The translations under genes and the position numbers were made by a program. The notes beneath the pieces were generated by a model. The model did no database searches. It saw only the letters and a list, made by a program, of their open reading frames with translations, and was not told the origin of the DNA. A stretch of 64,000 bases of DNA from contig CP060770.1 of assembly GCA_023205875.1 (NCBI GenBank), positions 415,966-479,965 on the forward strand, written 5' to 3'. Below are positions 1 to 64,000 of this stretch, piece after piece; the stretch's first letter is position 1, and each line of letters opens with the position of its first letter. The DNA comes from Chloropicon primus (taxonomy: Eukaryota; Chlorophyta; Chloropicophyceae; Chloropicales; Chloropicaceae).

Positions 1-2
1 AG

Positions 3-170
3 CGCTTGGGCTCCATCCTTTCGGACGTCATCCCGCCCAAGTGTCACATCGATGTGGCCTTCCCTCGGGCGGAGCAGGAGGGGGATCCCGCCACGCCGAT
101 GGATGCGACAACGACGACGACGGAGGTGGAGGCGGTGACCAAGGGCCAGCACCACCCGAGTCCGGCGTAG
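3..170 (+). CDS. 3' end of an unrecognised gene, cut by the window edge
   Basis: An open frame runs from the window edge to a TAG at 168-170. It gives 55 residues that begin RLGSILSDVIPPKC, pass through an acidic stretch, and end in a Thr/Glu/His-rich tail. The first half reads like the end of a folded domain and the last third looks like a disordered tail. I do not recognise the family. The strand and frame are supported only by this open frame and by protein-like composition before the simple repeats start. Confidence 0.45.
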   Translation, partial: RLGSILSDVIPPKCHIDVAFPRAEQEGDPATPMDATTTTTEVEAVTKGQHHPSPA

Positions 171-393
171 GGGCAAGGCACAAGGCTGGTGGAGGGTCAA
201 GAACAAGAAGAAGGTGATGATGGTGATGGTGCGAGGAGCCTAGGTTGATGTTCGTTTTGTTTTCGTGTTTTGTTTGCAGTCCACGGTGTTGGCGGTGGTG
301 TTGCCGTCGAAGGAGATGGGTGCTGGGTGCTGGGGGACGACGCACGCACGGCCGACGCATCCAGCCTAATGATGAGAGGGCACGGTTGTTTTA

Positions 394-431
<38 letters not shown>

Positions 432-460
432 GGAGGTTAGTAGTAGAAGTAGAAGAAGAA

Positions 461-673
461 GAGCAAGGGACAACGCATCCATCCACCATGCTCCCCTCCC
501 CCTGCCCCCAAGGTACAGGCCTCGATCTCGATCGATCGATCGATGGATGCATCCCTTCGTCCCTCTTTGCAGTGTCCCTCCCCACCACCATCCTCTCTGT
601 CGCTCCAGGGAAGGAGACTGGGCAAGCGAGGGCTCTTTGGAAAGAGCAAGGGACAACGCATCCATCCACCATG
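461..673 (+). repeat. Exact 30-bp direct repeat (461-490 and 644-673)
   Basis: The sequence beginning GAGCAAGGGACAACGCATCC and ending CCACCATG occurs at 461-490 and again at 644-673. The second copy is preceded by GGCTCTTTGGAAA, which makes it a copy of the recurring palindromic element found upstream of other genes in this window. The first copy lacks the left half of that element. Confidence 0.75.
631..663 (+). promoter_or_regulatory. TTCGAAAGAG-type element, copy 1
   Basis: Reads GGCTCTTTGGAAAGAGCAAG followed by GGACAACGCATCC, one mismatch from the perfect palindrome at 25291-25306. By the orientation rule seen at other copies it should serve a minus-strand gene to its left. None is visible, so this copy may be a dispersed repeat only. 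Confidence 0.4.
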
Positions 674-1310
674 GATTGGATCTCATTCAGGAAGCATCTG
701 TTACACACACACACACACACACACTCTCTCTCTCTCTCTCCCACTCTCTCTGTGTTTTTCTGGATGGATGGATCAAGGCTTCTCGAGTGAGGTCAGCAGC
801 CCGCGGACGAGGACCACTTGAGGGAGAGAGGGAATGCATGAATGAATAATACAAAACAATGGACTACCACGGAGGTTACCTCCCTCCTGGCTTCGATGGA
901 TGGATGGATGTGGATGGCCAACGAAGGGAGAGCTTCCGCTTCCTCTCTCCCTTCGTCGCCACTAATCATGAGTGTACTCGACATCGACATCGTTATTTGG
1001 GTGTCTACTCCCCAAGATGGAATCTCTACTCTCCAGGAGGTTGACGGCGGTCATTCCACAACACACGTACCAACGATACACTTCATAGAAAGAACAAAAT
1101 ACGTCTACACCTAATCAAACACCAGTTAAGAGAACACATTATTCTACCACAGACGTTTCTTTTGTGCACGTCTGTGTTAGAATGTTTCGTGGCGGCGGCG
1201 GAGAGACCAAAAAAAACAGAGAGAAAGGCGAAAGAGTAGAGAACCCCATTAGCAGCGCAGGCAGCGGAGGCAACGGAGGCAACGGCAAAGGAACACGTCC
1301 AGGGAGCATC

Positions 1311-2231
1311 ATGAAGTTCAACGAGGCAGTATCCTCCTCCAGGAGGAAGAGCAGGAAGGTAAGATACCATCCCTCCATCCCTTTTCTCCATCCCTTTCTC
1401 TCCTTTTCTCCTTTTTTCTCCTTTTTTCCTGCTTCGCTGGTAATGGTTCATGCTCGCCCGTTAATGGTTCATGGTTCGTGGTTCATGGTTTCTTTTTTTG
1501 TGGGTGGGGGCGTTCTGTGACGTGCCTCTGTCTCCGGTTCCCATCAAGCGGTCCCATGGGTTGGGTGGGTTCCAAAAACCAAACCACCCGAACACCCGAC
1601 AGACAAGAGGAGGAGGAGCAAACCAAACCAAACCAAAACCAAACCCCTCTTTCACTTCATCTCCATCCTTTCTCTTCACTTCATGCTGTCTCTCTTTCCT
1701 CAAGCTGCTTGCTTGCTTGGTTCTCTTGCTGACGCCATTGTCTTTTTCTTTCGCCTCATCCTTTGCTTGGCTTGCTTCCATGATGGATATTGCTTTTGGC
1801 ATTCCGTGATGCTATGATTGATGATGGGAATATAACCTTAGGCTCACTTCACAGCGCCTAGCCACATGAGGAGGAAGATCATGTCCGCGCCTTTGAGCAC
1901 GGAGCTTCGTGCCAAGTATGCCGTGAGAAGCGTTCCGATCAGGAAGGACGACGAGGTGCAGATTGTGAGAGGAACCTACAAGAACAGAGAAGGAAAGGTG
2001 ACTCAGGTGTACAGGAGGAAGTGGGTGATCCACATCGAGCGCATCACGAGGGAGCGCGTCAATGGAGCGACCGTCAACGTTGGAATTGACCCCAGCAAGG
2101 TCGTCATCACCAAACTGAAGATCGACAAGAACAGGAAGGAGCTTCTCGACAGAAAGAAGGGAGCCAACGCCGAGAAGGGAAAGGGAAAGTTCACCGAGGC
2201 GGAGGTCCAGGCCATGCAGGACGTCGACTAA
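1311..2231 (+). CDS. RPL26: Large ribosomal subunit protein uL24 (RPL26), two exons
   Basis: Cytosolic 60S protein near the peptide exit tunnel. Exons are 1311-1358 and 1842-2231. The first encodes [16 protein letters not shown] and ends AAG|GTAAG. The second follows a ...CCTTAG acceptor and starts with [19 protein letters not shown]. Joined, the product is 145 residues, normal for eukaryotic uL24. It carries the family's N-terminal basic region and the KOW segment ([20 protein letters not shown], then [10 protein letters not shown]). An ORF starting at 1866 alone would lack the conserved N-terminus, which is why the split gene is preferred. The 483-bp intron splits the gene in phase 0. The gene converges with NDOR1 across a 228-bp gap. 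Confidence 0.95.
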
Positions 2232-2459
2232 GTGCGGAGATCTTGTGCCGCGAGTCCTGAATCTCAGATTGGGAAGGTGGGGAGCGGCTTTGCGCCGGGG
2301 CTCTCGTGGTCCTGGCGCCTCCTGGGCCTCTCCTCTCCTCGACTCCACTCCGTGTGGTTTAGGGAACTAGAAAATAGTATATAAACCTATGCTCCAAATT
2401 GTATTTGAAGGAAAGATCAAAAAATAGTGACAACCACGACGACGACGACGACGGTGGGC

Positions 2460-4607
2460 TCAGCTCCACGCCTCCACCTGGTACCTCTTGGTGCTCTCGA
2501 GCCTCTTCACGTACTCCTCCGCTTGGTTGTGCAGCATGTGGTTGTGCTTCACCATGACGTTCACCACCGCGGCCCTCACGTCCTTGGGCATCTGCCCCGT
2601 GCTGCCGGCGACGTGGATCGTCGCGGACCTCAAGTGCAGCATGTCGAAGAACTCCTTGCTGCACGCGTCAATAGCGTCCTGGACATAAAATTTGTTCATC
2701 GTGCTGTACTCCGGGAGGGGCGGGCCGGCCGCCCTGGCGATCTTCGTCGTCTCCACGCCACCGCCCCCGTCGTTCGTGCGCTTCTCTCCGAACTGGTCCC
2801 TCGAAAATGCAGTGACGAATCCACCGGGAGCCGCGAACATGGTGCTGCCTTGGACACAAGTTTCCCAAAACTCCCGGTGAAGGTAGTCCATCTCCTTGCT
2901 CCTGCATCCAAAGAAGACCAAGAGCCTCGTCTCCTCGCCCACCTCCCTCTGAACATTCACGAGGTGGTCCACGACGGACTTGAAAGGTGCAATGCCGGTC
3001 CCCGGGCCGATCAAAATGGCGCAGTTGTTGTGGCCCTTCCTTCTGCCATCCGCCCCCGGTGCGCTTCCCGGGATGATTCCCAGGCTCAGGCTCCCCCTCT
3101 CGATCCAGACGGGTACTCTGGCGTTACGACCGTTCGCTTCCGTGTCCCTCAGGAACGTCGAGCACAGCCCACTGATGCTGCGTTTCCAAGGCGTCTTGAA
3201 GTGGACGACGGCAACCGTCAGCTCGCAGTCCTTGGCGCGGCGCCCAGACTCGCGTGCGCAGGCGGAACTGATCGAAAAGTGCCTTGGTTGGAGCTTGGGG
3301 CAGAGCTGGATGATCCAAGCGAGCGGCATGTCGACGCTCGGAAAGTCTTGCAAACATTCCAGGAGACTCCTCCTCTCCCTCGTGCAATACTGGTAGAGCT
3401 CATCCCTTCCCTCCCTGCTGCTCAGCTCTTGAAGCTTCTCCCTCTCCAGCTCGTCCGATGGGGGCGTGAAGGTGGAGGCGACGTGAAAGAAGTAGCTCCT
3501 TGGGGTGGCACTCGTCGCATCAAGGCAGTAGTTGAACAACGTCCCCAAGTGAATGGCTCTGTCGTGGGGAGGTGATCCCGAGTCCACTGCTTCACCGCAC
3601 GCGTTGTTGCATCCCAGGACAATCCAGTCATCGTACCTGTACCCAATCCTTTCGAAGAAAACGTCCATGAGGTCCCTCCGCTGGGAAGGCACGACCGCCA
3701 GCGAGTCCCCTGGGCAGAAGTCCATACCAGGGTCCAACTGAAATCGGATCGATCTCACATCCTGCGCGTTGCTAGTGGAAGTGAGCCTCTCATTCGCAGT
3801 GACCTCAGCAAAGCACGGCCTTTCCCTCGACCACCCCCCACCCCCCTCGCCCGTGCTGCCTCCCAGGCACTTGCAACTCAAGCCCTCTCGAAGCGCACTG
3901 AAACACAGCTCACTCTCCCGTACAACGTCGAAGCTTTCCAGCCTACGCGCAAGCACCGGGTGATCCACCCTACTCGTCACCAGCCTGCACTGATCCATCA
4001 AACGATCTTGGACCCCATCCGATGATCGATCCACACCGACAGCAGCATTCCCTGGGCCGCAGACTTGCTCCAACTTGCTCAATAGGGCGTCCGTCCACTT
4101 ATCCAGAGCCACAAAGTACCCCCCGCCGGCGTCCTGCTCGTCACCCAGTGAGTCCCTCAGCTCCACCAAAGGTTTTCCACCGAGATCTTCCAGCCTCTTG
4201 AACAACTTCCTGGCAGCTACGTTGTACTTTGGATAGCTCGAGTCTCCCAAACCAAACACACCGTACTTCATCCCATTCAAACTCGTCCTCAAGGGCAGAC
4301 TCTTCCTCAACAAGTTTCGCCAAAACCTTTTCATGTTCTCTGGCACATCCCCTTGACCTGTCGTGCTCGTCACGAAGAACACCAACCGGCAAAGAGGAAG
4401 CGTCGCGATGTCGAACTCATCCATCGCATGGAGGCTAACCTTCCTCAAGCCAAGCTTCCCAGTGAACCTGTGACGTTCCAAGAGTCTCCACAAATCTTCT
4501 GCAACTTCCTCCGCGTTACCCGTCTGACTCCCGTAAAGAACCAACGCCTCCCATGATGCAGATGCCGGTACCGATGCCGATGCAGATGCCGACGGCGATG
4601 CGCTCAT
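2460..4607 (-). CDS. NDOR1: NADPH-dependent diflavin oxidoreductase (NDOR1/TAH18/ATR3)
   Basis: Diflavin reductase of 715 residues. In the known family it passes electrons from NADPH through FAD and FMN to the Dre2/anamorsin Fe-S protein, which starts cytosolic iron-sulfur assembly. The FMN domain shows YGSQTGNAEEVAE (about residues 25-37), TSTTGQGDVPEN (80-91) and GVFGLGDSSYPKYN (116-129). The FAD domain has a PGDSLAVVPS segment and RHFSISSA. The NADPH domain has IGPGTGIAPFKS near residue 535. The C-terminus is YQVEAWS, matching this family's aromatic end and not cytochrome P450 reductase. The start is placed at the ATG at 4607 (MSASPSAS...). The upstream in-frame extension has no ATG. The Ser/Ala-rich first 18 residues are probably disordered. 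Confidence 0.92.
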   Translation of the reverse strand: MSASPSASASASVPASASWEALVLYGSQTGNAEEVAEDLWRLLERHRFTGKLGLRKVSLHAMDEFDIATLPLCRLVFFVTSTTGQGDVPENMKRFWRNLLRKSLPLRTSLNGMKYGVFGLGDSSYPKYNVAARKLFKRLEDLGGKPLVELRDSLGDEQDAGGGYFVALDKWTDALLSKLEQVCGPGNAAVGVDRSSDGVQDRLMDQCRLVTSRVDHPVLARRLESFDVVRESELCFSALREGLSCKCLGGSTGEGGGGWSRERPCFAEVTANERLTSTSNAQDVRSIRFQLDPGMDFCPGDSLAVVPSQRRDLMDVFFERIGYRYDDWIVLGCNNACGEAVDSGSPPHDRAIHLGTLFNYCLDATSATPRSYFFHVASTFTPPSDELEREKLQELSSREGRDELYQYCTRERRSLLECLQDFPSVDMPLAWIIQLCPKLQPRHFSISSACARESGRRAKDCELTVAVVHFKTPWKRSISGLCSTFLRDTEANGRNARVPVWIERGSLSLGIIPGSAPGADGRRKGHNNCAILIGPGTGIAPFKSVVDHLVNVQREVGEETRLLVFFGCRSKEMDYLHREFWETCVQGSTMFAAPGGFVTAFSRDQFGEKRTNDGGGGVETTKIARAAGPPLPEYSTMNKFYVQDAIDACSKEFFDMLHLRSATIHVAGSTGQMPKDVRAAVVNVMVKHNHMLHNQAEEYVKRLESTKRYQVEAWS

Positions 4608-5005
4608 CGCTTCCTCTCTTGCTCTTCTGCTTCCTACGCTCTCTGCCGGGAATAGGATCGGAACGAGGATCAAGTGTGATGAAGTTTGTGTTGCTTTTTT
4701 GGGGTTCTTCCCTTAAGTCGATGCGACCGTGTGAATGGTCGACGGCAAGGTCTTGAGATGGTCTACCGTCCAGGTAGGACCCTCCTCGCTTTCTCTCTCC
4801 CTGCTTTGCTCTTGCTTCCTCTCTTTCCTCTGTCTCCTCTGTGCTCCTCCTCGAGGAGATTGAAGGATGATGCTGAGCAGAGCAGAGCAGAGGAGTGAAG
4901 TGAAGTGAAGTGTGACATGAGGAGGAGGAGGAGGAGGAGGAGGTGAGACAATCATCACAATGCATCTTTGTCACACACACACACACACACACACACTTTC
5001 ACTCA

Positions 5006-5037
<32 letters not shown>

Positions 5038-5400
5038 GTCTGATGCTTTGCTCCTTGGCTTGTGCTGGACAAACAGGGAGAGAGAGAGAGAGGAAGAGGA
5101 GAGCCTAGGAGGGGGAAGACCTGGAGAATCATCCGCCTGGGATACATCTCCTTGTGACTCTCTCTCTCTCTCTTTCTCTCTCTCTCTTTTTGTGTGACGC
5201 TGTGATGGTAGGAGTGATGGAGGAGACTGACAAGTTCTGTAGAGAGACACGATTGATTCATTATGATACAATGACGGGCGGCCTACGTCTAATTGTGCTC
5301 TGCCTGAGGAACTGACCTCTGCTGGGAGCCTGATCGCTCTCCTCCTCTTTTCTCTCGGGCTCACCGCGATGGCCTCAGGCGCTCGCTGGGTCTGACGGTC
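4608..5400. other. Intergenic region with microsatellites
   Basis: The NDOR1 5' side and GID8 3' side share this 0.8-kb gap. It contains (GGA)n at 4919-4942, (AC)n at 4972-4996, and (TC)n-rich tracts at about 5000-5035 and 5155-5190. I see no coding signal. Reading frames here are low-complexity translations of the tracts. Confidence 0.6.
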
Positions 5401-6108
5401 TCACTCCACCATCGGTGTCTGCAAGGAGCTCCTAGACGTTTCGCCTGTCTCGAAGTTCTCAATCTTTGGATAGGAAGTGTCCGAGAGATCATCGAGTCTG
5501 TTCTGGGACCACTTGAGGAGCTTGATCAAGTTCGGAAGCTTGGGTTCCTTCTCCTGACACTGCGCGTGCAATATCGCACTGTTCAGTTCGCTCGCCGCTT
5601 GCTGTCGTCTCTGGACGCCCAAGAGGTCCTTGACGGGGGACACGAGCGGATCTTCGAAGGCAAGGAGAGCCAAAGTCCTCTCGAGCTCCTCGAGGAAACC
5701 AGGGTTCTCTTCCCCAAGAGGCGCGAGGTATTCTTGCGCGAACAGCAAGGCCTTGTCCACTTCCTTCCGTCGGATCAACTCAATCAGCCTCTGCTGCTGC
5801 AGGTGGAAGAAAAGCTTCGAGTCGTGCTCGAGAATCTCAGGATTCAGATCATTCACCCTATCGATAGCGTCCTCCACCTCACCCTTCTGCACCGCTCTCC
5901 GGATAAGCATACGGTCCTTGATGGTTTCCAAGTTCACCTCCGTCGTCGTTCCGCTCTCCCTCTCGAACTCCCTCGCCGCATCCACGTAACCCTCCGTCAC
6001 GAAGAAGTTCATGATCAGCCGGTTCATCCTTTCCTTCTTCACGCCGGCGAAACCTTCCTTGCTCGAGGTCGAGCTCCCTGGACCATCCTCCGACCAAAAG
6101 TCTTTCAT
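5401..6108 (-). CDS. GID8: GID8-like subunit of the GID/CTLH E3 ubiquitin ligase
   Basis: The protein has 235 residues, close to the usual 220-240 for GID8/TWA1. It starts MKDFWSED at the ATG at 6108. The longer frame upstream has a Cys/Phe-rich extension without family similarity. A LisH segment (MNRLIMNFFVTEGYVDAAREF) is followed by CTLH (TIKDRMLIRRAVQKGEVEDAI...LFFHLQQQRLIELIRR) and CRA segments (LERTLALLAFEDPLVSPVKDLL and SELNSAILHAQ). In the known complex this protein is a scaffold linking the RING subunits to the substrate receptor. It is divergent from DOHH, and the gap between them holds a long inverted repeat. Confidence 0.93.
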   Translation of the reverse strand: MKDFWSEDGPGSSTSSKEGFAGVKKERMNRLIMNFFVTEGYVDAAREFERESGTTTEVNLETIKDRMLIRRAVQKGEVEDAIDRVNDLNPEILEHDSKLFFHLQQQRLIELIRRKEVDKALLFAQEYLAPLGEENPGFLEELERTLALLAFEDPLVSPVKDLLGVQRRQQAASELNSAILHAQCQEKEPKLPNLIKLLKWSQNRLDDLSDTSYPKIENFETGETSRSSLQTPMVE

Positions 6109-6157
6109 CCTTTCTCCGTCTCGATTCCTCCCTCCAAACAAACAAAACACCAAGCAA

Positions 6158-6396
6158 GCGACCACTCAAACGAAAGATCTCGACACGTAGATCCTCCTCC
6201 CGCCGTTACCTCCTTCCCTCCCCCTCGTCCCCGCCGTCACTGGCCTCGACAAGGCACGCCACTCCACTCCTTCCTTCCTCCCTCCTCCTCCCGTAGGAGA
6301 TTCCTCGACGACTCCGGACACCAAATGGGTCGAGCGACCACTCAAACGAAAGATCTCGACACGTAGGTCCTCCTCCTGCCGTTACCTCCTTCCCTC
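6158..6396 (+). repeat. 62-bp direct repeat (6158-6220 and 6334-6396)
   Basis: The block GCGACCACTCAAACGAAAGA followed by TCTCGACACGTAG and a CT-rich tail occurs twice in the same orientation just upstream of GID8. A third copy lies inverted at about 6540-6606 upstream of DOHH. Each copy holds a diverged version of the TTCGAAAGAG-type element (CTCAAACGAAAGATCTCGAC). Confidence 0.8.
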
Positions 6397-6705
6397 TTCG
6401 TCGTCCTCGTCCCTCCTCGTCGTCGCAAGAACCTCCCCTCTCTCCCTCTCCTCGACTGAGAACAAACACAAAGTGAAGGAGCACAAGGCGACGAGGACGA
6501 GGACGAGGACGGCGACGGCAACGAGGGACGAGGACGAGGGAGAGGGAAGGAGGTAACGGCAGGAGGAGGACCTACGTGTCGAGATCTTTCGTTTGAGTGG
6601 TCGCTTGACCCATTTGGTGTCCGGAGTCGTCGAGGAATCTCCTACGGGAGGAGGAGGAAGGAGGAAGGAAGGAGTGGAGTGGCGTGCCTTGTCGAGGCCA
6701 GTGAC
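6236..6705. repeat. Long inverted repeat between divergent genes
   Basis: The left arm (6236-6419) and the reverse complement of the right arm (6522-6705) match almost base for base over about 184 bp, with only a few substitutions and short indels in the CT-rich part. The spacer is about 102 bp. The arms lie in the shared promoter region of GID8 (minus) and DOHH (plus). Each arm places a GATCTTTCGTTTGAGTGGTC block facing its own gene, so the region looks like one promoter duplicated in mirror image. Confidence 0.88.
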
Positions 6706-6824
6706 GACGACGACGACGGCGGCGGCGGTGGCGGCAGGAGCGGAGGATCGTAACGTTCGTAACGCTTCCCTCTTCCGTAACGTGTTTCGTAACGTGTGGG
6801 AGCAAGGAGCAACGAGGAAAGAAG

Positions 6825-7904
6825 ATGAGTTATGTTTTGGACCATCGTGTTGCGAATGGAGACAAGTTGATTGCGTTAGGGAAGCGGTTACTGGATGAGG
6901 AGGAGGTATTTGCCAAGCGGTACAGATGCTTGTTCGCTTTGATGAATGTGAAGCCAAGTGCGTTGACGAGAGAACCTCTGCTCCGTGCGTTGATGGAGAA
7001 GAAGCATGGAGCTCTGTTGAGGCATGAGGTGGCGTATGTCTTGGGACAGATGCGGGATGGGAACGAGGAGGTGGTGGAGGGATTGAGGAAAGTGTTGAGG
7101 GACACTGAGGATGATGTCATGGTCAGGCATGAAGCGGCGGAGGCTCTGGGTGCGATTGGGATTCCACAAATGAAGCAGGTGCTCGAGGAACACCTCGAGG
7201 ATGCATCCAGGGAAGGTGAGTGAGGTTGGATGGACCAGCAAGGTTTCTGTGGAGGAGGATTGGTTCAGGGGGTAAGGACATGGATGCTGACTCGTGCTCT
7301 TTGGTTCTGGTTTTGGTTTTTTTGATTCTGTTGTGGATAAAAAGTTGCGGAGACGTGCGAGTTGGCGTTGAGAAGGATCGTCGACGAGCAGAAAAGGAAG
7401 GTGGAGGAGAAAGCGGAGGGAGGTGAGAGCGTGTTCAACACCGTTGATCCCACGCTGGTTTCCGAGGAAGTCCAGAACACCGATGCCGAGAAGCTCGAGG
7501 CTCTTGCCTTGGATGAGAGCGCCAATATGCATGACAGGTACGAGGCTATCTTCGCCGTGAGGAACAAGGGAGGGAAGCAGGCGGTGGACCTCATGGCCAA
7601 GTGCCTGGAGCAGTCCAAGTCGGCCTTGCTGAAGCACGAGGTGGCTTTCGTTCTGGGCCAGTTGCAGAATACCGAGGCGACGGACGTTCTCATCAAAATT
7701 CTGAGGGACGAGAGAGAGCACCCCATGGTGAGACACGAAGCGGCCGAGGCCCTTGGCTCCGTAGCGGAGAAGAACAAAGACGTCTTGAAACTTTTGGAGG
7801 ATTATTGCGGGAACGAGTGCCTCCCCGTGGCACAGTCTTGCATGGTGGCCCTGGACATGCTGGAGAACCAAGAAGACTTTGAGTATTGCGAGGCGCTCAA
7901 CTGA
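6825..7904 (+). CDS. DOHH: Deoxyhypusine hydroxylase, two exons
   Basis: A di-iron HEAT-repeat enzyme that completes hypusine on eIF5A. Exons are 6825-7215 and 7345-7904, with donor GAAG|GTGAGT and acceptor AAAAG|TTGCGG. Joining restores the frame through the conserved VAETCELALRRI segment. The product is 316 residues, near the usual 300. All four His-Glu metal-binding pairs are present as two mirrored sets: HEVAYVLGQ and RHEAAEALGAIG in the first half, HEVAFVLGQ and RHEAAEALGSV in the second. The linker between the halves contains FNTVDPTLV and LDESANMHDRYEAIFAVRN. TGTAA lies at 7968-7972, 64 bp after the stop. Confidence 0.96.
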
Positions 7905-8003
7905 GCAAGCAAGGCAAAGCAAAAGAGAAGAGAAGAGTTCGGGTTTTTTTTGTCTGTTTGTGTTTTTTGTAATCGTATGTATTGCCCCTATTATCGATGC
8001 TCC

Positions 8004-10844
8004 TCAGCTTCTGATCCGAAGTCTTCTAGGGTTCGCGTGAGCAATCGCCCTGTAGATGTATTGGGTGAGGTCAAAGGAATGGGAGTTGTGCCGCGGGACC
8101 GCGTCGTCAAAGTAATGGTACTTTGTGCCCATCACGTCGGTGCCCGCACTCTCCTGGTAGGCCTCGAACCCATACAGGTCGACCCTCTCGCAGGCTTGCA
8201 TGAGGAAGAGGATGGCATAAAACCCGCTCATTGGCTTTTCGCCAGGAAAGGTTCCCAAGTTCAGTTGCGTGAAACGCTTCTTGAAGTCCCCGTACCGCCG
8301 GTAAGCCCAAACCACAAACAATGGATTGTAAGGCAGAACAGCTTTGTCGGGCCACTGCGACCGTAACGTCAAAAAGTTGTTCTTCCACCACTTCTCCTTG
8401 TTCAAGTTCGAGTCCTTGGTTTTCTGCAAGATACCCGCAATGTCGAACATCTCAAAGAGGACCAAAGTGGTATCCTTCTTCCTCCACCTCCACCTGTTTC
8501 CCCCAGGGGCCAGACCCTGCTTCCCCTCTCCACCCGAGTCAATCGTCTCCACCAAAGCTTTCACCCAAGCACTGTTCAGGCTCTCGTGCGTTGTCCGGAC
8601 ACCCGTGTAGACCTCAAAGCCAGCCGTGGGAGCTTGATTGAACCGATACACCATGGTGTGGTTGTCGATCTCCTCCCCGTGGGGGTTGTGCAGCAACGAA
8701 CCCGAGTTGCCGATGACCGCGCACGAATCCACCTTGGCCGACTTTGGGGACAAGTTCAAGTTCCTGAACAAGGCATTGTCGTTCTCGGGAAGCATATTGT
8801 ACATGTGCCGGTTCATCTCATAGTAATCGCCCTGAAAGGTGCGGTTTCTTGTCGTCCCTTGGGGCAATTCGATGTAACCCGTGGTCCCCGAGCCACCGTT
8901 GCCGTCGCCCTTGTCGCTATTCTCCTCGTCCCAAATGATGGTCTCCCTCCCCATCAGCAAGCTTCCGTTGTAGTTCAGGTTAATGCCTTTCATGACCTGT
9001 GAGGCCAAGGAAGGGGAGCCGAGCTCAAGCATGTCCCTCTCGCAAAACCGGCCCCCCCAAGTTTTCTCGCACCGGCAGCTGTTGCTCACCACGTCATCGC
9101 GCATTGTCCGAGTGTGCTCTGTGCACTGGAAGGGCGAGGAAGACTGAGAGGCACTAAGCCTGCACATCACTTCGTCGCACTTGCCATCATTCCCCCTCCT
9201 TTGCCCTGACAAGGCAGGGTGCTTCACTGGCTTTCCATCGTCCCTCACCCTCACCGGCGTCGTGGTGTTCACCAAATGGAGTGCGCCCAAAGCCATCAAG
9301 TAGCTCTTCTCCACCTCATGCTCCACCTTCTCTCCCGCAGTGAGCTCGGAATCGTCGAAGAAAGTTTGCCTGCACTTGGAGTGAAGCCCGCACCGAGGGA
9401 AGACGCCATAGATATCCACGTTCTCGCAAACTTGCAAGGCCATGGAGACGGCGTGGATCAAGCTACCAAGCTTCTCCGCCTTCACTCTCATGGCTTTCAC
9501 GTCAGTGAGCTTGCTCAGGACCAACCGTCTCGAGAACTCGTCGAACTGCTTCATGATGTGCAAGTCAAAAGCCCTGCTGAGCATCACGATGTTGGCCTCC
9601 GGATACAAGTACTTGAGCTGGACGTAATTGGACTGGCTTTGCGAAGCCCAGAGGACGACCGCCGCGGTATCAAGCCACCACCTTGCCACGTGTGGCACCC
9701 CCGAGCTCGCCATGTTGAGCAGTGCATTCGACCACTTGGCGTCCAAAAGCTGGTAAGTCACCTTCTTGCCCACATCGGCGGAATACTTTGAGCCGCTCGG
9801 AGCGTTATCAATCCTGAACACGGCGCTGTGCTTGTCAATCGTGGAGCCCAGCTTGCTTCCCAGCAAGGACCCAGACTTTCCAACGACAGCACACGTGGCG
9901 TGACGTGTCTGCCAGTCCTCCTGCGGGAGAACTCGGGCCAGCTCGGGCAAAATGGCATGACTCGAAAGACTTATGTCAGGCCCAGCCTCGTTCCCGCTGT
10001 CCTCGTCCCCGTCGCCTGCCGCCCGCCTCGCGGCTCCCATGGTGACCTCCAGGTTGAACGGCGGAATCAGCTGCCCGGTGTGCATCTGTATCCCGTAAGC
10101 TTGGTGGTTCGGGACAACCTCAAGCGCCGGCTCCGCGTTCACCAGCCCCTTGAGAAGATCCTCCGTGTACGAGAACACGACCCCGCTGTTGGTCTGTACT
10201 ATCGGTGCGACCTCCGCCTCTGATGCTGCTCCCTTCTCGCCATCCCCTGAGCAGATGCATGGCTGTACGGTGACTTCTAAGCCTGTCCCGCTTCCCACGG
10301 GGAGGAGGCACTTGAGTATGCCATCACTGACCCAGCGTGTCTCCCCGCAAGGGACGTCGCCGATCAATACATGCAGCTTCCTTCCTATCTGACGCTTGGA
10401 GTTGGTCAGAGCGCTAAACCCTCTCCCCCTAATGATTGCTGCTATCCCTCCTGCCCTTGGAGCAAACCTTGGCTCGATGCTGTGGACTGTGATCACCGGA
10501 AGATCAATGTTACGATACTCCTGTGTGGCATCAAACTCCACCTCCTTCCCTTCAAGGTCTCCATCATACCACAAGTCATCTGTCATTGAAGCTGCACTGG
10601 ATGCTTCCCTTGGATCCTCCTGGCCATCAGAGACCTTGCTGGACACGATGTCGATGTTCTCATCGTGCTGGCTTCCTCCCTGCCTGCCTTCCTCCACTTG
10701 CACGAGGTGCAGGAGTTCTGCCTTCCTATGACTGAGGTCGTGGAGGACACTGTGAGGCACACGAGATATCACTGTCAAAGTGTACACAAACAGAAGGACA
10801 GAAAGGACACCTTTGGGTCTCAGAATCTGCTGAAGCATTCTCAT
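8004..10844 (-). CDS. GT29 sialyltransferase-like protein with two GT29 domains, IPT and EGF-like modules
   Basis: A predicted type II membrane protein of 946 residues, starting MRMLQQILRP at the ATG at 10844, with a signal anchor at about 10-30. An IPT/TIG-like domain (about 116-228: ITVHSIEPRFAPRAGG...IIRGRGFS) follows. GT29 domain 1 covers about 317-527. It has an L-motif-like CAVVGKSGSLL...IDKHSAVFRIDNAP and an S-motif-like VCENVDIYGV with a later HEVEKSY. A Cys-rich EGF-like segment is at about 553-603 (SNSCRCEKTWGGRFC). GT29 domain 2 covers about 706-940 (SCAVIGNSGSLL...IDNHTMVYRFNQAP, then CERVDLYGFEAY and KYHYFDD). A Golgi location is inferred from topology. GT29-like proteins in plants and algae often lack proven sialyl transfer, so the substrate is unknown. 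Confidence 0.85.
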   Translation of the reverse strand: MRMLQQILRPKGVLSVLLFVYTLTVISRVPHSVLHDLSHRKAELLHLVQVEEGRQGGSQHDENIDIVSSKVSDGQEDPREASSAASMTDDLWYDGDLEGKEVEFDATQEYRNIDLPVITVHSIEPRFAPRAGGIAAIIRGRGFSALTNSKRQIGRKLHVLIGDVPCGETRWVSDGILKCLLPVGSGTGLEVTVQPCICSGDGEKGAASEAEVAPIVQTNSGVVFSYTEDLLKGLVNAEPALEVVPNHQAYGIQMHTGQLIPPFNLEVTMGAARRAAGDGDEDSGNEAGPDISLSSHAILPELARVLPQEDWQTRHATCAVVGKSGSLLGSKLGSTIDKHSAVFRIDNAPSGSKYSADVGKKVTYQLLDAKWSNALLNMASSGVPHVARWWLDTAAVVLWASQSQSNYVQLKYLYPEANIVMLSRAFDLHIMKQFDEFSRRLVLSKLTDVKAMRVKAEKLGSLIHAVSMALQVCENVDIYGVFPRCGLHSKCRQTFFDDSELTAGEKVEHEVEKSYLMALGALHLVNTTTPVRVRDDGKPVKHPALSGQRRGNDGKCDEVMCRLSASQSSSPFQCTEHTRTMRDDVVSNSCRCEKTWGGRFCERDMLELGSPSLASQVMKGINLNYNGSLLMGRETIIWDEENSDKGDGNGGSGTTGYIELPQGTTRNRTFQGDYYEMNRHMYNMLPENDNALFRNLNLSPKSAKVDSCAVIGNSGSLLHNPHGEEIDNHTMVYRFNQAPTAGFEVYTGVRTTHESLNSAWVKALVETIDSGGEGKQGLAPGGNRWRWRKKDTTLVLFEMFDIAGILQKTKDSNLNKEKWWKNNFLTLRSQWPDKAVLPYNPLFVVWAYRRYGDFKKRFTQLNLGTFPGEKPMSGFYAILFLMQACERVDLYGFEAYQESAGTDVMGTKYHYFDDAVPRHNSHSFDLTQYIYRAIAHANPRRLRIRS

Positions 10845-11464
10845 CACTTCACTTCACTTCACTTCACTCAACCCCTTCCCTTCCCCTTGTCCCTCAATCC
10901 ATCCAACAGGAAGGACAGGAGCAAAACCAGGTGCTTGGGTTTGGGCAAAAACTCAAAGAGTTGTCCCAAAGATTGAATCTTTGTGGAGTCTTGTGAGCAT
11001 AGGTCGGTCAATTCTGGTCGGGTTGTGCGAATCAACCAAGGTGGTGCCGGCCTTGGCACACAAGTGTGCGATGCCTCATGACTTTCTGGACCTGACCCTT
11101 CCACTCTTGTTGAAGCTATGCTTTTGCTTTTTGCTTGTTCTGGAAGAGAAGAGAAGAGAAAGAGAAGTTTTCCTCCTCCTGCCTGGGATGGAGGATGGAG
11201 GATGGAGGAAGGGAAGCCTAATGTCGGGTGCAGGTGGTGATGCATTGCCTTGCCCCGTGATCCACCTCTGTCCGTCCCTTTGCCCTTGGTCTAGGAATCA
11301 CGAGCGAGCTTCCCCTCAATCACACGTCACGTGGAGCCTTACGGAAGCGGGGACGGGGGAGGGCGAGCGCGTGCGGTGCCGGTAGGTGGGGACAGGACCA
11401 AGCCAAGGAGAAGAACTGTGTTACAATGCAGATCTCAAATGTAAAAAAATTTCTACGACAACGC
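10845..11464. other. Intergenic gap upstream of the GT29-like gene
   Basis: No gene is supported. A repeated CACTT run at about 10846-10867 lies directly 5' of the GT29-like start. A palindromic CACGTG (G-box core) sits at 11328-11333. TTACA at 11421-11425 is a minus-strand TGTAA, 40 bp after the stop of the CAS-like gene. The rest has no clear structure. Confidence 0.5.
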
Positions 11465-12177
11465 TTAGCTAAAGACAGGAAGCTTGTTTCTCTTCCAAGC
11501 ATCGAAGCCACCCCTAACGACGTAACAGGTAAGCTTGTGCTCCTGCGTCAGCATTTTCGCTATCGACTTTGCCCTCCCATCGTCGCTACTGTCGATCACA
11601 ATGACGGGCTGCTTCTTGTTGCCGTTGATTCTCTTCAAGTCCGCAATCACGGTGGAAGTGGCCTTGGACATCATCAGATCCTTGTCCTTGGAGAGCTTCA
11701 TGACGTCCGGCGTGAGCCAGTCTCTCGCGTACCCAACGTCGAGGTAGCTCCTGCTCAGTCTCCTCGGGAGGTCAGGACTTCCACCAAACTTCTCGTTGTC
11801 CATCCTGACGTCGACTAGAGAGGCCTTTCCTCCCGTCTTCTCGATCATTTGCAGGGCATCCAGGGCGTTCAAGTTGCCCTTGTAGCCCTTGTTGAGAGAA
11901 AGGACAAAGGACAGAAAGCCAGGAGAGTACCACGTCGCGCCCGCGAGAGCCAAAAACCTCTTCCAGTCCCCAGCGACCACGGTGTTATCGAGGAAGTTGT
12001 ACAAGCGGTTCAAGTCATTGACTCCCGAGTTCCACTCGTCTATAAAGTAATCGTAATAGTAGTCGCCCCAAGCGTTGCGGAAGTACGCCTCCAGCACCGG
12101 CGCCTGCTCCTTCCAGTAGGGCTGAACCACCGACGTGTTCACTGCGCTCACGGAGAAAGACAGACAGACAGACAGAC

Positions 12178-12209
<32 letters not shown>

Positions 12210-12626
12210 TCCGCACGAGGACGGGACAGGAGATTGTGCTTCCGGAACACTGCCTGGCTCTTGCCCCCTGGTCCTGCTCTTACCTTGGTTGAGTCCATCG
12301 CCGAGCGCGCCCTTGACCTGCGTGAGTCCGTCAGCCACCTCGGCCTTGATGTATTCCTGGTCAATGCTGTTGACGTAGTCCGTGACCTCAGGAGGAATAA
12401 GATCTTTGGCCTGGTCTGCGATTGCGTTCACGTCCACACTCTTCAGAGCCTCAATGGTGTCGGGGATAGCATCAGGGACAGGGATGTCCACGCCAGCGAT
12501 GTTCAACGCCCGAGTCACCACCACCTCTCCCCTCCTGGCCCTGCTTCCTCTGCACGCCCTCGACCTCATCTGTCCCTTACCCACCGCGCATCTCGACCTC
12601 TCGCACACCTTCGCTTGACTCTGCAT
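11465..12626 (-). CDS. CAS: CAS-like thylakoid calcium-sensing protein with inactive rhodanese domain, two exons
   Basis: Exons are 12626-12284 and 12141-11465, with donor CCAAG|GTAAG and acceptor GCGCAG|TG, giving 339 residues. The N-terminus (MQSQAKVCERSRCAVG...RSRACRGSRARRG) is basic and Ser-rich like a plastid transit peptide. A weakly hydrophobic stretch (RFLALAGATWYSPGFLSFVLSL) precedes NKGYKGNLNALDALQMI and then SLVDVRMDNEK, the start of a rhodanese fold. The order matches plant CAS, where a membrane segment leads into a rhodanese domain beginning near GYKG. The active-site loop reads VIDSSDDGRAKSIA and has no catalytic Cys, as in CAS. In plants and Chlamydomonas, CAS acts in calcium-linked photo-acclimation. 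The 142-bp intron carries GACA and GA microsatellites. Confidence 0.7.
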
Positions 12627-13116
12627 CCTTCAAAGAAGATTGATGTTGGTGACGATGCTGATGCTGATGCTGATGCTGATGAAGACAAAAACCTTTTGTC
12701 AAAAGAAACAACGAAGGTTTCGTTCCAGTTTCCCGTCCAGCAATAACGAATGAGGACGTTAACTCTTGTCTGAGCGTTACAACTCGCCGCCCCCTCGCCT
12801 CGAATCACGAATCCTCCCGTGACTCGCCACACAAAACTAGTCATGCAGTGAAGGAAACACAAAACAAAAAAGGGTATCAGTCTCGTTTGTTGTCCATCTT
12901 TCGTCATTCCTCACGATGTTGGTGTCATTCGAAAGAGGACGAGACGCTCTTTCCATCGGTATGCCTCACTTGCGTCTTCCTTCCCGTCCCTTGTCCCTGT
13001 TTGTGGACGAACGTACCTCAATCGTCGCCTTGTGGATGAAATCTTTGTCGGCGTTGATGAATGGATAACGAGTAGAAATCCCTTTTCAGTGAATCGACCA
13101 ATGAGAAGGCGAGCAG
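12627..13116. other. Upstream region of the CAS-like gene
   Basis: No gene is supported. A (GATGCT)n run lies at 12653-12681, and a TTCGAAAGAG-type element at 12921-12946 is oriented toward the CAS-like gene. The minisatellite begins just to the right. Confidence 0.45.
12921..12946 (+). promoter_or_regulatory. TTCGAAAGAG-type element upstream of the CAS-like gene
   Basis: Reads GGTGTCATTCGAAAGAGGAC then GAGACG, about 300 bp upstream of the minus-strand CAS-like start. Its right-hand GAGACG tail points away from the gene, as in the other copies. Confidence 0.5.
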
Positions 13117-13810
13117 CAGAGCAGCAGCAGGGAGGGGACAGATGATGGTAGGGAGATGGAGGCTCCGGCATCAGCAATAGGATCAACAATAGGATCAGCA
13201 TCAGCACCTTGACTAGAAGCAAGACCAGCACCTTGGGCAGCAGCAGCAGGGAGGGGACAGATGATGGTAGGGAGATGGAGGACTCCGGCATCAGCAATAG
13301 GATCAACAATAGGATCAGCATCAGCACCTTGACTAGAAGCAAGACCAGCACCTTGGGCAGCAGCAGCAGGGAGGGGACAGATGATGGTAGGGAGATGGAG
13401 GCTCCGGCATCAGCAATAGGATCAACACTGGGATCAGCATCAGCACCTTGACTAGAAGCAAGACCAGCACCTTGGGCAGCAGCAGCAGGGAGGGGACAGG
13501 TGATGGTAGGGAGATGGAGGCTCCGGCATCAGCAATAGGATCAACACTGGGATCAGCATCAGCACCTTGACTAGAAGCAAGACCAGCACCTTGGGCAGCA
13601 GCAGCAGGGAGGGGATAGATGATGGTAGGGAGATGGAGGCTCCGGCATCAGCAATAGGATCAACACTGGGATCAGCATCAGCACCTTGACTAGAAGCAAG
13701 ACCAGCACCTTGGGCAGCAGCAGCAGGGAGGGGACAGATGATGGTAGGGAGATGGAGGACTCCGGCATCAGCAATAGGATCAACACGGGGATCAGCACCT
13801 TGGGACAATG
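13117..13810. repeat. Minisatellite, about six copies of a ~119-bp unit
   Basis: Each unit contains AGGGAGGGGACAGATGATGG, a GCTCCGGCATCAGCAATAGG block, GATCAGCATCAGCACC and AGAAGCAAGACCAGCACC. Successive units start at roughly 13128, 13248, 13368, 13487, 13604 and 13724. The units differ by single bases, for example AACAATAGG against AACACTGGG. Frames on both strands are open for stretches, but the proteins are the same low-complexity motif repeated and end at random, so I do not call a gene. Confidence 0.9.
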
Positions 13811-14086
13811 GTAGATGGTAGGATGGACTCCAGCAGCAGGAGCAGCAGCACGATTTGCACGTTGGCCAGCAGGCAGGCAAGGCAGGGCCAAGGCCCACTC
13901 GTATTATAAGGCAGCAGCAGAGCAGCAGCCAGCAGCATTATTGTTATTGTTTCTTCTTATGATTTGGTTGGATTGATTCTCATCATCGCACGAGACAAAG
14001 ACTCCTCTCCTCGTCACCTATTCCTGTTCTGGTTCTTCGAACAAGAAGAAAACGTGCTCTTGCTCTTGCTCTTGCTCTCCTCCTTA

Positions 14087-16150
14087 CTACTTGACAACGG
14101 GCTTGCCGTTGATGGAGGACTTCTCCAGGTTGATCTGGACCTCCACCACGCTCATCTTCTTCGTCTTTGGATCGCCGCGTAGTCCCGTGATGTGCCTGAC
14201 CTTGCGAGGCATGCCTTGGGCCGCCCCGACCTTGGTCTGCGTGTCCGAGTCCCTGGACAGGTACACCTGGGTCTCGACCTCCCTCCTGAAGTGGCTCTTG
14301 TCGGTCTGCCCGCTGTGGGTCTTCTTCTGCCTTAGGTTGGCCATCTGCAGGCCCCGTTTCCGCAAGTCCCACTCGTTCCAGCAGTAGTTTGGATCCACAA
14401 ACTTCTCCACGTAATGCGTGGGCGTCTGCGTGCCGTACTCCTTGCTCTTCTCGCTCGCGTTGACCAACTGGCACACAAAGTCCACAGTCGCCCTGTCCGG
14501 GCTCAGCTTGAGCAGACTAATCAGCTGAGGCAGGCGGGTGACGCACTCCAGGGTCACCTGAGCCGTGTACCTCCCTGGGGTCTTGAGGAACTTGGTCCTG
14601 TACTTCTTCGAGGCGAAGGCGAACCACCTGTCCTGGGGGCTCTTCGTGCCGGCTGAGGCCCCGTCCCCCTCCGCGCCAGGGCTCGCCGCCTTGGCGCTCG
14701 TGCTCGAGTAGCTTGGCTCCAGGATGCAAACGCCACATCTGGCCAGGCCCCTCCTCAGGATCTTGTCCTCCACGATGCTCACCGGGCAGTAACCGCCGTA
14801 CTCGAAAACGTCGTACTCCCTCTCGTCGGCTGCCTCCTTTCCTTCCTCCTGGGGAGCCTTGGTCAGAGGCGAGGGCCAGGCCTGCATCACGTCCTTGACA
14901 ACCTCGTCCTTCTCAATGGACTCCAAGTCGTTGTCACCCTCCTCGTCCAGGTCCAGGAGGTCGTGGTCCTCCATACCTCCGGAGGCCTCGGCTTGCCTGA
15001 GCCTCCTGATGAAGGGGGGCTGCATGAACACCGCCAAGTCGCTCTCGGTCACTCCGCTGTCGTCCGAAAGCAACGTCCTCATGAAGGAGGACTCCTTGAT
15101 CGCTTCCTCCCTGAAGCCCAAGTCCAGGCCTTCGAAGTAGAGCCTGCCAATCGAGTCGAACAGGGGATACACCGTGTCCTTGGAGACGGCGTGCTTCCCC
15201 TCCACCATCGTCTTGAGCTGAGCCAGAAGCATGCTGATCCTGTCGCTGTTCTCCGCGGAATCCACGCCGAGCGAGTTCCACTCCAGGCCCTGCTCCAGGC
15301 AGATGCACATGCTTTGCTCCGCGAGGGAAACCAAGTCGGAGACCTTCTCCTTCTCCGAGGACTCCACTTTCTCGAGCTTCTTCCACTTCCTTCTCGCGTT
15401 CGCGGCAATCAGGCTCAGGTGCTTGAGCAGCACCACCACGTGCCAGGCTCCCTTCTGGGAAGCCAGCAGGGTCTTCTTCGAAGGGGAAAGGCTCCTCAGG
15501 CTATCCATGAACGTAGCGCTCTTGCCAGTGAACGAGTTGAAGCACAAGATGCCAACAACAAGCCTGCAAAGCTCTCCCAGCTGCTTCACCTTGTTGTCGT
15601 AAATGTCCAAGCAGAATGATCTCACGCTGTAGAGCGGGAACACGGACTCCAAAGCGGACCTCACCTCGTTGCGGATCTTTTGCTCCAGCTCGCTCTGCCT
15701 CTCCTCCCTCTCGATCCTGTCCTTGTAACTGAACTCCAAGCCGCGCTCGGACCAGTTGTACAAGTCCGCTGCCTCGATGGTGAAGTCCACCATGAGGTCG
15801 TACACTTTGGCGCACACTGCATTGGACGCCAAGGTATCTTGAGCATTCAGCTTGGTCTTGGTGATCTCCTCCTGCAACGTGAATATCTTCTCCACCCTCC
15901 ACTTCCTCTTCCCAGCGAGCAAGTCCCTACGTTCCCTCTTCTTCTCCCAATAAGCAATCTGCAGGGCCACAGTCTCCAGCATGCAGTCAGACTCTGATGG
16001 AGCTGCTGCTTCTTGTCCGCCCTCCGCGTTAGGTGCGCACCCCAACGCCGCTTGAATACGCTGGCACACCGCCTGGGACATCTCGTCCAGGCTCGACGGA
16101 CCTGAACCAAACACCAACACCAACACCAACACCAACACCAACACCAACCA

Positions 16151-16181
<31 letters not shown>

Positions 16182-16628
16182 GGGTCAGCAATCAATGGAA
16201 ATGGATCAATGCATGCATGCACCAATGAATGCATGAAGCTGGCTTGCCCCCGTTGCTGCTTCAAGAGCAAGGCCCAACCCCGAGAGAGGGAAGCCCAAGT
16301 GGCCGCGTACCACCAGGACAGGCACAAGTGTGTGTGTGTGTAGGAGGGAGGGAGGAGGGTGAATGATTGAGAGGAGCTTACCTGGAAGACCGTGTGCTCT
16401 CTTGAGGTGGAGAGTAATCGTAAGAAAGGCACAGAATGCTTCACTGGGTGACAGGAATATGTCTTGGAGCATTGTGGGTTCCAAGAGGCAAGCAGAGCTA
16501 CCAAACTTTCCACTGGAGGAAGTCGTCTCCTTGGACTTGGACTTTTGCTTGTCCCTGGCCTCATCCTGCATCTCACGGCTCCGCCTCACGGCCTCGCTCA
16601 CCGTGTAAAGGATCTCGTCCGTGTCCAT
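14087..16628 (-). CDS. CFAP206: CFAP206 cilia/flagella-associated protein, two exons
   Basis: Known homologues (FAP206) dock radial spoke 2 and dynein c on the axoneme. Exons are 16628-16382 and 16101-14087, giving 753 residues. The donor is CCAG|GTAAGC and the acceptor TTCAG|GTCCG, and joining yields LPGPSSLDEMSQ. Family features include N-terminal helices, the central FSYKDRIEREERQ region, and the C-terminal part with FVDPNYCWNEWDLRKRGLQM followed by KKTHSGQTDKSHFRREVETQ. The acidic insert around LLDLDEEGDNDLESIEKDE is probably a loop and helps explain why it is longer than the ~620-residue animal protein. The 280-bp intron contains (AACACC)n and (GA)n tracts. A gene starting at 16576 in the second frame would read through intron sequence. 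Confidence 0.88.
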
Positions 16629-17314
16629 GGCTTCAAACGTTTCCTACAACCCAAACTTTCGAGTCTCTATCCTCACAACCGAGACACCTTGGACCGAAAT
16701 CCGTCGTGTGATGACTCTATCGAAAGCCCGTCACTTGCCGCTTCCAATGACACCAACCTCACGCTCTCTGCTTCACCGAAGCGTCGTTCAGACCCACTCA
16801 AAGTTGTCCGCCTTTGAAAAACCTGGCCACACCTTGAGAGGAACTTGTCCATGGGATGAGCGCCCCAAACTGACTTTGACTCACCTCTTGTACTTTCTCC
16901 CCACGAAGTTACCTCTTCTGTAGTTTTACCACGTGGGACCAACTTCTTGGAAAGAACGTGGGGGAGGGAGCGTCGCCCTGCATTTTGCAAATTTTCGAAC
17001 GTTGACTCCTTCCTGTTTTCTCCGCACGACGTTTGGCTCCATGTGCAGGAAGAACTCCACCTTTGACGTTTCTCGTCGAATGCTTCCTTTTCATGTTCTC
17101 CGAGGGAGGAGAACGCCCCAAGCGAGGTGAGCAAGCCCAGGAACGAAACTTTCTGGCATCAGACACTGCGCCAGGAGCAAGGAGACCAGTTTAGTTCCTT
17201 GACCACATTATCGACTAAACAGTGTGCTTCAATCCTTTCCTCAGGCAATAAAACTGCAAAGGGCCCTGAACTTTTTGTCCTGTTCTGTTCTGTTGTTTTG
17301 ACAAAGCACAACCC
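16629..17314. other. Bidirectional promoter region
   Basis: The 0.7 kb between the divergent starts of CFAP206 and the nucleotidyltransferase-fold gene has no supported ORF. I see no TATA box and no clear repeat. Short frames in it have no family similarity. Confidence 0.5.
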
Positions 17315-19023
17315 ATGGGGAAGGGTACTTCAGGGGCAAGCTCCAACCAAACGAGCTCCGCAAAGGTGGCTCTCATTCTCGTCGGAAGGTGAGTTCGTAC
17401 GATGATGAAAGGAATGGAGTGAACAAAAACATAAAATTTTGCCCCCCCAAAAAACGACGTGACGTCCGTCCACACTCTTCTTCTTCTTCTTCTTCTTCTT
17501 CTTCTTCTTCAGAGGACTGACTCGGTTTCGTTTGCTTCCTTGAATGGGACTCGTCCAATTAACTTTGAACCTTTTCACTTGAATTGTCTTGCAGTTCTTT
17601 CGGCAATGTGTTTGCGGATGATGTGTACAACCACGGGGACTACAAGTTCCTTATCACTTCGAACGACGGTGAGAAGCGCCACGTGACGACTATGTTGATA
17701 GGATTGGGTGGTATACCTGTGATAGACTACTGGTTACTCACTGCCCAGCAGAGCAAAAGGTTGCAGCCTTTGGATGACAACTTGTACATTGTCGCAAACA
17801 AGGACAACATCGATGAGTTTGAGGCTTGGGCAAACGATAAGTACAAGAAGAGGTTGTGGTGCAACGAGGCGACCAAGTTCGATAGGGAGTATCTGAACAC
17901 GTTGCAGGACGTTGCCGCTTTGGTCAAGTCCAAGGGTCTGGACAAGGACTTCACGCACTTGTGCATCATTGATGGCAATTGTTGCTTCTCGCCAGACTTT
18001 AACTTGACTAGGATCATCGAGCACAGTTTTATTAGGGACACCGACGCTATCACGACGTTCAAGATGCCCAAGCCTTCCAGTATCGCTGGAAAGTTGACGA
18101 ACAACACCGACAAGGTCGTCGTTCATGTGGACCCTAACGCTAACAGCAACCCAGAAGTCTTCGCAATCGACGAGGCCGTGAGCCCAAGCGATGCAGGAAA
18201 CATCCCAGAGGACTCTTACTTGATGGGCAACGTGTATTACGTTCACGCCAACAGCGTGTCTGCTTTGGTGGAGGCCGCCAACGACAAGGAGAACGTTTCC
18301 ATCAGCGCGAGGTTTGCTGCGGGCAGCATGGTGGACTTTTTCAGGAAGAGGCTCAAGGAGGGTCACAAGGTTTACGCCCACGAGTGCAAGCACGTCCTTT
18401 GCCTGAACACGTTGAACCAGTTCAAGTTCGCGGACTCTTTCTTCAAGTTCTATGCCTCTCAGGTGAGGAAGGCCATTGAGGACCAGAAGCAGAAGCACAA
18501 CGACACGAACATGGCGGAGAACTTCAAGACCGAGTTCAGCGCAACGGAGAGGAAGAAGAAGGAGATGTACGAAAAATACGAAAAGAAGCTGTCGCAGACG
18601 AACCACATCATTCCCGTCTACGTCGTGAAGCAGGAGCTTGCGAGGTCGACCTTGGACACAGATCAGATCATGTCGGAATTCGAGAGCCATTATGCGACAA
18701 TCTCTCAGAACCAGCGCAACGTGACCCTCACGAAAGGAAAGAGCGGCGCCATGCAGGTGCAGCCTCAGGAGAAGAAGTACACGCTGCCGCAACGATTTTG
18801 TGACACGAGCACGTGGAAGCATCAGCCAGTGAAGCAGCATTCGGTGTTCACGACCACGAACTCGACTTATGGCCTCAAGGCCCCCTCACCGCAGACAATG
18901 CCAGGCCTCTTTGCTGGAATTAATGGATCCTTCACCACCCACTTCCCGGGCCTGTACAAGTCCTCCGGATTTAACACGGCGAAGACGACGTCCAAGGTGC
19001 ACAAGTCTTTGGACGACTTTTGA
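17315..19023 (+). CDS. Degenerate sugar-nucleotidyltransferase-fold protein, two exons
   Basis: Exons are 17315-17388 and 17595-19023 (donor GGAAG|GTGAGT, acceptor TTGCAG|TTC), 500 residues. The first exon starts MGKGTSGASSNQTSSAKVAL and supplies the first beta strand, which the second exon alone lacks. About residues 16-190 resemble a pyrophosphorylase-type Rossmann domain: VALILVGSSFGN in place of the GxGTRL loop, GIPVIDYWLL, DNLYIVANKDNIDEFEAWA, DVAALVKSKG and LCIIDGNCCFSPDF. The activating GxGxR loop is missing, so catalysis is doubtful. A Lys/Glu-rich helical region (about 300-350) and a Pro/Ser-rich tail follow. The 206-bp intron has a (CTT)n tract next to the acceptor. TGTAA lies at 19054-19058. 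The biological role is unknown. Confidence 0.72.
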
Positions 19024-19269
19024 GGGCGCACTTGACTCCCTTGAGACATTCTTTGTAATATAGACGCCAGCCTTCATGATGATAACACCCGGCCATGTCC
19101 ATGTCCTCGGCTCAGTCCTCGGCTCGCTCGCCTCGATCGATCGTGCGTTACCGGAATGAAGGGGAACGCGGACCTCATCAGATCAGGAGAAAAGGTGTCG
19201 AGAAGAGAAGAGGAGGAGGAAAGAAGGAGGACGAGGAGGTTCATGACAAGGGATTTATTCGTTTTGTGC

Positions 19270-20850
19270 CTAAAAATAATTCTCCTCGATCCACTGAAGG
19301 ATGTGCTGGTGATCATGATTCTTCGCAGAACGTTTGCACATTGCTGGGTACCAAGGGCAAGGCGGATCCTGGCTTCGAAGCCACTGCAGAACATCAAGGT
19401 GACCTCCTCCAGCTGCATCTCTACAAGTCTCGTACTTCCAAGGGCAAGGCGGGTCCTGGCTTCGAGCCCACTGCAGAACATCAAGGTGGCCTCTGTAAGC
19501 TGCAGAAGAACAAGTCTCCCCGTTCCAAGGGCAAGGCGGATTCTGGCTTCGAGCCCACTGCAGAACATCAAGGTGACCTCCTCCAGCTGCATCTCTACAA
19601 GTCTCGTACTTCCAAGGGCAAGGCGGGTCCTGGCTTCGAGCCCACTGCAGAACATCAAGGTGACCTCCTCCAGCTGCCCCAAAACAAGTCCTCTCGTCCC
19701 AAGGGCAAGGCGGGTCCTGGCTTCGAGCCCACTGCAGAACATCAAGGTGACCTCCTCCAGCTGCCCCCAAACAAGTCCCCTCGTCCCAAGGGCAAGGCGG
19801 ATTCTGGCTTCGAGCCCACTGCAGAACATCAAGGTGACCTCCTCCAGCTGCCCCAAAACAAGTCCCCGCGTCCCAAGGGCAAGGCGGGTCCTGGCTTCGA
19901 GCCCACTTCAGAACATCAAGGTGACCTTCGTTGGCTGCCCAAGCGCAAGCCCACCTGTCCCAAGGGCAAGGCGGATTCTGCCTTCGAGCCCACTGCAGAA
20001 CATCAAGGTAACCTTCTCCAGCTGCATTATAACAAGTCCCCGTGTCCCAAGGGCAAGGCGGGTCCTGGCTTCGAGCCCACTGCAGAATTTCAAGGTGACC
20101 TCCTCTAGCTGCAAAAGAACAAGTCCTCTCGTCCCAAGGACAAGGCGGATTCTGGCTTCGAAGCCACTGCAGAACATCAAGGTGACCTCCTCCAGCTGCC
20201 TCAAAACAAGTCCCCGCGTCCCAAGGGCAAGGCGGGTCCTGGCTTCGAGCCCACTGCAGAACATCAAGGTGACCTCCTCTAGCTGCAAAAGAACAAGTCA
20301 TCTCATTAAACTTGCACCCCTTGCTCCTCAGCCCCTGCAGAACATCAATGTGACCTCCTGCAGCAGCTCCTCTAGCTGCTACTGCTCCATAATACAACGG
20401 GCGCTCGATATCCAAAGGGATCCCTTGGCTCACCAACCACTTCACCGCCTTCTTGCTGCCCTGGAAAGCGGCGAGGTGCAGCAGGTCAGAGTCGTACAAG
20501 TGGCCGGAGAGCCTGTCATATGCCCGTACCCCCTCCTTCTTCCTTTTGAACGACTGAAACACCCACTGGAACCAACTCAAACTGAAGCAAGGCATCTGCT
20601 TGAACAACCTCTCTGTCCTCAGGTCCGTCCTCAGGCGAGCCTTCTTCTTCTTCTGAGGGTGTGGAGAAGGGCTCGCCGCCGTCGTCACGAACTCGAGGAA
20701 CGTCTTGCAGGTCAACCCAAAAGCGAGGCGGTCGTAGGAACTCAGCTTCTTCATGACCAGGAGCCATGCACTACCTGGCAGCACCTCCAACGCATCCCTG
20801 CCCTCCCTCCGCTGCCTCTTGCTCTCCCTCGTCTCCTCCATCATGTTCAT
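19270..20850 (-). CDS. F-box/ankyrin-like repeat protein, array member A
   Basis: A 526-residue protein starting MNMMEETRESK. An F-box-like segment (about 20-58: DALEVLPGSAWLLVMKKLSS, then LAFGLTCKTFLEFV) is followed by a linker with DSDLLHLAAFQGSKKAVKWL. Repeats of 29 residues typified by GGHLDVLQWARSQDPPCPWD follow, and I count 11 copies of [DN]PPCPW. At DNA level the period is 87 bp and adjacent units are nearly identical. The helix pair per unit is ankyrin-like but shorter than the standard 33 residues. By analogy, an F-box joined to a repeat domain suggests a substrate receptor for an SCF ubiquitin ligase. This is inference only. The gene is one of three tandem minus-strand paralogues. 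Confidence 0.82.
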   Translation of the reverse strand: MNMMEETRESKRQRREGRDALEVLPGSAWLLVMKKLSSYDRLAFGLTCKTFLEFVTTAASPSPHPQKKKKARLRTDLRTERLFKQMPCFSLSWFQWVFQSFKRKKEGVRAYDRLSGHLYDSDLLHLAAFQGSKKAVKWLVSQGIPLDIERPLYYGAVAARGAAAGGHIDVLQGLRSKGCKFNEMTCSFAARGGHLDVLQWARSQDPPCPWDAGTCFEAAGGGHLDVLQWLRSQNPPCPWDERTCSFAARGGHLEILQWARSQDPPCPWDTGTCYNAAGEGYLDVLQWARRQNPPCPWDRWACAWAANEGHLDVLKWARSQDPPCPWDAGTCFGAAGGGHLDVLQWARSQNPPCPWDEGTCLGAAGGGHLDVLQWARSQDPPCPWDERTCFGAAGGGHLDVLQWARSQDPPCPWKYETCRDAAGGGHLDVLQWARSQNPPCPWNGETCSSAAYRGHLDVLQWARSQDPPCPWKYETCRDAAGGGHLDVLQWLRSQDPPCPWYPAMCKRSAKNHDHQHILQWIEENYF

Positions 20851-21323
20851 GTCCGTGCTCCTCAGACGATCCTCACCACTGGGTCGTTCCTTTCGCGCGA
20901 GGGCTCGTTCGAAAGAGCAAGAGACGACGACGACGACCTTCCTGTCCTCCGCCTCTCTCTTTTCCTCCTCCGCGCGCTCCCGTACTCGTTTGTTTCTCTT
21001 CTCGCCTCGTCCTCGTTCGCCCTCGTGCTCGCCCGTTATGATGGTTCAGCGGCAGAAGAGAAAGAGCAAGGGGGGCGCCTCGAGGAGAGAGGAGTAATCA
21101 GGAAGGAAGCTGATGCTCATCCTAATGATCGTGTATCATATTTGCTAAAAACGGTGTGTTTTCATCTTGCCCTTGTTCCCAGCTTGTTTTCAAGACCGAG
21201 ACTTCTCCCTGATCCGGTCCGCACGGTGGTGGCGGCAGCGTGATGCGACGGAACGCAAGAGGTCTTGGCGAGAAGAGCTCCAACCCGCGTGTCCCGCTCA
21301 TGATCGCTCCAAGAACCGAAATT
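20851..21323. other. Intergenic gap between array members A and B
   Basis: It holds a TTCGAAAGAG-type element at 20902-20927 and a (GAC)n run just after it. Plus-strand frames crossing the gap are continuations of antisense frames from the repeat genes. Confidence 0.5.
20902..20927 (+). promoter_or_regulatory. TTCGAAAGAG-type element upstream of array member A
   Basis: Reads GGCTCGTTCGAAAGAGCAAG then AGACGA, 52-77 bp upstream of the minus-strand start at 20850. The palindrome has one mismatch. Confidence 0.6.
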
Positions 21324-23309
21324 CTACCAGTAACGCTCTTCTTCAGACTCGTCGCTGATGATGTAATACTGATCGTCGCTGTAATCGTCAATGTTCATCC
21401 AGAGCTCATCCTCAACGTCAAGAGCATCTCTGTCTTCAGGTCTTTGGTCCTCCTCGATCCACTGGAGCACGCCCCGGCGACCATGCTGCTCCGCCAGTCT
21501 TTTGCATTCCCTTGGGTTCCAAGGGCAAGGCGGATTCTGAGTTCGAGCCCACTGCAGAAGATCAAGGTGACCTCCTTTAGCTGCCCAACCACAAGTATTC
21601 TCGTCCCAATCACAAGGTGGACGCTGACTTCGAAGCCACTTCAGAACGCCAAGGTGACCGAATCGAGCAGCAGCAGCACAAGTATCCTCGTCCCAAGGGC
21701 AAGGCGGATCCTGACTTCGCAGCCACTGCAGAATAGGAAGGTCGCTTGCCATGGCTGCGTACTGACAAGTCCTGTAGTCCCAAGGGCAAGGCGGATCCTG
21801 GCTTCGAGCCCACTTCAGAAAATCAAGGTGACCTTCGTTGGCTGCCCAAGCGCAAGCCCACCTGTCCCAAGGGCAAGGCGGATTCTGGCTTCGGACCCAC
21901 TGCAGAACATGAAGGTGGCCTCCTCGAGCTGCAGCAGAACAAGTCTCCGCGTCCCAAGGGCAAGGCGGATCCTGGCTTCGAGCCCACTGCAGCACGTCAA
22001 CGTGACCTCCTGCAGCTGCCGAAGCACAAGCCTTCGCATCCCAAGGGCAAGGCGGGTCATGGCTTCGGAGCCACTGCAGAACCTCGACGTGACCGTGCTC
22101 GGCTGCATCAGCACAAGTCCACCCACTCCAAGCGCAAGGTGGATCCTGACTTAGAGCCCACTGCAGAACATGACTATGGCCTCCTCTGCATGCACTATCA
22201 CAAGTGCTCTCGTTCCAAGGACAAGGCGGGTCCTGGCTTCTCAGCCACTGCAGAACACCAAGGTGACCAAACTCTGCTGCACTAGCACAAGTCCCCACGC
22301 TCCAACGGCAAGGCGGATCCTGGCTTCGAGCCCACTGCAGAACGTGAAGGTGACCTCCTGAAGCTGCCCAATCACAAGTCCTCCAGTCCCAAGGGCAAGG
22401 CGGATCCTGGCTTCGAGCCCACTGCAGAATATCAAGGCGGCCTTGTGCAGCTGCCCAAGAACAAGTCCTCCAGTCCCAAGGGCAAGGCGGATCCTGGCTT
22501 CGAAACCACTGCAGAATGTGAAGGTGACCTCCATCGGCGGCATGAGCACAAGTCCACTCCTTCCAAGGGCAAGGCGGATCCTGGCTTCGAGCCCACTGCA
22601 CAATATCAAGGCGGCCTGCTTTAGCTGCCTCGCCACAAGTATTCTCGTTCCAAGGGCAAGGCGGGTCCTGGCTTCGGAGCCACTGCAGAACTTCGAGATG
22701 GCCTCCTTTAGCTGCACGTTGGCAAATGGATGCATCGAGCTCGCATCCCTCGCTCCTCAACCACTTCAGCACATGAATGTGACCGCCGCTAGCAGCAGCT
22801 TCCACACTCTTCCAGTCTCCGATATCCAAGCAGATCCCTTGGCTCACCAACCACTTCATCACCTTCTTGCTGCCCTGGAAAGCGGCGAGGTACATCAGGT
22901 CTGAGTCGTAAAAGTGGCCCGTGTACTTGTCTTCGTTCCATTCCTCGTCCCTATCCGGCGAATCAACCTTCCAATCAAACGAGCCAAGCACCCACTGGTA
23001 CCAACTGAAAGTGAAGCGAGGCATCTGCTTGCACAGCACGCGGTTCGTCAGGTCCGTCCTCAGAAGAGCCTCCTTCTCCTCCTGAGGGTGTTGAGACTGC
23101 TTCTCCGTCGTCGTCCTCACCGCGTCGAGGAACGTCCTGCAGGTCAAACCAAAAGCGAGGTGGTCGTACTCATCCAGCTGCTTCAAGACGAGGAACCACG
23201 CACTCCCTGGAAGGACTTCCAACGCATCCCTGCCCTCCCGCCTCGGCCTTTGGTCCCTTCGTCGCCCTTGCCCTCCCCCTGGGTTCAAGAAGCCCGCCTG
23301 CATGATCAC
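21324..23309 (-). CDS. F-box/ankyrin-like repeat protein, array member B
   Basis: The longest member, 661 residues, starting MIMQAGFLNPGGGQGRRRDQ. The F-box-like segment (REGRDALEVLPGSAWFLVLK, then LAFGLTCRTFLDAV) aligns directly with members A and C. There are 14 repeats of the 29-residue type. These are more diverged than in A and C (for example DPPCRW, DPPCAW and RPPCDW), so this copy looks older or less homogenised. It has a unique acidic C-terminal tail ending DQYYIISDESEEERYW. Function is not known from sequence. The F-box suggests a link to ubiquitin ligases. Confidence 0.82.
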   Translation of the reverse strand: MIMQAGFLNPGGGQGRRRDQRPRREGRDALEVLPGSAWFLVLKQLDEYDHLAFGLTCRTFLDAVRTTTEKQSQHPQEEKEALLRTDLTNRVLCKQMPRFTFSWYQWVLGSFDWKVDSPDRDEEWNEDKYTGHFYDSDLMYLAAFQGSKKVMKWLVSQGICLDIGDWKSVEAAASGGHIHVLKWLRSEGCELDASICQRAAKGGHLEVLQWLRSQDPPCPWNENTCGEAAKAGRLDIVQWARSQDPPCPWKEWTCAHAADGGHLHILQWFRSQDPPCPWDWRTCSWAAAQGRLDILQWARSQDPPCPWDWRTCDWAASGGHLHVLQWARSQDPPCRWSVGTCASAAEFGHLGVLQWLRSQDPPCPWNESTCDSACRGGHSHVLQWALSQDPPCAWSGWTCADAAEHGHVEVLQWLRSHDPPCPWDAKACASAAAGGHVDVLQWARSQDPPCPWDAETCSAAARGGHLHVLQWVRSQNPPCPWDRWACAWAANEGHLDFLKWARSQDPPCPWDYRTCQYAAMASDLPILQWLRSQDPPCPWDEDTCAAAARFGHLGVLKWLRSQRPPCDWDENTCGWAAKGGHLDLLQWARTQNPPCPWNPRECKRLAEQHGRRGVLQWIEEDQRPEDRDALDVEDELWMNIDDYSDDQYYIISDESEEERYW

Positions 23310-23368
23310 GATCTAGGTTTCTTTTTCTTTCGTTCGCCCTCGCCACAACGTCGTTCCTTTCGAGCGAC

Positions 23369-23394
23369 GGCTGGTTCGAAAGATCAAGAGACGA
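23369..23394 (+). promoter_or_regulatory. TTCGAAAGAG-type element upstream of array member B
   Basis: Reads GGCTGGTTCGAAAGATCAAG then AGACGA, 60-85 bp upstream of the start at 23309. Confidence 0.55.
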
Positions 23395-23566
23395 CACACG
23401 CTTCAGCTGATCTGTCGCTACCTCCCTCTCTTTTCTCCCAACGCGCGTCCCCTCGTGCCCAGCCTTCCCCTCTCCCTCACGATCGCTTCGATCGTTCCTT
23501 ATCCGTTTCTGTTTCTCTTGTCCACAAAAAAAAACTTCGCTCGTGCGTCGTTTTTTTTCATGCGAG

Positions 23567-23592
23567 GGCTCTTTCGAAAGAGGAAGACGATG
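23567..23592 (+). promoter_or_regulatory. Second TTCGAAAGAG-type element near array member B
   Basis: Reads GGGCTCTTTCGAAAGAGGAA then GACGAT. It is about 260 bp upstream of member B and 3' of member C, so it may be a duplicated copy, not an active site. Confidence 0.45.
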
Positions 23593-23745
23593 CGGTTCCT
23601 TCTGCGCACCTCTCCGTCGCCCTTTCCTCCCTCTCCGTCGCTCCCCTTCGCCTTCTTTCTCTCTCTCGCTCTTTCACCAACGGCCGCCGGGCGTACGTTA
23701 CCAAATGGGGAATCCAAAACCGTTTCGAATGGCGGGAAAGATATC

Positions 23746-25209
23746 TCAACGACCTTTCTTTCGAGGAGGACGAGGAGGTTCATGACATTTCGTGGCTTCA
23801 ATAGAATTCTCCTCGATCCACTCAAGGATGTGCTGGTACTCATAACGCTCCGCAACACTTTTGCACTTTGCTGGTTCCCAAGGGCAAGGCGGGTCCTGGC
23901 TTCGAAGCCACTGCAGGACATCGAGGTGACCCAATTGAGCTGCCCAATGACAAGTCTCGTCGTCCCAAGGACAAGGCGGATCCTGGCTTCGAGCCCACTG
24001 CAGAAGATGAAGGTGACCTCTTCCAGCTGCCTCTTTACAAGTCTCCCTGTCCCAAGGGCAAGGCGGATCCTGACTTCGAGCCCACTGCAGAAGGTGAAGG
24101 CGACCTCCAAAAGCTGCCTCTTTACAAGTCCCCGCGTCCCAAGGACAAGGCGGATCCTGACTTCGAGCCCACTGCAGAACATCAAGGTGACCTCCTCCAG
24201 CTGCCCCAAAACAAGTCCCCGCGTCCCAAGGACAAGGCGGATCCTGACTTCGGAGCCACTGCAGAACATCAAGGTGACCTCCTCGAGCTGCCCCAAAACA
24301 AGTCCCCGCGTCCCAAGGGCAAGGCGGGCTCTGACTTCGAGCCCACTGCAGAATTTCGAGGTGACCTCGATAAGCTGCATATCGACACGTTTTCTCGGCC
24401 CAAGGACAAGGCGGGTCCTGACTTTGAGCCCACTGCAGAATTTCGAGGTGACCTCGATAAGCTGCCCAAGAACAAGTCCCCTCGTCCCAAGGACAAGGAG
24501 GGTCCTGACTTCGAGCCCACTGCAGAACATCAAGGTGACCAAATTCAGCTGCAGAACGACAAGTCCTCCCCTCCCAGGGGCAAGGCGGGTCTTGACTTCG
24601 GAGCCACTGCAGAACATCAAGGTGACCTCCCCTGGCTGCCCCTTCACAAGTCCCCACATCCAACTCGCACCCCTCGCTCCTCAACCATCTCAGCACATCA
24701 ATGTGACCTCCTGCAGCTGCACCTACAACTGCTACCACTCCATGATAATAGCACTTGATACCCAAAGAGACCCCTTGACTCATCAGCCACTTCATCACCT
24801 TGATGCTGCCCTGGAAAGCGGCGAGACGCATCAGATCAGAGTCGTACAAGCGGTCGTAGTACTGTCCACATCTATGGAGTTCCGGTGCTCCCTTCCTCCT
24901 TTCAAACGACTGAAACACCCACTGGAACCAACTCATGCTGAAGCAAGGCATCTGCTTCAAAATCGTTTTCTTTGTCAGGCCCGTCTTCTTCAGAGGAACC
25001 TGCTGCTTCTCCTCCTGAGGGTGTGGCGACTGCTTCACCGTCGTCGTCGTCACCGCCTTGAGGAACGTCCTGCAGGTCAAACCAAATGCGACCCGGTCGT
25101 AAGGGTCAACATGCCCTGCAATGATGCACCACGTGTCCTTTGGCAGAACATCCAACGCATGCCTGCCCTCACTCCTCTGCTGTGGCTTCCCTCCCTCTGC
25201 CTCCTCCAT
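23746..25209 (-). CDS. F-box/ankyrin-like repeat protein, array member C
   Basis: A 487-residue protein starting at the ATG at 25209 (MEEAEGGKPQQRSEGRHALD). This start aligns with members A and B. A longer frame back to 25446 would run through a promoter-type element and the end of the next gene fragment. The F-box-like segment reads HALDVLPKDTWCIIAGHVDP then VAFGLTCRTFLKAV. There are nine PPCPW repeats of 29 residues. The C-terminus reads YQHILEWIEENS followed by a short basic tail. The last three repeats are almost identical at DNA level to the fragment at 25419-25745. Confidence 0.82.
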   Translation of the reverse strand: MEEAEGGKPQQRSEGRHALDVLPKDTWCIIAGHVDPYDRVAFGLTCRTFLKAVTTTTVKQSPHPQEEKQQVPLKKTGLTKKTILKQMPCFSMSWFQWVFQSFERRKGAPELHRCGQYYDRLYDSDLMRLAAFQGSIKVMKWLMSQGVSLGIKCYYHGVVAVVGAAAGGHIDVLRWLRSEGCELDVGTCEGAARGGHLDVLQWLRSQDPPCPWEGRTCRSAAEFGHLDVLQWARSQDPPCPWDEGTCSWAAYRGHLEILQWAQSQDPPCPWAEKTCRYAAYRGHLEILQWARSQSPPCPWDAGTCFGAARGGHLDVLQWLRSQDPPCPWDAGTCFGAAGGGHLDVLQWARSQDPPCPWDAGTCKEAAFGGRLHLLQWARSQDPPCPWDRETCKEAAGRGHLHLLQWARSQDPPCPWDDETCHWAAQLGHLDVLQWLRSQDPPCPWEPAKCKSVAERYEYQHILEWIEENSIEATKCHEPPRPPRKKGR

Positions 25210-25289
25210 GATCACCCCCTCCTCCTCCTCGAGCGTTCCTCTGTTTCGGTCGTCCAATCCTCCCCCGAGCGACGAATCTTTCGAGTGAC

Positions 25290-25318
25290 GGCTCTTTCGA
25301 AAGAGCAAGAGAGGACGC
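25290..25318 (+). promoter_or_regulatory. TTCGAAAGAG-type element upstream of array member C, perfect palindrome
   Basis: The core GCTCTTTCGAAAGAGC at 25291-25306 is a perfect 16-bp palindrome, followed by AAGAGAGGACGC. It lies 81-109 bp upstream of the start at 25209 and is the best-preserved copy in the window. Confidence 0.6.
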
Positions 25319-25418
25319 ATCTGCTTGTTCTCCCAGTCCTCGCCCCACCCCGCCTCCTCTTGCCCTCTCTCCCTCCCTCCCTCGGCTTCCCAGACAAGAG
25401 CCCCGAAAGGCAATCCAT

Positions 25419-25745
25419 TTATTGCGAAGAATTCTCCTCGATCCACTCAAGGATGTGCTGGTGCTCATAACGCTCCGCAACACTTTTGCACTTTGCTGGT
25501 TCCCAAGGGCAAGGCGGGTCCTGACTTCGAAGCCACTGCAGGACATCGAGGTGACCCAATTGAGCTGCCCAATGACAAGTCTCGTCGTCCCAAGGACAAG
25601 GCGGATCCTGGCTTCGAGCCCACTGCAGAAGATGAAGGTGACCTCCTCGAGCTGCAGAAGAACAAGTCGACCAATCAAACCTGCACCCCTCGCTCCTCAA
25701 CCATTCGAGGAGAGCAGAGAGAGAGAGAGGAGAGGAGGATCGCAT
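25419..25745 (-). pseudogene. Truncated F-box/ankyrin-like gene fragment
   Basis: The frame encodes about three terminal repeats (LLQWARSQDPPCPWDDETC, then LDVLQWLRSQDPPCPWEP) and the C-terminal cap HILEWIEENSSQ, with no F-box or linker. Positions 25431-25655 match the 3' end of member C (about 23808-24032) almost base for base, with a few substitutions. The left part after that is unrelated sequence. It looks like a 5'-truncated copy made by unequal exchange. Confidence 0.8.
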
Positions 25746-25772
25746 GGCATGACCAAGTCTCTCGTTGTTGTT

Positions 25773-25804
25773 GAATTCTCCTTGATCGACTGGAGGGTGT
25801 GTGG
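25773..25804 (-). pseudogene. Decayed remnant of the array C-terminal cap
   Basis: GAATTCTCCTTGATCGACTG followed by GAGGGTGTGTGG resembles the conserved cap GAATTCTCCTCGATCCACTC...GGATGTGCTGG of the array genes. Translated on the minus strand it gives VPHTLQSIKENS, a decayed form of QHILEWIEENS. It marks the right edge of the array. Confidence 0.5.
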
Positions 25805-25898
25805 AACCCCACTGAGAAGAACGAACGTGACATCGATCGATTGGTCGAATAGAAATACATCAAAAAACAAAACAAAACTTCTCCTAATCCTAGTAATC

Positions 25899-27010
25899 CT
25901 AGTACTCTGGTGGGCGATACTCGTCCTCGTCCTCGCTAGCCAAAACTTGCTTGTCCATTTCATAAAAAAAATACTTGTCGGACTTTCTCTTCTTCATTCT
26001 CCTCCACAGGATCACTCCGCCGACCACCAGGGGGATCAGAACCAGTAAGACCAGCACGCCGACAAGAAACGTTCCAAAGCCTTTGCCGGCGGCACGTCCG
26101 GCGACGGACCATCCGTTTGGCTGGTCATCAGAGAAAGGATTGGCGGTGTTTGGGCTGTCCTGGCCGAACACCTGCTGCGGTTGGTCACTGGTCGAGTAAA
26201 TGAAGTGGCCCACGGCGCACTCACCGACAATGTACTCTGTCGCTCTCGACTGACCCGAGCAATACAAATCCTTGTAGTCCGTCTTCACCACGTAGATCAC
26301 GCCGTCGTCCTTTACCTGCGCTGTGAAAGTTTCGCTCAGCCAGCCATCCTTGTCCAGGGTGTAGCTATAGCAAACCCCCTCCTTGAAGAGGGCGAACGCA
26401 TAGTACCCAAACTCGGGCCGCGTGCACGATGTGAACGCGCTCACGATGTTCTACGAGTTCCAGAAGAGGGACACACACACAGGCACACACAGAGACAGAG
26501 AAAGAGAGAGAGTCAGAAATGGCAAAGACTCTATGGGTGCCATCAGAATGAATCATCCTGGATGATGGCCAAGCCGTTACGGCATCCGAGCCTCGCAGTA
26601 GGCATGGTCCTCCTCACCTCGTCCTGCTCCAGTTGATACTCTCCAGCCGAGAAGCTAGTGACGACCTCGGCGAAGAGACTCCCTTCTTCATCAAGGACCT
26701 CGCACTGACCCACCATGACAGGGACTTCATTCACGAGGTTGGCCCTCACGCACCCGCTGCGATCGTGAACACCGCTGGACGTGTAAACCTCGAGCTTCTC
26801 AGTCGTCGTGTTGTACGTCAGTCGCATGCCTTGGACGTAGAGGCAAGTGTTCGTGGGAAAGATGGACACCCTGGTGGTCTCCAATCGAGGCTTGCACTCC
26901 CTCTCGTCAAACACTTTCAGCTTGAAGTACTCGGCCGGTGCCGCCCAGGCCAAGGCTCTGGACTGCGAAGCCAGACAGAGGACGAGGAGGGCAAGAGGGA
27001 TGCAGGCCAT
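25899..27010 (-). CDS. Type I single-pass membrane protein of unknown family, two exons
   Basis: Exons are 27010-26618 and 26450-25899 (donor GACGAG|GTGAGG, acceptor CTCGTAG|AAC, phase 0), 314 residues. It starts MACIPLALLVLCLASQSRAL, a clear signal peptide. The ectodomain has several Cys (ECKPRLETT, NTCLYVQGMRL, SGCVRANL, GVCYSYTLDKDG, DLYCSGQS). A membrane segment reads GTFLVGVLVLLVLIPLVVGG and is followed by a basic stop-transfer RRMKKRK. The cytosolic tail is acidic and ends EDEDEYRPPEY. A possible YEMD-type sorting signal lies in it. I do not recognise the family. The 167-bp intron carries (CA)n and (GA)n tracts. The in-frame codon ahead of the ATG (position 27052) is GTG and is not used here as a start. 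Confidence 0.68.
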
Positions 27011-27646
27011 GACGGTGCTCCTGGCTTGTTTCTGACGCAGCTGAGCAGGCACAAGGGAGCACGAGGAGGAGGAGCGTTAGTCGTTGCTCCGCGGTGCTTC
27101 TGGCTTGCCGGACCGATGGCAGGTACGGAAGGGCACGGTGAGTTCCCAAAAGGTCATTCGAGGCCACCTACGTCGAGGAAAGCCGGATTACCTGTCGGAT
27201 CCCACTCCCCAAACACTCCCACAGGGACGGATGATGCCGCCAGTGAGAGTTTATCTGCCTCTTCTCGCGTCTCTGCGACCGAAACCGAGCCGAACAAAGG
27301 CACAGGGGAGCAAAGTTCGGTCAGACGAGTGCCATTCAACCTCCTCCTCGGTCCCCCGCGTCCCGGAAACCGACATGAAGCACGCCACTCACCTCTCTCT
27401 CTCTCTCTTCCTCTTCCCCACCGCCAATGACAGTTTATCTCCCTCTCGCCAAAGCTGCTGTGCAGAGTGACGACAGAGGGAGGGGAAGGCAGCAACTTCC
27501 TTGCGCTTGTGAGGACGTGAGGTCTATCCAAGGGAGGATAGAAGGTTTTAGGTGGAAACTAAAGCTCGTGATCTTTCCATTGGTACCTCACTTGCTTGAT
27601 TTGGTGGTCGGGTCAGTCCTCGGCAGAGGAGAGAAAGGGATCGACG
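27011..27646. other. Bidirectional promoter region
   Basis: The gap separates the divergent membrane-protein gene and the phosphatase gene. It contains a short (CT)n tract at about 27390-27410. No gene or known element is evident. Confidence 0.45.
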
Positions 27647-28700
27647 ATGGCAAACGCCATGGTGAAGGACACGGAGTCGAGCGAGCGGCGGCGAAGGCGG
27701 AGGTCCTCCGACACGAGAAGCTCCAGGCGGACGTCGAAAGATAACACACCACCACGAGGTTCTCTCTTGCTTCAGTCAAAGATGCTGAAAGAAGTGAAAG
27801 ACTTTGACAAAACTTCATTGGTTCCGTGTTCTTCGGCTTCGCCGTCGCCGAGGAGGAGCAGCTTGGGCAGCGGCAAAGGGTCTCCTCTGTCGAATTACGA
27901 CGAGGGCGAGGGCTTGAGAAGGAGGAGCTTCGAGCTGAAGGCGTTGAAGGACGACCAGGTGGCCAAGGTGTTGGACGGGGTCTTCGTCGGGGGCATAGGA
28001 GGCGCCAAGAACAAGGAGGAGCTCGACAAGAACGGGGTCACGCACGTCGTCAACTGCAGTCCTGGTAAGTCAGAGGCAAGCCGGCGTCCAGCAAGGGCCG
28101 GGTGGACAGCAAGGGAGTGCCAAAGCCAGCGGCGTCCGCGGTGTTCTGCTCACCGCCGGCGTCGGTCTCGGTATCTGTCTCGGTATCCGTCTCGGTATCT
28201 GTCTTGGTCTCGGAACCTTTCTTGAGTTCCTTGGCGTGTTGTGCGATGTACTGACTCCTCTGACTCCTCTGTATGCCTGTCTCTGCCCGCGTCTCGATGC
28301 AGTGTGCCATCACGTGTGCCACAAGGAGTACGAGTACTTGCTGGTTTCGGTTTACGACAAGAGCACCGATAACATAGAGGACGAGTTTGTCAAGTCCAAC
28401 GCTTTCATCCGATCGGCGTTGGATCAGGGAGGCGCGGTGTTTGTCCACTGCTACGCGGGGCAGTCCAGGAGCGTGACACTTGTCGTCGCTTGGCTCATAG
28501 AGACCGGCTTCACGCTCGAGGAGGCCCTCGCAAAGGTTAGAAAGGCGAGGCCCAGCGCGAGACCCAACAGCGGCTTCATGGAGCAGCTGGAGAGGTTCGA
28601 GAAGAAGATCGTGGCGCGCAGGAGGTCGCTGGAGGAAACCATGTTTGACATGGAATTGGACCTCGTGGCCCTGGACAACAACCCGCAGGGCGGCGGGTGA
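27647..28700 (+). CDS. Dual-specificity protein phosphatase, two exons
   Basis: Exons are 27647-28064 and 28303-28700 (donor CCTG|GTAAGT, acceptor ATGCAG|TG), 271 residues. The first 100 residues are basic and Ser-rich with an RRRRRRSSDTRSSRR run, probably disordered and phosphorylated. The phosphatase domain begins near ALKDDQVAKVLDGVFVGGIG, typical of DSPs. It has a DNIEDEF general-acid region and the catalytic loop VHCYAGQSRSVTLV near residue 188, with Cys, Arg and the following Ser all present. GFTLEEALAKVRKARPSARP and NSGFMEQLERFE close the fold as in MAPK-phosphatase-like enzymes. The substrate is unknown. The 238-bp intron carries CTCGGTATCTGT repeats. Confidence 0.88.
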
Positions 28701-28876
28701 AGGAACGGTCGATTGCCACAACCCCAAGGCAGGGTGACTTGGTCGTATTTTTTTCTTCGAGCTCTGGGCAGTCGCGGTGGTCGAGGTGGCGGCTCGTGCG
28801 TCTATATCGAAAGTCTATATAAAACAAAGCGCGTGTATATTAATTTCACTTGAAATCCCAACGAGGGACCTCCCCA

Positions 28877-31093
28877 CTACATCTTCCTCAAGGGCTTGAT
28901 GAAGAGCTTGTCGAGTCCGTTGTCGATGACTTGCCTGAACGCTTTGCAGAGGTAAATCCTGGCGTGAAGGGCCGTCTGCTGCTCGTCCGTGATGGTCTCC
29001 TGACTCCTGTGAGGCAGGATCCTCACCCCCCGTGGGCCATAATACGAGCTCAGCTTCCTCGTGAACATGTTCAGGAAGTCGCAAACCTTGTGGACCCCGA
29101 ACTCTGGGTTCTGTGGAGGCTTGGGCAGCGCAGGGCAAGCCGCGAGCTTGAGCAGGGACGGGAAGCCGAGGACGAACTCCATGAGCATCTCCCACTCCAT
29201 ATGGTTGTCAACGACACTCCAGTCGATCTGAGAGAGGTCGGGGAGATCCTTGGAGACGCCCTTCTCCACCAAGCCCTCGAATTTCCTGATCAAGCTGCTG
29301 AGCCTGGTGGAGTTGTACAGAATGAAGGGCGCCGAGGCGTCCTCAAAGTCCGTGATCTTGGCGATGTCGAAGCTAATCTGCGTGGAGCAGGTGCAAGCAA
29401 GGAGGGCGTACTTCATCGCCGCGGTGGAGACCTCGTGCGTCACCTGGTCAAAGAACTCCTGGCTCACCTTGTCACCCCTCTCCTCGTACTTTTGCGCCAT
29501 CTTCTTCCTGATCTCCTCCTTGAGCTGGGCGTACAGGTCGTCCGCCAGGAGGTACCTGCCCCTTCTTCCGCTCATCTTTCCCGTCTTCAGCTTGACCAAG
29601 TCGTACTGCAGGTGGTACTGCCTGCCCAGGAGCTCCGGGTTCATCATGTACATGGCAAGGGACACCTTTTGCTGGGCGAGATCCTGCTCGCTGCAGATCA
29701 CGTTAAGAATCAAGTCGGACTGGTGAGCCTTCTTGAAGCTGTACACGATGTCCCTGAAGGTGTAGAGCGTGGACCCGTCCGGCCTCAGAACGTAGAGGTT
29801 CGGGTAAGGCTTCATGTAGCCCTTCTTGCCCTGGGGGAGCTTCTGGTCCACGATGAACTGCTGCATGTTGAGGTAGGCCCCCTCCGGGACGCCCTTGTCG
29901 TTGCTCTGGGTCTGGGGCACAAAGTAGGACGTGTTCTTCATGATGTCAAGGAAAGCCGTGTTGCTCCCCTCCCAACCGAGCTCAGACTCGAAGTCGAAGG
30001 CGTCGTGGCGGACGTTGTACGTCTCCAAAGTCTCCTGGACGCCAGAGAGACAGTCGATCACCATCTTCCGGAAGATCCTGATGGCCTCTGGATCCTGCCT
30101 CTCGTACGCCAAGTTCAGCATGGCCCCGCCCTTCTTGATGTCCTTCTCGTCCCTCATCTCTTGGACCACCGTCTTGAACAGCACCTCGTAGCCCTCCCTG
30201 TCCCTCAACTCTCTGAAGATCCCAATGTACTCCTCGATTCCCTTCTTCTTGTCGGCTCCCGAGGCCTTGGCGACGAGCCCGTCCCTGAAGGCGTCGGCCC
30301 CCTCCGTTCCAGCGTCGCAGGCGTCCGCAAGCTTGCCGATGTCCACCTCAACCTTCTGCAGCTCCACCAGAGTGTTCATAATGGCGTACATGGACCCGAT
30401 CCAGTGGTCTATCTTCATGGTGGGCTTGATCAGGTTGTACACCCTGTTGTAGCCGAACGCGGTGAGCCCAATCTGAGCCCCCAAGTCGTTGACGTAAAAA
30501 TGCTGCTTCACATCCGCTCCAGCAGACTCAATCAACCTCGCAGTGTGGGCACCAATCATGACGTTCCTCAAGTTTCCAATATGCAAAGGAGCGTTGGGGT
30601 TGCTGCTGGTGTGTTCCACAAGAACACGCTTCCCCTTCCACGCTTCAGTGAACCCATACCTTGCTCCCATCTCCAACACCTGCTCCACAACCCGCTTGTA
30701 CATCATCGGCCTGCTCAGGAAGATGTTCAAGTATGGACCAGCGCACGCGACCTTTTGCACGAGCTTGCCCTTCCTCTCGTCAGCACTCAAGGAATTCAAG
30801 TGAGTCATGATGAACTCGGAGATGACTTTGGCACCGTGGACCGGGTTGGTCTTCACCCTGGCGCACACGGGAGCCAGTTGGACAGCGATGTCGCCCTGGT
30901 CGAGCCTCCTGGACCTCTCCATCTTCATGCCCACGTCGCACACCACGCCACATAACTTGCCGAGCAACACTTCCTCCTCATTCTCATTCTCATTCTCATT
31001 CCCATTCGTGTTCGCTTTGGTCTCGAAGAAAGTTCTCAACTCCTCCTGGACTTCCGCCACAACGCTGCCCATCATGTCGCCCTTGTCTCCCAT
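28877..31093 (-). CDS. RARS: Arginyl-tRNA synthetase
   Basis: Class I aminoacyl-tRNA synthetase, 738 residues, starting MGDKGDMMGS at the ATG at 31093. It charges tRNA-Arg. The HIGH-type signature is HIGN at 171-174 inside EHTSSNPNAPLHIGNLRN, and the KMSKS-type loop is GKMSGRRG near residue 505. An N-terminal ADD1-like domain (GDIAVQLAP...CAGPYLNIFL) and a C-terminal DALR anticodon-binding domain (LYNSTRLSSLIRKFE...ALHARIYLCKAFRQVIDNGL) complete the enzyme. A low-complexity NGNENENENEEE insert lies at residues 30-41. No clear organelle presequence is visible, so this is taken as the cytosolic enzyme. It is divergent from the gene at 31662. Confidence 0.94.
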   Translation of the reverse strand: MGDKGDMMGSVVAEVQEELRTFFETKANTNGNENENENEEEVLLGKLCGVVCDVGMKMERSRRLDQGDIAVQLAPVCARVKTNPVHGAKVISEFIMTHLNSLSADERKGKLVQKVACAGPYLNIFLSRPMMYKRVVEQVLEMGARYGFTEAWKGKRVLVEHTSSNPNAPLHIGNLRNVMIGAHTARLIESAGADVKQHFYVNDLGAQIGLTAFGYNRVYNLIKPTMKIDHWIGSMYAIMNTLVELQKVEVDIGKLADACDAGTEGADAFRDGLVAKASGADKKKGIEEYIGIFRELRDREGYEVLFKTVVQEMRDEKDIKKGGAMLNLAYERQDPEAIRIFRKMVIDCLSGVQETLETYNVRHDAFDFESELGWEGSNTAFLDIMKNTSYFVPQTQSNDKGVPEGAYLNMQQFIVDQKLPQGKKGYMKPYPNLYVLRPDGSTLYTFRDIVYSFKKAHQSDLILNVICSEQDLAQQKVSLAMYMMNPELLGRQYHLQYDLVKLKTGKMSGRRGRYLLADDLYAQLKEEIRKKMAQKYEERGDKVSQEFFDQVTHEVSTAAMKYALLACTCSTQISFDIAKITDFEDASAPFILYNSTRLSSLIRKFEGLVEKGVSKDLPDLSQIDWSVVDNHMEWEMLMEFVLGFPSLLKLAACPALPKPPQNPEFGVHKVCDFLNMFTRKLSSYYGPRGVRILPHRSQETITDEQQTALHARIYLCKAFRQVIDNGLDKLFIKPLRKM

Positions 31094-31661
31094 CCTCACT
31101 CACTCCTCTCGCCTCTCTCTCTCTCTCTCTCTCGCCTCTCTTGATCGATCGATCGATCGCCGCTGCCGCTCTCTGCCGCCACTCCGCTGCTTCTCTGAGG
31201 AGGATCGATCGTAACTGCAGAGCGGAGCGGAGGAGCGAGCGAGCGATCGCGATCGGGAAGTGGGAGGGAGGGACGGGGAGCGGCAAGGTGCGTCCCGCTG
31301 TGTGCTGCTTCCTTGCCTCGTGCTTGCGTCGCCATCCTCGCGATCGCGATCGCGATCGATCGTGAGACGAGTGGAGCATGGAGTGGAGCACTGGAGTGAT
31401 CGCGATCGGGATGGTGGGTAGAGGTAAGGGGAGGTGGGATCCCTCCATGCTGCTCCCCTTCGTGATCCTCCCCTCCTCTTCCCTGGTGTCTCACGATCGA
31501 TCGCGATCGATCGGGCTCGTCGTGGATCGCTCGGCCTCGGAGGGGAAGGCGATCAGAAGCAGAGGGGACCGCGGCGCACAAGGGCGGAGCAGGGGAGTGA
31601 TCGATCGGAGCGATCGCGCACAAGGCACCGAGGAGTAGAGAGAAGGAGCACTCTGTCGCGA
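31094..31661. promoter_or_regulatory. GATC/CGATCG-rich bidirectional promoter
   Basis: Between the divergent ArgRS gene and the gene at 31662, I count about 25 GATC sites in roughly 480 bp (31141-31620), where about two would be expected by chance. Many form CGATCG, GCGATCGC or GATCGATC palindromes. The densest blocks are 31143-31158, 31338-31361 and 31494-31512. Each GATC carries an ApT, and CpG is abundant. Confidence 0.6.
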
Positions 31662-33055
31662 ATGATGGAAACCGGAGGAGGTTTGGCGTTCTCTGACGTC
31701 CTGGGAGATCTCGGGAACGACGACGAAGGTAAGCGAAAGTGAAGGCGTTAGCGTTAGGCGTTACCGGAGGATGGAGGATGCATGCCGTGGACGCTGACCC
31801 GAGTTCGTCGATCGCAGGGGAAGGGAAGGAGGAGGCCAAGCTTAGCCGCGGAGGGACGGAAGAATCGGACCCACACGAGGGGACTTCCAAGGGGATGGAG
31901 GACAAGGCCTTGGGTGTCGGTGGCGGGGAGGCGGGGACGCCAACGCAGCCCTCGGTCCTGCGGGCAAAGCACTACGTGAGAGGATCTGGCCCGAGCACCA
32001 AGCTGGCGAGCCCCCTGGACTGGATGCTCGACTTTGACTTGGACGAGGACGAGATCCTCAAGTCGCAGTCCACGAAGCAGTGCATCGAGGACAACGACGC
32101 GGCGGGCGATCTCCGAAGGCTCGCGAGGGTGAAGGAGAGTGAGAAGGGGAAGAAGACTCGCGTGTTTCAATCCCCCGTGGCGAGACCCGCAAGCACTTCA
32201 AGCGTGCCTGCTGCCAAATCAGCGCAGGAGGAAACGTGTGAGCTCGTGCAGTCGGCGGCGGCCCGCCCTGGCGCATCGAAGAGGAAGCACGAGCGCCTCG
32301 AGGGCACATCGTCGGGGGCAGCAGAGGACGCGAGGCCTGTGGCGGTGGGGGAGGAGGACAACCAAGAACGCAAGGCAGAGGCAGGCAAGGAAGGAGGTCC
32401 TGAGGCAGATCCCGATGCGACGGAAGAAGCACACTGCTCAAAGAAGCAGATGACGGAGAGGAGGAGATCCCCGTCTCCAGGCGCAACCGAGGAGAAAGGG
32501 GATGGCGAAGAGGGTGCTCATGTTGTCGACCAAGACCATCGAGAGCGGGTGATCGAGGAGGACGTCGAAGCCGAGGAGATCAAGACTGACGGGGTTGCAA
32601 AGGGACCTGGCACCATCGTGGCCGTGCTCCCTGCGCCCGTCGAAGAGAAAATCAGCCCCACCAAGCAGCAGCACGCGGCGGTGGGGCAGGAGAAATCCAA
32701 CCCATCAAATCTTCTCCAGAGTTCCAAGAAACGGGTTGAGGACATCGAAAGGCTGAATGCTCACATTGACGCCAAGAGCAAGCACATGGCCAAGCTAATG
32801 GAGCACGCCGAGAAGGTGAAGGAGAGCGCCACCAGCCTGAAATCGAACAGCTCGAAGTCTCACGTCACGCTCATCACGAGCGGAAGCAAAATGTTCAAGG
32901 CGTTCTCCCCACTGCAGGCCTGTTTCACGTCCTTCTGCACCCACGCTTGCCTGCTCATCCAGCAGAGGCTGAACAGGCTGCTGGATCAGGCAGAGACCTC
33001 TCTCCAAGATTTCAAGACTCTGAGCTGTCTCAACAACCCTCAGACGACGCCGTGA
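31662..33055 (+). CDS. Unrecognised acidic, low-complexity protein, two exons
   Basis: Exons are 31662-31728 and 31818-33055 (donor CGAAG|GTAAGC, acceptor TCGCAG|GGG), 434 residues, starting MMETGGGLAFSDVLGD. I recognise no domain. A conserved-looking acidic block reads LDWMLDFDLDEDEILKSQ near residues 85-105. The middle is Glu/Lys/Ala-rich and probably disordered. The last 120 residues are predicted helical (SSKKRVEDIERLNAHIDAKS, then HMAKLMEHAEKVKE and QRLNRLLDQAETSLQDF) and could be coiled coil. The 89-bp intron is the shortest in the window. The gene shares the GATC-rich promoter with ArgRS and converges with the carboxypeptidase gene. Confidence 0.68.
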
Positions 33056-33174
33056 GCAGCAGCGCACACAAAGGCAAAGCGACGATCGTAGTATTACAAC
33101 ACCAACATCCAACAACGCTTACATCTTCATCCTAATTATTGCTAGCAGCCATCTCCAACTCCAGAAACAAAGCG

Positions 33175-34716
33175 TCAGAACCGCTCCAGACTCTTGTAAT
33201 AATGCGAAAGAGCCCTCCCCAGCTGCTCTCCCATCCCAATGTACCCCTTCTCCGTGTTCACCTTCCCGGCCTGCGACTGAGCGTGCTCCTGGCTCACCTT
33301 GTGCTGCTTCTGCCCGAACGCAGACTCGGAGTGCGAGAACCCACCAATGTCGTGGAAGAAGCTGGCCTCGAAGGTGTAACACAGGGTTTCGGGAAGAATT
33401 TTCTCCAAGGCCCGCCTTGCGCTCCCAACCTTGTGAGAGTCTATGTCCCACCGGCAAGTTGCCATCGAGAATTCCAGCATGTACATGTCCAGGAATTCCA
33501 GGAAGATCAAGACCTTCCGAAGGCGGTTCATGGTCGCCCAGTCCCGCTCCTTCTCCTTCAAGTCCTCCTCGCTGCCCATGCTCGATATCTCCATGCTCTT
33601 GGGAGGATTGCAAAACATGAAGGACCTCTTGCTCGTCGAGTGCGCGTGAACGTCAATGAACATGTCAAGCTTTCTGCCCTTCTCCTTGTTGATGCTCTTC
33701 AGCAGCTCCTTCGTCCAGTAGAGGCTGGGCTCGATCTCCTTGCTCGGAGCGTCCCATCGCCGGTTCAAGTCGACTCCGGTGGCGTCCGTCCTGTAGTTCC
33801 CCAAGAAGACCCCATCGGGGTTCAGCATTGGCACGACGACGATGTCCGCAGCCTTGCGCAGGTAGCAGGCCTCCTCCTGCTGGGACGTCACGAAGTCCAG
33901 AAAGCCTTGGATGACAAAGCTCGCGGGCGTCTCTCCCGGGTGAACCCTCCCCGTAATCGCGATCACCGGCCGCACAGGGGAATGAGCGTGGAGGTACGCG
34001 GCCCCATTCCCATTCTCCTTGCCCGAGCTCCCCCTCCTCCCTCCCCTTTGCTTCCCATTCTGCAAGAATGAGGTCGGCGTGAGTCCCTCCTTGCCGCTGA
34101 TCTCGATCATGTCCACGCGCCTCATCTGGTTGGTGCGGCACAGCAAGCTCCGCTCCAGTCGGTAATCCAGGTTCCCTCCCCCACTGCAGCAGCAGGTCCT
34201 CTCCAAGGTGTCCAGATACTTTTGAAGCTTGGTGTACGGGTACGGGAAAGAGTAAGCGAAGTCATACACCTCGTTCTCATCCCCGTCGAAGGTGAAGACG
34301 AAGCTGAGGAGGTACTGCCCGCCATGCCTTGAGGACTTGTAATAAAAACAGTTCCTCGGTGGCAACCGCGCCCAACCCAAGTGAGGCCTGCTCCTGGACC
34401 TCACAAGCGGCGTCATCCTGTCCCTGTAAAGGCTCCTTTGCTTGCTGAAGTTGACCACGCTGAAGACGACTCTCTGGTTGGGTCGGCAACCAAAGCAAGA
34501 AAAGTAGAACCAGTTCCTGTACTGGTCGGCCAAAGTGTCCGGCCTCAGGGAGATCTCATACTCGATGCCATCGTTCAGCGGCTTCACCTTGTGGAGGTTC
34601 CCTGACTCGTAGTCGCTGAAGAACAACAAGTTGGGTTCCTGCTTCGGCTCCCTCTCCTTCGTCTTCCCCTTCCGCCTGGTCGCGGCACTGTCGTCCTGCG
34701 TCACAAAACGGGTCAT
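33175..34716 (-). CDS. Cytosolic carboxypeptidase (M14, AGBL/CCP family)
   Basis: A 513-residue zinc carboxypeptidase. In known members it removes glutamates from tubulin and other proteins. An N-terminal beta domain typical of CCPs (YEISLRPDTLADQYRNWFYF, then QRVVFSVVNFSKQRSLYRD) precedes the catalytic domain. Zinc ligands lie in GRVHPGETPAS (His and Glu near residue 257) and DVHAHST. The substrate-binding region is NPDGVFLGNYRTDATGVDLN, and the catalytic Glu is in YTFEASFF near residue 448. The length and lack of extra domains resemble the smaller CCP types. With CFAP206 nearby, a role on axonemal tubulin is plausible but inferred. A minus-strand TGTAA lies at 33094-33098. Confidence 0.9.
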   Translation of the reverse strand: MTRFVTQDDSAATRRKGKTKEREPKQEPNLLFFSDYESGNLHKVKPLNDGIEYEISLRPDTLADQYRNWFYFSCFGCRPNQRVVFSVVNFSKQRSLYRDRMTPLVRSRSRPHLGWARLPPRNCFYYKSSRHGGQYLLSFVFTFDGDENEVYDFAYSFPYPYTKLQKYLDTLERTCCCSGGGNLDYRLERSLLCRTNQMRRVDMIEISGKEGLTPTSFLQNGKQRGGRRGSSGKENGNGAAYLHAHSPVRPVIAITGRVHPGETPASFVIQGFLDFVTSQQEEACYLRKAADIVVVPMLNPDGVFLGNYRTDATGVDLNRRWDAPSKEIEPSLYWTKELLKSINKEKGRKLDMFIDVHAHSTSKRSFMFCNPPKSMEISSMGSEEDLKEKERDWATMNRLRKVLIFLEFLDMYMLEFSMATCRWDIDSHKVGSARRALEKILPETLCYTFEASFFHDIGGFSHSESAFGQKQHKVSQEHAQSQAGKVNTEKGYIGMGEQLGRALSHYYKSLERF

Positions 34717-36217
34717 GCTCGACCCAGGTGCGTGCTTACGATGATTCCCGCAACTGCCTCGTCACGACATACCACAACACTTGAGCATGCTTCGCCTCCA
34801 CTCAGACGCACGTGACTTCTCACCACCTGCAAAGGTGGGGCTAGAAGTGGAGTCCTTGGGGGCAGAGAGGCTTCCGTTGACGAAAGGAGACGGATTTGCG
34901 ACCCCTTCCCCACCTGCTTCGCTCCCCCCGTCCTTCCTGTCGACCCTCCGCGCCCTTCCTTATCCTTCCAGACAGACAGGCTCTGAGCTCCTGGGTTCCT
35001 TGGTTTGAACCTTTGGGGCTCCGCAAGACACAAACTTTAGCGACAAAGTGGTCGACTGGCAAGTGTCCATCGAGAGACCGTGAGACGATGCTCCGCTTGA
35101 TGGTGTCCCTCCACCCTTCCCTCCCCGGTCTTCCCCCCGTCACCCTCACCCACGCCTCGGCCTCGGCTCCTCCTGGCCCCTCCAGTTCTCGTCTCGAGGA
35201 AACTCCTCCATTCAAATCCATCGAGTCTCCTCATTACTCCCGAACCTAGTCCTAACTTTGGCCTGACCTGGGTGGAAGGAGGAGGACAAACCAAACGCAC
35301 AGTCGAGTGATGGTGACGCGAAGAGAGCACTCGGCTCGTTGTAGGCGTGTACCCCAATCGGCAATCGGTTCTCAATCCAAGGTCTCGACCCTATTCGTTT
35401 GGTGGGCGCCACTCGACTGACCTTGGACTCTTCTTCTGGCTGCTCCGGTCCCTGCAAAAACTATTTGGGTTTGTCATCGTACTCTGGAGGACGACGGATG
35501 AACACGCCGAGGGGAAGGAGAAGAAGGAGATCGATGAATCGATGGATCGATATCGATGGAAGGACAAGAGGAGAAGATCGCCCTCTCCCTGCCTCGGTGT
35601 CCTCCCTCCCTCCCTCCCCTCGGCGCCCTTTCCCTCCCTCACCTTCGTACTCTGGAGCCAAGGAGAAGGAGAAGGAGATCGATGGATCGATGGATCGATG
35701 GAAGGACAAGAGGAGAAAGGTCTGGAAGAGGAAACGGAGAAGATCACCCTCTCCCTGCCTCGGTGTCCTCCCTCCCTCCCTCCCCTCGGCGTCCTTTCCT
35801 TCCAACCCCTCCACGCCACACGCCCCCCCCAAGGTCTAATCTTGGGTGTAATGACTCTTGACTTTTTTTGACTTTTGTTCTCAGGGGAACGAAGGGGAAG
35901 GCGATGGCGTAGGATTCCTGAGCGAGGACGAGGACGAGGATCAAGACGTGGCCCAGGAAGGAGGAGGGAACGAGGTAGAGGACGCCTCTGAACACCACAC
36001 ATACACGACCAACACGAAGGCTACGCTTGTGTTCTTTGAGGATAAAAAGTTCTCTTGCATCTTTTCTTCTTTCTTCTTTCTTTTTCTCCACAGAGGAAGC
36101 TGCTGCAGTCTGGAAGCATTTTTCAGGCTTTGCAGTTTTGCAGTGCGAAAGTTTGGAAGAAAGGGTGAGGAGAAGCGTTTGACGGTTGGTTCTGGTCTCA
36201 AGAGGTTGTCCACAATC
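34717..36217. other. 1.5-kb intergenic region with a tandem duplication
   Basis: The gap lies between the divergent carboxypeptidase gene and the gene at 36218. It may contain upstream exons of the right-hand gene: intron-like acceptors occur at 35883 (TTGTTCTCAG) and 36092 (TTTTCTCCACAG). No convincing donor or ATG accompanies them. A two-copy ~168-bp duplication is listed separately. Confidence 0.45.
35476..35812. repeat. Two-copy tandem duplication, about 168 bp
   Basis: TCGTACTCTGGAG at about 35477 and 35645 begins two copies. Each contains a GATCGATG run, GGAAGGACAAGAGGAGAA, and CTCTCCCTGCCTCGGTGTCC followed by a CCTCCC tract. The second copy has a short insertion (GGTCTGGAAGAGGAAACGG) before the CT-rich part. 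Confidence 0.75.
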
Positions 36218-37207
36218 ATGCCAACGCCGTCGAACGCTCGTACGAAGCGACGGGCGTCCTTGCTGAGAAGCATTGCCAGCATGAACGTGTCGGGCAACAA
36301 CAACCACCGGAGTATGCTGGAGAACTTGGATACGAAGGGGAACTACGAGGAGGTCCCTGCGCCTGCGGAGGTGAGGGACGTGCAGCAGTACATCGACAGA
36401 GTGTTGAAGATCATCACGACGACGTTCGAGTACTCCATTCTTCACTGGTCCAAAGCTCTGGAGAACGACAAAGTGAAGGATTTCCTGAGGAAAACAGCGG
36501 CAGTGAAGCACATTTTGAAGGTGTACGCCAAGAAGGACGACACAATAGCGTTGCTGGAGGTCGGAAAGCTCATCATCCTGTTCAGCTCCAACGCTACTGA
36601 CACGAGACTCCACCAGAGCAAGCCCCAGATTTTGACAAAGTACCTGCGGACAGTAATCTCTGAGCTCAAGAGCGAGAGCGAGTATAACCCCGGGGTCCAC
36701 GACAGGGGTTCCGCTTTCGCGATGAAGCTCCTTCGATTCATTTTGCAGAGGTTGACGGCACACGTCCTTCGCGCAACTTTGCTTCCGAAGCAAGCGGAGA
36801 GCAGCATGATACTCATCGTGTTGGAGATTTGGGAACTGATGAAGATGGGGCTGATCTTCCCGGACTATGAGTCAAACATCGAGATCCTTTCCATGTTTGC
36901 TGGCATGCTGGAAAAGTGGAGAGACGTTCCGCTGAAGAGGACGCTCTCGAAGGAAGACTCTTCTTGCATGCACAAGTCCCTGCAAGCGATGCACATGCTG
37001 ATCAAGAGAATGTACGAACAGAACCCCAAAATTTTGGAAAGTGGTCTGTATCCCCAGGTTCATCTCGATCTCCAGAACTTGGAGAAGAAGGTGCACATCA
37101 TGTGCGGTCACTGGACGAAGCTTAGCATCGTGCCATCCACGCACGGAAAGCTTCCACCACCGAGCGTTGCTGCGACAAACAGGAACGAAGAGCAGATGGC
37201 AAACTGA
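36218..37207 (+). CDS. Unrecognised alpha-helical protein
   Basis: A 329-residue protein starting at the first ATG in the frame, MPTPSNARTKRRASLLRSIA. The open frame extends about 360 bp further upstream, with an acidic block (GFLSEDEDEDQDVAQE) but no ATG, so extra 5' exons are possible. After a basic N-terminus the protein looks fully helical: ILHWSKALENDKVKDFLRKT, KPQILTKYLRTVISELKSES, LLRFILQRLTAHVLRATLLP and LQAMHMLIKRMYEQNPKILE. The pattern suggests an armadillo- or HEAT-like fold, but I cannot name a family. It converges with the giant gene to the right. Confidence 0.62.
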   Translation: MPTPSNARTKRRASLLRSIASMNVSGNNNHRSMLENLDTKGNYEEVPAPAEVRDVQQYIDRVLKIITTTFEYSILHWSKALENDKVKDFLRKTAAVKHILKVYAKKDDTIALLEVGKLIILFSSNATDTRLHQSKPQILTKYLRTVISELKSESEYNPGVHDRGSAFAMKLLRFILQRLTAHVLRATLLPKQAESSMILIVLEIWELMKMGLIFPDYESNIEILSMFAGMLEKWRDVPLKRTLSKEDSSCMHKSLQAMHMLIKRMYEQNPKILESGLYPQVHLDLQNLEKKVHIMCGHWTKLSIVPSTHGKLPPPSVAATNRNEEQMAN

Positions 37208-37399
37208 GACAAGTCTTCCCACATCCGACACATCATTGTATTCTGACACACACAACACGCACACAGCACACCTCGCTAAAGAAGCAAACAAATATATAAA
37301 AAAAGAACGAATCTTCCTAGTAATACAAAGCTTTGTTTACAATCATAAATAAGGATATATACGAAGATGATTCCATATACTCCCACCGCTCGTGCTGTT

Positions 37400-40300
37400 T
37401 CACCACTTCAAGCCACTGAACATCTTCTTCTTTGCCTCCTCCTGCTGCTGTTTCTCCATCTCTTCCCTCATCTTCATTTCCCTGGCCTCTCTCTCTTTCT
37501 GTGCGCTTTTCATTTCCTCGGTCATGCTCGTGAAAACAACGGGCTGCTGCTGCTGCTGCTGCTGTTGCCCATAAACACCCAGAGGATACCCCTGAGGGTA
37601 AGTAGGTGGTGGAGGGCCACCGTAGTAAGGGCTTTGGTACGCATAAGGCGTACCGCCGTAACCTGCTGCTGAGCCTGGCATCATAACAGGCGTTGGTGGC
37701 ATGCTAGCCCCTGGCGTCATCACCATAGGGGTCATGGTGGGTGCTGGCGTGACCGCACCTCCCCCTCCTGGCATCGAGGGTGCTGGAGAGGGTTGAGGAG
37801 GCATGGCATTATAACTTCCCCAACCTCCTCCACTTGCATCGGGAGTTGGCCCTTGGGCAACAGCTGGTGCTACTGTCTGTGATGCACCGCCAAAGTTGCC
37901 CCAATCACTCCCACTGGTGTCACTAGCAGACACTGCGGGTTGTGGTGGAGCCATCTGAGGCGTTGGAACAACAGATGGTGGAGCAGCGACTGCTGGTGGT
38001 GGTGGCGTCATTGCTGCTGCACCGGCACCGCCAAAGTTGCCCCAATCACTCCCACTGGTGTCACTAGCAGACACTGCGGGTTGTGGTGGAGCCATCTGAG
38101 GCGTTGGAACAACAGATGGTGGAGCAGCGACTGCTGGTGGTGGTGGCGTCATTGCTGCTGCACCGGCACCGCCAAAGTTGCCCCAATCACTCCCACTGGT
38201 GTCACTAGCAGACACTGCGGGTTGTGGTGGAGCCATCTGAGGCGTTGGAACAACAGATGGTGGAGCAGCGACTGCTGATGGTGGTGGCGTCATTGCTGCT
38301 GCACCGGCACCGCCAAAGTTGCCCCAATCACTCCCACTGGTGTCACTAGCAGACACTGCGGGTTGTGGTGGAGCCATCTGAGGCGTTGGAACAACAGATG
38401 GTGGAGCAGCGACTGCTGGTGGTGGTGGCGTCATTGCTGCTGCACCGGCACCGCCAAAGTTGCCCCAATCACTCCCACTGGTGTCACTAGCAGACACTGC
38501 GGGTTGTGGTGGAGCCATCTGAGGCGTTGGAACAACAGATGGTGGAGCAGCGACTGCTGGTGGTGGTGGCGTCATTGCTGCTGCACCGGCACCGCCAAAG
38601 TTGCCCCAATCACTCCCACTGGTGTCACTAGCAGACACTGCGGGTTGTGGTGGAGCCATCTGAGGCGTTGGAACAACAGATGGTGGAGCAGCAACTGCTG
38701 GTGGTGGTGGCGTGATTGCTGCTGCACCGGCACCGCCAAAGTTGCCCCAATCACTCCCACTGGTGTCACTAGCAGACACTGCGGGTTGTGGTGGAGCCAT
38801 CTGAGGCGTTGGAACAACAGATGGTGGAGCAGCGACTGCTGGTGGTGGTGGCGTCATTGCTGCTGCACCGGCACCGCCAAAGTTGCCCCAATCACTGCCG
38901 CTCCCGTCATTTGTGGGCGCTGAGAGTTGTGGTGGAGCCATCTGAGGTGCTGGCACAACAGGTGGTACCACCACACTCTGAGGCGCTTCATCAAAGTTGC
39001 CCCAATCGTCTCCACTCACGTCATTTGAGGGCGCTGCGGGTTGTGGTGGCGCAATAGGAGTTGGATTTGGATCAGGAGCGCCTGAGATCATCGCATCAAA
39101 AGCACCCCACTTGCTATCATTACTCCTGACCTCAGGAATATCGGACTTTTCATCATGTTTCTCAGTATCGTCTGATTCTGGCGCTCCAACAGATGGAGCA
39201 TCACCAAAGTTGCCCCAATCGTCTCCGGCTTCGCCATTGCTGGCAGTAACAGCAGGCGGTGGAGCCACTTGAGGTGTTGGCACATCACTCTGAGATGCAT
39301 CACCAAAGTTGCCCCAATCGTCTCCGGCTTCGTCATTGCTGGCAGTAACAGCAGGCGGTGGAGCCACTTGAGGTGTTGGCGCAACAGGTGGTGCATCACC
39401 AAAGTTTCCCCAATCGTCGTCTCCACCTTCGTCATTGCTGGCAGTAACAGCAGGCGGTGGAGCCACTTGAGGTGTTGGCGCAACTGGTGGCGCAACAGGA
39501 GTTGGATTTGGATCAGGAGCGCCTGAGATCATCGCATCAAAAGCACCCCACTTGCTATCATTACTCCTGACCTCAGGAATATCGGACTTTTCATCATGTT
39601 TCTCAGTATCGTCTGATTCTGGCGCTCCAACAGATGGAGCATCACCAAAGTTGCCCCAATCGTCTCTGGCTTCGCCATTGCTGGCAGTAACAGCAGGCGG
39701 TGGAGCCACTTGAGGTGTTGGCACATCACTCTGAGATGCATCACCAAAGTTGCCCCAATCGTCTCCGGCTTCGTCATTGTTGGCAGCAACAGCGGGCGGT
39801 GGAGCCACTTGAGGTGTTGGCGCAACAGGTGGTGCATCACCAAAGTTTCCCCAATCGTCGTCTCCACCTTCGTCATTGTTGGCAGCAACAGCGGGCGGTG
39901 GAGCCACTTGAGGTGTTGGCATATCACTCTGAGATGCATCACCAAAGTTGCCCCAATCGTCTCCGGCTTCGCCATTGCTGGCAGTAACAGCAGGCGGTGG
40001 AGCCACTTGAGGTGTTGGCACATCACTCTGAGATGCATCACCAAAGTTGCCCCAATCGTCTCCGGCTTCGCCATTGCTGGCAGTAACAGCAGGCGGTGGA
40101 GCCACTTGAGGTGTTGACACATCGCTCTGAGATGCATCACCAAAGTTTCCCCAATCGTCTCCACCTTCGTCATTGTCGCCAGAAGACACTGCAGGTTGTG
40201 GTGGACCCACTCTTTCTTCAAAGTTGCCCCAATCATCATTAGCAGTAGCATTACCTGTACTTTCAGCGGGGTGGTCATTCTCAAAATTGCCAAATCCAAA

Positions 40301-43300
40301 GTCAACTTCATTGGATGGGTTGTCAGCGGAGCCCTGGGCCGTAGTTGTAGCATCAAAGTTACCCAAGTCACTCTCAGATTCACCTGCAAATAGGTCTTGT
40401 GAAGTCATGCCAGAGTCATGAGAGTTGTCCCCGCTAGCTTGTGTTGGGTCATTGTGCTCTTTGAAACTTGGCTGTGGAGAATACATCAAGGAGAAAAGGT
40501 CATCTGTGCCACAGAAAGCGAAAGGATCGTGACCAGCATCATGACCAGGACTTTGACTGTTGGTGCTCTCAATAGAATGAGACCTCGTGAGCCCTGTCTT
40601 CGTGTTATCAGGATCGTCATTCACGGCAGGCTTTGACTCTCCCTGGGACACCATGTTTTCCAATTCACCAAAGTCAAGGTCAACCTCATATGCCTTTTCC
40701 TCTATGCCAAGCTGAGCTTTCAAGGCGATATCTACGTCAGACAAGATATCTGAATAAGCATTACCCTCCGCTTTCAGCATGCCCTCGACATCAACCTCAA
40801 CAAAGTGCACAAATCCATTTGTGGAATCCTTCATTCCCTCTAAAGTCTTCCACTCCACCACATTCTTCTTTCCAAAGACCTTGCTAAACTCGTTAAATCC
40901 TGCCATGTCCATAAAAGTGCCATTACTTCTCACGCCAGCGGTGCATTGGCCAACAACATCCTTCTCCCCAGAAGAAGTGCCATTATTTCCAGCAGCACCA
41001 AAAGCCCCGAAGTCATCGGTCTCCTCGGAAGCGGGAGCATCAAAGGCACCGAAGTCGTCCACTTCCTCTACGTCCCCAGACGTGTTTCGTTCAGCGGAAC
41101 CAGTGTCAAAGGCACCGAAGTCATCGGTCTCCTCGGAAGCAGCGGGAGCACCCTCACCCGCGGGAGCATCAAAGGCACCGAAGTCATCGGTCTCCTCGGT
41201 CGGAGCGGGAGCATCATCGAGCGTGCCATCAGCACCAGCATCAAAGGCACCAAAGTCATCGGTCTCCTCGGAAGCAGCGGGAGCACCCTCACCCGCGGGA
41301 GCATCAAAGGCACCGAAGTCATCGGTCTCCTCGGTCGGAGCGGGAGCATCATCGAGCGTGCCACCAGCACCAGCATCAAAGGCACCAAAGTCATCGGTCT
41401 CCTCGGAAGCAGCGGGAGCACCCTCACCCGCGGGAGCATCAAAGGCACCGAAGTCATCGGTCTCCTCGGTCGGAGCGGGAGCATCATCGAGCGTGCCATC
41501 AGCACCAGCATCAAAGGCACCAAAGTCATCGGTCTCCTCGGAAGCAGCGAGAGCACCCTCACCCGCGGGAGCATCAAAGGCACCGAAGTCGTCCACTTCC
41601 TCTACGTCCCCAGACGTGTTTCGTTCAGCGGAACCAGTGTCAAAGGCACCGAAGTCATCGGTCTCCTCAGTCGGAGCGGGAGCATCATCGAGCGTGCCAT
41701 CAGCACCAGCATCAAAGGCACCAAAGTCATCGGTCTCCTCGGAAGCAGCGGGAGCACCCTCACCCGCGGGAGCATCAAAGGCACCAAAGTCATCGGTCTC
41801 CTCGGTCGGAGCGGGAGCATCATCGAGCGTGCCATCAGCACCAGCATCAAAGGCACCAAAGTCATCGGTCTCCTCGGAAGCAGCGGGAGCACCCTCACCC
41901 GCGGGAGCATCAAAGGCACCGAAGTCATCGGTCTCCTCGGTCGGAGCGGGAGCATCATCGAGCGTGCCATCAGCACCAGCATCAAAGGCACCAAAGTCAT
42001 CGGTCTCCTCGGAAGCAGCGGGAGCACCCTCACCCGCGGGAGCATCAAAGGCACCGAAGTCATCGGTCTCCTCAGTCGGAGCGGGAGCATCATCGAGCGT
42101 GCCATCAGCACCAGCATCAAAGGCACCAAAGTCATCGGTCTCCTCGGAAGCGGGAGCACCCTCACCCGCGGGAGCATCAAAGGCACCGAAGTCATCGGTC
42201 TCCTCGGTCGGAGCGGGAGCATCATCGAGCGTGCCATCAGCACCAGCATCAAAGGCACCAAAGTCATCGGTCTCCTCGGAAGCGGGAGCACCCTCACCCG
42301 CGGGAGCATCAAAGGCACCGAAGTCGTCCACTTCCTCTACGTCCCCAGACGTGTTTCGTTCAGCGGAACCAGTGTCAAAGGCACCGAAGTCATCGGTCTC
42401 CTCAGTCGGAGCGGGAGCATCATCGAGCGTGCCATCAGCACCAGCATCAAAGGCACCAAAGTCATCGGTCTCCTCGGAAGCAGCGGGAGCACCCTCACCC
42501 GCGGGAGCATCAAAGGCACCGAAGTCGTCCACTTCCTCTACGTCCCCAGACGTGTTTCGTTCAGCGGAACCAGTGTCAAAGGCACCGAAGTCATCGGTCT
42601 CCTCAGTCGGAGCGGGAGCATCATCGAGCGTGCCATCAGCACCAACATCAAAGGCACCAAAGTCCTCGGTCTCCTCGGAAGCAGCGGGAGCACCCTCACC
42701 CGCGGGAGCATCAAAGGCACCGAAGTCATCGGTCTCCTCGGTCGGAGCGGGAGCATCATCGAGCGTGCCATCAGCACCAGCATCAAAGGCACCAAAGTCA
42801 TCGGTCTCCTCGGAAGCAGCGGGAGCACCCTCACCCGCGGGAGCATCAAAGGCACCGAAGTCATCGGTCTCCTCGGTCGGAGCGGGAGCATCATCGAGCG
42901 TGCCATCAGCACCAGCATCAAAGGCACCAAAGTCATCGGTCTCCTCGGAAGCAGCGGGAGCACCCTCACCCGCGGGAGCATCAAAGGCACCGAAGTCATC
43001 GGTCTCCTCGGTCGGAGCGGGAGCATCATCGAGCGTGCCATCAGCACCAGCATCAAAGGCACCAAAGTCATCGGTCTCCTCGGAAGCGGGAGCACCCTCA
43101 CCCGCGGGAGCATCAAAGGCACCGAAGTCGTCCACTTCCTCTACGTCCCCAGACGTGTTTCGTTCAGCGGAACCAGTGTCAAAGGCACCGAAGTCATCGG
43201 TCTCCTCAGTCGGAGCGGGAGCATCATCGAGCGTGCCATCAGCACCAGCATCAAAGGCACCAAAGTCATCGGTCTCCTCGGAAGCAGCGGGAGCACCCTC

Positions 43301-44635
43301 ACCCGCGGGAGCATCAAAGGCACCGAAGTCGTCCACTTCCTCTACGTCCCCAGACGTGTTTCGTTCAGCGGAACCAGCATCAAAGGCACCGAAGTCATCG
43401 GTCTCCTCAATCGGAGCGGGAGCATCATCGAGCGTGCCATCAGCACCAGCATCAAAGGCACCAAAGTCATCGGTCTCCTCGGAAGCAGCGGGAGCACCCT
43501 CACCCGCGGGAGCATCAAAGGCACCGAAGTCATCGGTCTCCTCGGTCGGAGCGGGAGCATCATCGAGCGTGCCATCAGCACCAGCATCAAAGGCACCAAA
43601 GTCATCGGTCTCCTCGGAAGCAGCGGGAGCACCCTCACCCGCGGGAGCATCAAAGGCACCGAAGTCGTCCACTTCCTCTACGTCCCCAGACGTGTTTCGT
43701 TCAGCGGAACCAGCATCAAAGGCACCGAAGTCATCGGTCTCCTCGGTCGGAGCGGGAGCATCATCGAGCGTGCCATCAGCACCAGCATCAAAGGCACCAA
43801 AGTCATCGGTCTCCTCGGAAGCGGGAGCACCCTCACCCGCGGGAGCATCAAAGGCACCGAAGTCGTCCACTTCCTCTACGTCCCCAGACGTGTTTCGTTC
43901 AGCGGAACCAGTGTCAAAGGCACCGAAGTCATCGGTCTCCTCAGTCGGAGCGGGAGCATCATCGAGCGTGCCATCAGCACCAGCATCAAAGGCACCAAAG
44001 TCATCGGTCTCCTCGGAAGCAGCGGGAGCACCCTCACCCGCGGGAGCATCAAAGGCACCGAAGTCATCGGTCTCCTCGGTCGGAGCGGGAGCATCATCGA
44101 GCGTGCCATCAGCACCAGCATCAAAGGCACCAAAGTCATCGGTCTCCTCGGAAGCGGGAGCACCCTCACCCGCGGGAGCATCAAAGGCACCGAAGTCGTC
44201 CACTTCCTCTACGTCCCCAGACGTGTTTCGTTCAGCGGAACCAGTGTCAAAGGCACCGAAGTCATCGGTCTCCTCAATAGGAGCGGGAGCATCATCGAGC
44301 GTGCCATCAGCACCAACATCAAAGGCACCGAAGTCCTCGGTCTCCTCGGAAGCAGCGGGAGCACCCTCACCCGCGGGAGCATCAAAGGCACCAAAGTCAT
44401 CGGTCTCCTCGGTCGGAGCGGGAGCATCTTCCGCGGGGGCATCAACAGCGCCAGCATCAAAGGCACCGAAGTCGTCTCCTTCCTCTACATCCCCAGACGT
44501 GTCCGCTTCGGCAGGTGCTGGAGCATCACCAGTACCTGCGTCGAAGGCAACGAAGAAATCAGCAGAGCCGTCCTTGATCCCTTCGGTACCCGATTCTGCT
44601 GCTGAAGTGTTGTCGAAATCTCCAAAGTCCTCCAT
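37400..44635 (-). CDS. Giant motif-scaffold protein with about 53 [DE]DFGAF and 19 DWGNF repeats
   Basis: An intronless 2411-residue protein starting MEDFGDFDNTS. Residues about 50-1200 are modular repeats built from three linkers between [DE]DFGAF motifs: DAPAGEGAPAASEET, DAGADGTLDDAPAPTEET and DTGSAERNTSGDVEEV. I count 53 copies. A unique region follows (FNEFSKVFGKKNVVEWKTLE ... VDVEGMLKAEGNAYSDILSD) and may be the only folded part. Next come DPFAFCGTDDLFSLMYS and about 19 DWGNF motifs in 31- and 47-residue repeats. A Pro/Gly/Tyr/Gln tail ends with a charged helix (KEREAREMKMREEMEK). DFGxF, DWGxF, DPF and DLF resemble known short ligands of AP-1/GGA and AP-2 ear domains, so a clathrin-adaptor scaffold is the best guess. 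I know no named homologue. Confidence 0.8.
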   Translation of the reverse strand: MEDFGDFDNTSAAESGTEGIKDGSADFFVAFDAGTGDAPAPAEADTSGDVEEGDDFGAFDAGAVDAPAEDAPAPTEETDDFGAFDAPAGEGAPAASEETEDFGAFDVGADGTLDDAPAPIEETDDFGAFDTGSAERNTSGDVEEVDDFGAFDAPAGEGAPASEETDDFGAFDAGADGTLDDAPAPTEETDDFGAFDAPAGEGAPAASEETDDFGAFDAGADGTLDDAPAPTEETDDFGAFDTGSAERNTSGDVEEVDDFGAFDAPAGEGAPASEETDDFGAFDAGADGTLDDAPAPTEETDDFGAFDAGSAERNTSGDVEEVDDFGAFDAPAGEGAPAASEETDDFGAFDAGADGTLDDAPAPTEETDDFGAFDAPAGEGAPAASEETDDFGAFDAGADGTLDDAPAPIEETDDFGAFDAGSAERNTSGDVEEVDDFGAFDAPAGEGAPAASEETDDFGAFDAGADGTLDDAPAPTEETDDFGAFDTGSAERNTSGDVEEVDDFGAFDAPAGEGAPASEETDDFGAFDAGADGTLDDAPAPTEETDDFGAFDAPAGEGAPAASEETDDFGAFDAGADGTLDDAPAPTEETDDFGAFDAPAGEGAPAASEETDDFGAFDAGADGTLDDAPAPTEETDDFGAFDAPAGEGAPAASEETEDFGAFDVGADGTLDDAPAPTEETDDFGAFDTGSAERNTSGDVEEVDDFGAFDAPAGEGAPAASEETDDFGAFDAGADGTLDDAPAPTEETDDFGAFDTGSAERNTSGDVEEVDDFGAFDAPAGEGAPASEETDDFGAFDAGADGTLDDAPAPTEETDDFGAFDAPAGEGAPASEETDDFGAFDAGADGTLDDAPAPTEETDDFGAFDAPAGEGAPAASEETDDFGAFDAGADGTLDDAPAPTEETDDFGAFDAPAGEGAPAASEETDDFGAFDAGADGTLDDAPAPTEETDDFGAFDAPAGEGAPAASEETDDFGAFDAGADGTLDDAPAPTEETDDFGAFDTGSAERNTSGDVEEVDDFGAFDAPAGEGALAASEETDDFGAFDAGADGTLDDAPAPTEETDDFGAFDAPAGEGAPAASEETDDFGAFDAGAGGTLDDAPAPTEETDDFGAFDAPAGEGAPAASEETDDFGAFDAGADGTLDDAPAPTEETDDFGAFDAPAGEGAPAASEETDDFGAFDTGSAERNTSGDVEEVDDFGAFDAPASEETDDFGAFGAAGNNGTSSGEKDVVGQCTAGVRSNGTFMDMAGFNEFSKVFGKKNVVEWKTLEGMKDSTNGFVHFVEVDVEGMLKAEGNAYSDILSDVDIALKAQLGIEEKAYEVDLDFGELENMVSQGESKPAVNDDPDNTKTGLTRSHSIESTNSQSPGHDAGHDPFAFCGTDDLFSLMYSPQPSFKEHNDPTQASGDNSHDSGMTSQDLFAGESESDLGNFDATTTAQGSADNPSNEVDFGFGNFENDHPAESTGNATANDDWGNFEERVGPPQPAVSSGDNDEGGDDWGNFGDASQSDVSTPQVAPPPAVTASNGEAGDDWGNFGDASQSDVPTPQVAPPPAVTASNGEAGDDWGNFGDASQSDMPTPQVAPPPAVAANNDEGGDDDWGNFGDAPPVAPTPQVAPPPAVAANNDEAGDDWGNFGDASQSDVPTPQVAPPPAVTASNGEARDDWGNFGDAPSVGAPESDDTEKHDEKSDIPEVRSNDSKWGAFDAMISGAPDPNPTPVAPPVAPTPQVAPPPAVTASNDEGGDDDWGNFGDAPPVAPTPQVAPPPAVTASNDEAGDDWGNFGDASQSDVPTPQVAPPPAVTASNGEAGDDWGNFGDAPSVGAPESDDTEKHDEKSDIPEVRSNDSKWGAFDAMISGAPDPNPTPIAPPQPAAPSNDVSGDDWGNFDEAPQSVVVPPVVPAPQMAPPQLSAPTNDGSGSDWGNFGGAGAAAMTPPPPAVAAPPSVVPTPQMAPPQPAVSASDTSGSDWGNFGGAGAAAITPPPPAVAAPPSVVPTPQMAPPQPAVSASDTSGSDWGNFGGAGAAAMTPPPPAVAAPPSVVPTPQMAPPQPAVSASDTSGSDWGNFGGAGAAAMTPPPPAVAAPPSVVPTPQMAPPQPAVSASDTSGSDWGNFGGAGAAAMTPPPSAVAAPPSVVPTPQMAPPQPAVSASDTSGSDWGNFGGAGAAAMTPPPPAVAAPPSVVPTPQMAPPQPAVSASDTSGSDWGNFGGAGAAAMTPPPPAVAAPPSVVPTPQMAPPQPAVSASDTSGSDWGNFGGASQTVAPAVAQGPTPDASGGGWGSYNAMPPQPSPAPSMPGGGGAVTPAPTMTPMVMTPGASMPPTPVMMPGSAAGYGGTPYAYQSPYYGGPPPPTYPQGYPLGVYGQQQQQQQQPVVFTSMTEEMKSAQKEREAREMKMREEMEKQQQEEAKKKMFSGLKW
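37888..38905 (-). repeat. 141-bp coding tandem repeat, seven units
   Basis: Each unit encodes 47 residues containing GSDWGNFGGAGAAAMTPPPP and TPQMAPPQPAVSASDTS. Units are almost identical at DNA level. Rare variants are A-I-T for A-M-T and P-P-S for P-P-P, which points to recent amplification or gene conversion. Confidence 0.9.
39150..40240 (-). repeat. Coding repeats with DWGNF and PTPQVAPPPAV
   Basis: Units of about 31-33 residues (DDWGNFGDASQSDVPTPQVA, then PPPAVTASNGEAG) repeat. A larger segment containing APSVGAPESDDTEKHDEKSD and KWGAFDAMISGAPDPNPTP is itself duplicated (about 39050-39230 and 39480-39690). Confidence 0.8.
40990..44480 (-). repeat. 135-bp and related coding repeats encoding [DE]DFGAF modules
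   Basis: The basic unit is 45 residues (two DFGAF motifs with APAGEGAPAASEE and AGADGTLDDAPAPTEE linkers). It is interrupted at irregular spacing by a third linker with GSAERNTSGDVEEV. Unit order is not strictly periodic, so both amplification and shuffling have occurred. Unit lengths are multiples of three, and the two antisense frames stay open across the block. Confidence 0.9.
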
Positions 44636-45496
44636 CCTTGCTGCAGTCCACGAAAGGTCAATGATTCACTCTCCCAGGGAACGGAACGGAACGGAACGGG
44701 ATGGGAATGGGAATGGGAATGGGAACCCCTCTCGTTTGCTTGCTTGTTTGGGGTTTGGGAAAAAAAACTGTGCCCTTGTCCCGTGTCCCGTGTCCCGTGA
44801 TTCAATTCAACCAACCGCTTCGTACGCTACTCTCCTCTCACACCAATCGATTATTGGGTCACCATCCTCGCCGTGCTCATCGCCAGAGCCAGACTGCGTA
44901 CGAGAGGGATGCACAAAACAAGGCGGAGGGAAAGAATTAGAAACAACCATGGATGGTCTCCGTATCCTGTCGAACGAAACACGAGGTCATTCCCAACAAG
45001 GTTGGGCTCATTCGAAAGAGAAAGAGACGAAGTATCGATCTGTGGAGCTTTCTCTCGTCCTCCGACGCTCACTCCCTCCCTCACGCGCCCCTCCACTCAC
45101 CTTGGTCGATCGATCGTGGATGAGGCGCTCTTCTCCCTCCTTTTCTGATCAGTGGTCCTCAATATGTGTAACGTAACACTCATTCATGATCTATTGATAA
45201 TCTGAGAATCTACTAAACTATAAACTGAGGTAGGATGGAGATGGAGGGAGGGGAAGAGGGCAAGGGGGGAAGGGAGAGCAGTATCAAAGGAAGGACTTGA
45301 TTGATCTCTCCATTGCTTTCGATGGATCAAGAAATAAATGGATCGGCCGCTTGCTTACGCACGCTGCGGTCTCGTGTCGGCGTCGATGGAATGATAAGAG
45401 AATGATAGGAAACTGAGGTGCAGATGAGGATATTGATAACTGGAGATCATATGCTTTTGCTTTTGCTTTGGAAAACCCGTTCATTTGTTTTTACTT
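44636..45496. other. Upstream region of the giant gene
   Basis: It holds a (GGAAC)n/(GGGAAT)n run at about 44680-44725 and a TTCGAAAGAG-type element at 45005-45030. On the minus strand there is a good donor-like CCAAG|GTGAGT near 45100, so a 5'-UTR intron is possible. The right part up to the multicopper oxidase stop has no gene. Confidence 0.45.
45005..45030 (+). promoter_or_regulatory. TTCGAAAGAG-type element upstream of the giant gene
   Basis: Reads GGCTCATTCGAAAGAGAAAG then AGACGA, 370 bp upstream of the minus-strand start at 44635. It has the same orientation relative to the gene as the other copies. Confidence 0.5.
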
Positions 45497-47593
45497 TTAT
45501 ATTAGATTCTTGCAGTCCTTGAATTCTGGAGGGATGGGATTGAGCTCGTCGAGAACGTCCAAACCAGTCGCAAGCACCAGGGCCATCCCGTCCTCGACGT
45601 GAAGGCTGAGGTGACAGTGCACGAACCACAGCCCTGGGTTATCTGCCTTGATGCGAACCCAAACGTAGCCTCCGGCGGGCACATTGATCGAGTCCTTTAA
45701 CGGCGAGCGAGAAGTGTCGATTCCTTCGAGCGCTGGACCTTCAGGCTTCGACCATTTGGCTTGATTGCACATTGGCCTATGGTCCCACGTCTCGTTCTTG
45801 AGCTTCGTTCCTGCCTCGCTGCAGTCAATGTCTGGGTTCATGATCGGTTCTGAATCGTCGCCCTGTGGGCCCCTGTTGGTGAAAAACTGGCCCAGGTTGT
45901 CGACGAAACCGCTCTTGAGGACATGGTACTGGTAGCCATGCATGTGCACGGGGTGAGCCCAACCAGCCCCGCTGCCCACGTTCATGAAGACGAAATCAGC
46001 AACGTCGTTATGCTTGATGTTGACGATCAGGGGACAGTCACAAGTTTCTCCCGCTCCGCACGTCTCGTTGCAGGTGCTGAGCCACCCCATTCTCTCCGAC
46101 GAGACAAGAGGGGCATAGCCCGGAAGGCTGAGGCTCTGGCCGTTGACAGATCCATCCGAAGACGTGATGCCTGGGAAGGCAAAGTTCAGGAAGATTGGCT
46201 CACCAGCAGGAGGAGGAGGAGGAGGCCGAACGCCTTCTGCCGCAATCAGATCGTTGCCGAAGAGGAGGCAGTCCGTGTACCGGCTGTCAGGGAACCTCGG
46301 GAATGGGCAGTTGGCCACCTTGCACCGATTATCAGCAGAGCACGGGCGCTTGAAGTCGCTTGGCGCGCTTGTCGGCTCCGATCGGCTGGAATCATCGTAT
46401 TTGAGAACCGCTAGCCCCTGCGGTTTGACAAAATCCTCCACCTCTCCCACCACTAGGGAGGCCGCTCTCAACCAGTAGGCACCAGGGGGCTTGTCAAACG
46501 TCACCTCAAAGTCGTAGCGCTCTCCCGGCCACATGATGATCGACTCGACCTCCGTCGGCTGCAGTTCTCCGCCGTCCGAGGCCACCAGCACGAGGGGGTG
46601 ATCGTCGATGGAAAGCCGGAAAGGAAAGCTCATGCCAGCATTGATGACTCGGATCCGGTGCGTCTCTCCCTCCTTCCCCTCCACAACAGTAAGCGGGGCC
46701 TGATTAAACTCCTGCTTGTCCTGGTCCCAGTGCCTTCCCTTGCCGTTCACCAGGAAGGTCAAGTTCGTTTGGTAGGGGTCGAGGAAGTCTCCTGACATCG
46801 TCCTCACCTTTTCGGGATTCAAGTTCGGCATGAGGGGGGACTGCCCCATCAGCATGAACTGGAACGTCTCGCGCGCCGTGTTGAGAGGATCAAAGTCGTT
46901 GATGACAAGAACGTGTCGATCGATGACCGCCTCCTCCTCCTCCTCCTCCGTAGGCCTCGGGCGGACGATGAGCGCTCCGAAGAGGCCATCGTTTCTCTGC
47001 ATGCCGCTGTGGCTGTGCCACCAGTGCGTTCCAACGGGTTGGGCCGTGAACTTGTAACGCATCGTCACCCCGGGCATGATAGGGCACTGGGTGAGGTCCT
47101 GGACGCCGTCCATCCAAGGCGTCGCGCGCTGATCCTGGCCGTGCCAATGGATGGTGACCCCCTCCACGAGCTGGTCATTGATGACGTCTACCACAATCTC
47201 CTGACCCTCGTAGACCTCGATGGCGGGGCCGGGGAGCATCTGCTTCAACTCCTGTGGCCCGGCGACGACGACGAGACGCCCAGGGTGGAGCCCATCCGCT
47301 GTAATCACGGTCTCGGGGTGCTCCAACGCTTCCCCGTCCTTTCCCAGCGCCAGGCTTCCATTGAAGGACTCGGCGTAACATCCAGGGGACCCACACGTGT
47401 TGTTGAACTTGGCCGCATGCAGCGTCAGGCGTTGGCCAACATGAAACGTGTAGGAGCAACTGGCGTTCTGCGGAGGACACACACGTTGGTCGACGACGTT
47501 TGCGTTTGCGTTTGCCTCCACCGCCATGCCAACAAAGAGAAGTAGAAGAAGGACGACCGGCCACCAGAATCCCATCCTCATGTTGGTTTCCAT
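45497..47593 (-). CDS. Secreted multicopper oxidase (laccase/ferroxidase-like)
   Basis: A 698-residue protein, METNMRMGFWWPVVLLLLLF, with a signal peptide ending near EANANA. It has three cupredoxin domains. All four copper-binding segments are intact: HWHGQ near residue 149, WWHSHSG near 194, HPVHMHGYQY near 549, and VHCHLSLHVEDGM near 659, which has the type 1 Cys and an axial Met candidate. It oxidises a phenol or metal and reduces oxygen to water. The substrate cannot be told from sequence. In green algae, relatives include ferroxidases of iron uptake, but no iron permease is nearby. There is one pair of Cys-rich inserts (NETCGAGETCDCP). The promoter has a good TATA box. Confidence 0.9.
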   Translation of the reverse strand: METNMRMGFWWPVVLLLLLFVGMAVEANANANVVDQRVCPPQNASCSYTFHVGQRLTLHAAKFNNTCGSPGCYAESFNGSLALGKDGEALEHPETVITADGLHPGRLVVVAGPQELKQMLPGPAIEVYEGQEIVVDVINDQLVEGVTIHWHGQDQRATPWMDGVQDLTQCPIMPGVTMRYKFTAQPVGTHWWHSHSGMQRNDGLFGALIVRPRPTEEEEEEAVIDRHVLVINDFDPLNTARETFQFMLMGQSPLMPNLNPEKVRTMSGDFLDPYQTNLTFLVNGKGRHWDQDKQEFNQAPLTVVEGKEGETHRIRVINAGMSFPFRLSIDDHPLVLVASDGGELQPTEVESIIMWPGERYDFEVTFDKPPGAYWLRAASLVVGEVEDFVKPQGLAVLKYDDSSRSEPTSAPSDFKRPCSADNRCKVANCPFPRFPDSRYTDCLLFGNDLIAAEGVRPPPPPPAGEPIFLNFAFPGITSSDGSVNGQSLSLPGYAPLVSSERMGWLSTCNETCGAGETCDCPLIVNIKHNDVADFVFMNVGSGAGWAHPVHMHGYQYHVLKSGFVDNLGQFFTNRGPQGDDSEPIMNPDIDCSEAGTKLKNETWDHRPMCNQAKWSKPEGPALEGIDTSRSPLKDSINVPAGGYVWVRIKADNPGLWFVHCHLSLHVEDGMALVLATGLDVLDELNPIPPEFKDCKNLI

Positions 47594-47668
47594 TGTCTCG
47601 TCGGGTTCTCACACGACCATGAGAACCCAGGTTTAAACTAAGTGTGACCAAAACCTTATCCTCCACTA

Positions 47669-47676
47669 TATTTATA
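47669..47676 (-). promoter_or_regulatory. TATA box of the multicopper oxidase gene
   Basis: The minus strand reads TTTTTATAAATATAGTGGAG, with TATAAATA centred about 80 bp upstream of the start codon at 47593. It is the clearest TATA-like match upstream of a gene start that I noticed in the window. Confidence 0.55.
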
Positions 47677-48081
47677 AAAAGGTTATCAATAAGACAGCAG
47701 ACGTTACATTCAATCGAGGAAAGGGAAACGGAAACGGAGAGAGAGAGAGAGAGAGAGCAGGGAAGAGAGAGATCGAGGGGAGGAGGAGGCTTGAGATCAA
47801 CCCAATCGTCGGTCCAGGGACAACGGCGCCATGGCGGGGTTTTCTCTCTCCTCGCTTCTCCTCGCTTCCTCAGAAAAAGTAATGTCTCGTGGAGAATTAT
47901 CTTTCGGTTTTCGAGTATAACGAACGTCTCCTAGAGAAATTGTCGTTCGTGGCTCCAAACTGTTTGAATCCAGGCTGTGGATCAGACGAAACGCGAGGAG
48001 TGGCGAAGAGGTGAGAAAGGGGACCGATCTGGACGACGAGGACGAGGATGAAACACTAAGGGAAGGAGACAGACGTGTTCT

Positions 48082-48107
48082 ACTTCTCTTTCTCTTTCGA
48101 ATGAGCC
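48082..48107 (-). promoter_or_regulatory. TTCGAAAGAG-type element upstream of the LETM1-like gene
   Basis: The minus strand reads GGGCTCATTCGAAAGAGAAA then GAGAAG, about 95-120 bp upstream of the plus-strand start at 48200. The element is flipped together with the gene, which supports a fixed orientation. A strong acceptor-like TTTTTTTTGTTCAG lies between it and the ATG. Confidence 0.55.
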
Positions 48108-48199
48108 CGAACTTGCTTGGAATGGCGGAGGAATGACTTGAGGACACGCCACTAACGCGAGATGTTCATCCTTCCTTCTTTTTTTTGTTCAGCATCAGC

Positions 48200-50467
48200 A
48201 TGGTGTCGGAATCCCTCCACCGGAGGAACGGCAAGAGGGTCTACGGCAAGGTCGGGACGAGGAGGTCCTGGTGCGACCGGAAGCCACGACCAGGAACGAG
48301 GAAACCGAATGCGGAGGCGCTCTGGGAAGGGAAGAGGCGTCCAGGCCTGTGGACTTGGAGGAGAAGTCTGGTGGCCTCATCTTCCTCATCTTCCTCATCT
48401 TCCTCATCATCCTCGTCCTCGTCCTCGCCTTCGTCGAGTCAGGCGCCTCCATCGCTCCCGTGGGAGACTCAACTCGGCGTGGACGCCCTGACGGACGAGG
48501 GGAAGCTGAAGCAGGCGGTGGTGGAGAGCGAGAGCCGGTTGAGGTATCTCGAGGCGCTGGTGACGCTCAGGACGCTGTACCGGACTTTTTTGCGTGCCCA
48601 GTACTGGATAGACCAGCCGAGGCCGGTGATGGAAATATTTCTGGACAAGAGAACGAGTATGGGATCGCGCAACAGTCAGGACGGTGGTTCGGACACGGGT
48701 TCGGACCCGTCGGTGGAGTCCAACAACGGGGAGGTGGACGAGGAGGAGGCCCTCGCCTTCGCCCTGGACGCCTTGGCGGAGATGGCCCTGACCTCGGACC
48801 AGCTCAGCACCCAGCTGTATAACGTGCCCGCTGGGTTCTCTGCCGTGTTCGAGTCCCTGTCGTCCTTGGACCTCGCCGAGAAGGCCCCGCTCTCCGTCGA
48901 GAATGTGATCATCACGTTTGGAACTGAGCTCTTGGAGGAGCTCGCCTCTCGGCTGGACGAGGAGCTTGATGCTCTTCCGTACGCCACCAAGAAGGAGGCG
49001 TGGGTCGCGGTCAGGAAGCTCATCACGAACGAGGAGATGGACGACGAGGACACGAACCAGCATAGCCAGAGCAGGGCGAGCCCGAAGCTGAGGGAGAGGT
49101 CGATATTGGCGGGGAGGACGGCCTTCAGGCGCGTGATTAGGGCAGAGAAGGCCGCGGAGAAGCTTGTGGAGAGGGTGAGAGCAACGACGTTCTCCAAGGG
49201 AGTCGTGGTCGTCGACGGCAGTGGAGAGTCGTCGGAGGGCATCACTACGGGCCAGGCGGCGAGCTACATGAAGGACGTCTGGATCAGGCTCAACGGAGGC
49301 GGAAAAACGGGGCTTGACCTCGTCCCTCTGCCAGAGAACCTCCCCAGGCCCGCTAAAATCTCCGAGGAGGCGAAGAAGGCTTTTACCATGGGTTCCCCCT
49401 CGGAGCTCATCTCCATCTCGGTGGACAAGCTCGATAAGGAGCTCAAGGTGGCGAGCAAGGCCAGGGAGACCAAGTTGAGGACCGCTGGAGTCCTGGAGAG
49501 GGCCAGGATGGCATCGCTCTCCCGTTCCACTTCGACGGAGGGCGACAATAACGGCGGCGCGAGGCCGTCCAGCCTGAAGGAGGCGGAGGAGAACGTCAAC
49601 AACCTCAGGATGCAGCTGGCGCTGAAGACGTTACAGCTCGAGATGAGGCTCGTGTTCGAGTACCTGGAGAAGGAAGCCATCCAGATTATTGATGAGAACG
49701 GCAACTTTCTGCCGTGGCGCCGAGGAAGCAGCGAGGAGCTGACCCTGCTGCTGGCGGAGTTTGGCTTGCTGGACAGGAAGACCACCTCGCTGATCGGGAA
49801 GGACATGAACAAGCTGAGCGAGGAAGCGAAGGAGCTCCTCGGCGAGCTGGCGGTCGACGTTCCGGACTTGAGGATGAGGCTGGGCATCACCGACAACGAG
49901 GTCGTCTACATGTCCCTGGACACCCGAATCAAGAACCTTGTCCTGATGGGCGAGGAGTCGGTGGAGAAGGTCAAGGACGGTTTCATCTTCATGGGGACGG
50001 GGAGTAAGCTCCTTGTGACTGACATTGCGACGTGCGGCAAGCTCTTCTGGAGGGCCTTGCTCGGGGGGACCCTGCAGCCGAGGGAGGTGGAAACGCTCAG
50101 AAGGACGGCGAGGGATGTCCTGACGTTCGTGCCCTTCATTGTGATCCTGATCCTGCCTATCACCCCAGTCGGCCACGTTTTGGTCTTTTCCTTCATCCAG
50201 CAGAACTTCCCTGCTCTCTTCCCTTCGCAGTTCACATCCGCGAGACAGAAGTCCATGAGAAGGTACGAGGACCTGAAGAAGCAGCTCGATTCGGTCATGG
50301 AGCAGGAGGGCCTGAAGTGGAGGGAGGAGCAGTTCAACAAGGCCGTGGAGGCCGTGGAGGCGCTCACGGCAAATGTTTCCTCGAAGAAGGAGGACAAGAA
50401 GAAGATCTCGCTGCTGGAAGAGTCCCTCGGGGAGGTCACCAGCGGCACCCCGGAGAGGGAAGCGTAG
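48200..50467 (+). CDS. LETM1-like domain protein, probably organellar
   Basis: A 755-residue protein starting MVSESLHRRNGKRVYGKVGT. The first 60 residues are basic and Ser-rich (a poly-Ser run from TCC repeats), like a plastid or mitochondrial targeting peptide. The middle is helical and charged. The LETM1-like domain is near the C-terminus (about 630-690): LRRTARDVLTFVPFIVILIL with PITPVGHVLVF, then FPALFPSQFTSARQKSMRRY. The membrane segment and following region match LETM1-type proteins that affect ion exchange in mitochondria or plastids. No EF hand is visible. A Lys/Glu-rich helix ends the protein. TGTAA lies at 50605-50609. Confidence 0.82.
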   Translation: MVSESLHRRNGKRVYGKVGTRRSWCDRKPRPGTRKPNAEALWEGKRRPGLWTWRRSLVASSSSSSSSSSSSSSSSSPSSSQAPPSLPWETQLGVDALTDEGKLKQAVVESESRLRYLEALVTLRTLYRTFLRAQYWIDQPRPVMEIFLDKRTSMGSRNSQDGGSDTGSDPSVESNNGEVDEEEALAFALDALAEMALTSDQLSTQLYNVPAGFSAVFESLSSLDLAEKAPLSVENVIITFGTELLEELASRLDEELDALPYATKKEAWVAVRKLITNEEMDDEDTNQHSQSRASPKLRERSILAGRTAFRRVIRAEKAAEKLVERVRATTFSKGVVVVDGSGESSEGITTGQAASYMKDVWIRLNGGGKTGLDLVPLPENLPRPAKISEEAKKAFTMGSPSELISISVDKLDKELKVASKARETKLRTAGVLERARMASLSRSTSTEGDNNGGARPSSLKEAEENVNNLRMQLALKTLQLEMRLVFEYLEKEAIQIIDENGNFLPWRRGSSEELTLLLAEFGLLDRKTTSLIGKDMNKLSEEAKELLGELAVDVPDLRMRLGITDNEVVYMSLDTRIKNLVLMGEESVEKVKDGFIFMGTGSKLLVTDIATCGKLFWRALLGGTLQPREVETLRRTARDVLTFVPFIVILILPITPVGHVLVFSFIQQNFPALFPSQFTSARQKSMRRYEDLKKQLDSVMEQEGLKWREEQFNKAVEAVEALTANVSSKKEDKKKISLLEESLGEVTSGTPEREA

Positions 50468-50658
50468 TAGGGGGAGAGGGAAGCGTAGTAGGGGGAGAGG
50501 GATCGGGAACGAGTAGTGGTGTCAAAATGGGAAGCGGAAAGCCGCCAAGTCCCAGCCTTTATTAAGTATTGCTTTTTGACAGTCGTGTGTGTGTGTATAA
50601 CAAGTGTAACAACCAAGCCATTCTATGACGAATACGACGACGACGGCGTGCCAGCAGT

Positions 50659-52212
50659 CTACTCGTTGGTCATGTCCTCGGGCCTGACCCACTTGTCGAA
50701 CTCCTCCTCGGTCAGGTGCCCAAGCTTCATTCCAGCCTGCTTGAGGGTGGTTCCCTCCTTGTGCGCGAGCTTGGCGATCGCGGCAGCCTTGTCGTATCCA
50801 ATGTGCTGGTTCAGGGCAGTGACAAGCATAAGAGAGCTCTGCATGAGGTGCTCTATTCTGTCCTTGTTGGGCTCGATGCCAACGACGCACTTGTCCGAGA
50901 AGCTCACGCACAAGTCAGCGAGCAAGTACACGGACTGCAAGTTGGTGTAAGCCATCAGGGGCTTGGCCACGTTCAACTCGAAGGTGGAGCCAGTGGCACC
51001 TCCAAGGCAGACAGCCATGTCGTTTCCGATGACCCTGCTGCAAACCATGAGGGCAGCCTCGCACTGGGTTGGGTTGACCTTTCCGGGCATGATGCTGCTT
51101 CCCGGCTCGTTCGCGGGGAGGTTCAACTCCGCGAGTCCTGCCCTAGGACCGCTGCCCAGAAAGCGAATGTCGTTGCTAATCTTCAAAAGGGACAGGGCGA
51201 TGGTCTTAAGCGCGCCTCCGAGCTGTGCCTGGGCGTCGTGGGCGGCGAGGGACTCGAACTTGTTCGGCGCGGTCACGAAGGGAAGGCCGGTGAGCTCGGC
51301 CACGTGGGACGCGACCGTCTCCGCGTACTTTGGGTGGGTGTTCAGCCCCGTGCCCACGGCGGTTCCACCGAGAGCGAGGTCGTAAAGGTCGTCCAGCGCC
51401 TGCTGGGCCCTCTTCAGGGACATGTCCATCTGGTGAACGTACCCGGAGAACTCCTGGGAGAGGGTCAGGGGGGTGGCGTCCATGAGATGCGTCCTGCCGA
51501 TCTTGATAATGCCCTTGAACTCCTCTTGCTTCTTCGCCAGGTGGGTCCTGAGGTAAGTCAGGGAGGGAAGCAGCCTGTCGTGAACAGCCAAGGCTGTGGC
51601 GATGCTCATGGCGGCCGGGAAGGTGTCGTTCGAGCTCTGGCTCATGTTGACGTGGTCGTTCGGGTGGACTGGCGACTTGGATCCGACCTCCCCGCCCATC
51701 AACTGGATGGCCCTGTTGCTGATCACCTCGTTGACGTTCATGTTCGTCTGGGTGCCACTTCCGGTCTGCCAAACGACCAGGGGGAAGTGAGCGTCGAGCT
51801 TTCCCTCGAAGACCTCCTTGGCGGCAGCCTGGATGTTCTTGGACAAGTTGGCGTCCAGCTTGCCCAAAGCCTCGTTCGTGGAAGCGCAAGCGTGCTTCAC
51901 GATTCCCATGCTCCTGACCACGGGCACAGGGATCCTCTCCCCGCCAATCTTGAAGTTGTCCTTGGACCTCTGGGTCTGCGCCCCCCACAACACCTTGGCA
52001 GGCACCTTGACCTTCCCCATAGTATCGCTCTCCTCCCTGAACTCCGTTCCCTGCTCATACTCTGGGAACCAGGTCGGGTGCATATCCGTCACGACGCTCA
52101 ACTTGGACATCGTGTCACAAACAATCGTGCTCAAACTTCTCACCAAAGGATTCAAAGTCGTTCGTGCAGCAGTGGATTGATTCGCAGCAACAACAATCCT
52201 CCCTGGGAACAT
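50659..52212 (-). CDS. FUM1: Class II fumarate hydratase
   Basis: A 517-residue fumarase that interconverts fumarate and malate in the TCA cycle. It starts [20 protein letters not shown] at the ATG at 52212. The first 35 residues are basic and hydroxylated, like a mitochondrial presequence. Family signatures are [55 protein letters not shown] (catalytic His region) and [15 protein letters not shown] near residue 370 (mobile loop with catalytic Ser). The C-terminus has [20 protein letters not shown]. The frame upstream of the ATG is a (CCAAAA)n repeat read in translation and is excluded. Confidence 0.95.
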
Positions 52213-53188
52213 CAAGAGAACCAAAACCAAAACCAAAACCAAAACCAGGAGGGATCAAAACAAACAAGTGGTTGTTGTGGATGCGGATGCCGGGGACGTA
52301 TTCAATCAATCTGAAAACAAACACGAAGACCAAGCCAAGCCAAGCCAAGCCAAGCCAAGAAGAAGAAGAAGAAAGGAACGAACGAACGAACGAACGAACG
52401 AAGGAATCCTTGCTGGTCAGCATCTGTCCAGAATATCCAAACGGAATCTGAATCGTGAACTGAAACTCTCTCCGTCGAGGAGTCAAACGCCTGGTCGTGA
52501 TTGTCAAGAGGTTCGTAAAGAAGGGACGCAAATCAAGATGAAGCCCTTGGCCATCCTCCTCCTCTTCCTCCTCCTCCTCCTCCTCCTCCTTCCCTTCCGC
52601 CCATGGAGGTAGGCACTTGAGTTGGGTTCATTCCGTGCTCCCTTCCTCATCCTGGGGCCATTTCACTCATGCAATGGCTCTACGGAAAGATCACGAGACG
52701 ATAAAGAGAACAATTGAACCTATCTATTCCTCTTCTCGTCCCTTCCTTTCCTACAACGCCGTCCTTACCTTGCGCCTGGACTCCTCCTCGCCGCTTTTCC
52801 CTTCGCTTTTCATTCTCTTCCTTAACCCCATTCCAAGCCAAATCAAACCATTCCTCACAAGACATCACTTATAGTCGATTCTTCACACAATAACGCGTCT
52901 CTTCCATCCAGAGTCGTTATTTCTTGTTCTCAGAACGTCTTTGACGAAACGTAGTTCTTGTGGTTGATCGTAGTCGAAGTAACTCCTCTTTTCGTACGTA
53001 TTTTTATTGTTACCTTTTTCTATGGTAGTAGTAACGTCTCGTAGGGTATATTTGTTTCTGGTGTTGTCGGAGGCGCCACAATGGCGGCGGCAGAGGACCA
53101 GCGGAGCGGCGACTGACGCAAGAGGCGGCGAGCACGAAGAGAGCACACACGAAGAGAGAGAGGAGAGAACACGAGAGGTGAGGAGGGT
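52213..53188. other. Bidirectional promoter region with simple repeats
   Basis: This gap lies between the divergent fumarase and eIF4B genes. Tracts are (CAAAAC)n at 52219-52247, (AAGCC)n at 52332-52357, (GAAC)n at 52377-52402 and (CCT)n at 52555-52592. A weak TTCGAAAGAG-type element (GGCTCTACGGAAAGATCACG then AGACGA) lies at 52677-52702, oriented toward fumarase. There is no supported gene. Confidence 0.5.
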
Positions 53189-55390
53189 ATGGCGTGGGGA
53201 CAGAACGCATGGGCGACCGAGGTGGAGGAGGAGGAGAAGCACCGGGAAGAGGAACAGCAAGAGAAGGAAGAACAGGACCAGGAACAAGGAGGAGAGGACA
53301 AGGGGGATGCGAAGCCTAAGGCTTACGTCCCGCCAACGAGGAGTGCAGGATATGGTACGGGATTGAGGCCAGAGCAGACGCCTAATGTTGAGGATACCGC
53401 TTCGTTTCCTACCCTTGGGGATGCCGCCAACGTCGTCGTCACCAAGAAGGAGAAGAAGAAGAAGCAGGTGCTGAGCTTAGGCGAGTTTCAATCCTCAAGC
53501 GGAGCGTCAGAGGGCTACGGCGGTGGAGGAGGCTATGGTGGTGGAGGAGGCTACGGCGGTGGAGGAGGCTACGGCGGTGGAGGAGGCTATGGTGGAGGAG
53601 GGAGGTACGGTGGAGGGAGGTACGGTGGAGGGAGCCAGTCCAGGATGACCGACGACCAGATACTCTTGTCCTTGCCAAGTGGACCCAGCTCCGCGCCGGC
53701 GGATGGACCGGACGGGCCAGGAGGTGGACTCGGAGGCGCCTTCAAGCAGTACGGTGGCGACAGGTACGGCGACAGGGGTGGAGACCGCGATGGTGGAAGG
53801 GGCGGATACGGTGGTGACAGAGGTGGGTTCGGTGGTGACAGAGGTGGGTTCGGTGGTGACAGAGGTGGGTTCGGTGGTGACAGAGGTGGGTTCGGTGGTG
53901 ACAGAGGTGGGTTCGGTGGTGACAGAGGTGGGTTCGGTGGTGACAGAGGTGGGTACGGTGGTGACAGAGGAGGATACGGTGGCGATAGGGGCGGATACGG
54001 TGGCGATAGGGGCGGATACGGAGACAGAGGTGGATACGGCGATGACCGAAGAGGAGGATACGGTGGCGATAGGGGCGGATACGGAGACAGAGGTGGATAC
54101 GGCGATGACCGAAGAGGAGGATACGGTGGCGATAGGGGCGGATACGGAGACAGAGGTGGATACGGCGATGACCGAAGAGGAGGATACGGAGACAGAGGTG
54201 GATACGGCGATGACCGAAGAGGAGGATACGGAGACAGAGACCGGGACGATGATTACGGCGACCAAAGGGAGTATGAGGAGAGCCGCGCAGACGCCTCTGA
54301 CAACTGGGGCAAGAACAGGCCAAGCAGACCACCACCAGATGAGAGGGATCCCAGGGACCAGGACGACAGGGACGGTTACGGCGATATGCCAGGCCGTGCT
54401 GACACGACTGACAGCTGGAGCACCGGAAAGAAGTTTGTTCCCTCGGGCGACCGCGACGACCCCAGAGACAGGAACTCTGGCGGATTCGGTTCCGAGCGTG
54501 CCCCCTCCGAGGGCAAGTGGGGCAGGAAGCCCTTGCCTGAGGCTCCATCCTCCGAACCCGCCGAGCGTCCCAAGCTTGACTTGAAGCCAAAGTCGGAAGG
54601 GGCTGCCGGTGACGGCAAAGATGCTGCCTACGACAACAAGGCGAGCCCTTTCGGATCTGCAAGGCCTGTCGCGGTGAAGGAAGTCGCGGACAAGCCAAAG
54701 CCCGTGGAGACGACGGAGAGGGACGACGACAGGAAGCAAAGGTACAGAGAGCCAAGGAGAGATGACTACCAGGAGAGAAGGAGGGGCCCCGAGGACAACA
54801 GGGAGAGGCCTGTTCTGAAGCTGGACCCTGTCGCCAAGGAGGGCCACAAGACCTCGGTTGCTGACGAGTACAAGGGCAAGTCCAACCCATTCGGCAGCGC
54901 CAAGCCGAGGGAGTTCAAGCTCGAGGAGCAGGGCCGGGACTGGAGGAAGGAGGACGCCAAGAGCTACGGCACGAGCCACAGGAAGAAGACGAGGGACGAG
55001 AAGCTTCTGTACAAGAAGATTCAGAGGCTCAAGGAGCTCTGCGAGGAGGGCAAGGGCGAGGAGATCTACACGCCCCCACCAAAGAAGGACAAGGATGGCA
55101 ACGAGATCAAGCTGACTTCGAGGAAGGAGGACGGCACCGAGCAGGAGCAGATCACTAACAAGGCCTTGATGGCCAAGCTGGGGGAGAAGCTGGAGCAGCT
55201 TACCTTGAAGCTTGACAGCAAGGTGAGGTACGCAAAGTACGACAAGGACAGGCCCGAGAGGAGAGACAACGAAAGGCGTGGCGGAGCCGATGCAGACAGG
55301 CCCGCGAAGGAAGACGCCGGCGCAACGGAGAGTGGCGAGAAGCCTGAAAAGGACAAGGGCGAGGGCGAGGGTGCCTGGAGGAAAGTGTGA
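53189..55390 (+). CDS. Plant-type eIF4B-like translation factor with RGG repeats
   Basis: A 733-residue protein starting [17 protein letters not shown]. The N-terminal Trp-containing start, [12 protein letters not shown] and [16 protein letters not shown] match plant eIF4B, which helps eIF4A unwind mRNA during cap-dependent initiation. Residues about 110-350 are Gly-rich: YGGGGG runs, then [10 protein letters not shown] runs and [13 protein letters not shown] units, as in RNA-binding RGG domains. The C-terminal half repeats [18 protein letters not shown] motifs seen in plant eIF4B. A helical segment follows ([20 protein letters not shown], then [20 protein letters not shown]). TGTAA lies at 55425-55429. 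Confidence 0.78.
53800..54240 (+). repeat. 24-bp and 60-bp coding repeats (RGG tract)
   Basis: GGTGACAGAGGTGGGTTCGG repeats about seven times with a 24-bp period. It is followed by three longer units encoding [20 protein letters not shown]. Units are nearly identical, so the array has expanded recently. Confidence 0.85.
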
Positions 55391-55569
55391 ATTAGTGGCT
55401 TGCCCGCAGACATTAATAGAAGAGTGTAACAAGCGGTTAGTTTATTTTGACGAAACCGAAACTACAGGAAGAAGAAAATGAATGCACGATGCACACCCAC
55501 CCACGCCCACACACACACAAGTGCAGCGGTTATGCTGTAATTCAGAGGGGTGTTTGTTGCCACTCAAAG

Positions 55570-56889
55570 CTAGAGCCCGGCCTTTCCCTTGGCCTTTGTC
55601 ATCTTCTTCCTGGCAAAAAGTTTGGAGAAGATCCATCCCAAGAAAACCAGCGTCTCCACGTAGAGGATCTGCTTTGATTTGTGCTGGAAACTGCTGACCA
55701 GGGCGCAAGCGTCTCGCTTCAGCAAGTTGAGCGCAGTGATTTGGCCCAAGTAGACGGTCCAAGAGCAGTCCCCCATCCACCTGATCACGCTCAGCCACTG
55801 AAAGTGATCAAAGAACAGGACGATGGCGAGAGCCAGAGCGCTTCCCGCGATGTGGTTCAGGATCTCCCAAATGTGTTGCCTGCACGGCTCGCACCCCCCT
55901 GGATGCTTCCTCCAGTGGATCCTATCCATCACCGCGGACACGATCATCGCAAAGGCGGCGAGAGGGACGCTCCACTCCCACCTCTTGATCCTCTTGCGAA
56001 AGGTGGAGAGCCACATCCCGATCAGCGTGTAGCCGACCCACCTGTGCCACCAAGTCAGCGTGTACACAGAGTTGTACATGTTGCAGTCCATGGCGACGCT
56101 GGACGTCATCCGTTCGGTGAGCCCGTGGATCTCCGTGTCCAGGACCTCCCTGGACAGGGAGGCCACCGCAACCATCGGCGGTACCAGGGCTCCGATCAGT
56201 CTCTCCCTGTTCTTCAACAATTGGATGATCACCAGGAGCTGGAGCATGGGGAAGACGAACCATGCTCCACCCATGCATGGCGCGAAACCAAACACCGCGG
56301 AGACCCAAAAAGTGCAGTGCTCCATCACATTGTAGTGATCGATGAAGCCGGAGCCATCGACGTACCTGTACGTCCAGTTGAAGAGGACAAAGGCGTACCA
56401 AGGTTCCAGGAGTATCGAGAACCTGTCCACGAGCTTGTACTTGGAGCTCGCACCGAGACCAGTCATGCCCATCGCGACGAAGAGCATCGCGACTGCGCGA
56501 TCCACGACGTGGTTGTAGAAGAAGTTAGCCTTCCAGCACTTGGAGTGGATGATCATCACGAACACCATGCAGAGGGCCTTGAGTGTCGCGAGGCCAGTCG
56601 AGTACTGGGACTGGGACTGGGACCCACCGACCCCATCTACTCTTGCCCGACTCGGGGCCGCTGCCCTCTCAGTCATCCTGCTCGCGACTGGCGAGACCAG
56701 GAGCGAGAGAGCGAGGACGCCCACCACACTCGAGGCGGAATACCTCGTCCAGTCTGGGTTCGTCCAGGCCGCCCAAGGCAGAACGACTGCTCCCCAAGCG
56801 CACGCCACCAAGGAGCACGCCAGAGCTCCCCGGCTCAGCACACCCATCGCATCGCTCTTCCACCGGTGCGCCCGATGCTTAAGCTCCAT
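55570..56889 (-). CDS. Multi-pass membrane acyltransferase (acyltransferase-3 type)
   Basis: A 439-residue protein starting MELKHRAHRWKSDAMGVLSR at the ATG at 56889. It has about ten hydrophobic segments, such as LVACAWGAVVLPWAAW, VVGVLALSLLVSPV and ALALAIVLFFDHFQWLSVIR. The conserved early helix with YSTGLATLKALCMVFVMIIH contains the His that acyltransferase-3 enzymes carry near the start of the first core helix. SWTVYLGQ near the end matches the S-[FY]-x-[IV]-[YF]-L-x-[HQ] segment of that family. These enzymes acylate sugars or lipids. The acceptor here is unknown. The C-terminal tail is very basic (FARKKMTKAKGKAGL). Confidence 0.65.
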   Translation of the reverse strand: MELKHRAHRWKSDAMGVLSRGALACSLVACAWGAVVLPWAAWTNPDWTRYSASSVVGVLALSLLVSPVASRMTERAAAPSRARVDGVGGSQSQSQYSTGLATLKALCMVFVMIIHSKCWKANFFYNHVVDRAVAMLFVAMGMTGLGASSKYKLVDRFSILLEPWYAFVLFNWTYRYVDGSGFIDHYNVMEHCTFWVSAVFGFAPCMGGAWFVFPMLQLLVIIQLLKNRERLIGALVPPMVAVASLSREVLDTEIHGLTERMTSSVAMDCNMYNSVYTLTWWHRWVGYTLIGMWLSTFRKRIKRWEWSVPLAAFAMIVSAVMDRIHWRKHPGGCEPCRQHIWEILNHIAGSALALAIVLFFDHFQWLSVIRWMGDCSWTVYLGQITALNLLKRDACALVSSFQHKSKQILYVETLVFLGWIFSKLFARKKMTKAKGKAGL

Positions 56890-57564
56890 CACCACTGCCT
56901 CCTCGCCAAGAAAATGTTCACAAGTGGAAGCACAAGATGAAGGTGAAGCTGATGTCTCTCTTGCCTACAACCGGAGACTCCTTTTCGATCCCAAGGCCAG
57001 AGCTGCACGTGGGACGAGGTCAAGGCACTTGGGTTGATGTGGCGTCACACACTCTCTCACACTCTCTCCCCCCCTTCCCTTCCTCCCCCCCTTCCCTCCT
57101 CCCGGGTATCGTATGGTATGGTATTGCTTGACAACCCCTTGCCTTGAGTTCCCAAGGTCCCACCTTTTTGCGTTTCTCCAAGGGAAGGAGGGCCCACTAA
57201 TGGAATTGGATTGGATTGGATTGGATTCTTTGCCTCAAGAGTGATCCTCCCTTGCTCCTGCTCCTCCCTTGCTCCTCCCTTCCTTGCTCCTCCCTCTCTC
57301 TCTCTCTCGTCTCTGGCACCTAAAACCTAAAACCTAAAACCTAAAACCTAAACCTACCAGCAGCGCGTGGGCCACACCGCGCCTCTGTGCGGCCGCTTTC
57401 ACTCCACGGCGGAGAAAAGAAACCCGAGGGGGGATCACTCACTGGATAGACGGAGACGAGACGTTTCATCCACAACAACGACATCTTCATCATCTTCATC
57501 ATCTTCATCATCTTCATCATCTTCATCATCTTCATCAAGGGAGGCGAGGTGGAGGCGACCGACG
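56890..57564. other. Intergenic region with telomere-like and trinucleotide repeats
   Basis: The gap lies between the divergent acyltransferase and aldo-keto reductase genes. It contains GGATTGGATT repeats near 57207-57228, a (TC)n tract at 57293-57309, a telomere-like block (listed separately) and (CATCTT)n with CAT at 57482-57537. Confidence 0.55.
57318..57357. repeat. Interstitial telomere-like (CCTAAAA)n block
   Basis: Five near-perfect CCTAAA[A] units run in a row, about 6.4 kb from the right end of the window. The same heptamer appears as TTTTAGG near 63800-63875 on the opposite strand. Confidence 0.85.
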
Positions 57565-58782
57565 ATGGCGAGTGGAAGCGTGTTGAGTCCCAAGGGGTTC
57601 CAGTGGCGGGGGAAGGGCTTGGATGGGAAGGAAGGGCGATGCCGTGGGATGCATCCACACGGATCCCTTCAGTGGCGTTGTGGAGGAGGGAAGGCCAAGG
57701 TGCCAAGGTGCAGGTCATCCACCAAGGGGAGGGAGGAGGAAGGAGGCGATGCCTTGCGTCTTCGTCTTCGTCTTCCGAGGATGGGAACGGGGACGTGGGC
57801 CTGGGGGAATCAGCTTGTTTGGGGGTACGAGGAGGGCATGGACGAGGAGCTGAGAGAGGTGTTCGAACTCGCGGTGGAGAGGACGGCGACGTCGGGAGCG
57901 GGAGCCATCTTTGACACGGGGGACTCGTACGGCACCGGGAGGCTCAACGGGCGGAGCGAGGTTCTGCTGGGAGACTTTCGCAAGAAGCGTCGTCGTCGTC
58001 GTGGCCAAGGGGAGGGGGCTGGTGGTGATAGTGATGGCGTGATTATCGGGACCAAGCTGGCGACGTACCCGTGGCGCCTGACGCGCGGGAGCCTCGTGAG
58101 GGCGTGCGAGGCCTCCCTGAAGAGGCTCCAGCTGGACAGAATGGAGCTCGTCCAGCTCCACTGGCCCGCCGCCAAGTACAACCCCCTTCAGGAGAGGGCT
58201 CTGTGGGAGGGCTTGGGCGATATCCACGACAAGGGCCTCGCTCAGGCGGTTGGCGTTTCGAACTACGGGCCCAAGCAGCTGGTGAAAATCCACGGCTACC
58301 TCCGTGAGAGGGGCGTCCCGCTGGCCACGTGCCAGGTGCAGCTCTCCCTGCTGTCCTACGGATCCCTGCAAAGGGAGTTGCTCGCTGTTTGCGAGGACCT
58401 CGGCATTCATGTGATCGCGTACAGCCCCTTGAGTCTCGGTATGCTCACGGGAAAGTACAGCAAGGGGGAGGGCAACACGAACACGATGCCCAGGGGCTTG
58501 AGGTCTCTGCTGTTCGGCAGAATCCTTCCCAGGGTGCAGCCTCTCACGAACGAGCTGGAGGCCGTGGCCACGGACCTCCGAGCCTCGCCTTCTCAAGTCG
58601 CGATCGCTTGGTGCATGTCCAAGGGGACCATCCCGATCCCAGGGGCCAAGAACCTCGAGCAGGCCAGACTCAACTTTGGGGCGCTGGACTTGGAGCTCTC
58701 CGACCAGCATTGCCAGGCCTTGGAAGCCGCCGCGAAGAGGTGCACCGCGAGCATGACGACCAACGTGTTCCAGACCAAGTGA
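57565..58782 (+). CDS. Aldo-keto reductase, probably plastid
   Basis: A 405-residue protein starting MASGSVLSPKGFQWRGKGLD. The N-terminal 65 residues are basic and Ser/Gly-rich, possibly a plastid targeting peptide. The TIM-barrel catalytic set is present: Asp and Tyr in FDTGDSYGTG near residue 115, Lys in IIGTKLATYPW, and His in VQLHWPAAKY near 197. GVSNYGPKQL and IPIPGAKNLEQARLN bind the cofactor. The layout is like the plant plastid aldo-keto reductases near pyridoxal reductase. A Lys/Arg-rich insert (KKRRRRRGQGEGAGG) sits between strands and is unusual. The substrate is not known. TGTAA lies at 58925-58929. Confidence 0.88.
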   Translation: MASGSVLSPKGFQWRGKGLDGKEGRCRGMHPHGSLQWRCGGGKAKVPRCRSSTKGREEEGGDALRLRLRLPRMGTGTWAWGNQLVWGYEEGMDEELREVFELAVERTATSGAGAIFDTGDSYGTGRLNGRSEVLLGDFRKKRRRRRGQGEGAGGDSDGVIIGTKLATYPWRLTRGSLVRACEASLKRLQLDRMELVQLHWPAAKYNPLQERALWEGLGDIHDKGLAQAVGVSNYGPKQLVKIHGYLRERGVPLATCQVQLSLLSYGSLQRELLAVCEDLGIHVIAYSPLSLGMLTGKYSKGEGNTNTMPRGLRSLLFGRILPRVQPLTNELEAVATDLRASPSQVAIAWCMSKGTIPIPGAKNLEQARLNFGALDLELSDQHCQALEAAAKRCTASMTTNVFQTK

Positions 58783-59028
58783 AGGGGAAAGGTTCGAGGG
58801 AGAATCGAGTTGGACCGACGGGTAACGGACGGGGACGAGCGCAAAGAGTGGAAAGAGTCGATGCAGGTGATGCAGGTCCTCGGTGAAAAAAAGATTGCTT
58901 GTCGTCGTCCAAGTAAAAATACATTGTAAGTAGTAAGGTTACACAGTTTGGATACCGCGCGCAAGAACAAAGTCCAGTTGGATGGTGATGCTGGTGCTTG
59001 GTGATGAATGATGCCCTGCTTATCAACA

Positions 59029-61749
59029 TCAATGCGCTTTCATCAGATCGCAAGTCTCCAGCACAGTCTTGCACTTGGATTCCTTGAAAGTGGTGTTGGT
59101 CATCCTCGGAGGGAGTGGCCACCGCCTGTGCTTCACCTCGATCGGATCGCAAAGCCCGTAGTCATCCATCAAAAACGGCTTGGCCTCGCACGACCTGTCG
59201 TAAAGGAACTCCTGCGGGCTGCCATAGTCCAGGACGTTGTCGCACACGGTGTTGTACATCATTTGCAGGACCCACTGGGTGGCAAAGGAAGGCATGACGT
59301 AGACGTGCTCCGTCTCCTTGGAGCTCCCAAGCGCCTTTCTCAAGACCTCGTCCGTCTTGATCAAGTGCACCGGGTAGTCCTTCATGTTGACCTTGCCCCA
59401 GACCGCCTCGATCATGGCGCCGTAGACCGCCGCCTCGGAGGGCAGCGCCGACATGACGAAGCACTGGGCCCCCGGCCTCTTGCACGCGACCCTCGAGTTC
59501 TTGATGAAGTTGATGAAGTCCAAGTGAGTCTCTTCCTTCCTCTCCTCCTCGATCTCTTTGGTGGGCTCGGTGGGCACCCAGCAGTAGTCTGCGTCCTCCA
59601 TGCACATGGAATTGATCTCAAAGGAGGGCAGCTGGGCGTAGAACATCAGACCGGCCTCCCTCCACGTGGGCTGCTGGCCCGCCAGCCACATCACGTCCCC
59701 CGCGTTGCTCCAGTAGTGACCCACCACAATGGTGACCCGAGTCAGGCCACCGCGACCCCCCGAGGAGGGTCCCAGTGCCGGCGCCGCCTCCAAGAATTCC
59801 TTGTAAGCATCCATCTGCTTGTCCGTGAACTTGGTCGTGGAGTGGGGGTTGCCCTTCACCCCGCAGCAGCCGTAGACTCTGGAGAACAGGGACTTGTCCA
59901 TGTCCAGGAAGGTCTGGTTGAAGTACACCACCGAGCCCTTGGCCGAGTCGATCACCAGGTCGTACGCCTGCCCGAATTGAATCCTGTACCCGTTGTCCTG
60001 GTGCCCTCCCGCCGTCTTCATGAAGAAGCCCGGCACGAGCGTGCTGACCAGAGAGGCGTACGTGTTAAAGGCGTTCTGACCCCCAGCAAAGACGGCCCAC
60101 TTGCTCCCCATGCAAGTCTTCGCCTCGTCCCTCGAGAACCTGTGGTAGTAACACTCCTCGTCCTCCATCCTCGGCAGGAAGACTTTGGAGGCGGTGGCCG
60201 AGCCCCCCATCGCAGGCCTCGTGGGAAGGTCGATGAACTTCCCGTCCGTGACCGGCTTGGAGCACCGCCTCAGGTTGGCCTGGCCCAAAAAGTCCTTGGC
60301 CGTGCTCGAGGAGACCGATCCCGATTCGACCGTGCTCCCGTTGCTGGAGTAGGACGTGACGTCCTTCCTGGCCTTTGTTTTCCTTTGCCCCCTCTTCTTC
60401 TTCTTGCTCTTGCACTCGGGGTTGATCTCCTCGTCCCACTTGTGGACCTCCACCCTCTTGAGGCCGCAGTCCGCGATCACGTGGCCCGTGGACCCGTGCT
60501 TGTACGCCACCTCGCACAAGTCAAGGACGGAGCACGAGTCCGCGAAGAGGCTCAGGACCACGTGGTGGATTGGAGCGTCCCCCCACCTGTGCTTGTAGAT
60601 GTTACCGCTGCTCTCGATGTCCCCCAGGAAGTCCCGCACGTGAGGCTGGTTCCAGAAGCTCAGCCTCGTGATGAACATGTTGGTGAAAAAGATGCTGTTG
60701 GCAAGGTTGTACAAGGCGGTCTGGTTCCTGTTGTAGACCTCATTGACGTGCCTGTGGTACGACTTCGTGCCCGTCGGGGAGAACACGCTGTGGAGGAGCC
60801 AAAGGCCAAACGTCTCCTTGGTCTCCGCGTGCCACTCAGGAAGCTCCGCGGGGTAACCATAAATCGCGTCCTTGGCCTGAAGCATCTCGAAGAGGTCCCC
60901 GTCCCCGTTCGACAGGGGGACGTTGTCGTCGTCCATCCTCAGCACGTACTCGTACCCGAGCTCCTCCTCCAGGTAGGGAAAGATGAGCACCGAGAACAGC
61001 CGGCACATATGCATGTACCCAAGGTTCCTCGTCTCGCTCGGGAAGGCGTACTTGACGCCAAACCCGTTGTCCTCCGTGCCCTCGGGGAACTTGAAAGCCC
61101 CGGGAATGTTGTCCACGGACACGCACCTCACCCTCCCCGCACCTCCTTTCCCCTTGAAGGGCTCCTCCAAGTCCCTCGGGCAAGCCTCCACGTAGTCGGC
61201 CTCGTGCAGTATGATGTGGTCGTAGTCCCTGAGCCAAGGCCACGCTGCCCTGTACTCTCTCATCCAGTCCAAGATCTTGCTCACCTCGCAGGCGTTCTCC
61301 GGCGTCCTCAGCAAGGTCACAGTGGCCGCCCTCAGCCTCCCGTCCTCCCCCCTCTGCGGCTTCCTTCCCAGCGGCCGCACCCCAAGGGCGCCAGCCCCTT
61401 CCCCTGCTCCAAGCTCAACCCCTTGACTCTGGTGCAGCAGCCTCCTCTCCGCGGTGCAGCCCAGCACCTGCTTGAAGTTGGTCACCTTGGGATAGTACTT
61501 GATGGTGTGGTGGTAGGTCCACAGGCTGCACACGCCCAGGGCCAGGGTGTACACGAGGTACGCCGCCAGGGCCGCCAACACAAGTCTCACCCAAGGTCGC
61601 CTCCACCCATTCCGGCCACCAAGAAAGCTGCTGCTGTACTTTCCCTTACCGAGCAAAGGTCCCGTCTTGCTCCGAAGCCTGCACAAGCCATCGAGCACTC
61701 GGCAAGGCCGAAAGAACCTCTTCCTCTGCTTCGTCGAACCCACGTACAT
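59029..61749 (-). CDS. GT15 mannosyltransferase-like protein with a large extra C-terminal domain
   Basis: A 906-residue type II membrane protein. It starts MYVGSTKQRKRFFRPCRVLD with a basic cytosolic tail and a membrane anchor at about 55-78 (VLAALAAYLVYTLALGVCSL). Residues about 130-420 resemble the KRE2/MNT1 family of Golgi alpha-1,2-mannosyltransferases: ATVTLLRTPENACEVSK, YEYVLRMDDDNVPL (metal-binding acidic cluster), FWNQPHVRDFLGDIESSGNI and KHRWGDAPIHHVVLSLF. After a Lys-rich linker comes a second domain of about 370 residues, with CMGSKWAVFAGGQNAFNTY, YDLVIDSAKGSVVYFN, TRVTIVVGHYWSNAGD and FLMDDYGLCDPIEVKHRRWP. Its pattern faintly recalls SGNH/PC-esterase acyltransferases, but the GDS Ser is not evident. 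A minus-strand TGTAA lies at 58939-58943. Confidence 0.75.
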   Translation of the reverse strand: MYVGSTKQRKRFFRPCRVLDGLCRLRSKTGPLLGKGKYSSSFLGGRNGWRRPWVRLVLAALAAYLVYTLALGVCSLWTYHHTIKYYPKVTNFKQVLGCTAERRLLHQSQGVELGAGEGAGALGVRPLGRKPQRGEDGRLRAATVTLLRTPENACEVSKILDWMREYRAAWPWLRDYDHIILHEADYVEACPRDLEEPFKGKGGAGRVRCVSVDNIPGAFKFPEGTEDNGFGVKYAFPSETRNLGYMHMCRLFSVLIFPYLEEELGYEYVLRMDDDNVPLSNGDGDLFEMLQAKDAIYGYPAELPEWHAETKETFGLWLLHSVFSPTGTKSYHRHVNEVYNRNQTALYNLANSIFFTNMFITRLSFWNQPHVRDFLGDIESSGNIYKHRWGDAPIHHVVLSLFADSCSVLDLCEVAYKHGSTGHVIADCGLKRVEVHKWDEEINPECKSKKKKRGQRKTKARKDVTSYSSNGSTVESGSVSSSTAKDFLGQANLRRCSKPVTDGKFIDLPTRPAMGGSATASKVFLPRMEDEECYYHRFSRDEAKTCMGSKWAVFAGGQNAFNTYASLVSTLVPGFFMKTAGGHQDNGYRIQFGQAYDLVIDSAKGSVVYFNQTFLDMDKSLFSRVYGCCGVKGNPHSTTKFTDKQMDAYKEFLEAAPALGPSSGGRGGLTRVTIVVGHYWSNAGDVMWLAGQQPTWREAGLMFYAQLPSFEINSMCMEDADYCWVPTEPTKEIEEERKEETHLDFINFIKNSRVACKRPGAQCFVMSALPSEAAVYGAMIEAVWGKVNMKDYPVHLIKTDEVLRKALGSSKETEHVYVMPSFATQWVLQMMYNTVCDNVLDYGSPQEFLYDRSCEAKPFLMDDYGLCDPIEVKHRRWPLPPRMTNTTFKESKCKTVLETCDLMKAH

Positions 61750-63439
61750 GAATACGAGAGCCAAACCAACCCGCCACCACAAAAAGATCTTAAGATCTTG
61801 GTCTTGTGCTGGTGTTGATAACGACTCGAGAGAGTCTGAGTCTGAGTCTTCGCTTGTTCAGGACAACGGCCTGACGAAACCTAAGCGGTACCTTCCCCTT
61901 CCCACAGGCCTTGGCCTCCCCTGCCTTGCCTCACACACCTGGCCTGCCTGAGGTTGGCCAAAGGAGGAGAGAAACCCTCCCAATACAATACAATACAACA
62001 CACGACGATAGACACACGATAGAAAGGATACACAGCGTGAGGTCAGGTGAGGTCAGGTGAGGTTTGGTTTGGTTTGGGTAACACAAAGTCCTTGCCTTGC
62101 ACCTCTCTCTCTCTCTCTCTCTGTCTGCCTATCTGTCTGTCTATCTCTCTATCGTGTGTGCGGTGTGTGTGATACGTATCGTATCGTATCGTTCGTTCTC
62201 GTGCCCGGTCGTTAAGGTTGTGCCCTGCCCGGTCGTCGTCGTGGTTGTCGTGGGTTGCTCGTGCGGTTGGCCCGACGCGACGCGACGGTGATGGACGCCT
62301 TGTGGACTGACAGAAAGGACAGGAAGGACAAAGAAATCATCTGTCTGAAACCATTTGTGGCTCCTGGACGATCCTGAGTTACAACTCCACGACAACAAAG
62401 GGAAAGGGAAAGGGAAAGGGAAAGGGAAAGGACGGAAACAAGCCAAGCCAAAGGAAGACTCTAGAGATACGCTCGGTCGACCGCAGGGAGATCCAACACA
62501 GGGCCAGAAGAGGGAGATCCAAAGAGGACAGGACAGGACAGGACAGGGGAGAAAGGTCATCTTGGGTTGTTATGTTGGTCTTGGATGTGCTTTTGTGTGT
62601 TGGGTTCTTATGTCGCTTTTGTGGCATTTCGTGATTGGGCTTGGAGAACCTCATTGGGGCGCTGGTGGGGGGACTGTGGAGGAGCTAATGGAGGTCCAGC
62701 GGGGAGGCAGATGATTGATTTTGAGGTGTTTTGGGTCTGTGGGGCCCTAATTGGGGTTATTGGAATGCGTTCGTCTCAGTCGCCTTGCTCCATTGACAAT
62801 GAGTGGAAGGAGGAGGGGCCGAGCCCAGATAATGTGTATGTGTGCTCGGGTCCGGGCACTGGCGTCCAGGGGTGAGAGAGGAAAGGTGTTCTTGGGGCAA
62901 TGCTGGAGTGTGGGAGAGGAGAGGAGGCAAGGAGAGGTGTGTTATGGGTAGTTGTTCGTGCATTGGATCCTCTTGGTTTGGTACATGCTGACTTGATTGT
63001 GTAATGTAGATGTGTATGATACAATTCTGTTGCTGTTATTGCCCATTTTTGGCCTACTTTTCGGTACGAATAGTGGAGTGACGGATCCAGTTCGTGTCCG
63101 ATGGTTGTGAAACTTTGTCAGAAGGGGTTTGTATTTTATATTTGGATACTCCTCTAATATTGTGTATCTTCCCGTCGTCCTTGAGCCTGTAGAGATCCAT
63201 CTGTCGGACCACTAAAACCCAAACCACAGCCCTCCATGGATGATGATGATGTTATGTGAATGGAGTCCGTGATGGAGAGACTTGTTCCGGGTGGAGTGCA
63301 ATCTAGGGCACCAGAGAATAAAGAGTTTCCATCGTAAACCTTACCCTGATCCACTCTTCTGCTGGAATCCGTCGTCTTATGCGACCTGGTTTAGGGCCGA
63401 CTAAAACCCAGATCACACTTAAACCTATACCAGAAGGAA
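61750..63439. other. Gene-free subtelomeric region
   Basis: No coding sequence is supported. The region holds AATACAATAC at about 61983-61996, GTGAGGTCAG repeats at about 62037-62070, (TC)n at 62104-62121, a CGTATCGTAT run near 62175-62190, (GGGAAA)n at 62399-62430 and GGACA repeats at 62528-62548. Frames over 60 codons are low-complexity or end at random. I found no tRNA-like cloverleaf. Confidence 0.55.
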
Positions 63440-63736
63440 AACTGCGGTAACTTGGAAGCACCACGGAAAGGTTGGATGATGCAACGGTGTCTTTCACTTA
63501 GGCTTCTTTTGTTCTCCGGCTCCTTTCCTTGGCCAGGACTTCCTTCCTTCCTTCCTCGGGCAAACCCTACTCAAGACACTTCGGACCCACGAGAGGGCCT
63601 TTTAGGCGTTAGGTTTTGGGACTCCCAAGGCTTTAGGAAACGCGGTGACTCGGAGGCACCACGGAAAGCTTGGATGATGCAACGGTGTCTTTCTCTTAGG
63701 CTTCTTTTGTTCTCCGGCTCCTTTCTTTGGCCAGGT
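63440..63736 (+). repeat. Subtelomeric direct repeat, 198-bp spacing
   Basis: GCACCACGGAAAGGTTGGAT with ATGCAACGGTGTCTTTC and TTTTGTTCTCCGGCTCCTTT occurs at 63459-63538 and again at 63657-63735 with a few changes. The sequence between copies contains CTTCCTTCCT runs and TTAGGCGTTAGGTTTTGGG, a transition to the terminal repeat. Confidence 0.8.
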
Positions 63737-63745
63737 CGTCCTTCC

Positions 63746-64000
63746 TTAGGTTTAGGCTTGGTGGGTTGTAGGTTGTTAGGTTGTTAGGTTGTTAGGTTGT
63801 TAGGTTTTAGGCTTTAGGTTTTTTAGGTTTAGGTTTTAGGTTTAGGTTTTAGGTTTTAGGTTTTAGGTTTTAGGCCCAGGCCTTAGGCCCAGGCCTTAGG
63901 CCCAGGCCTTAGGCCCAGGCTTTAGGCCCAGGCCCAGGCCCAGGCTTTAGGCCTTAGGCCTTTAGGCCCAGGCCTTAGGCCCAGGCCTTTAGGCCTTAGG
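63746..64000 (+). repeat. Degenerate telomere-like repeat at the right edge
   Basis: GTTAGGTT units (63771-63802) change into TTTTAGG units (about 63800-63875). They end in GGCCCAGGCCTTA-type units (63875-64000). The G-rich strand runs 5' to 3' toward the right edge, as at a right-hand telomere. The units are irregular, so this is more likely telomere-associated sequence than the telomere tip itself. Confidence 0.8.

Follow-up and report, generated by a model that had tools for sequence, protein, structure and literature searches.

We found that the Chloropicon primus gene at 37400-44635 (-) of the window, by which we mean the whole 64-kb stretch of DNA that was analyzed, encodes a protein with 77 short aromatic motifs of mostly two types, and we consider this protein to be probably a cytosolic, mostly disordered and extremely multivalent accessory scaffold acting in the clathrin-adaptor (AP) pathway. 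This assignment was made by comparing sequences, and it is better supported for the functional class, a ligand of coat adaptors, than for the exact partner, given that the strict gamma-ear pattern is unmatched, that WxxF motifs are also used by COPI and that the reading as an FG-repeat protein is weak. Judging by homology, the gene is conserved, with its family seen in C. primus and in one other source.

The first-pass annotation had described an intronless frame of 2411 residues, and we indeed found a single open frame of 2411 codons, which starts from an ATG in the context caaggATGG and has no internal stop; intronless here refers to an uninterrupted frame, as read from genomic DNA alone. 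The window is the final 64 kb of contig 17, which terminates in TTAGG-rich sequence, in an assembly of 17,584,162 bases and 20 contigs. The RCC138 assembly is reported to have been made from Nanopore reads with Illumina polishing (PMC12301720), and such reads could therefore span the repeat array of the scaffold gene. When DNA encoding DFGAF[DE] was searched for across the 17.6-Mb genome, in a search that skips very common words, all 52 matches fell inside this gene. Two long antisense frames cross the F-type array, at 40779-45176 (+, 1465 aa) and 40946-44605 (+, 1219 aa); they are open because the repeat unit presumably has no stop in those frames, and they are most likely not genes. A multicopper oxidase gene (45497-47593, -) lies immediately upstream of the scaffold on the same strand. 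Elsewhere in the window, Pfam recognized a sialyltransferase (GT29) with a TIG domain at 8004-10847 (-), and 59 sialyltransferase genes have been reported for C. primus (PMC6731263). A FAP206-like flagellar domain was found by Pfam at 14087-16576 (-); vegetative cells of C. primus have no flagella, and flagellar genes are reported as kept.

The main features of the scaffold are the following, with P0001 denoting the homolog described below:

44615..44632, minus strand: isolated N-terminal motif EDFGDF, residues 2-7
41000..44476, minus strand: F-type array with 53 [DE]DFGAF, residues 54-1212
40388..40999, minus strand: unique region, residues 1213-1416, with 45% identity to P0001 over the aligned part
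40469..40528, minus strand: DPFAFCGTDDLFSLMYSPQP, residues 1370-1389, matching P0001 at all 20 positions
37811..40387, minus strand: W-type part with Pro/Ala-rich linkers, residues 1417-2275
39187..40175, minus strand: two runs (39187-39494 and 39639-40175) of DDWGNF units, each unit 33 residues (99 bp) long (Tandem Repeats Finder)
39044-39920, minus strand: 441-bp duplication, which also copies SKWGAFDAMISGAPDPNP (Tandem Repeats Finder)
37884..38966, minus strand: 47-residue (141-bp) SDWGNF units, 7.7 copies with 97% matches (Tandem Repeats Finder)
37403..37519, minus strand: C-terminal charged stretch, residues 2373-2411, ending KKKMFSGLKW

Recounting the motifs gave exactly 53 [DE]DFGAF and 19 DWGNF, the numbers that had been put forward as approximate, and one DPF as annotated; DLF, which had also been called single, occurs twice. 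Further motifs are the N-terminal EDFGDF and, in the W-type part next to the 19 DWGNF, two KWGAF, one GWGSY and one F-type GFGNF. The broader pattern [FW][GAD]x[FY] matches 77 times and accounts for 153 of the protein's 174 F and W residues. These matches comprise 55 F-type motifs between residues 4 and 1448, all but one of which precede residue 1213, spaced mostly 20-25 residues apart but with 52 residues ahead of the second motif and 14 ahead of the last one of the array, and 22 W-type motifs at residues 1469-2272, spaced by 26-47 residues. An acidic residue occupies position -1 in 19 of the 21 W-type motifs of WxxF form.

Both arrays are built from tandem duplications, with Tandem Repeats Finder reporting periods of 72-336 bp (68-97% matches) in the F-type array and of 99, 141 and 441 bp (89-98% matches) in the W-type part. 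Within C. primus, 16 units of 24 residues that are identical as protein show a single variable DNA column and 15 units of 21 residues show two, which suggests that the copies were recently homogenized, and this variation is too small for a test of selection within this array. For the same reason of tandem duplication, the excess of [FW]GxF over shuffled versions of the protein (76 observed against a mean of 1.4 and a maximum of 6 in 500 shuffles) does not count as independent evidence. Stronger evidence comes from the fact that the motif is carried on differing linkers within the scaffold, in units of 21-24, 33 and 47 residues, and from its excess in the homolog.

A search with the unique region returned a sole match among 1271 candidates, the 1169-residue P0001 from ENA, whose alignment covers 73% of the query. 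A second, 305-residue sequence from a profile search in which 7994 candidates were scored (P0002) has one mismatch to P0001 in the first 267 compared positions and then diverges. No full-length relative (0.55-1.75 times the length of the scaffold) was found at E 0.1 among 1029 candidates, and pattern searches gave no match in viral contigs and, in genome contigs, 86 matches of which none was a relative. P0001 has the same order of parts as the scaffold, namely F-type array, core, W-type motifs and charged C-terminus, and ends in KRKMFNDLNW where the scaffold ends in KKKMFSGLKW; SKWGAFDAM[IV]SGAPDP occurs twice in each protein. It carries 15 F-type and 15 W-type motifs, against 55 and 22 in C. 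primus, on linkers that are more varied, and motifs account for 60 of its 77 F and W residues. Shuffling P0001 leaves a mean of 0.4 and a maximum of 3 [FW]GxF (500 shuffles), where the protein itself has 28. The 4.3 bits at the F, W and F of the motifs were rejected as evidence of conservation, since the search pattern itself dictates these positions; conservation was judged solely at positions outside it. At such positions, the F-type motifs of P0001 have D or E at -1 in 13 of 15 and at -2 in 12 of 15, G, never A, at +1 in all 15 and A at +2 in 11; the W-type motifs have an acid at -1 in 8 of 15 and at -2 in 10, and G at +1 in 13. Linker positions mostly reach 1.3-2.4 bits, partly through small-sample bias. 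In P0001, a single F-type motif is also found in the core and another among the W-type motifs, so the division into F and W halves is not absolute.

The block shared unchanged with P0001, DPFAFCGTDDLFSLMYSPQP, contains the DPF of the scaffold, one of its two DLF and LFSLM, a near-match to the clathrin box that lacks the final D/E; a full clathrin box was found in neither the scaffold nor P0001. The first-pass annotation had proposed profile searches of the unique parts and had regarded an unrelated family or a secretion signal as speaking against an adaptor role; the former did not appear in such searches, nor the latter by eye. Profile searches of Pfam, NCBIfam and PDB with the whole protein, the unique region and the C-terminus found no usable relative, with FKBP-like_N (E 0.25) as the lone sub-threshold Pfam match for the whole scaffold. 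The N-terminus, MEDFGDFDNTSAAESGTEG, is acidic and, by eye, has no hydrophobic stretch. AlphaFold2 returned two models of the unique region with mean pLDDT values of 36.7 and 39.2, a low confidence owing to which they were left out of fold searches; the core and the first W units look disordered in the model. We also considered a pyrenoid (Rubisco) linker like EPYC1, and set it aside because Chloropicon is described as having no pyrenoid (PMC12301720) and because the acidic N-terminus does not, by eye, resemble the start of a transit peptide.

To place the motifs, we surveyed the coat accessory proteins of C. primus, taking open frames as stand-ins for gene models. The C. primus NECAP ends in EDDQWGDFEG; in the same frame (L057 positions 1225-2172, -), GDWVADFDSFEAA stands ahead of the terminal WGDF and is perhaps a second tryptophan motif. 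In animal NECAPs, a C-terminal WxxF is reported to bind the AP-2 alpha ear (PMC3794858, PMC5785209), and some NECAPs are described as having no such C-terminal motif (PMC5785209). All three ENTH proteins carry motifs, respectively EVWADF with GFADF, GEWASF with GWATF, and NPFAAFDE. A search for ArfGAPs gave 8 places, which were taken as 6 genes, and [FW][GA]xF occurs in 3 of these, in one case as GGFGGF. One (L078) has NEWADF and three DPF, and another (L081, whose frame is tied to the domain by position and strand) has WVAF twice, GWATF and two DPF; we read these two as SMAP-like. The third, ArfGAP1-like gene (L082/83) has WGDW, GGFGGF and a terminal DDSWGAW. The remaining three (L079, L080, L084/85) have no [FW][GA]xF on the coding strand, L080 having WDDF. 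The pattern was also absent from all three ANTH frames, from two gamma, one alpha and one beta adaptin frame, and from one HEATR5 frame. As background, 24 other window ORFs (at least 250 residues, longest-first tiling, not all of which need be genes) contain two [FW][GA]xF in 13,843 residues, neither with an acid within the three preceding positions. In the NECAP and ENTH frames together there are 6 in 1735 residues where 0.25 would be expected (Poisson tail 3e-7, rising to 2e-4 if the background is set at its upper bound); this test was post hoc. The scaffold motifs belong to a short aromatic class that the adaptor ligands of C. primus itself use. Related patterns were matched elsewhere in the genome at C2, twice at C3, and as EDFGPF (C1), EDFGRF (C20), EEWGSF (C11) and DDWAKF (C3), all of which were out of frame or in proteins that by eye are unlike coats. 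One match at C7 had no matching frame of at least 60 residues, and DFGDF also matched in a 764-residue frame (C1) and a 108-residue frame (C5).

Candidate receptors are encoded as well. A PF02883 search identified four ears in C. primus, of which two best match human gamma1-ear structures (1gyu and 2a7b; E 2.6e-18 and 2.2e-16), while we read the other two (L003 and L004) as probable alpha and beta ears. At the sites where human gamma1-ear reads AVPK and MRIK, both algal gamma ears have AVPK and MRLK, and the first arginine of the human LRMRIK is replaced by M in both; the AVPK and LRMRIK residues line the peptide site. The two gamma-adaptin genes (L001 and L002) each include an ear, in a very compact genome, and might divide the two motif types between them, and a HEATR5/Laa1 homolog is encoded too. 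The strict gamma-ear expression attributed to ELM matches 0 of the 53 DFGAF copies, because these carry T (43 copies), V (9) or G (1) at position -3; with that position left free, 54 matches are found in the scaffold. The core [FWY]G[PDE][FWYLM], which is said to go back to Mattera, is matched twice in the scaffold and three times in P0001. The earlier description of the motifs as adaptor-ear-like is supported by the motif class in NECAP, ENTH and ArfGAP proteins and by the presence of gamma ears, but not by the strict gamma-ear pattern. WxxF is reported both as an AP-2 alpha-ear motif (PMC3794858) and as a motif for COPI delta-COP, the yeast protein Gcs1 using a C-terminal WxxF (PMC6737914). 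With the strict pattern unmatched and WxxF shared with COPI, the candidate partners are AP-1, AP-2 or COPI.

Under the accessory-scaffold reading, each F-type motif would dock weakly on the gamma-adaptin ear of AP-1, while the W-type motifs together with DPF and DLF would dock on the AP-2 alpha ear or on the same gamma ears. A single molecule, as a very acidic and flexible chain, could in this way gather many adaptors, raise their local concentration at the trans-Golgi network, endosomal or plasma membrane, and act by avidity in coat assembly, while the conserved core and the C-terminal charged stretch would anchor it to another partner, possibly clathrin or HEATR5. The shared motif class, the encoded ears and HEATR5 homolog, the motif positions kept in P0001 and the identical DPFAFCGTDDLFSLMYSPQP speak for this reading. 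Against it count the unmatched gamma-ear patterns, the incomplete clathrin box, the M in both gamma ears, the motif-free ANTH frames and mixed ArfGAPs, the use of WxxF by COPI, the small number of relatives found and, in P0001, the low share of acids at -1 of the W-type motifs and the F-type motif lying among them. By analogy with AtEH1/AtEH2 (PMC7615741), condensation driven by the scaffold is plausible. We regard as doubtful a more specific version, in which the protein would be a lineage-specific coat organizer whose two motif alphabets are private to it. Its F-type half would then serve AP-1 gamma and its W-type half either AP-2 alpha or COPI delta-COP; one 77-site molecule would in this way condense or bridge two coats within a very small cell, with its copy number tuned by minisatellite expansion.

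Several other explanations were weighed against the accessory-scaffold reading. The protein might serve COPI instead, its W-type motifs docking on the mu-homology domain of delta-COP and its F-type motifs on the gamma-COP ear, so as to bring coatomer together in clusters or to link COPI with AP coats at the Golgi. The precedent of Gcs1, the tryptophan motifs among acidic residues that ELM is reported to describe (PMC6737914, PMC7145657) and the terminal DDSWGAW of the ArfGAP1-like protein all point that way. That protein, however, uses WGDW and WGAW, whereas WxxF, accompanied by DPF in some cases, is the form found in the NECAP, ENTH and SMAP-like proteins, and the conserved DPF of the scaffold favors AP-2, which makes a COPI scaffold unlikely in our view. 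We hold it to be very unlikely that the FG dipeptide is the functional unit, as it is in FG-repeat proteins, be it at the nuclear pore or in some other compartment that phase-separates. Of the 76 FG dipeptides, 57 precede residue 1416 and 19 follow it, 17 of the 22 W-type motifs having G next to them on the C-terminal side; the W-type part is low in charge (FCR 0.14), and the disorder of the core and first W units in the model would suit such a protein. Typical FG nucleoporin domains, however, have low-charge linkers, unlike the first 1212 residues with their net charge of -368 (FCR 0.32 for the F-type part); GLFG is absent from the scaffold, FxFG occurs once, G comes after only 10 of the 15 W-type motifs in P0001, and the NECAP and ENTH proteins have FG-free motifs (such as WADF and WASF) that fit [FW]xxF rather than FG.

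The likeness to coat ligands could also be a matter of convergence, with the scaffold acting like an acidic-aromatic activation domain or binding some other non-coat partner, and the acidic and aromatic composition, the unmatched strict gamma-ear patterns and the absence of a known fold from the unique region are in keeping with this. We nevertheless think it quite improbable, since Pfam found no DNA-binding domain in the scaffold, the motif class is common to the NECAP, ENTH and ArfGAP proteins of the same genome, and the DPF/DLF block is conserved. Compatible with the accessory-scaffold reading, but giving the copy number another meaning, is a minisatellite expansion from an ancestor with fewer functional motifs, in which most of the 53 and 19 copies would be neutral products of tandem duplication. 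The near-identity of the array copies in DNA and the lower motif number of P0001 speak for such a history; against it, P0001 retains 30 motifs despite its more varied linkers and the frame stays open over 7.2 kb, and we see it as a possibility worth keeping in mind, at well under even odds.

If the accessory-scaffold reading is right, about 77 motifs of mostly two types, together with a 30-motif relative, would form a ready-made series for studying how the number of motifs governs the clustering of adaptors and the nucleation of coats. Little-studied green lineages might then also contain coat scaffolds that escape domain annotation. In line with the first-pass annotation, which knew of no described protein of this kind, we found no description of it in the open-access papers searched: judging by title, no paper retrieved with DFGAF, DWGNF, DDFGDF or DFGDF concerned coat proteins, none of the matches listed for adaptor condensates concerned the scaffold, and the word clathrin does not occur in two Chloropicon genome papers.

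Among known systems, aftiphilin and gamma-synergin carry one or a few motifs, compared with 77 in the scaffold. They belong to an AP-1 accessory complex with p200/HEATR5 and are reported as accessory proteins with gamma-ear-type motifs (PMC9988951, PMC10690479), and a homolog of the HEATR5 of this system is, as noted, also encoded in C. primus. By domain, the scaffold is neither of the two: PF15045, which we take to be the aftiphilin clathrin-binding domain, was not found by Pfam-A in the whole scaffold, the unique region, the C-terminus or P0001, and Pfam found in the scaffold no EH domain of the kind that gamma-synergin and Eps15/Ede1 have. Nor did Pfam find a domain that would place it in the NECAP, epsin or ArfGAP families. 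The C. primus NECAP, ending in DDQWGDFEG, shares the W-G-x-F form with the DWGNF of the scaffold, but bears its terminal WGDF behind a PHear domain (PF07933), which the scaffold does not have. The epsins and SMAP-type ArfGAPs of C. primus hold W[AG]xF, FADF or WVAF in long low-complexity tails, several with DPF and DLF in addition; unlike the scaffold, they have an ENTH or ArfGAP domain and one to three motifs each. Ear ligands have usually been studied with one to a few motifs. In its working mode, as far as its sequence lets us compare, the scaffold may resemble Eps15/Ede1 and the plant AtEH1/AtEH2, which are described as multivalent, disordered scaffolds driving the condensation of endocytic proteins (PMC7615741, PMC9064294). 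We therefore read it as working like a multivalent ear ligand, which is a known kind of protein, and see what is new in its extreme valence and its two motif types.
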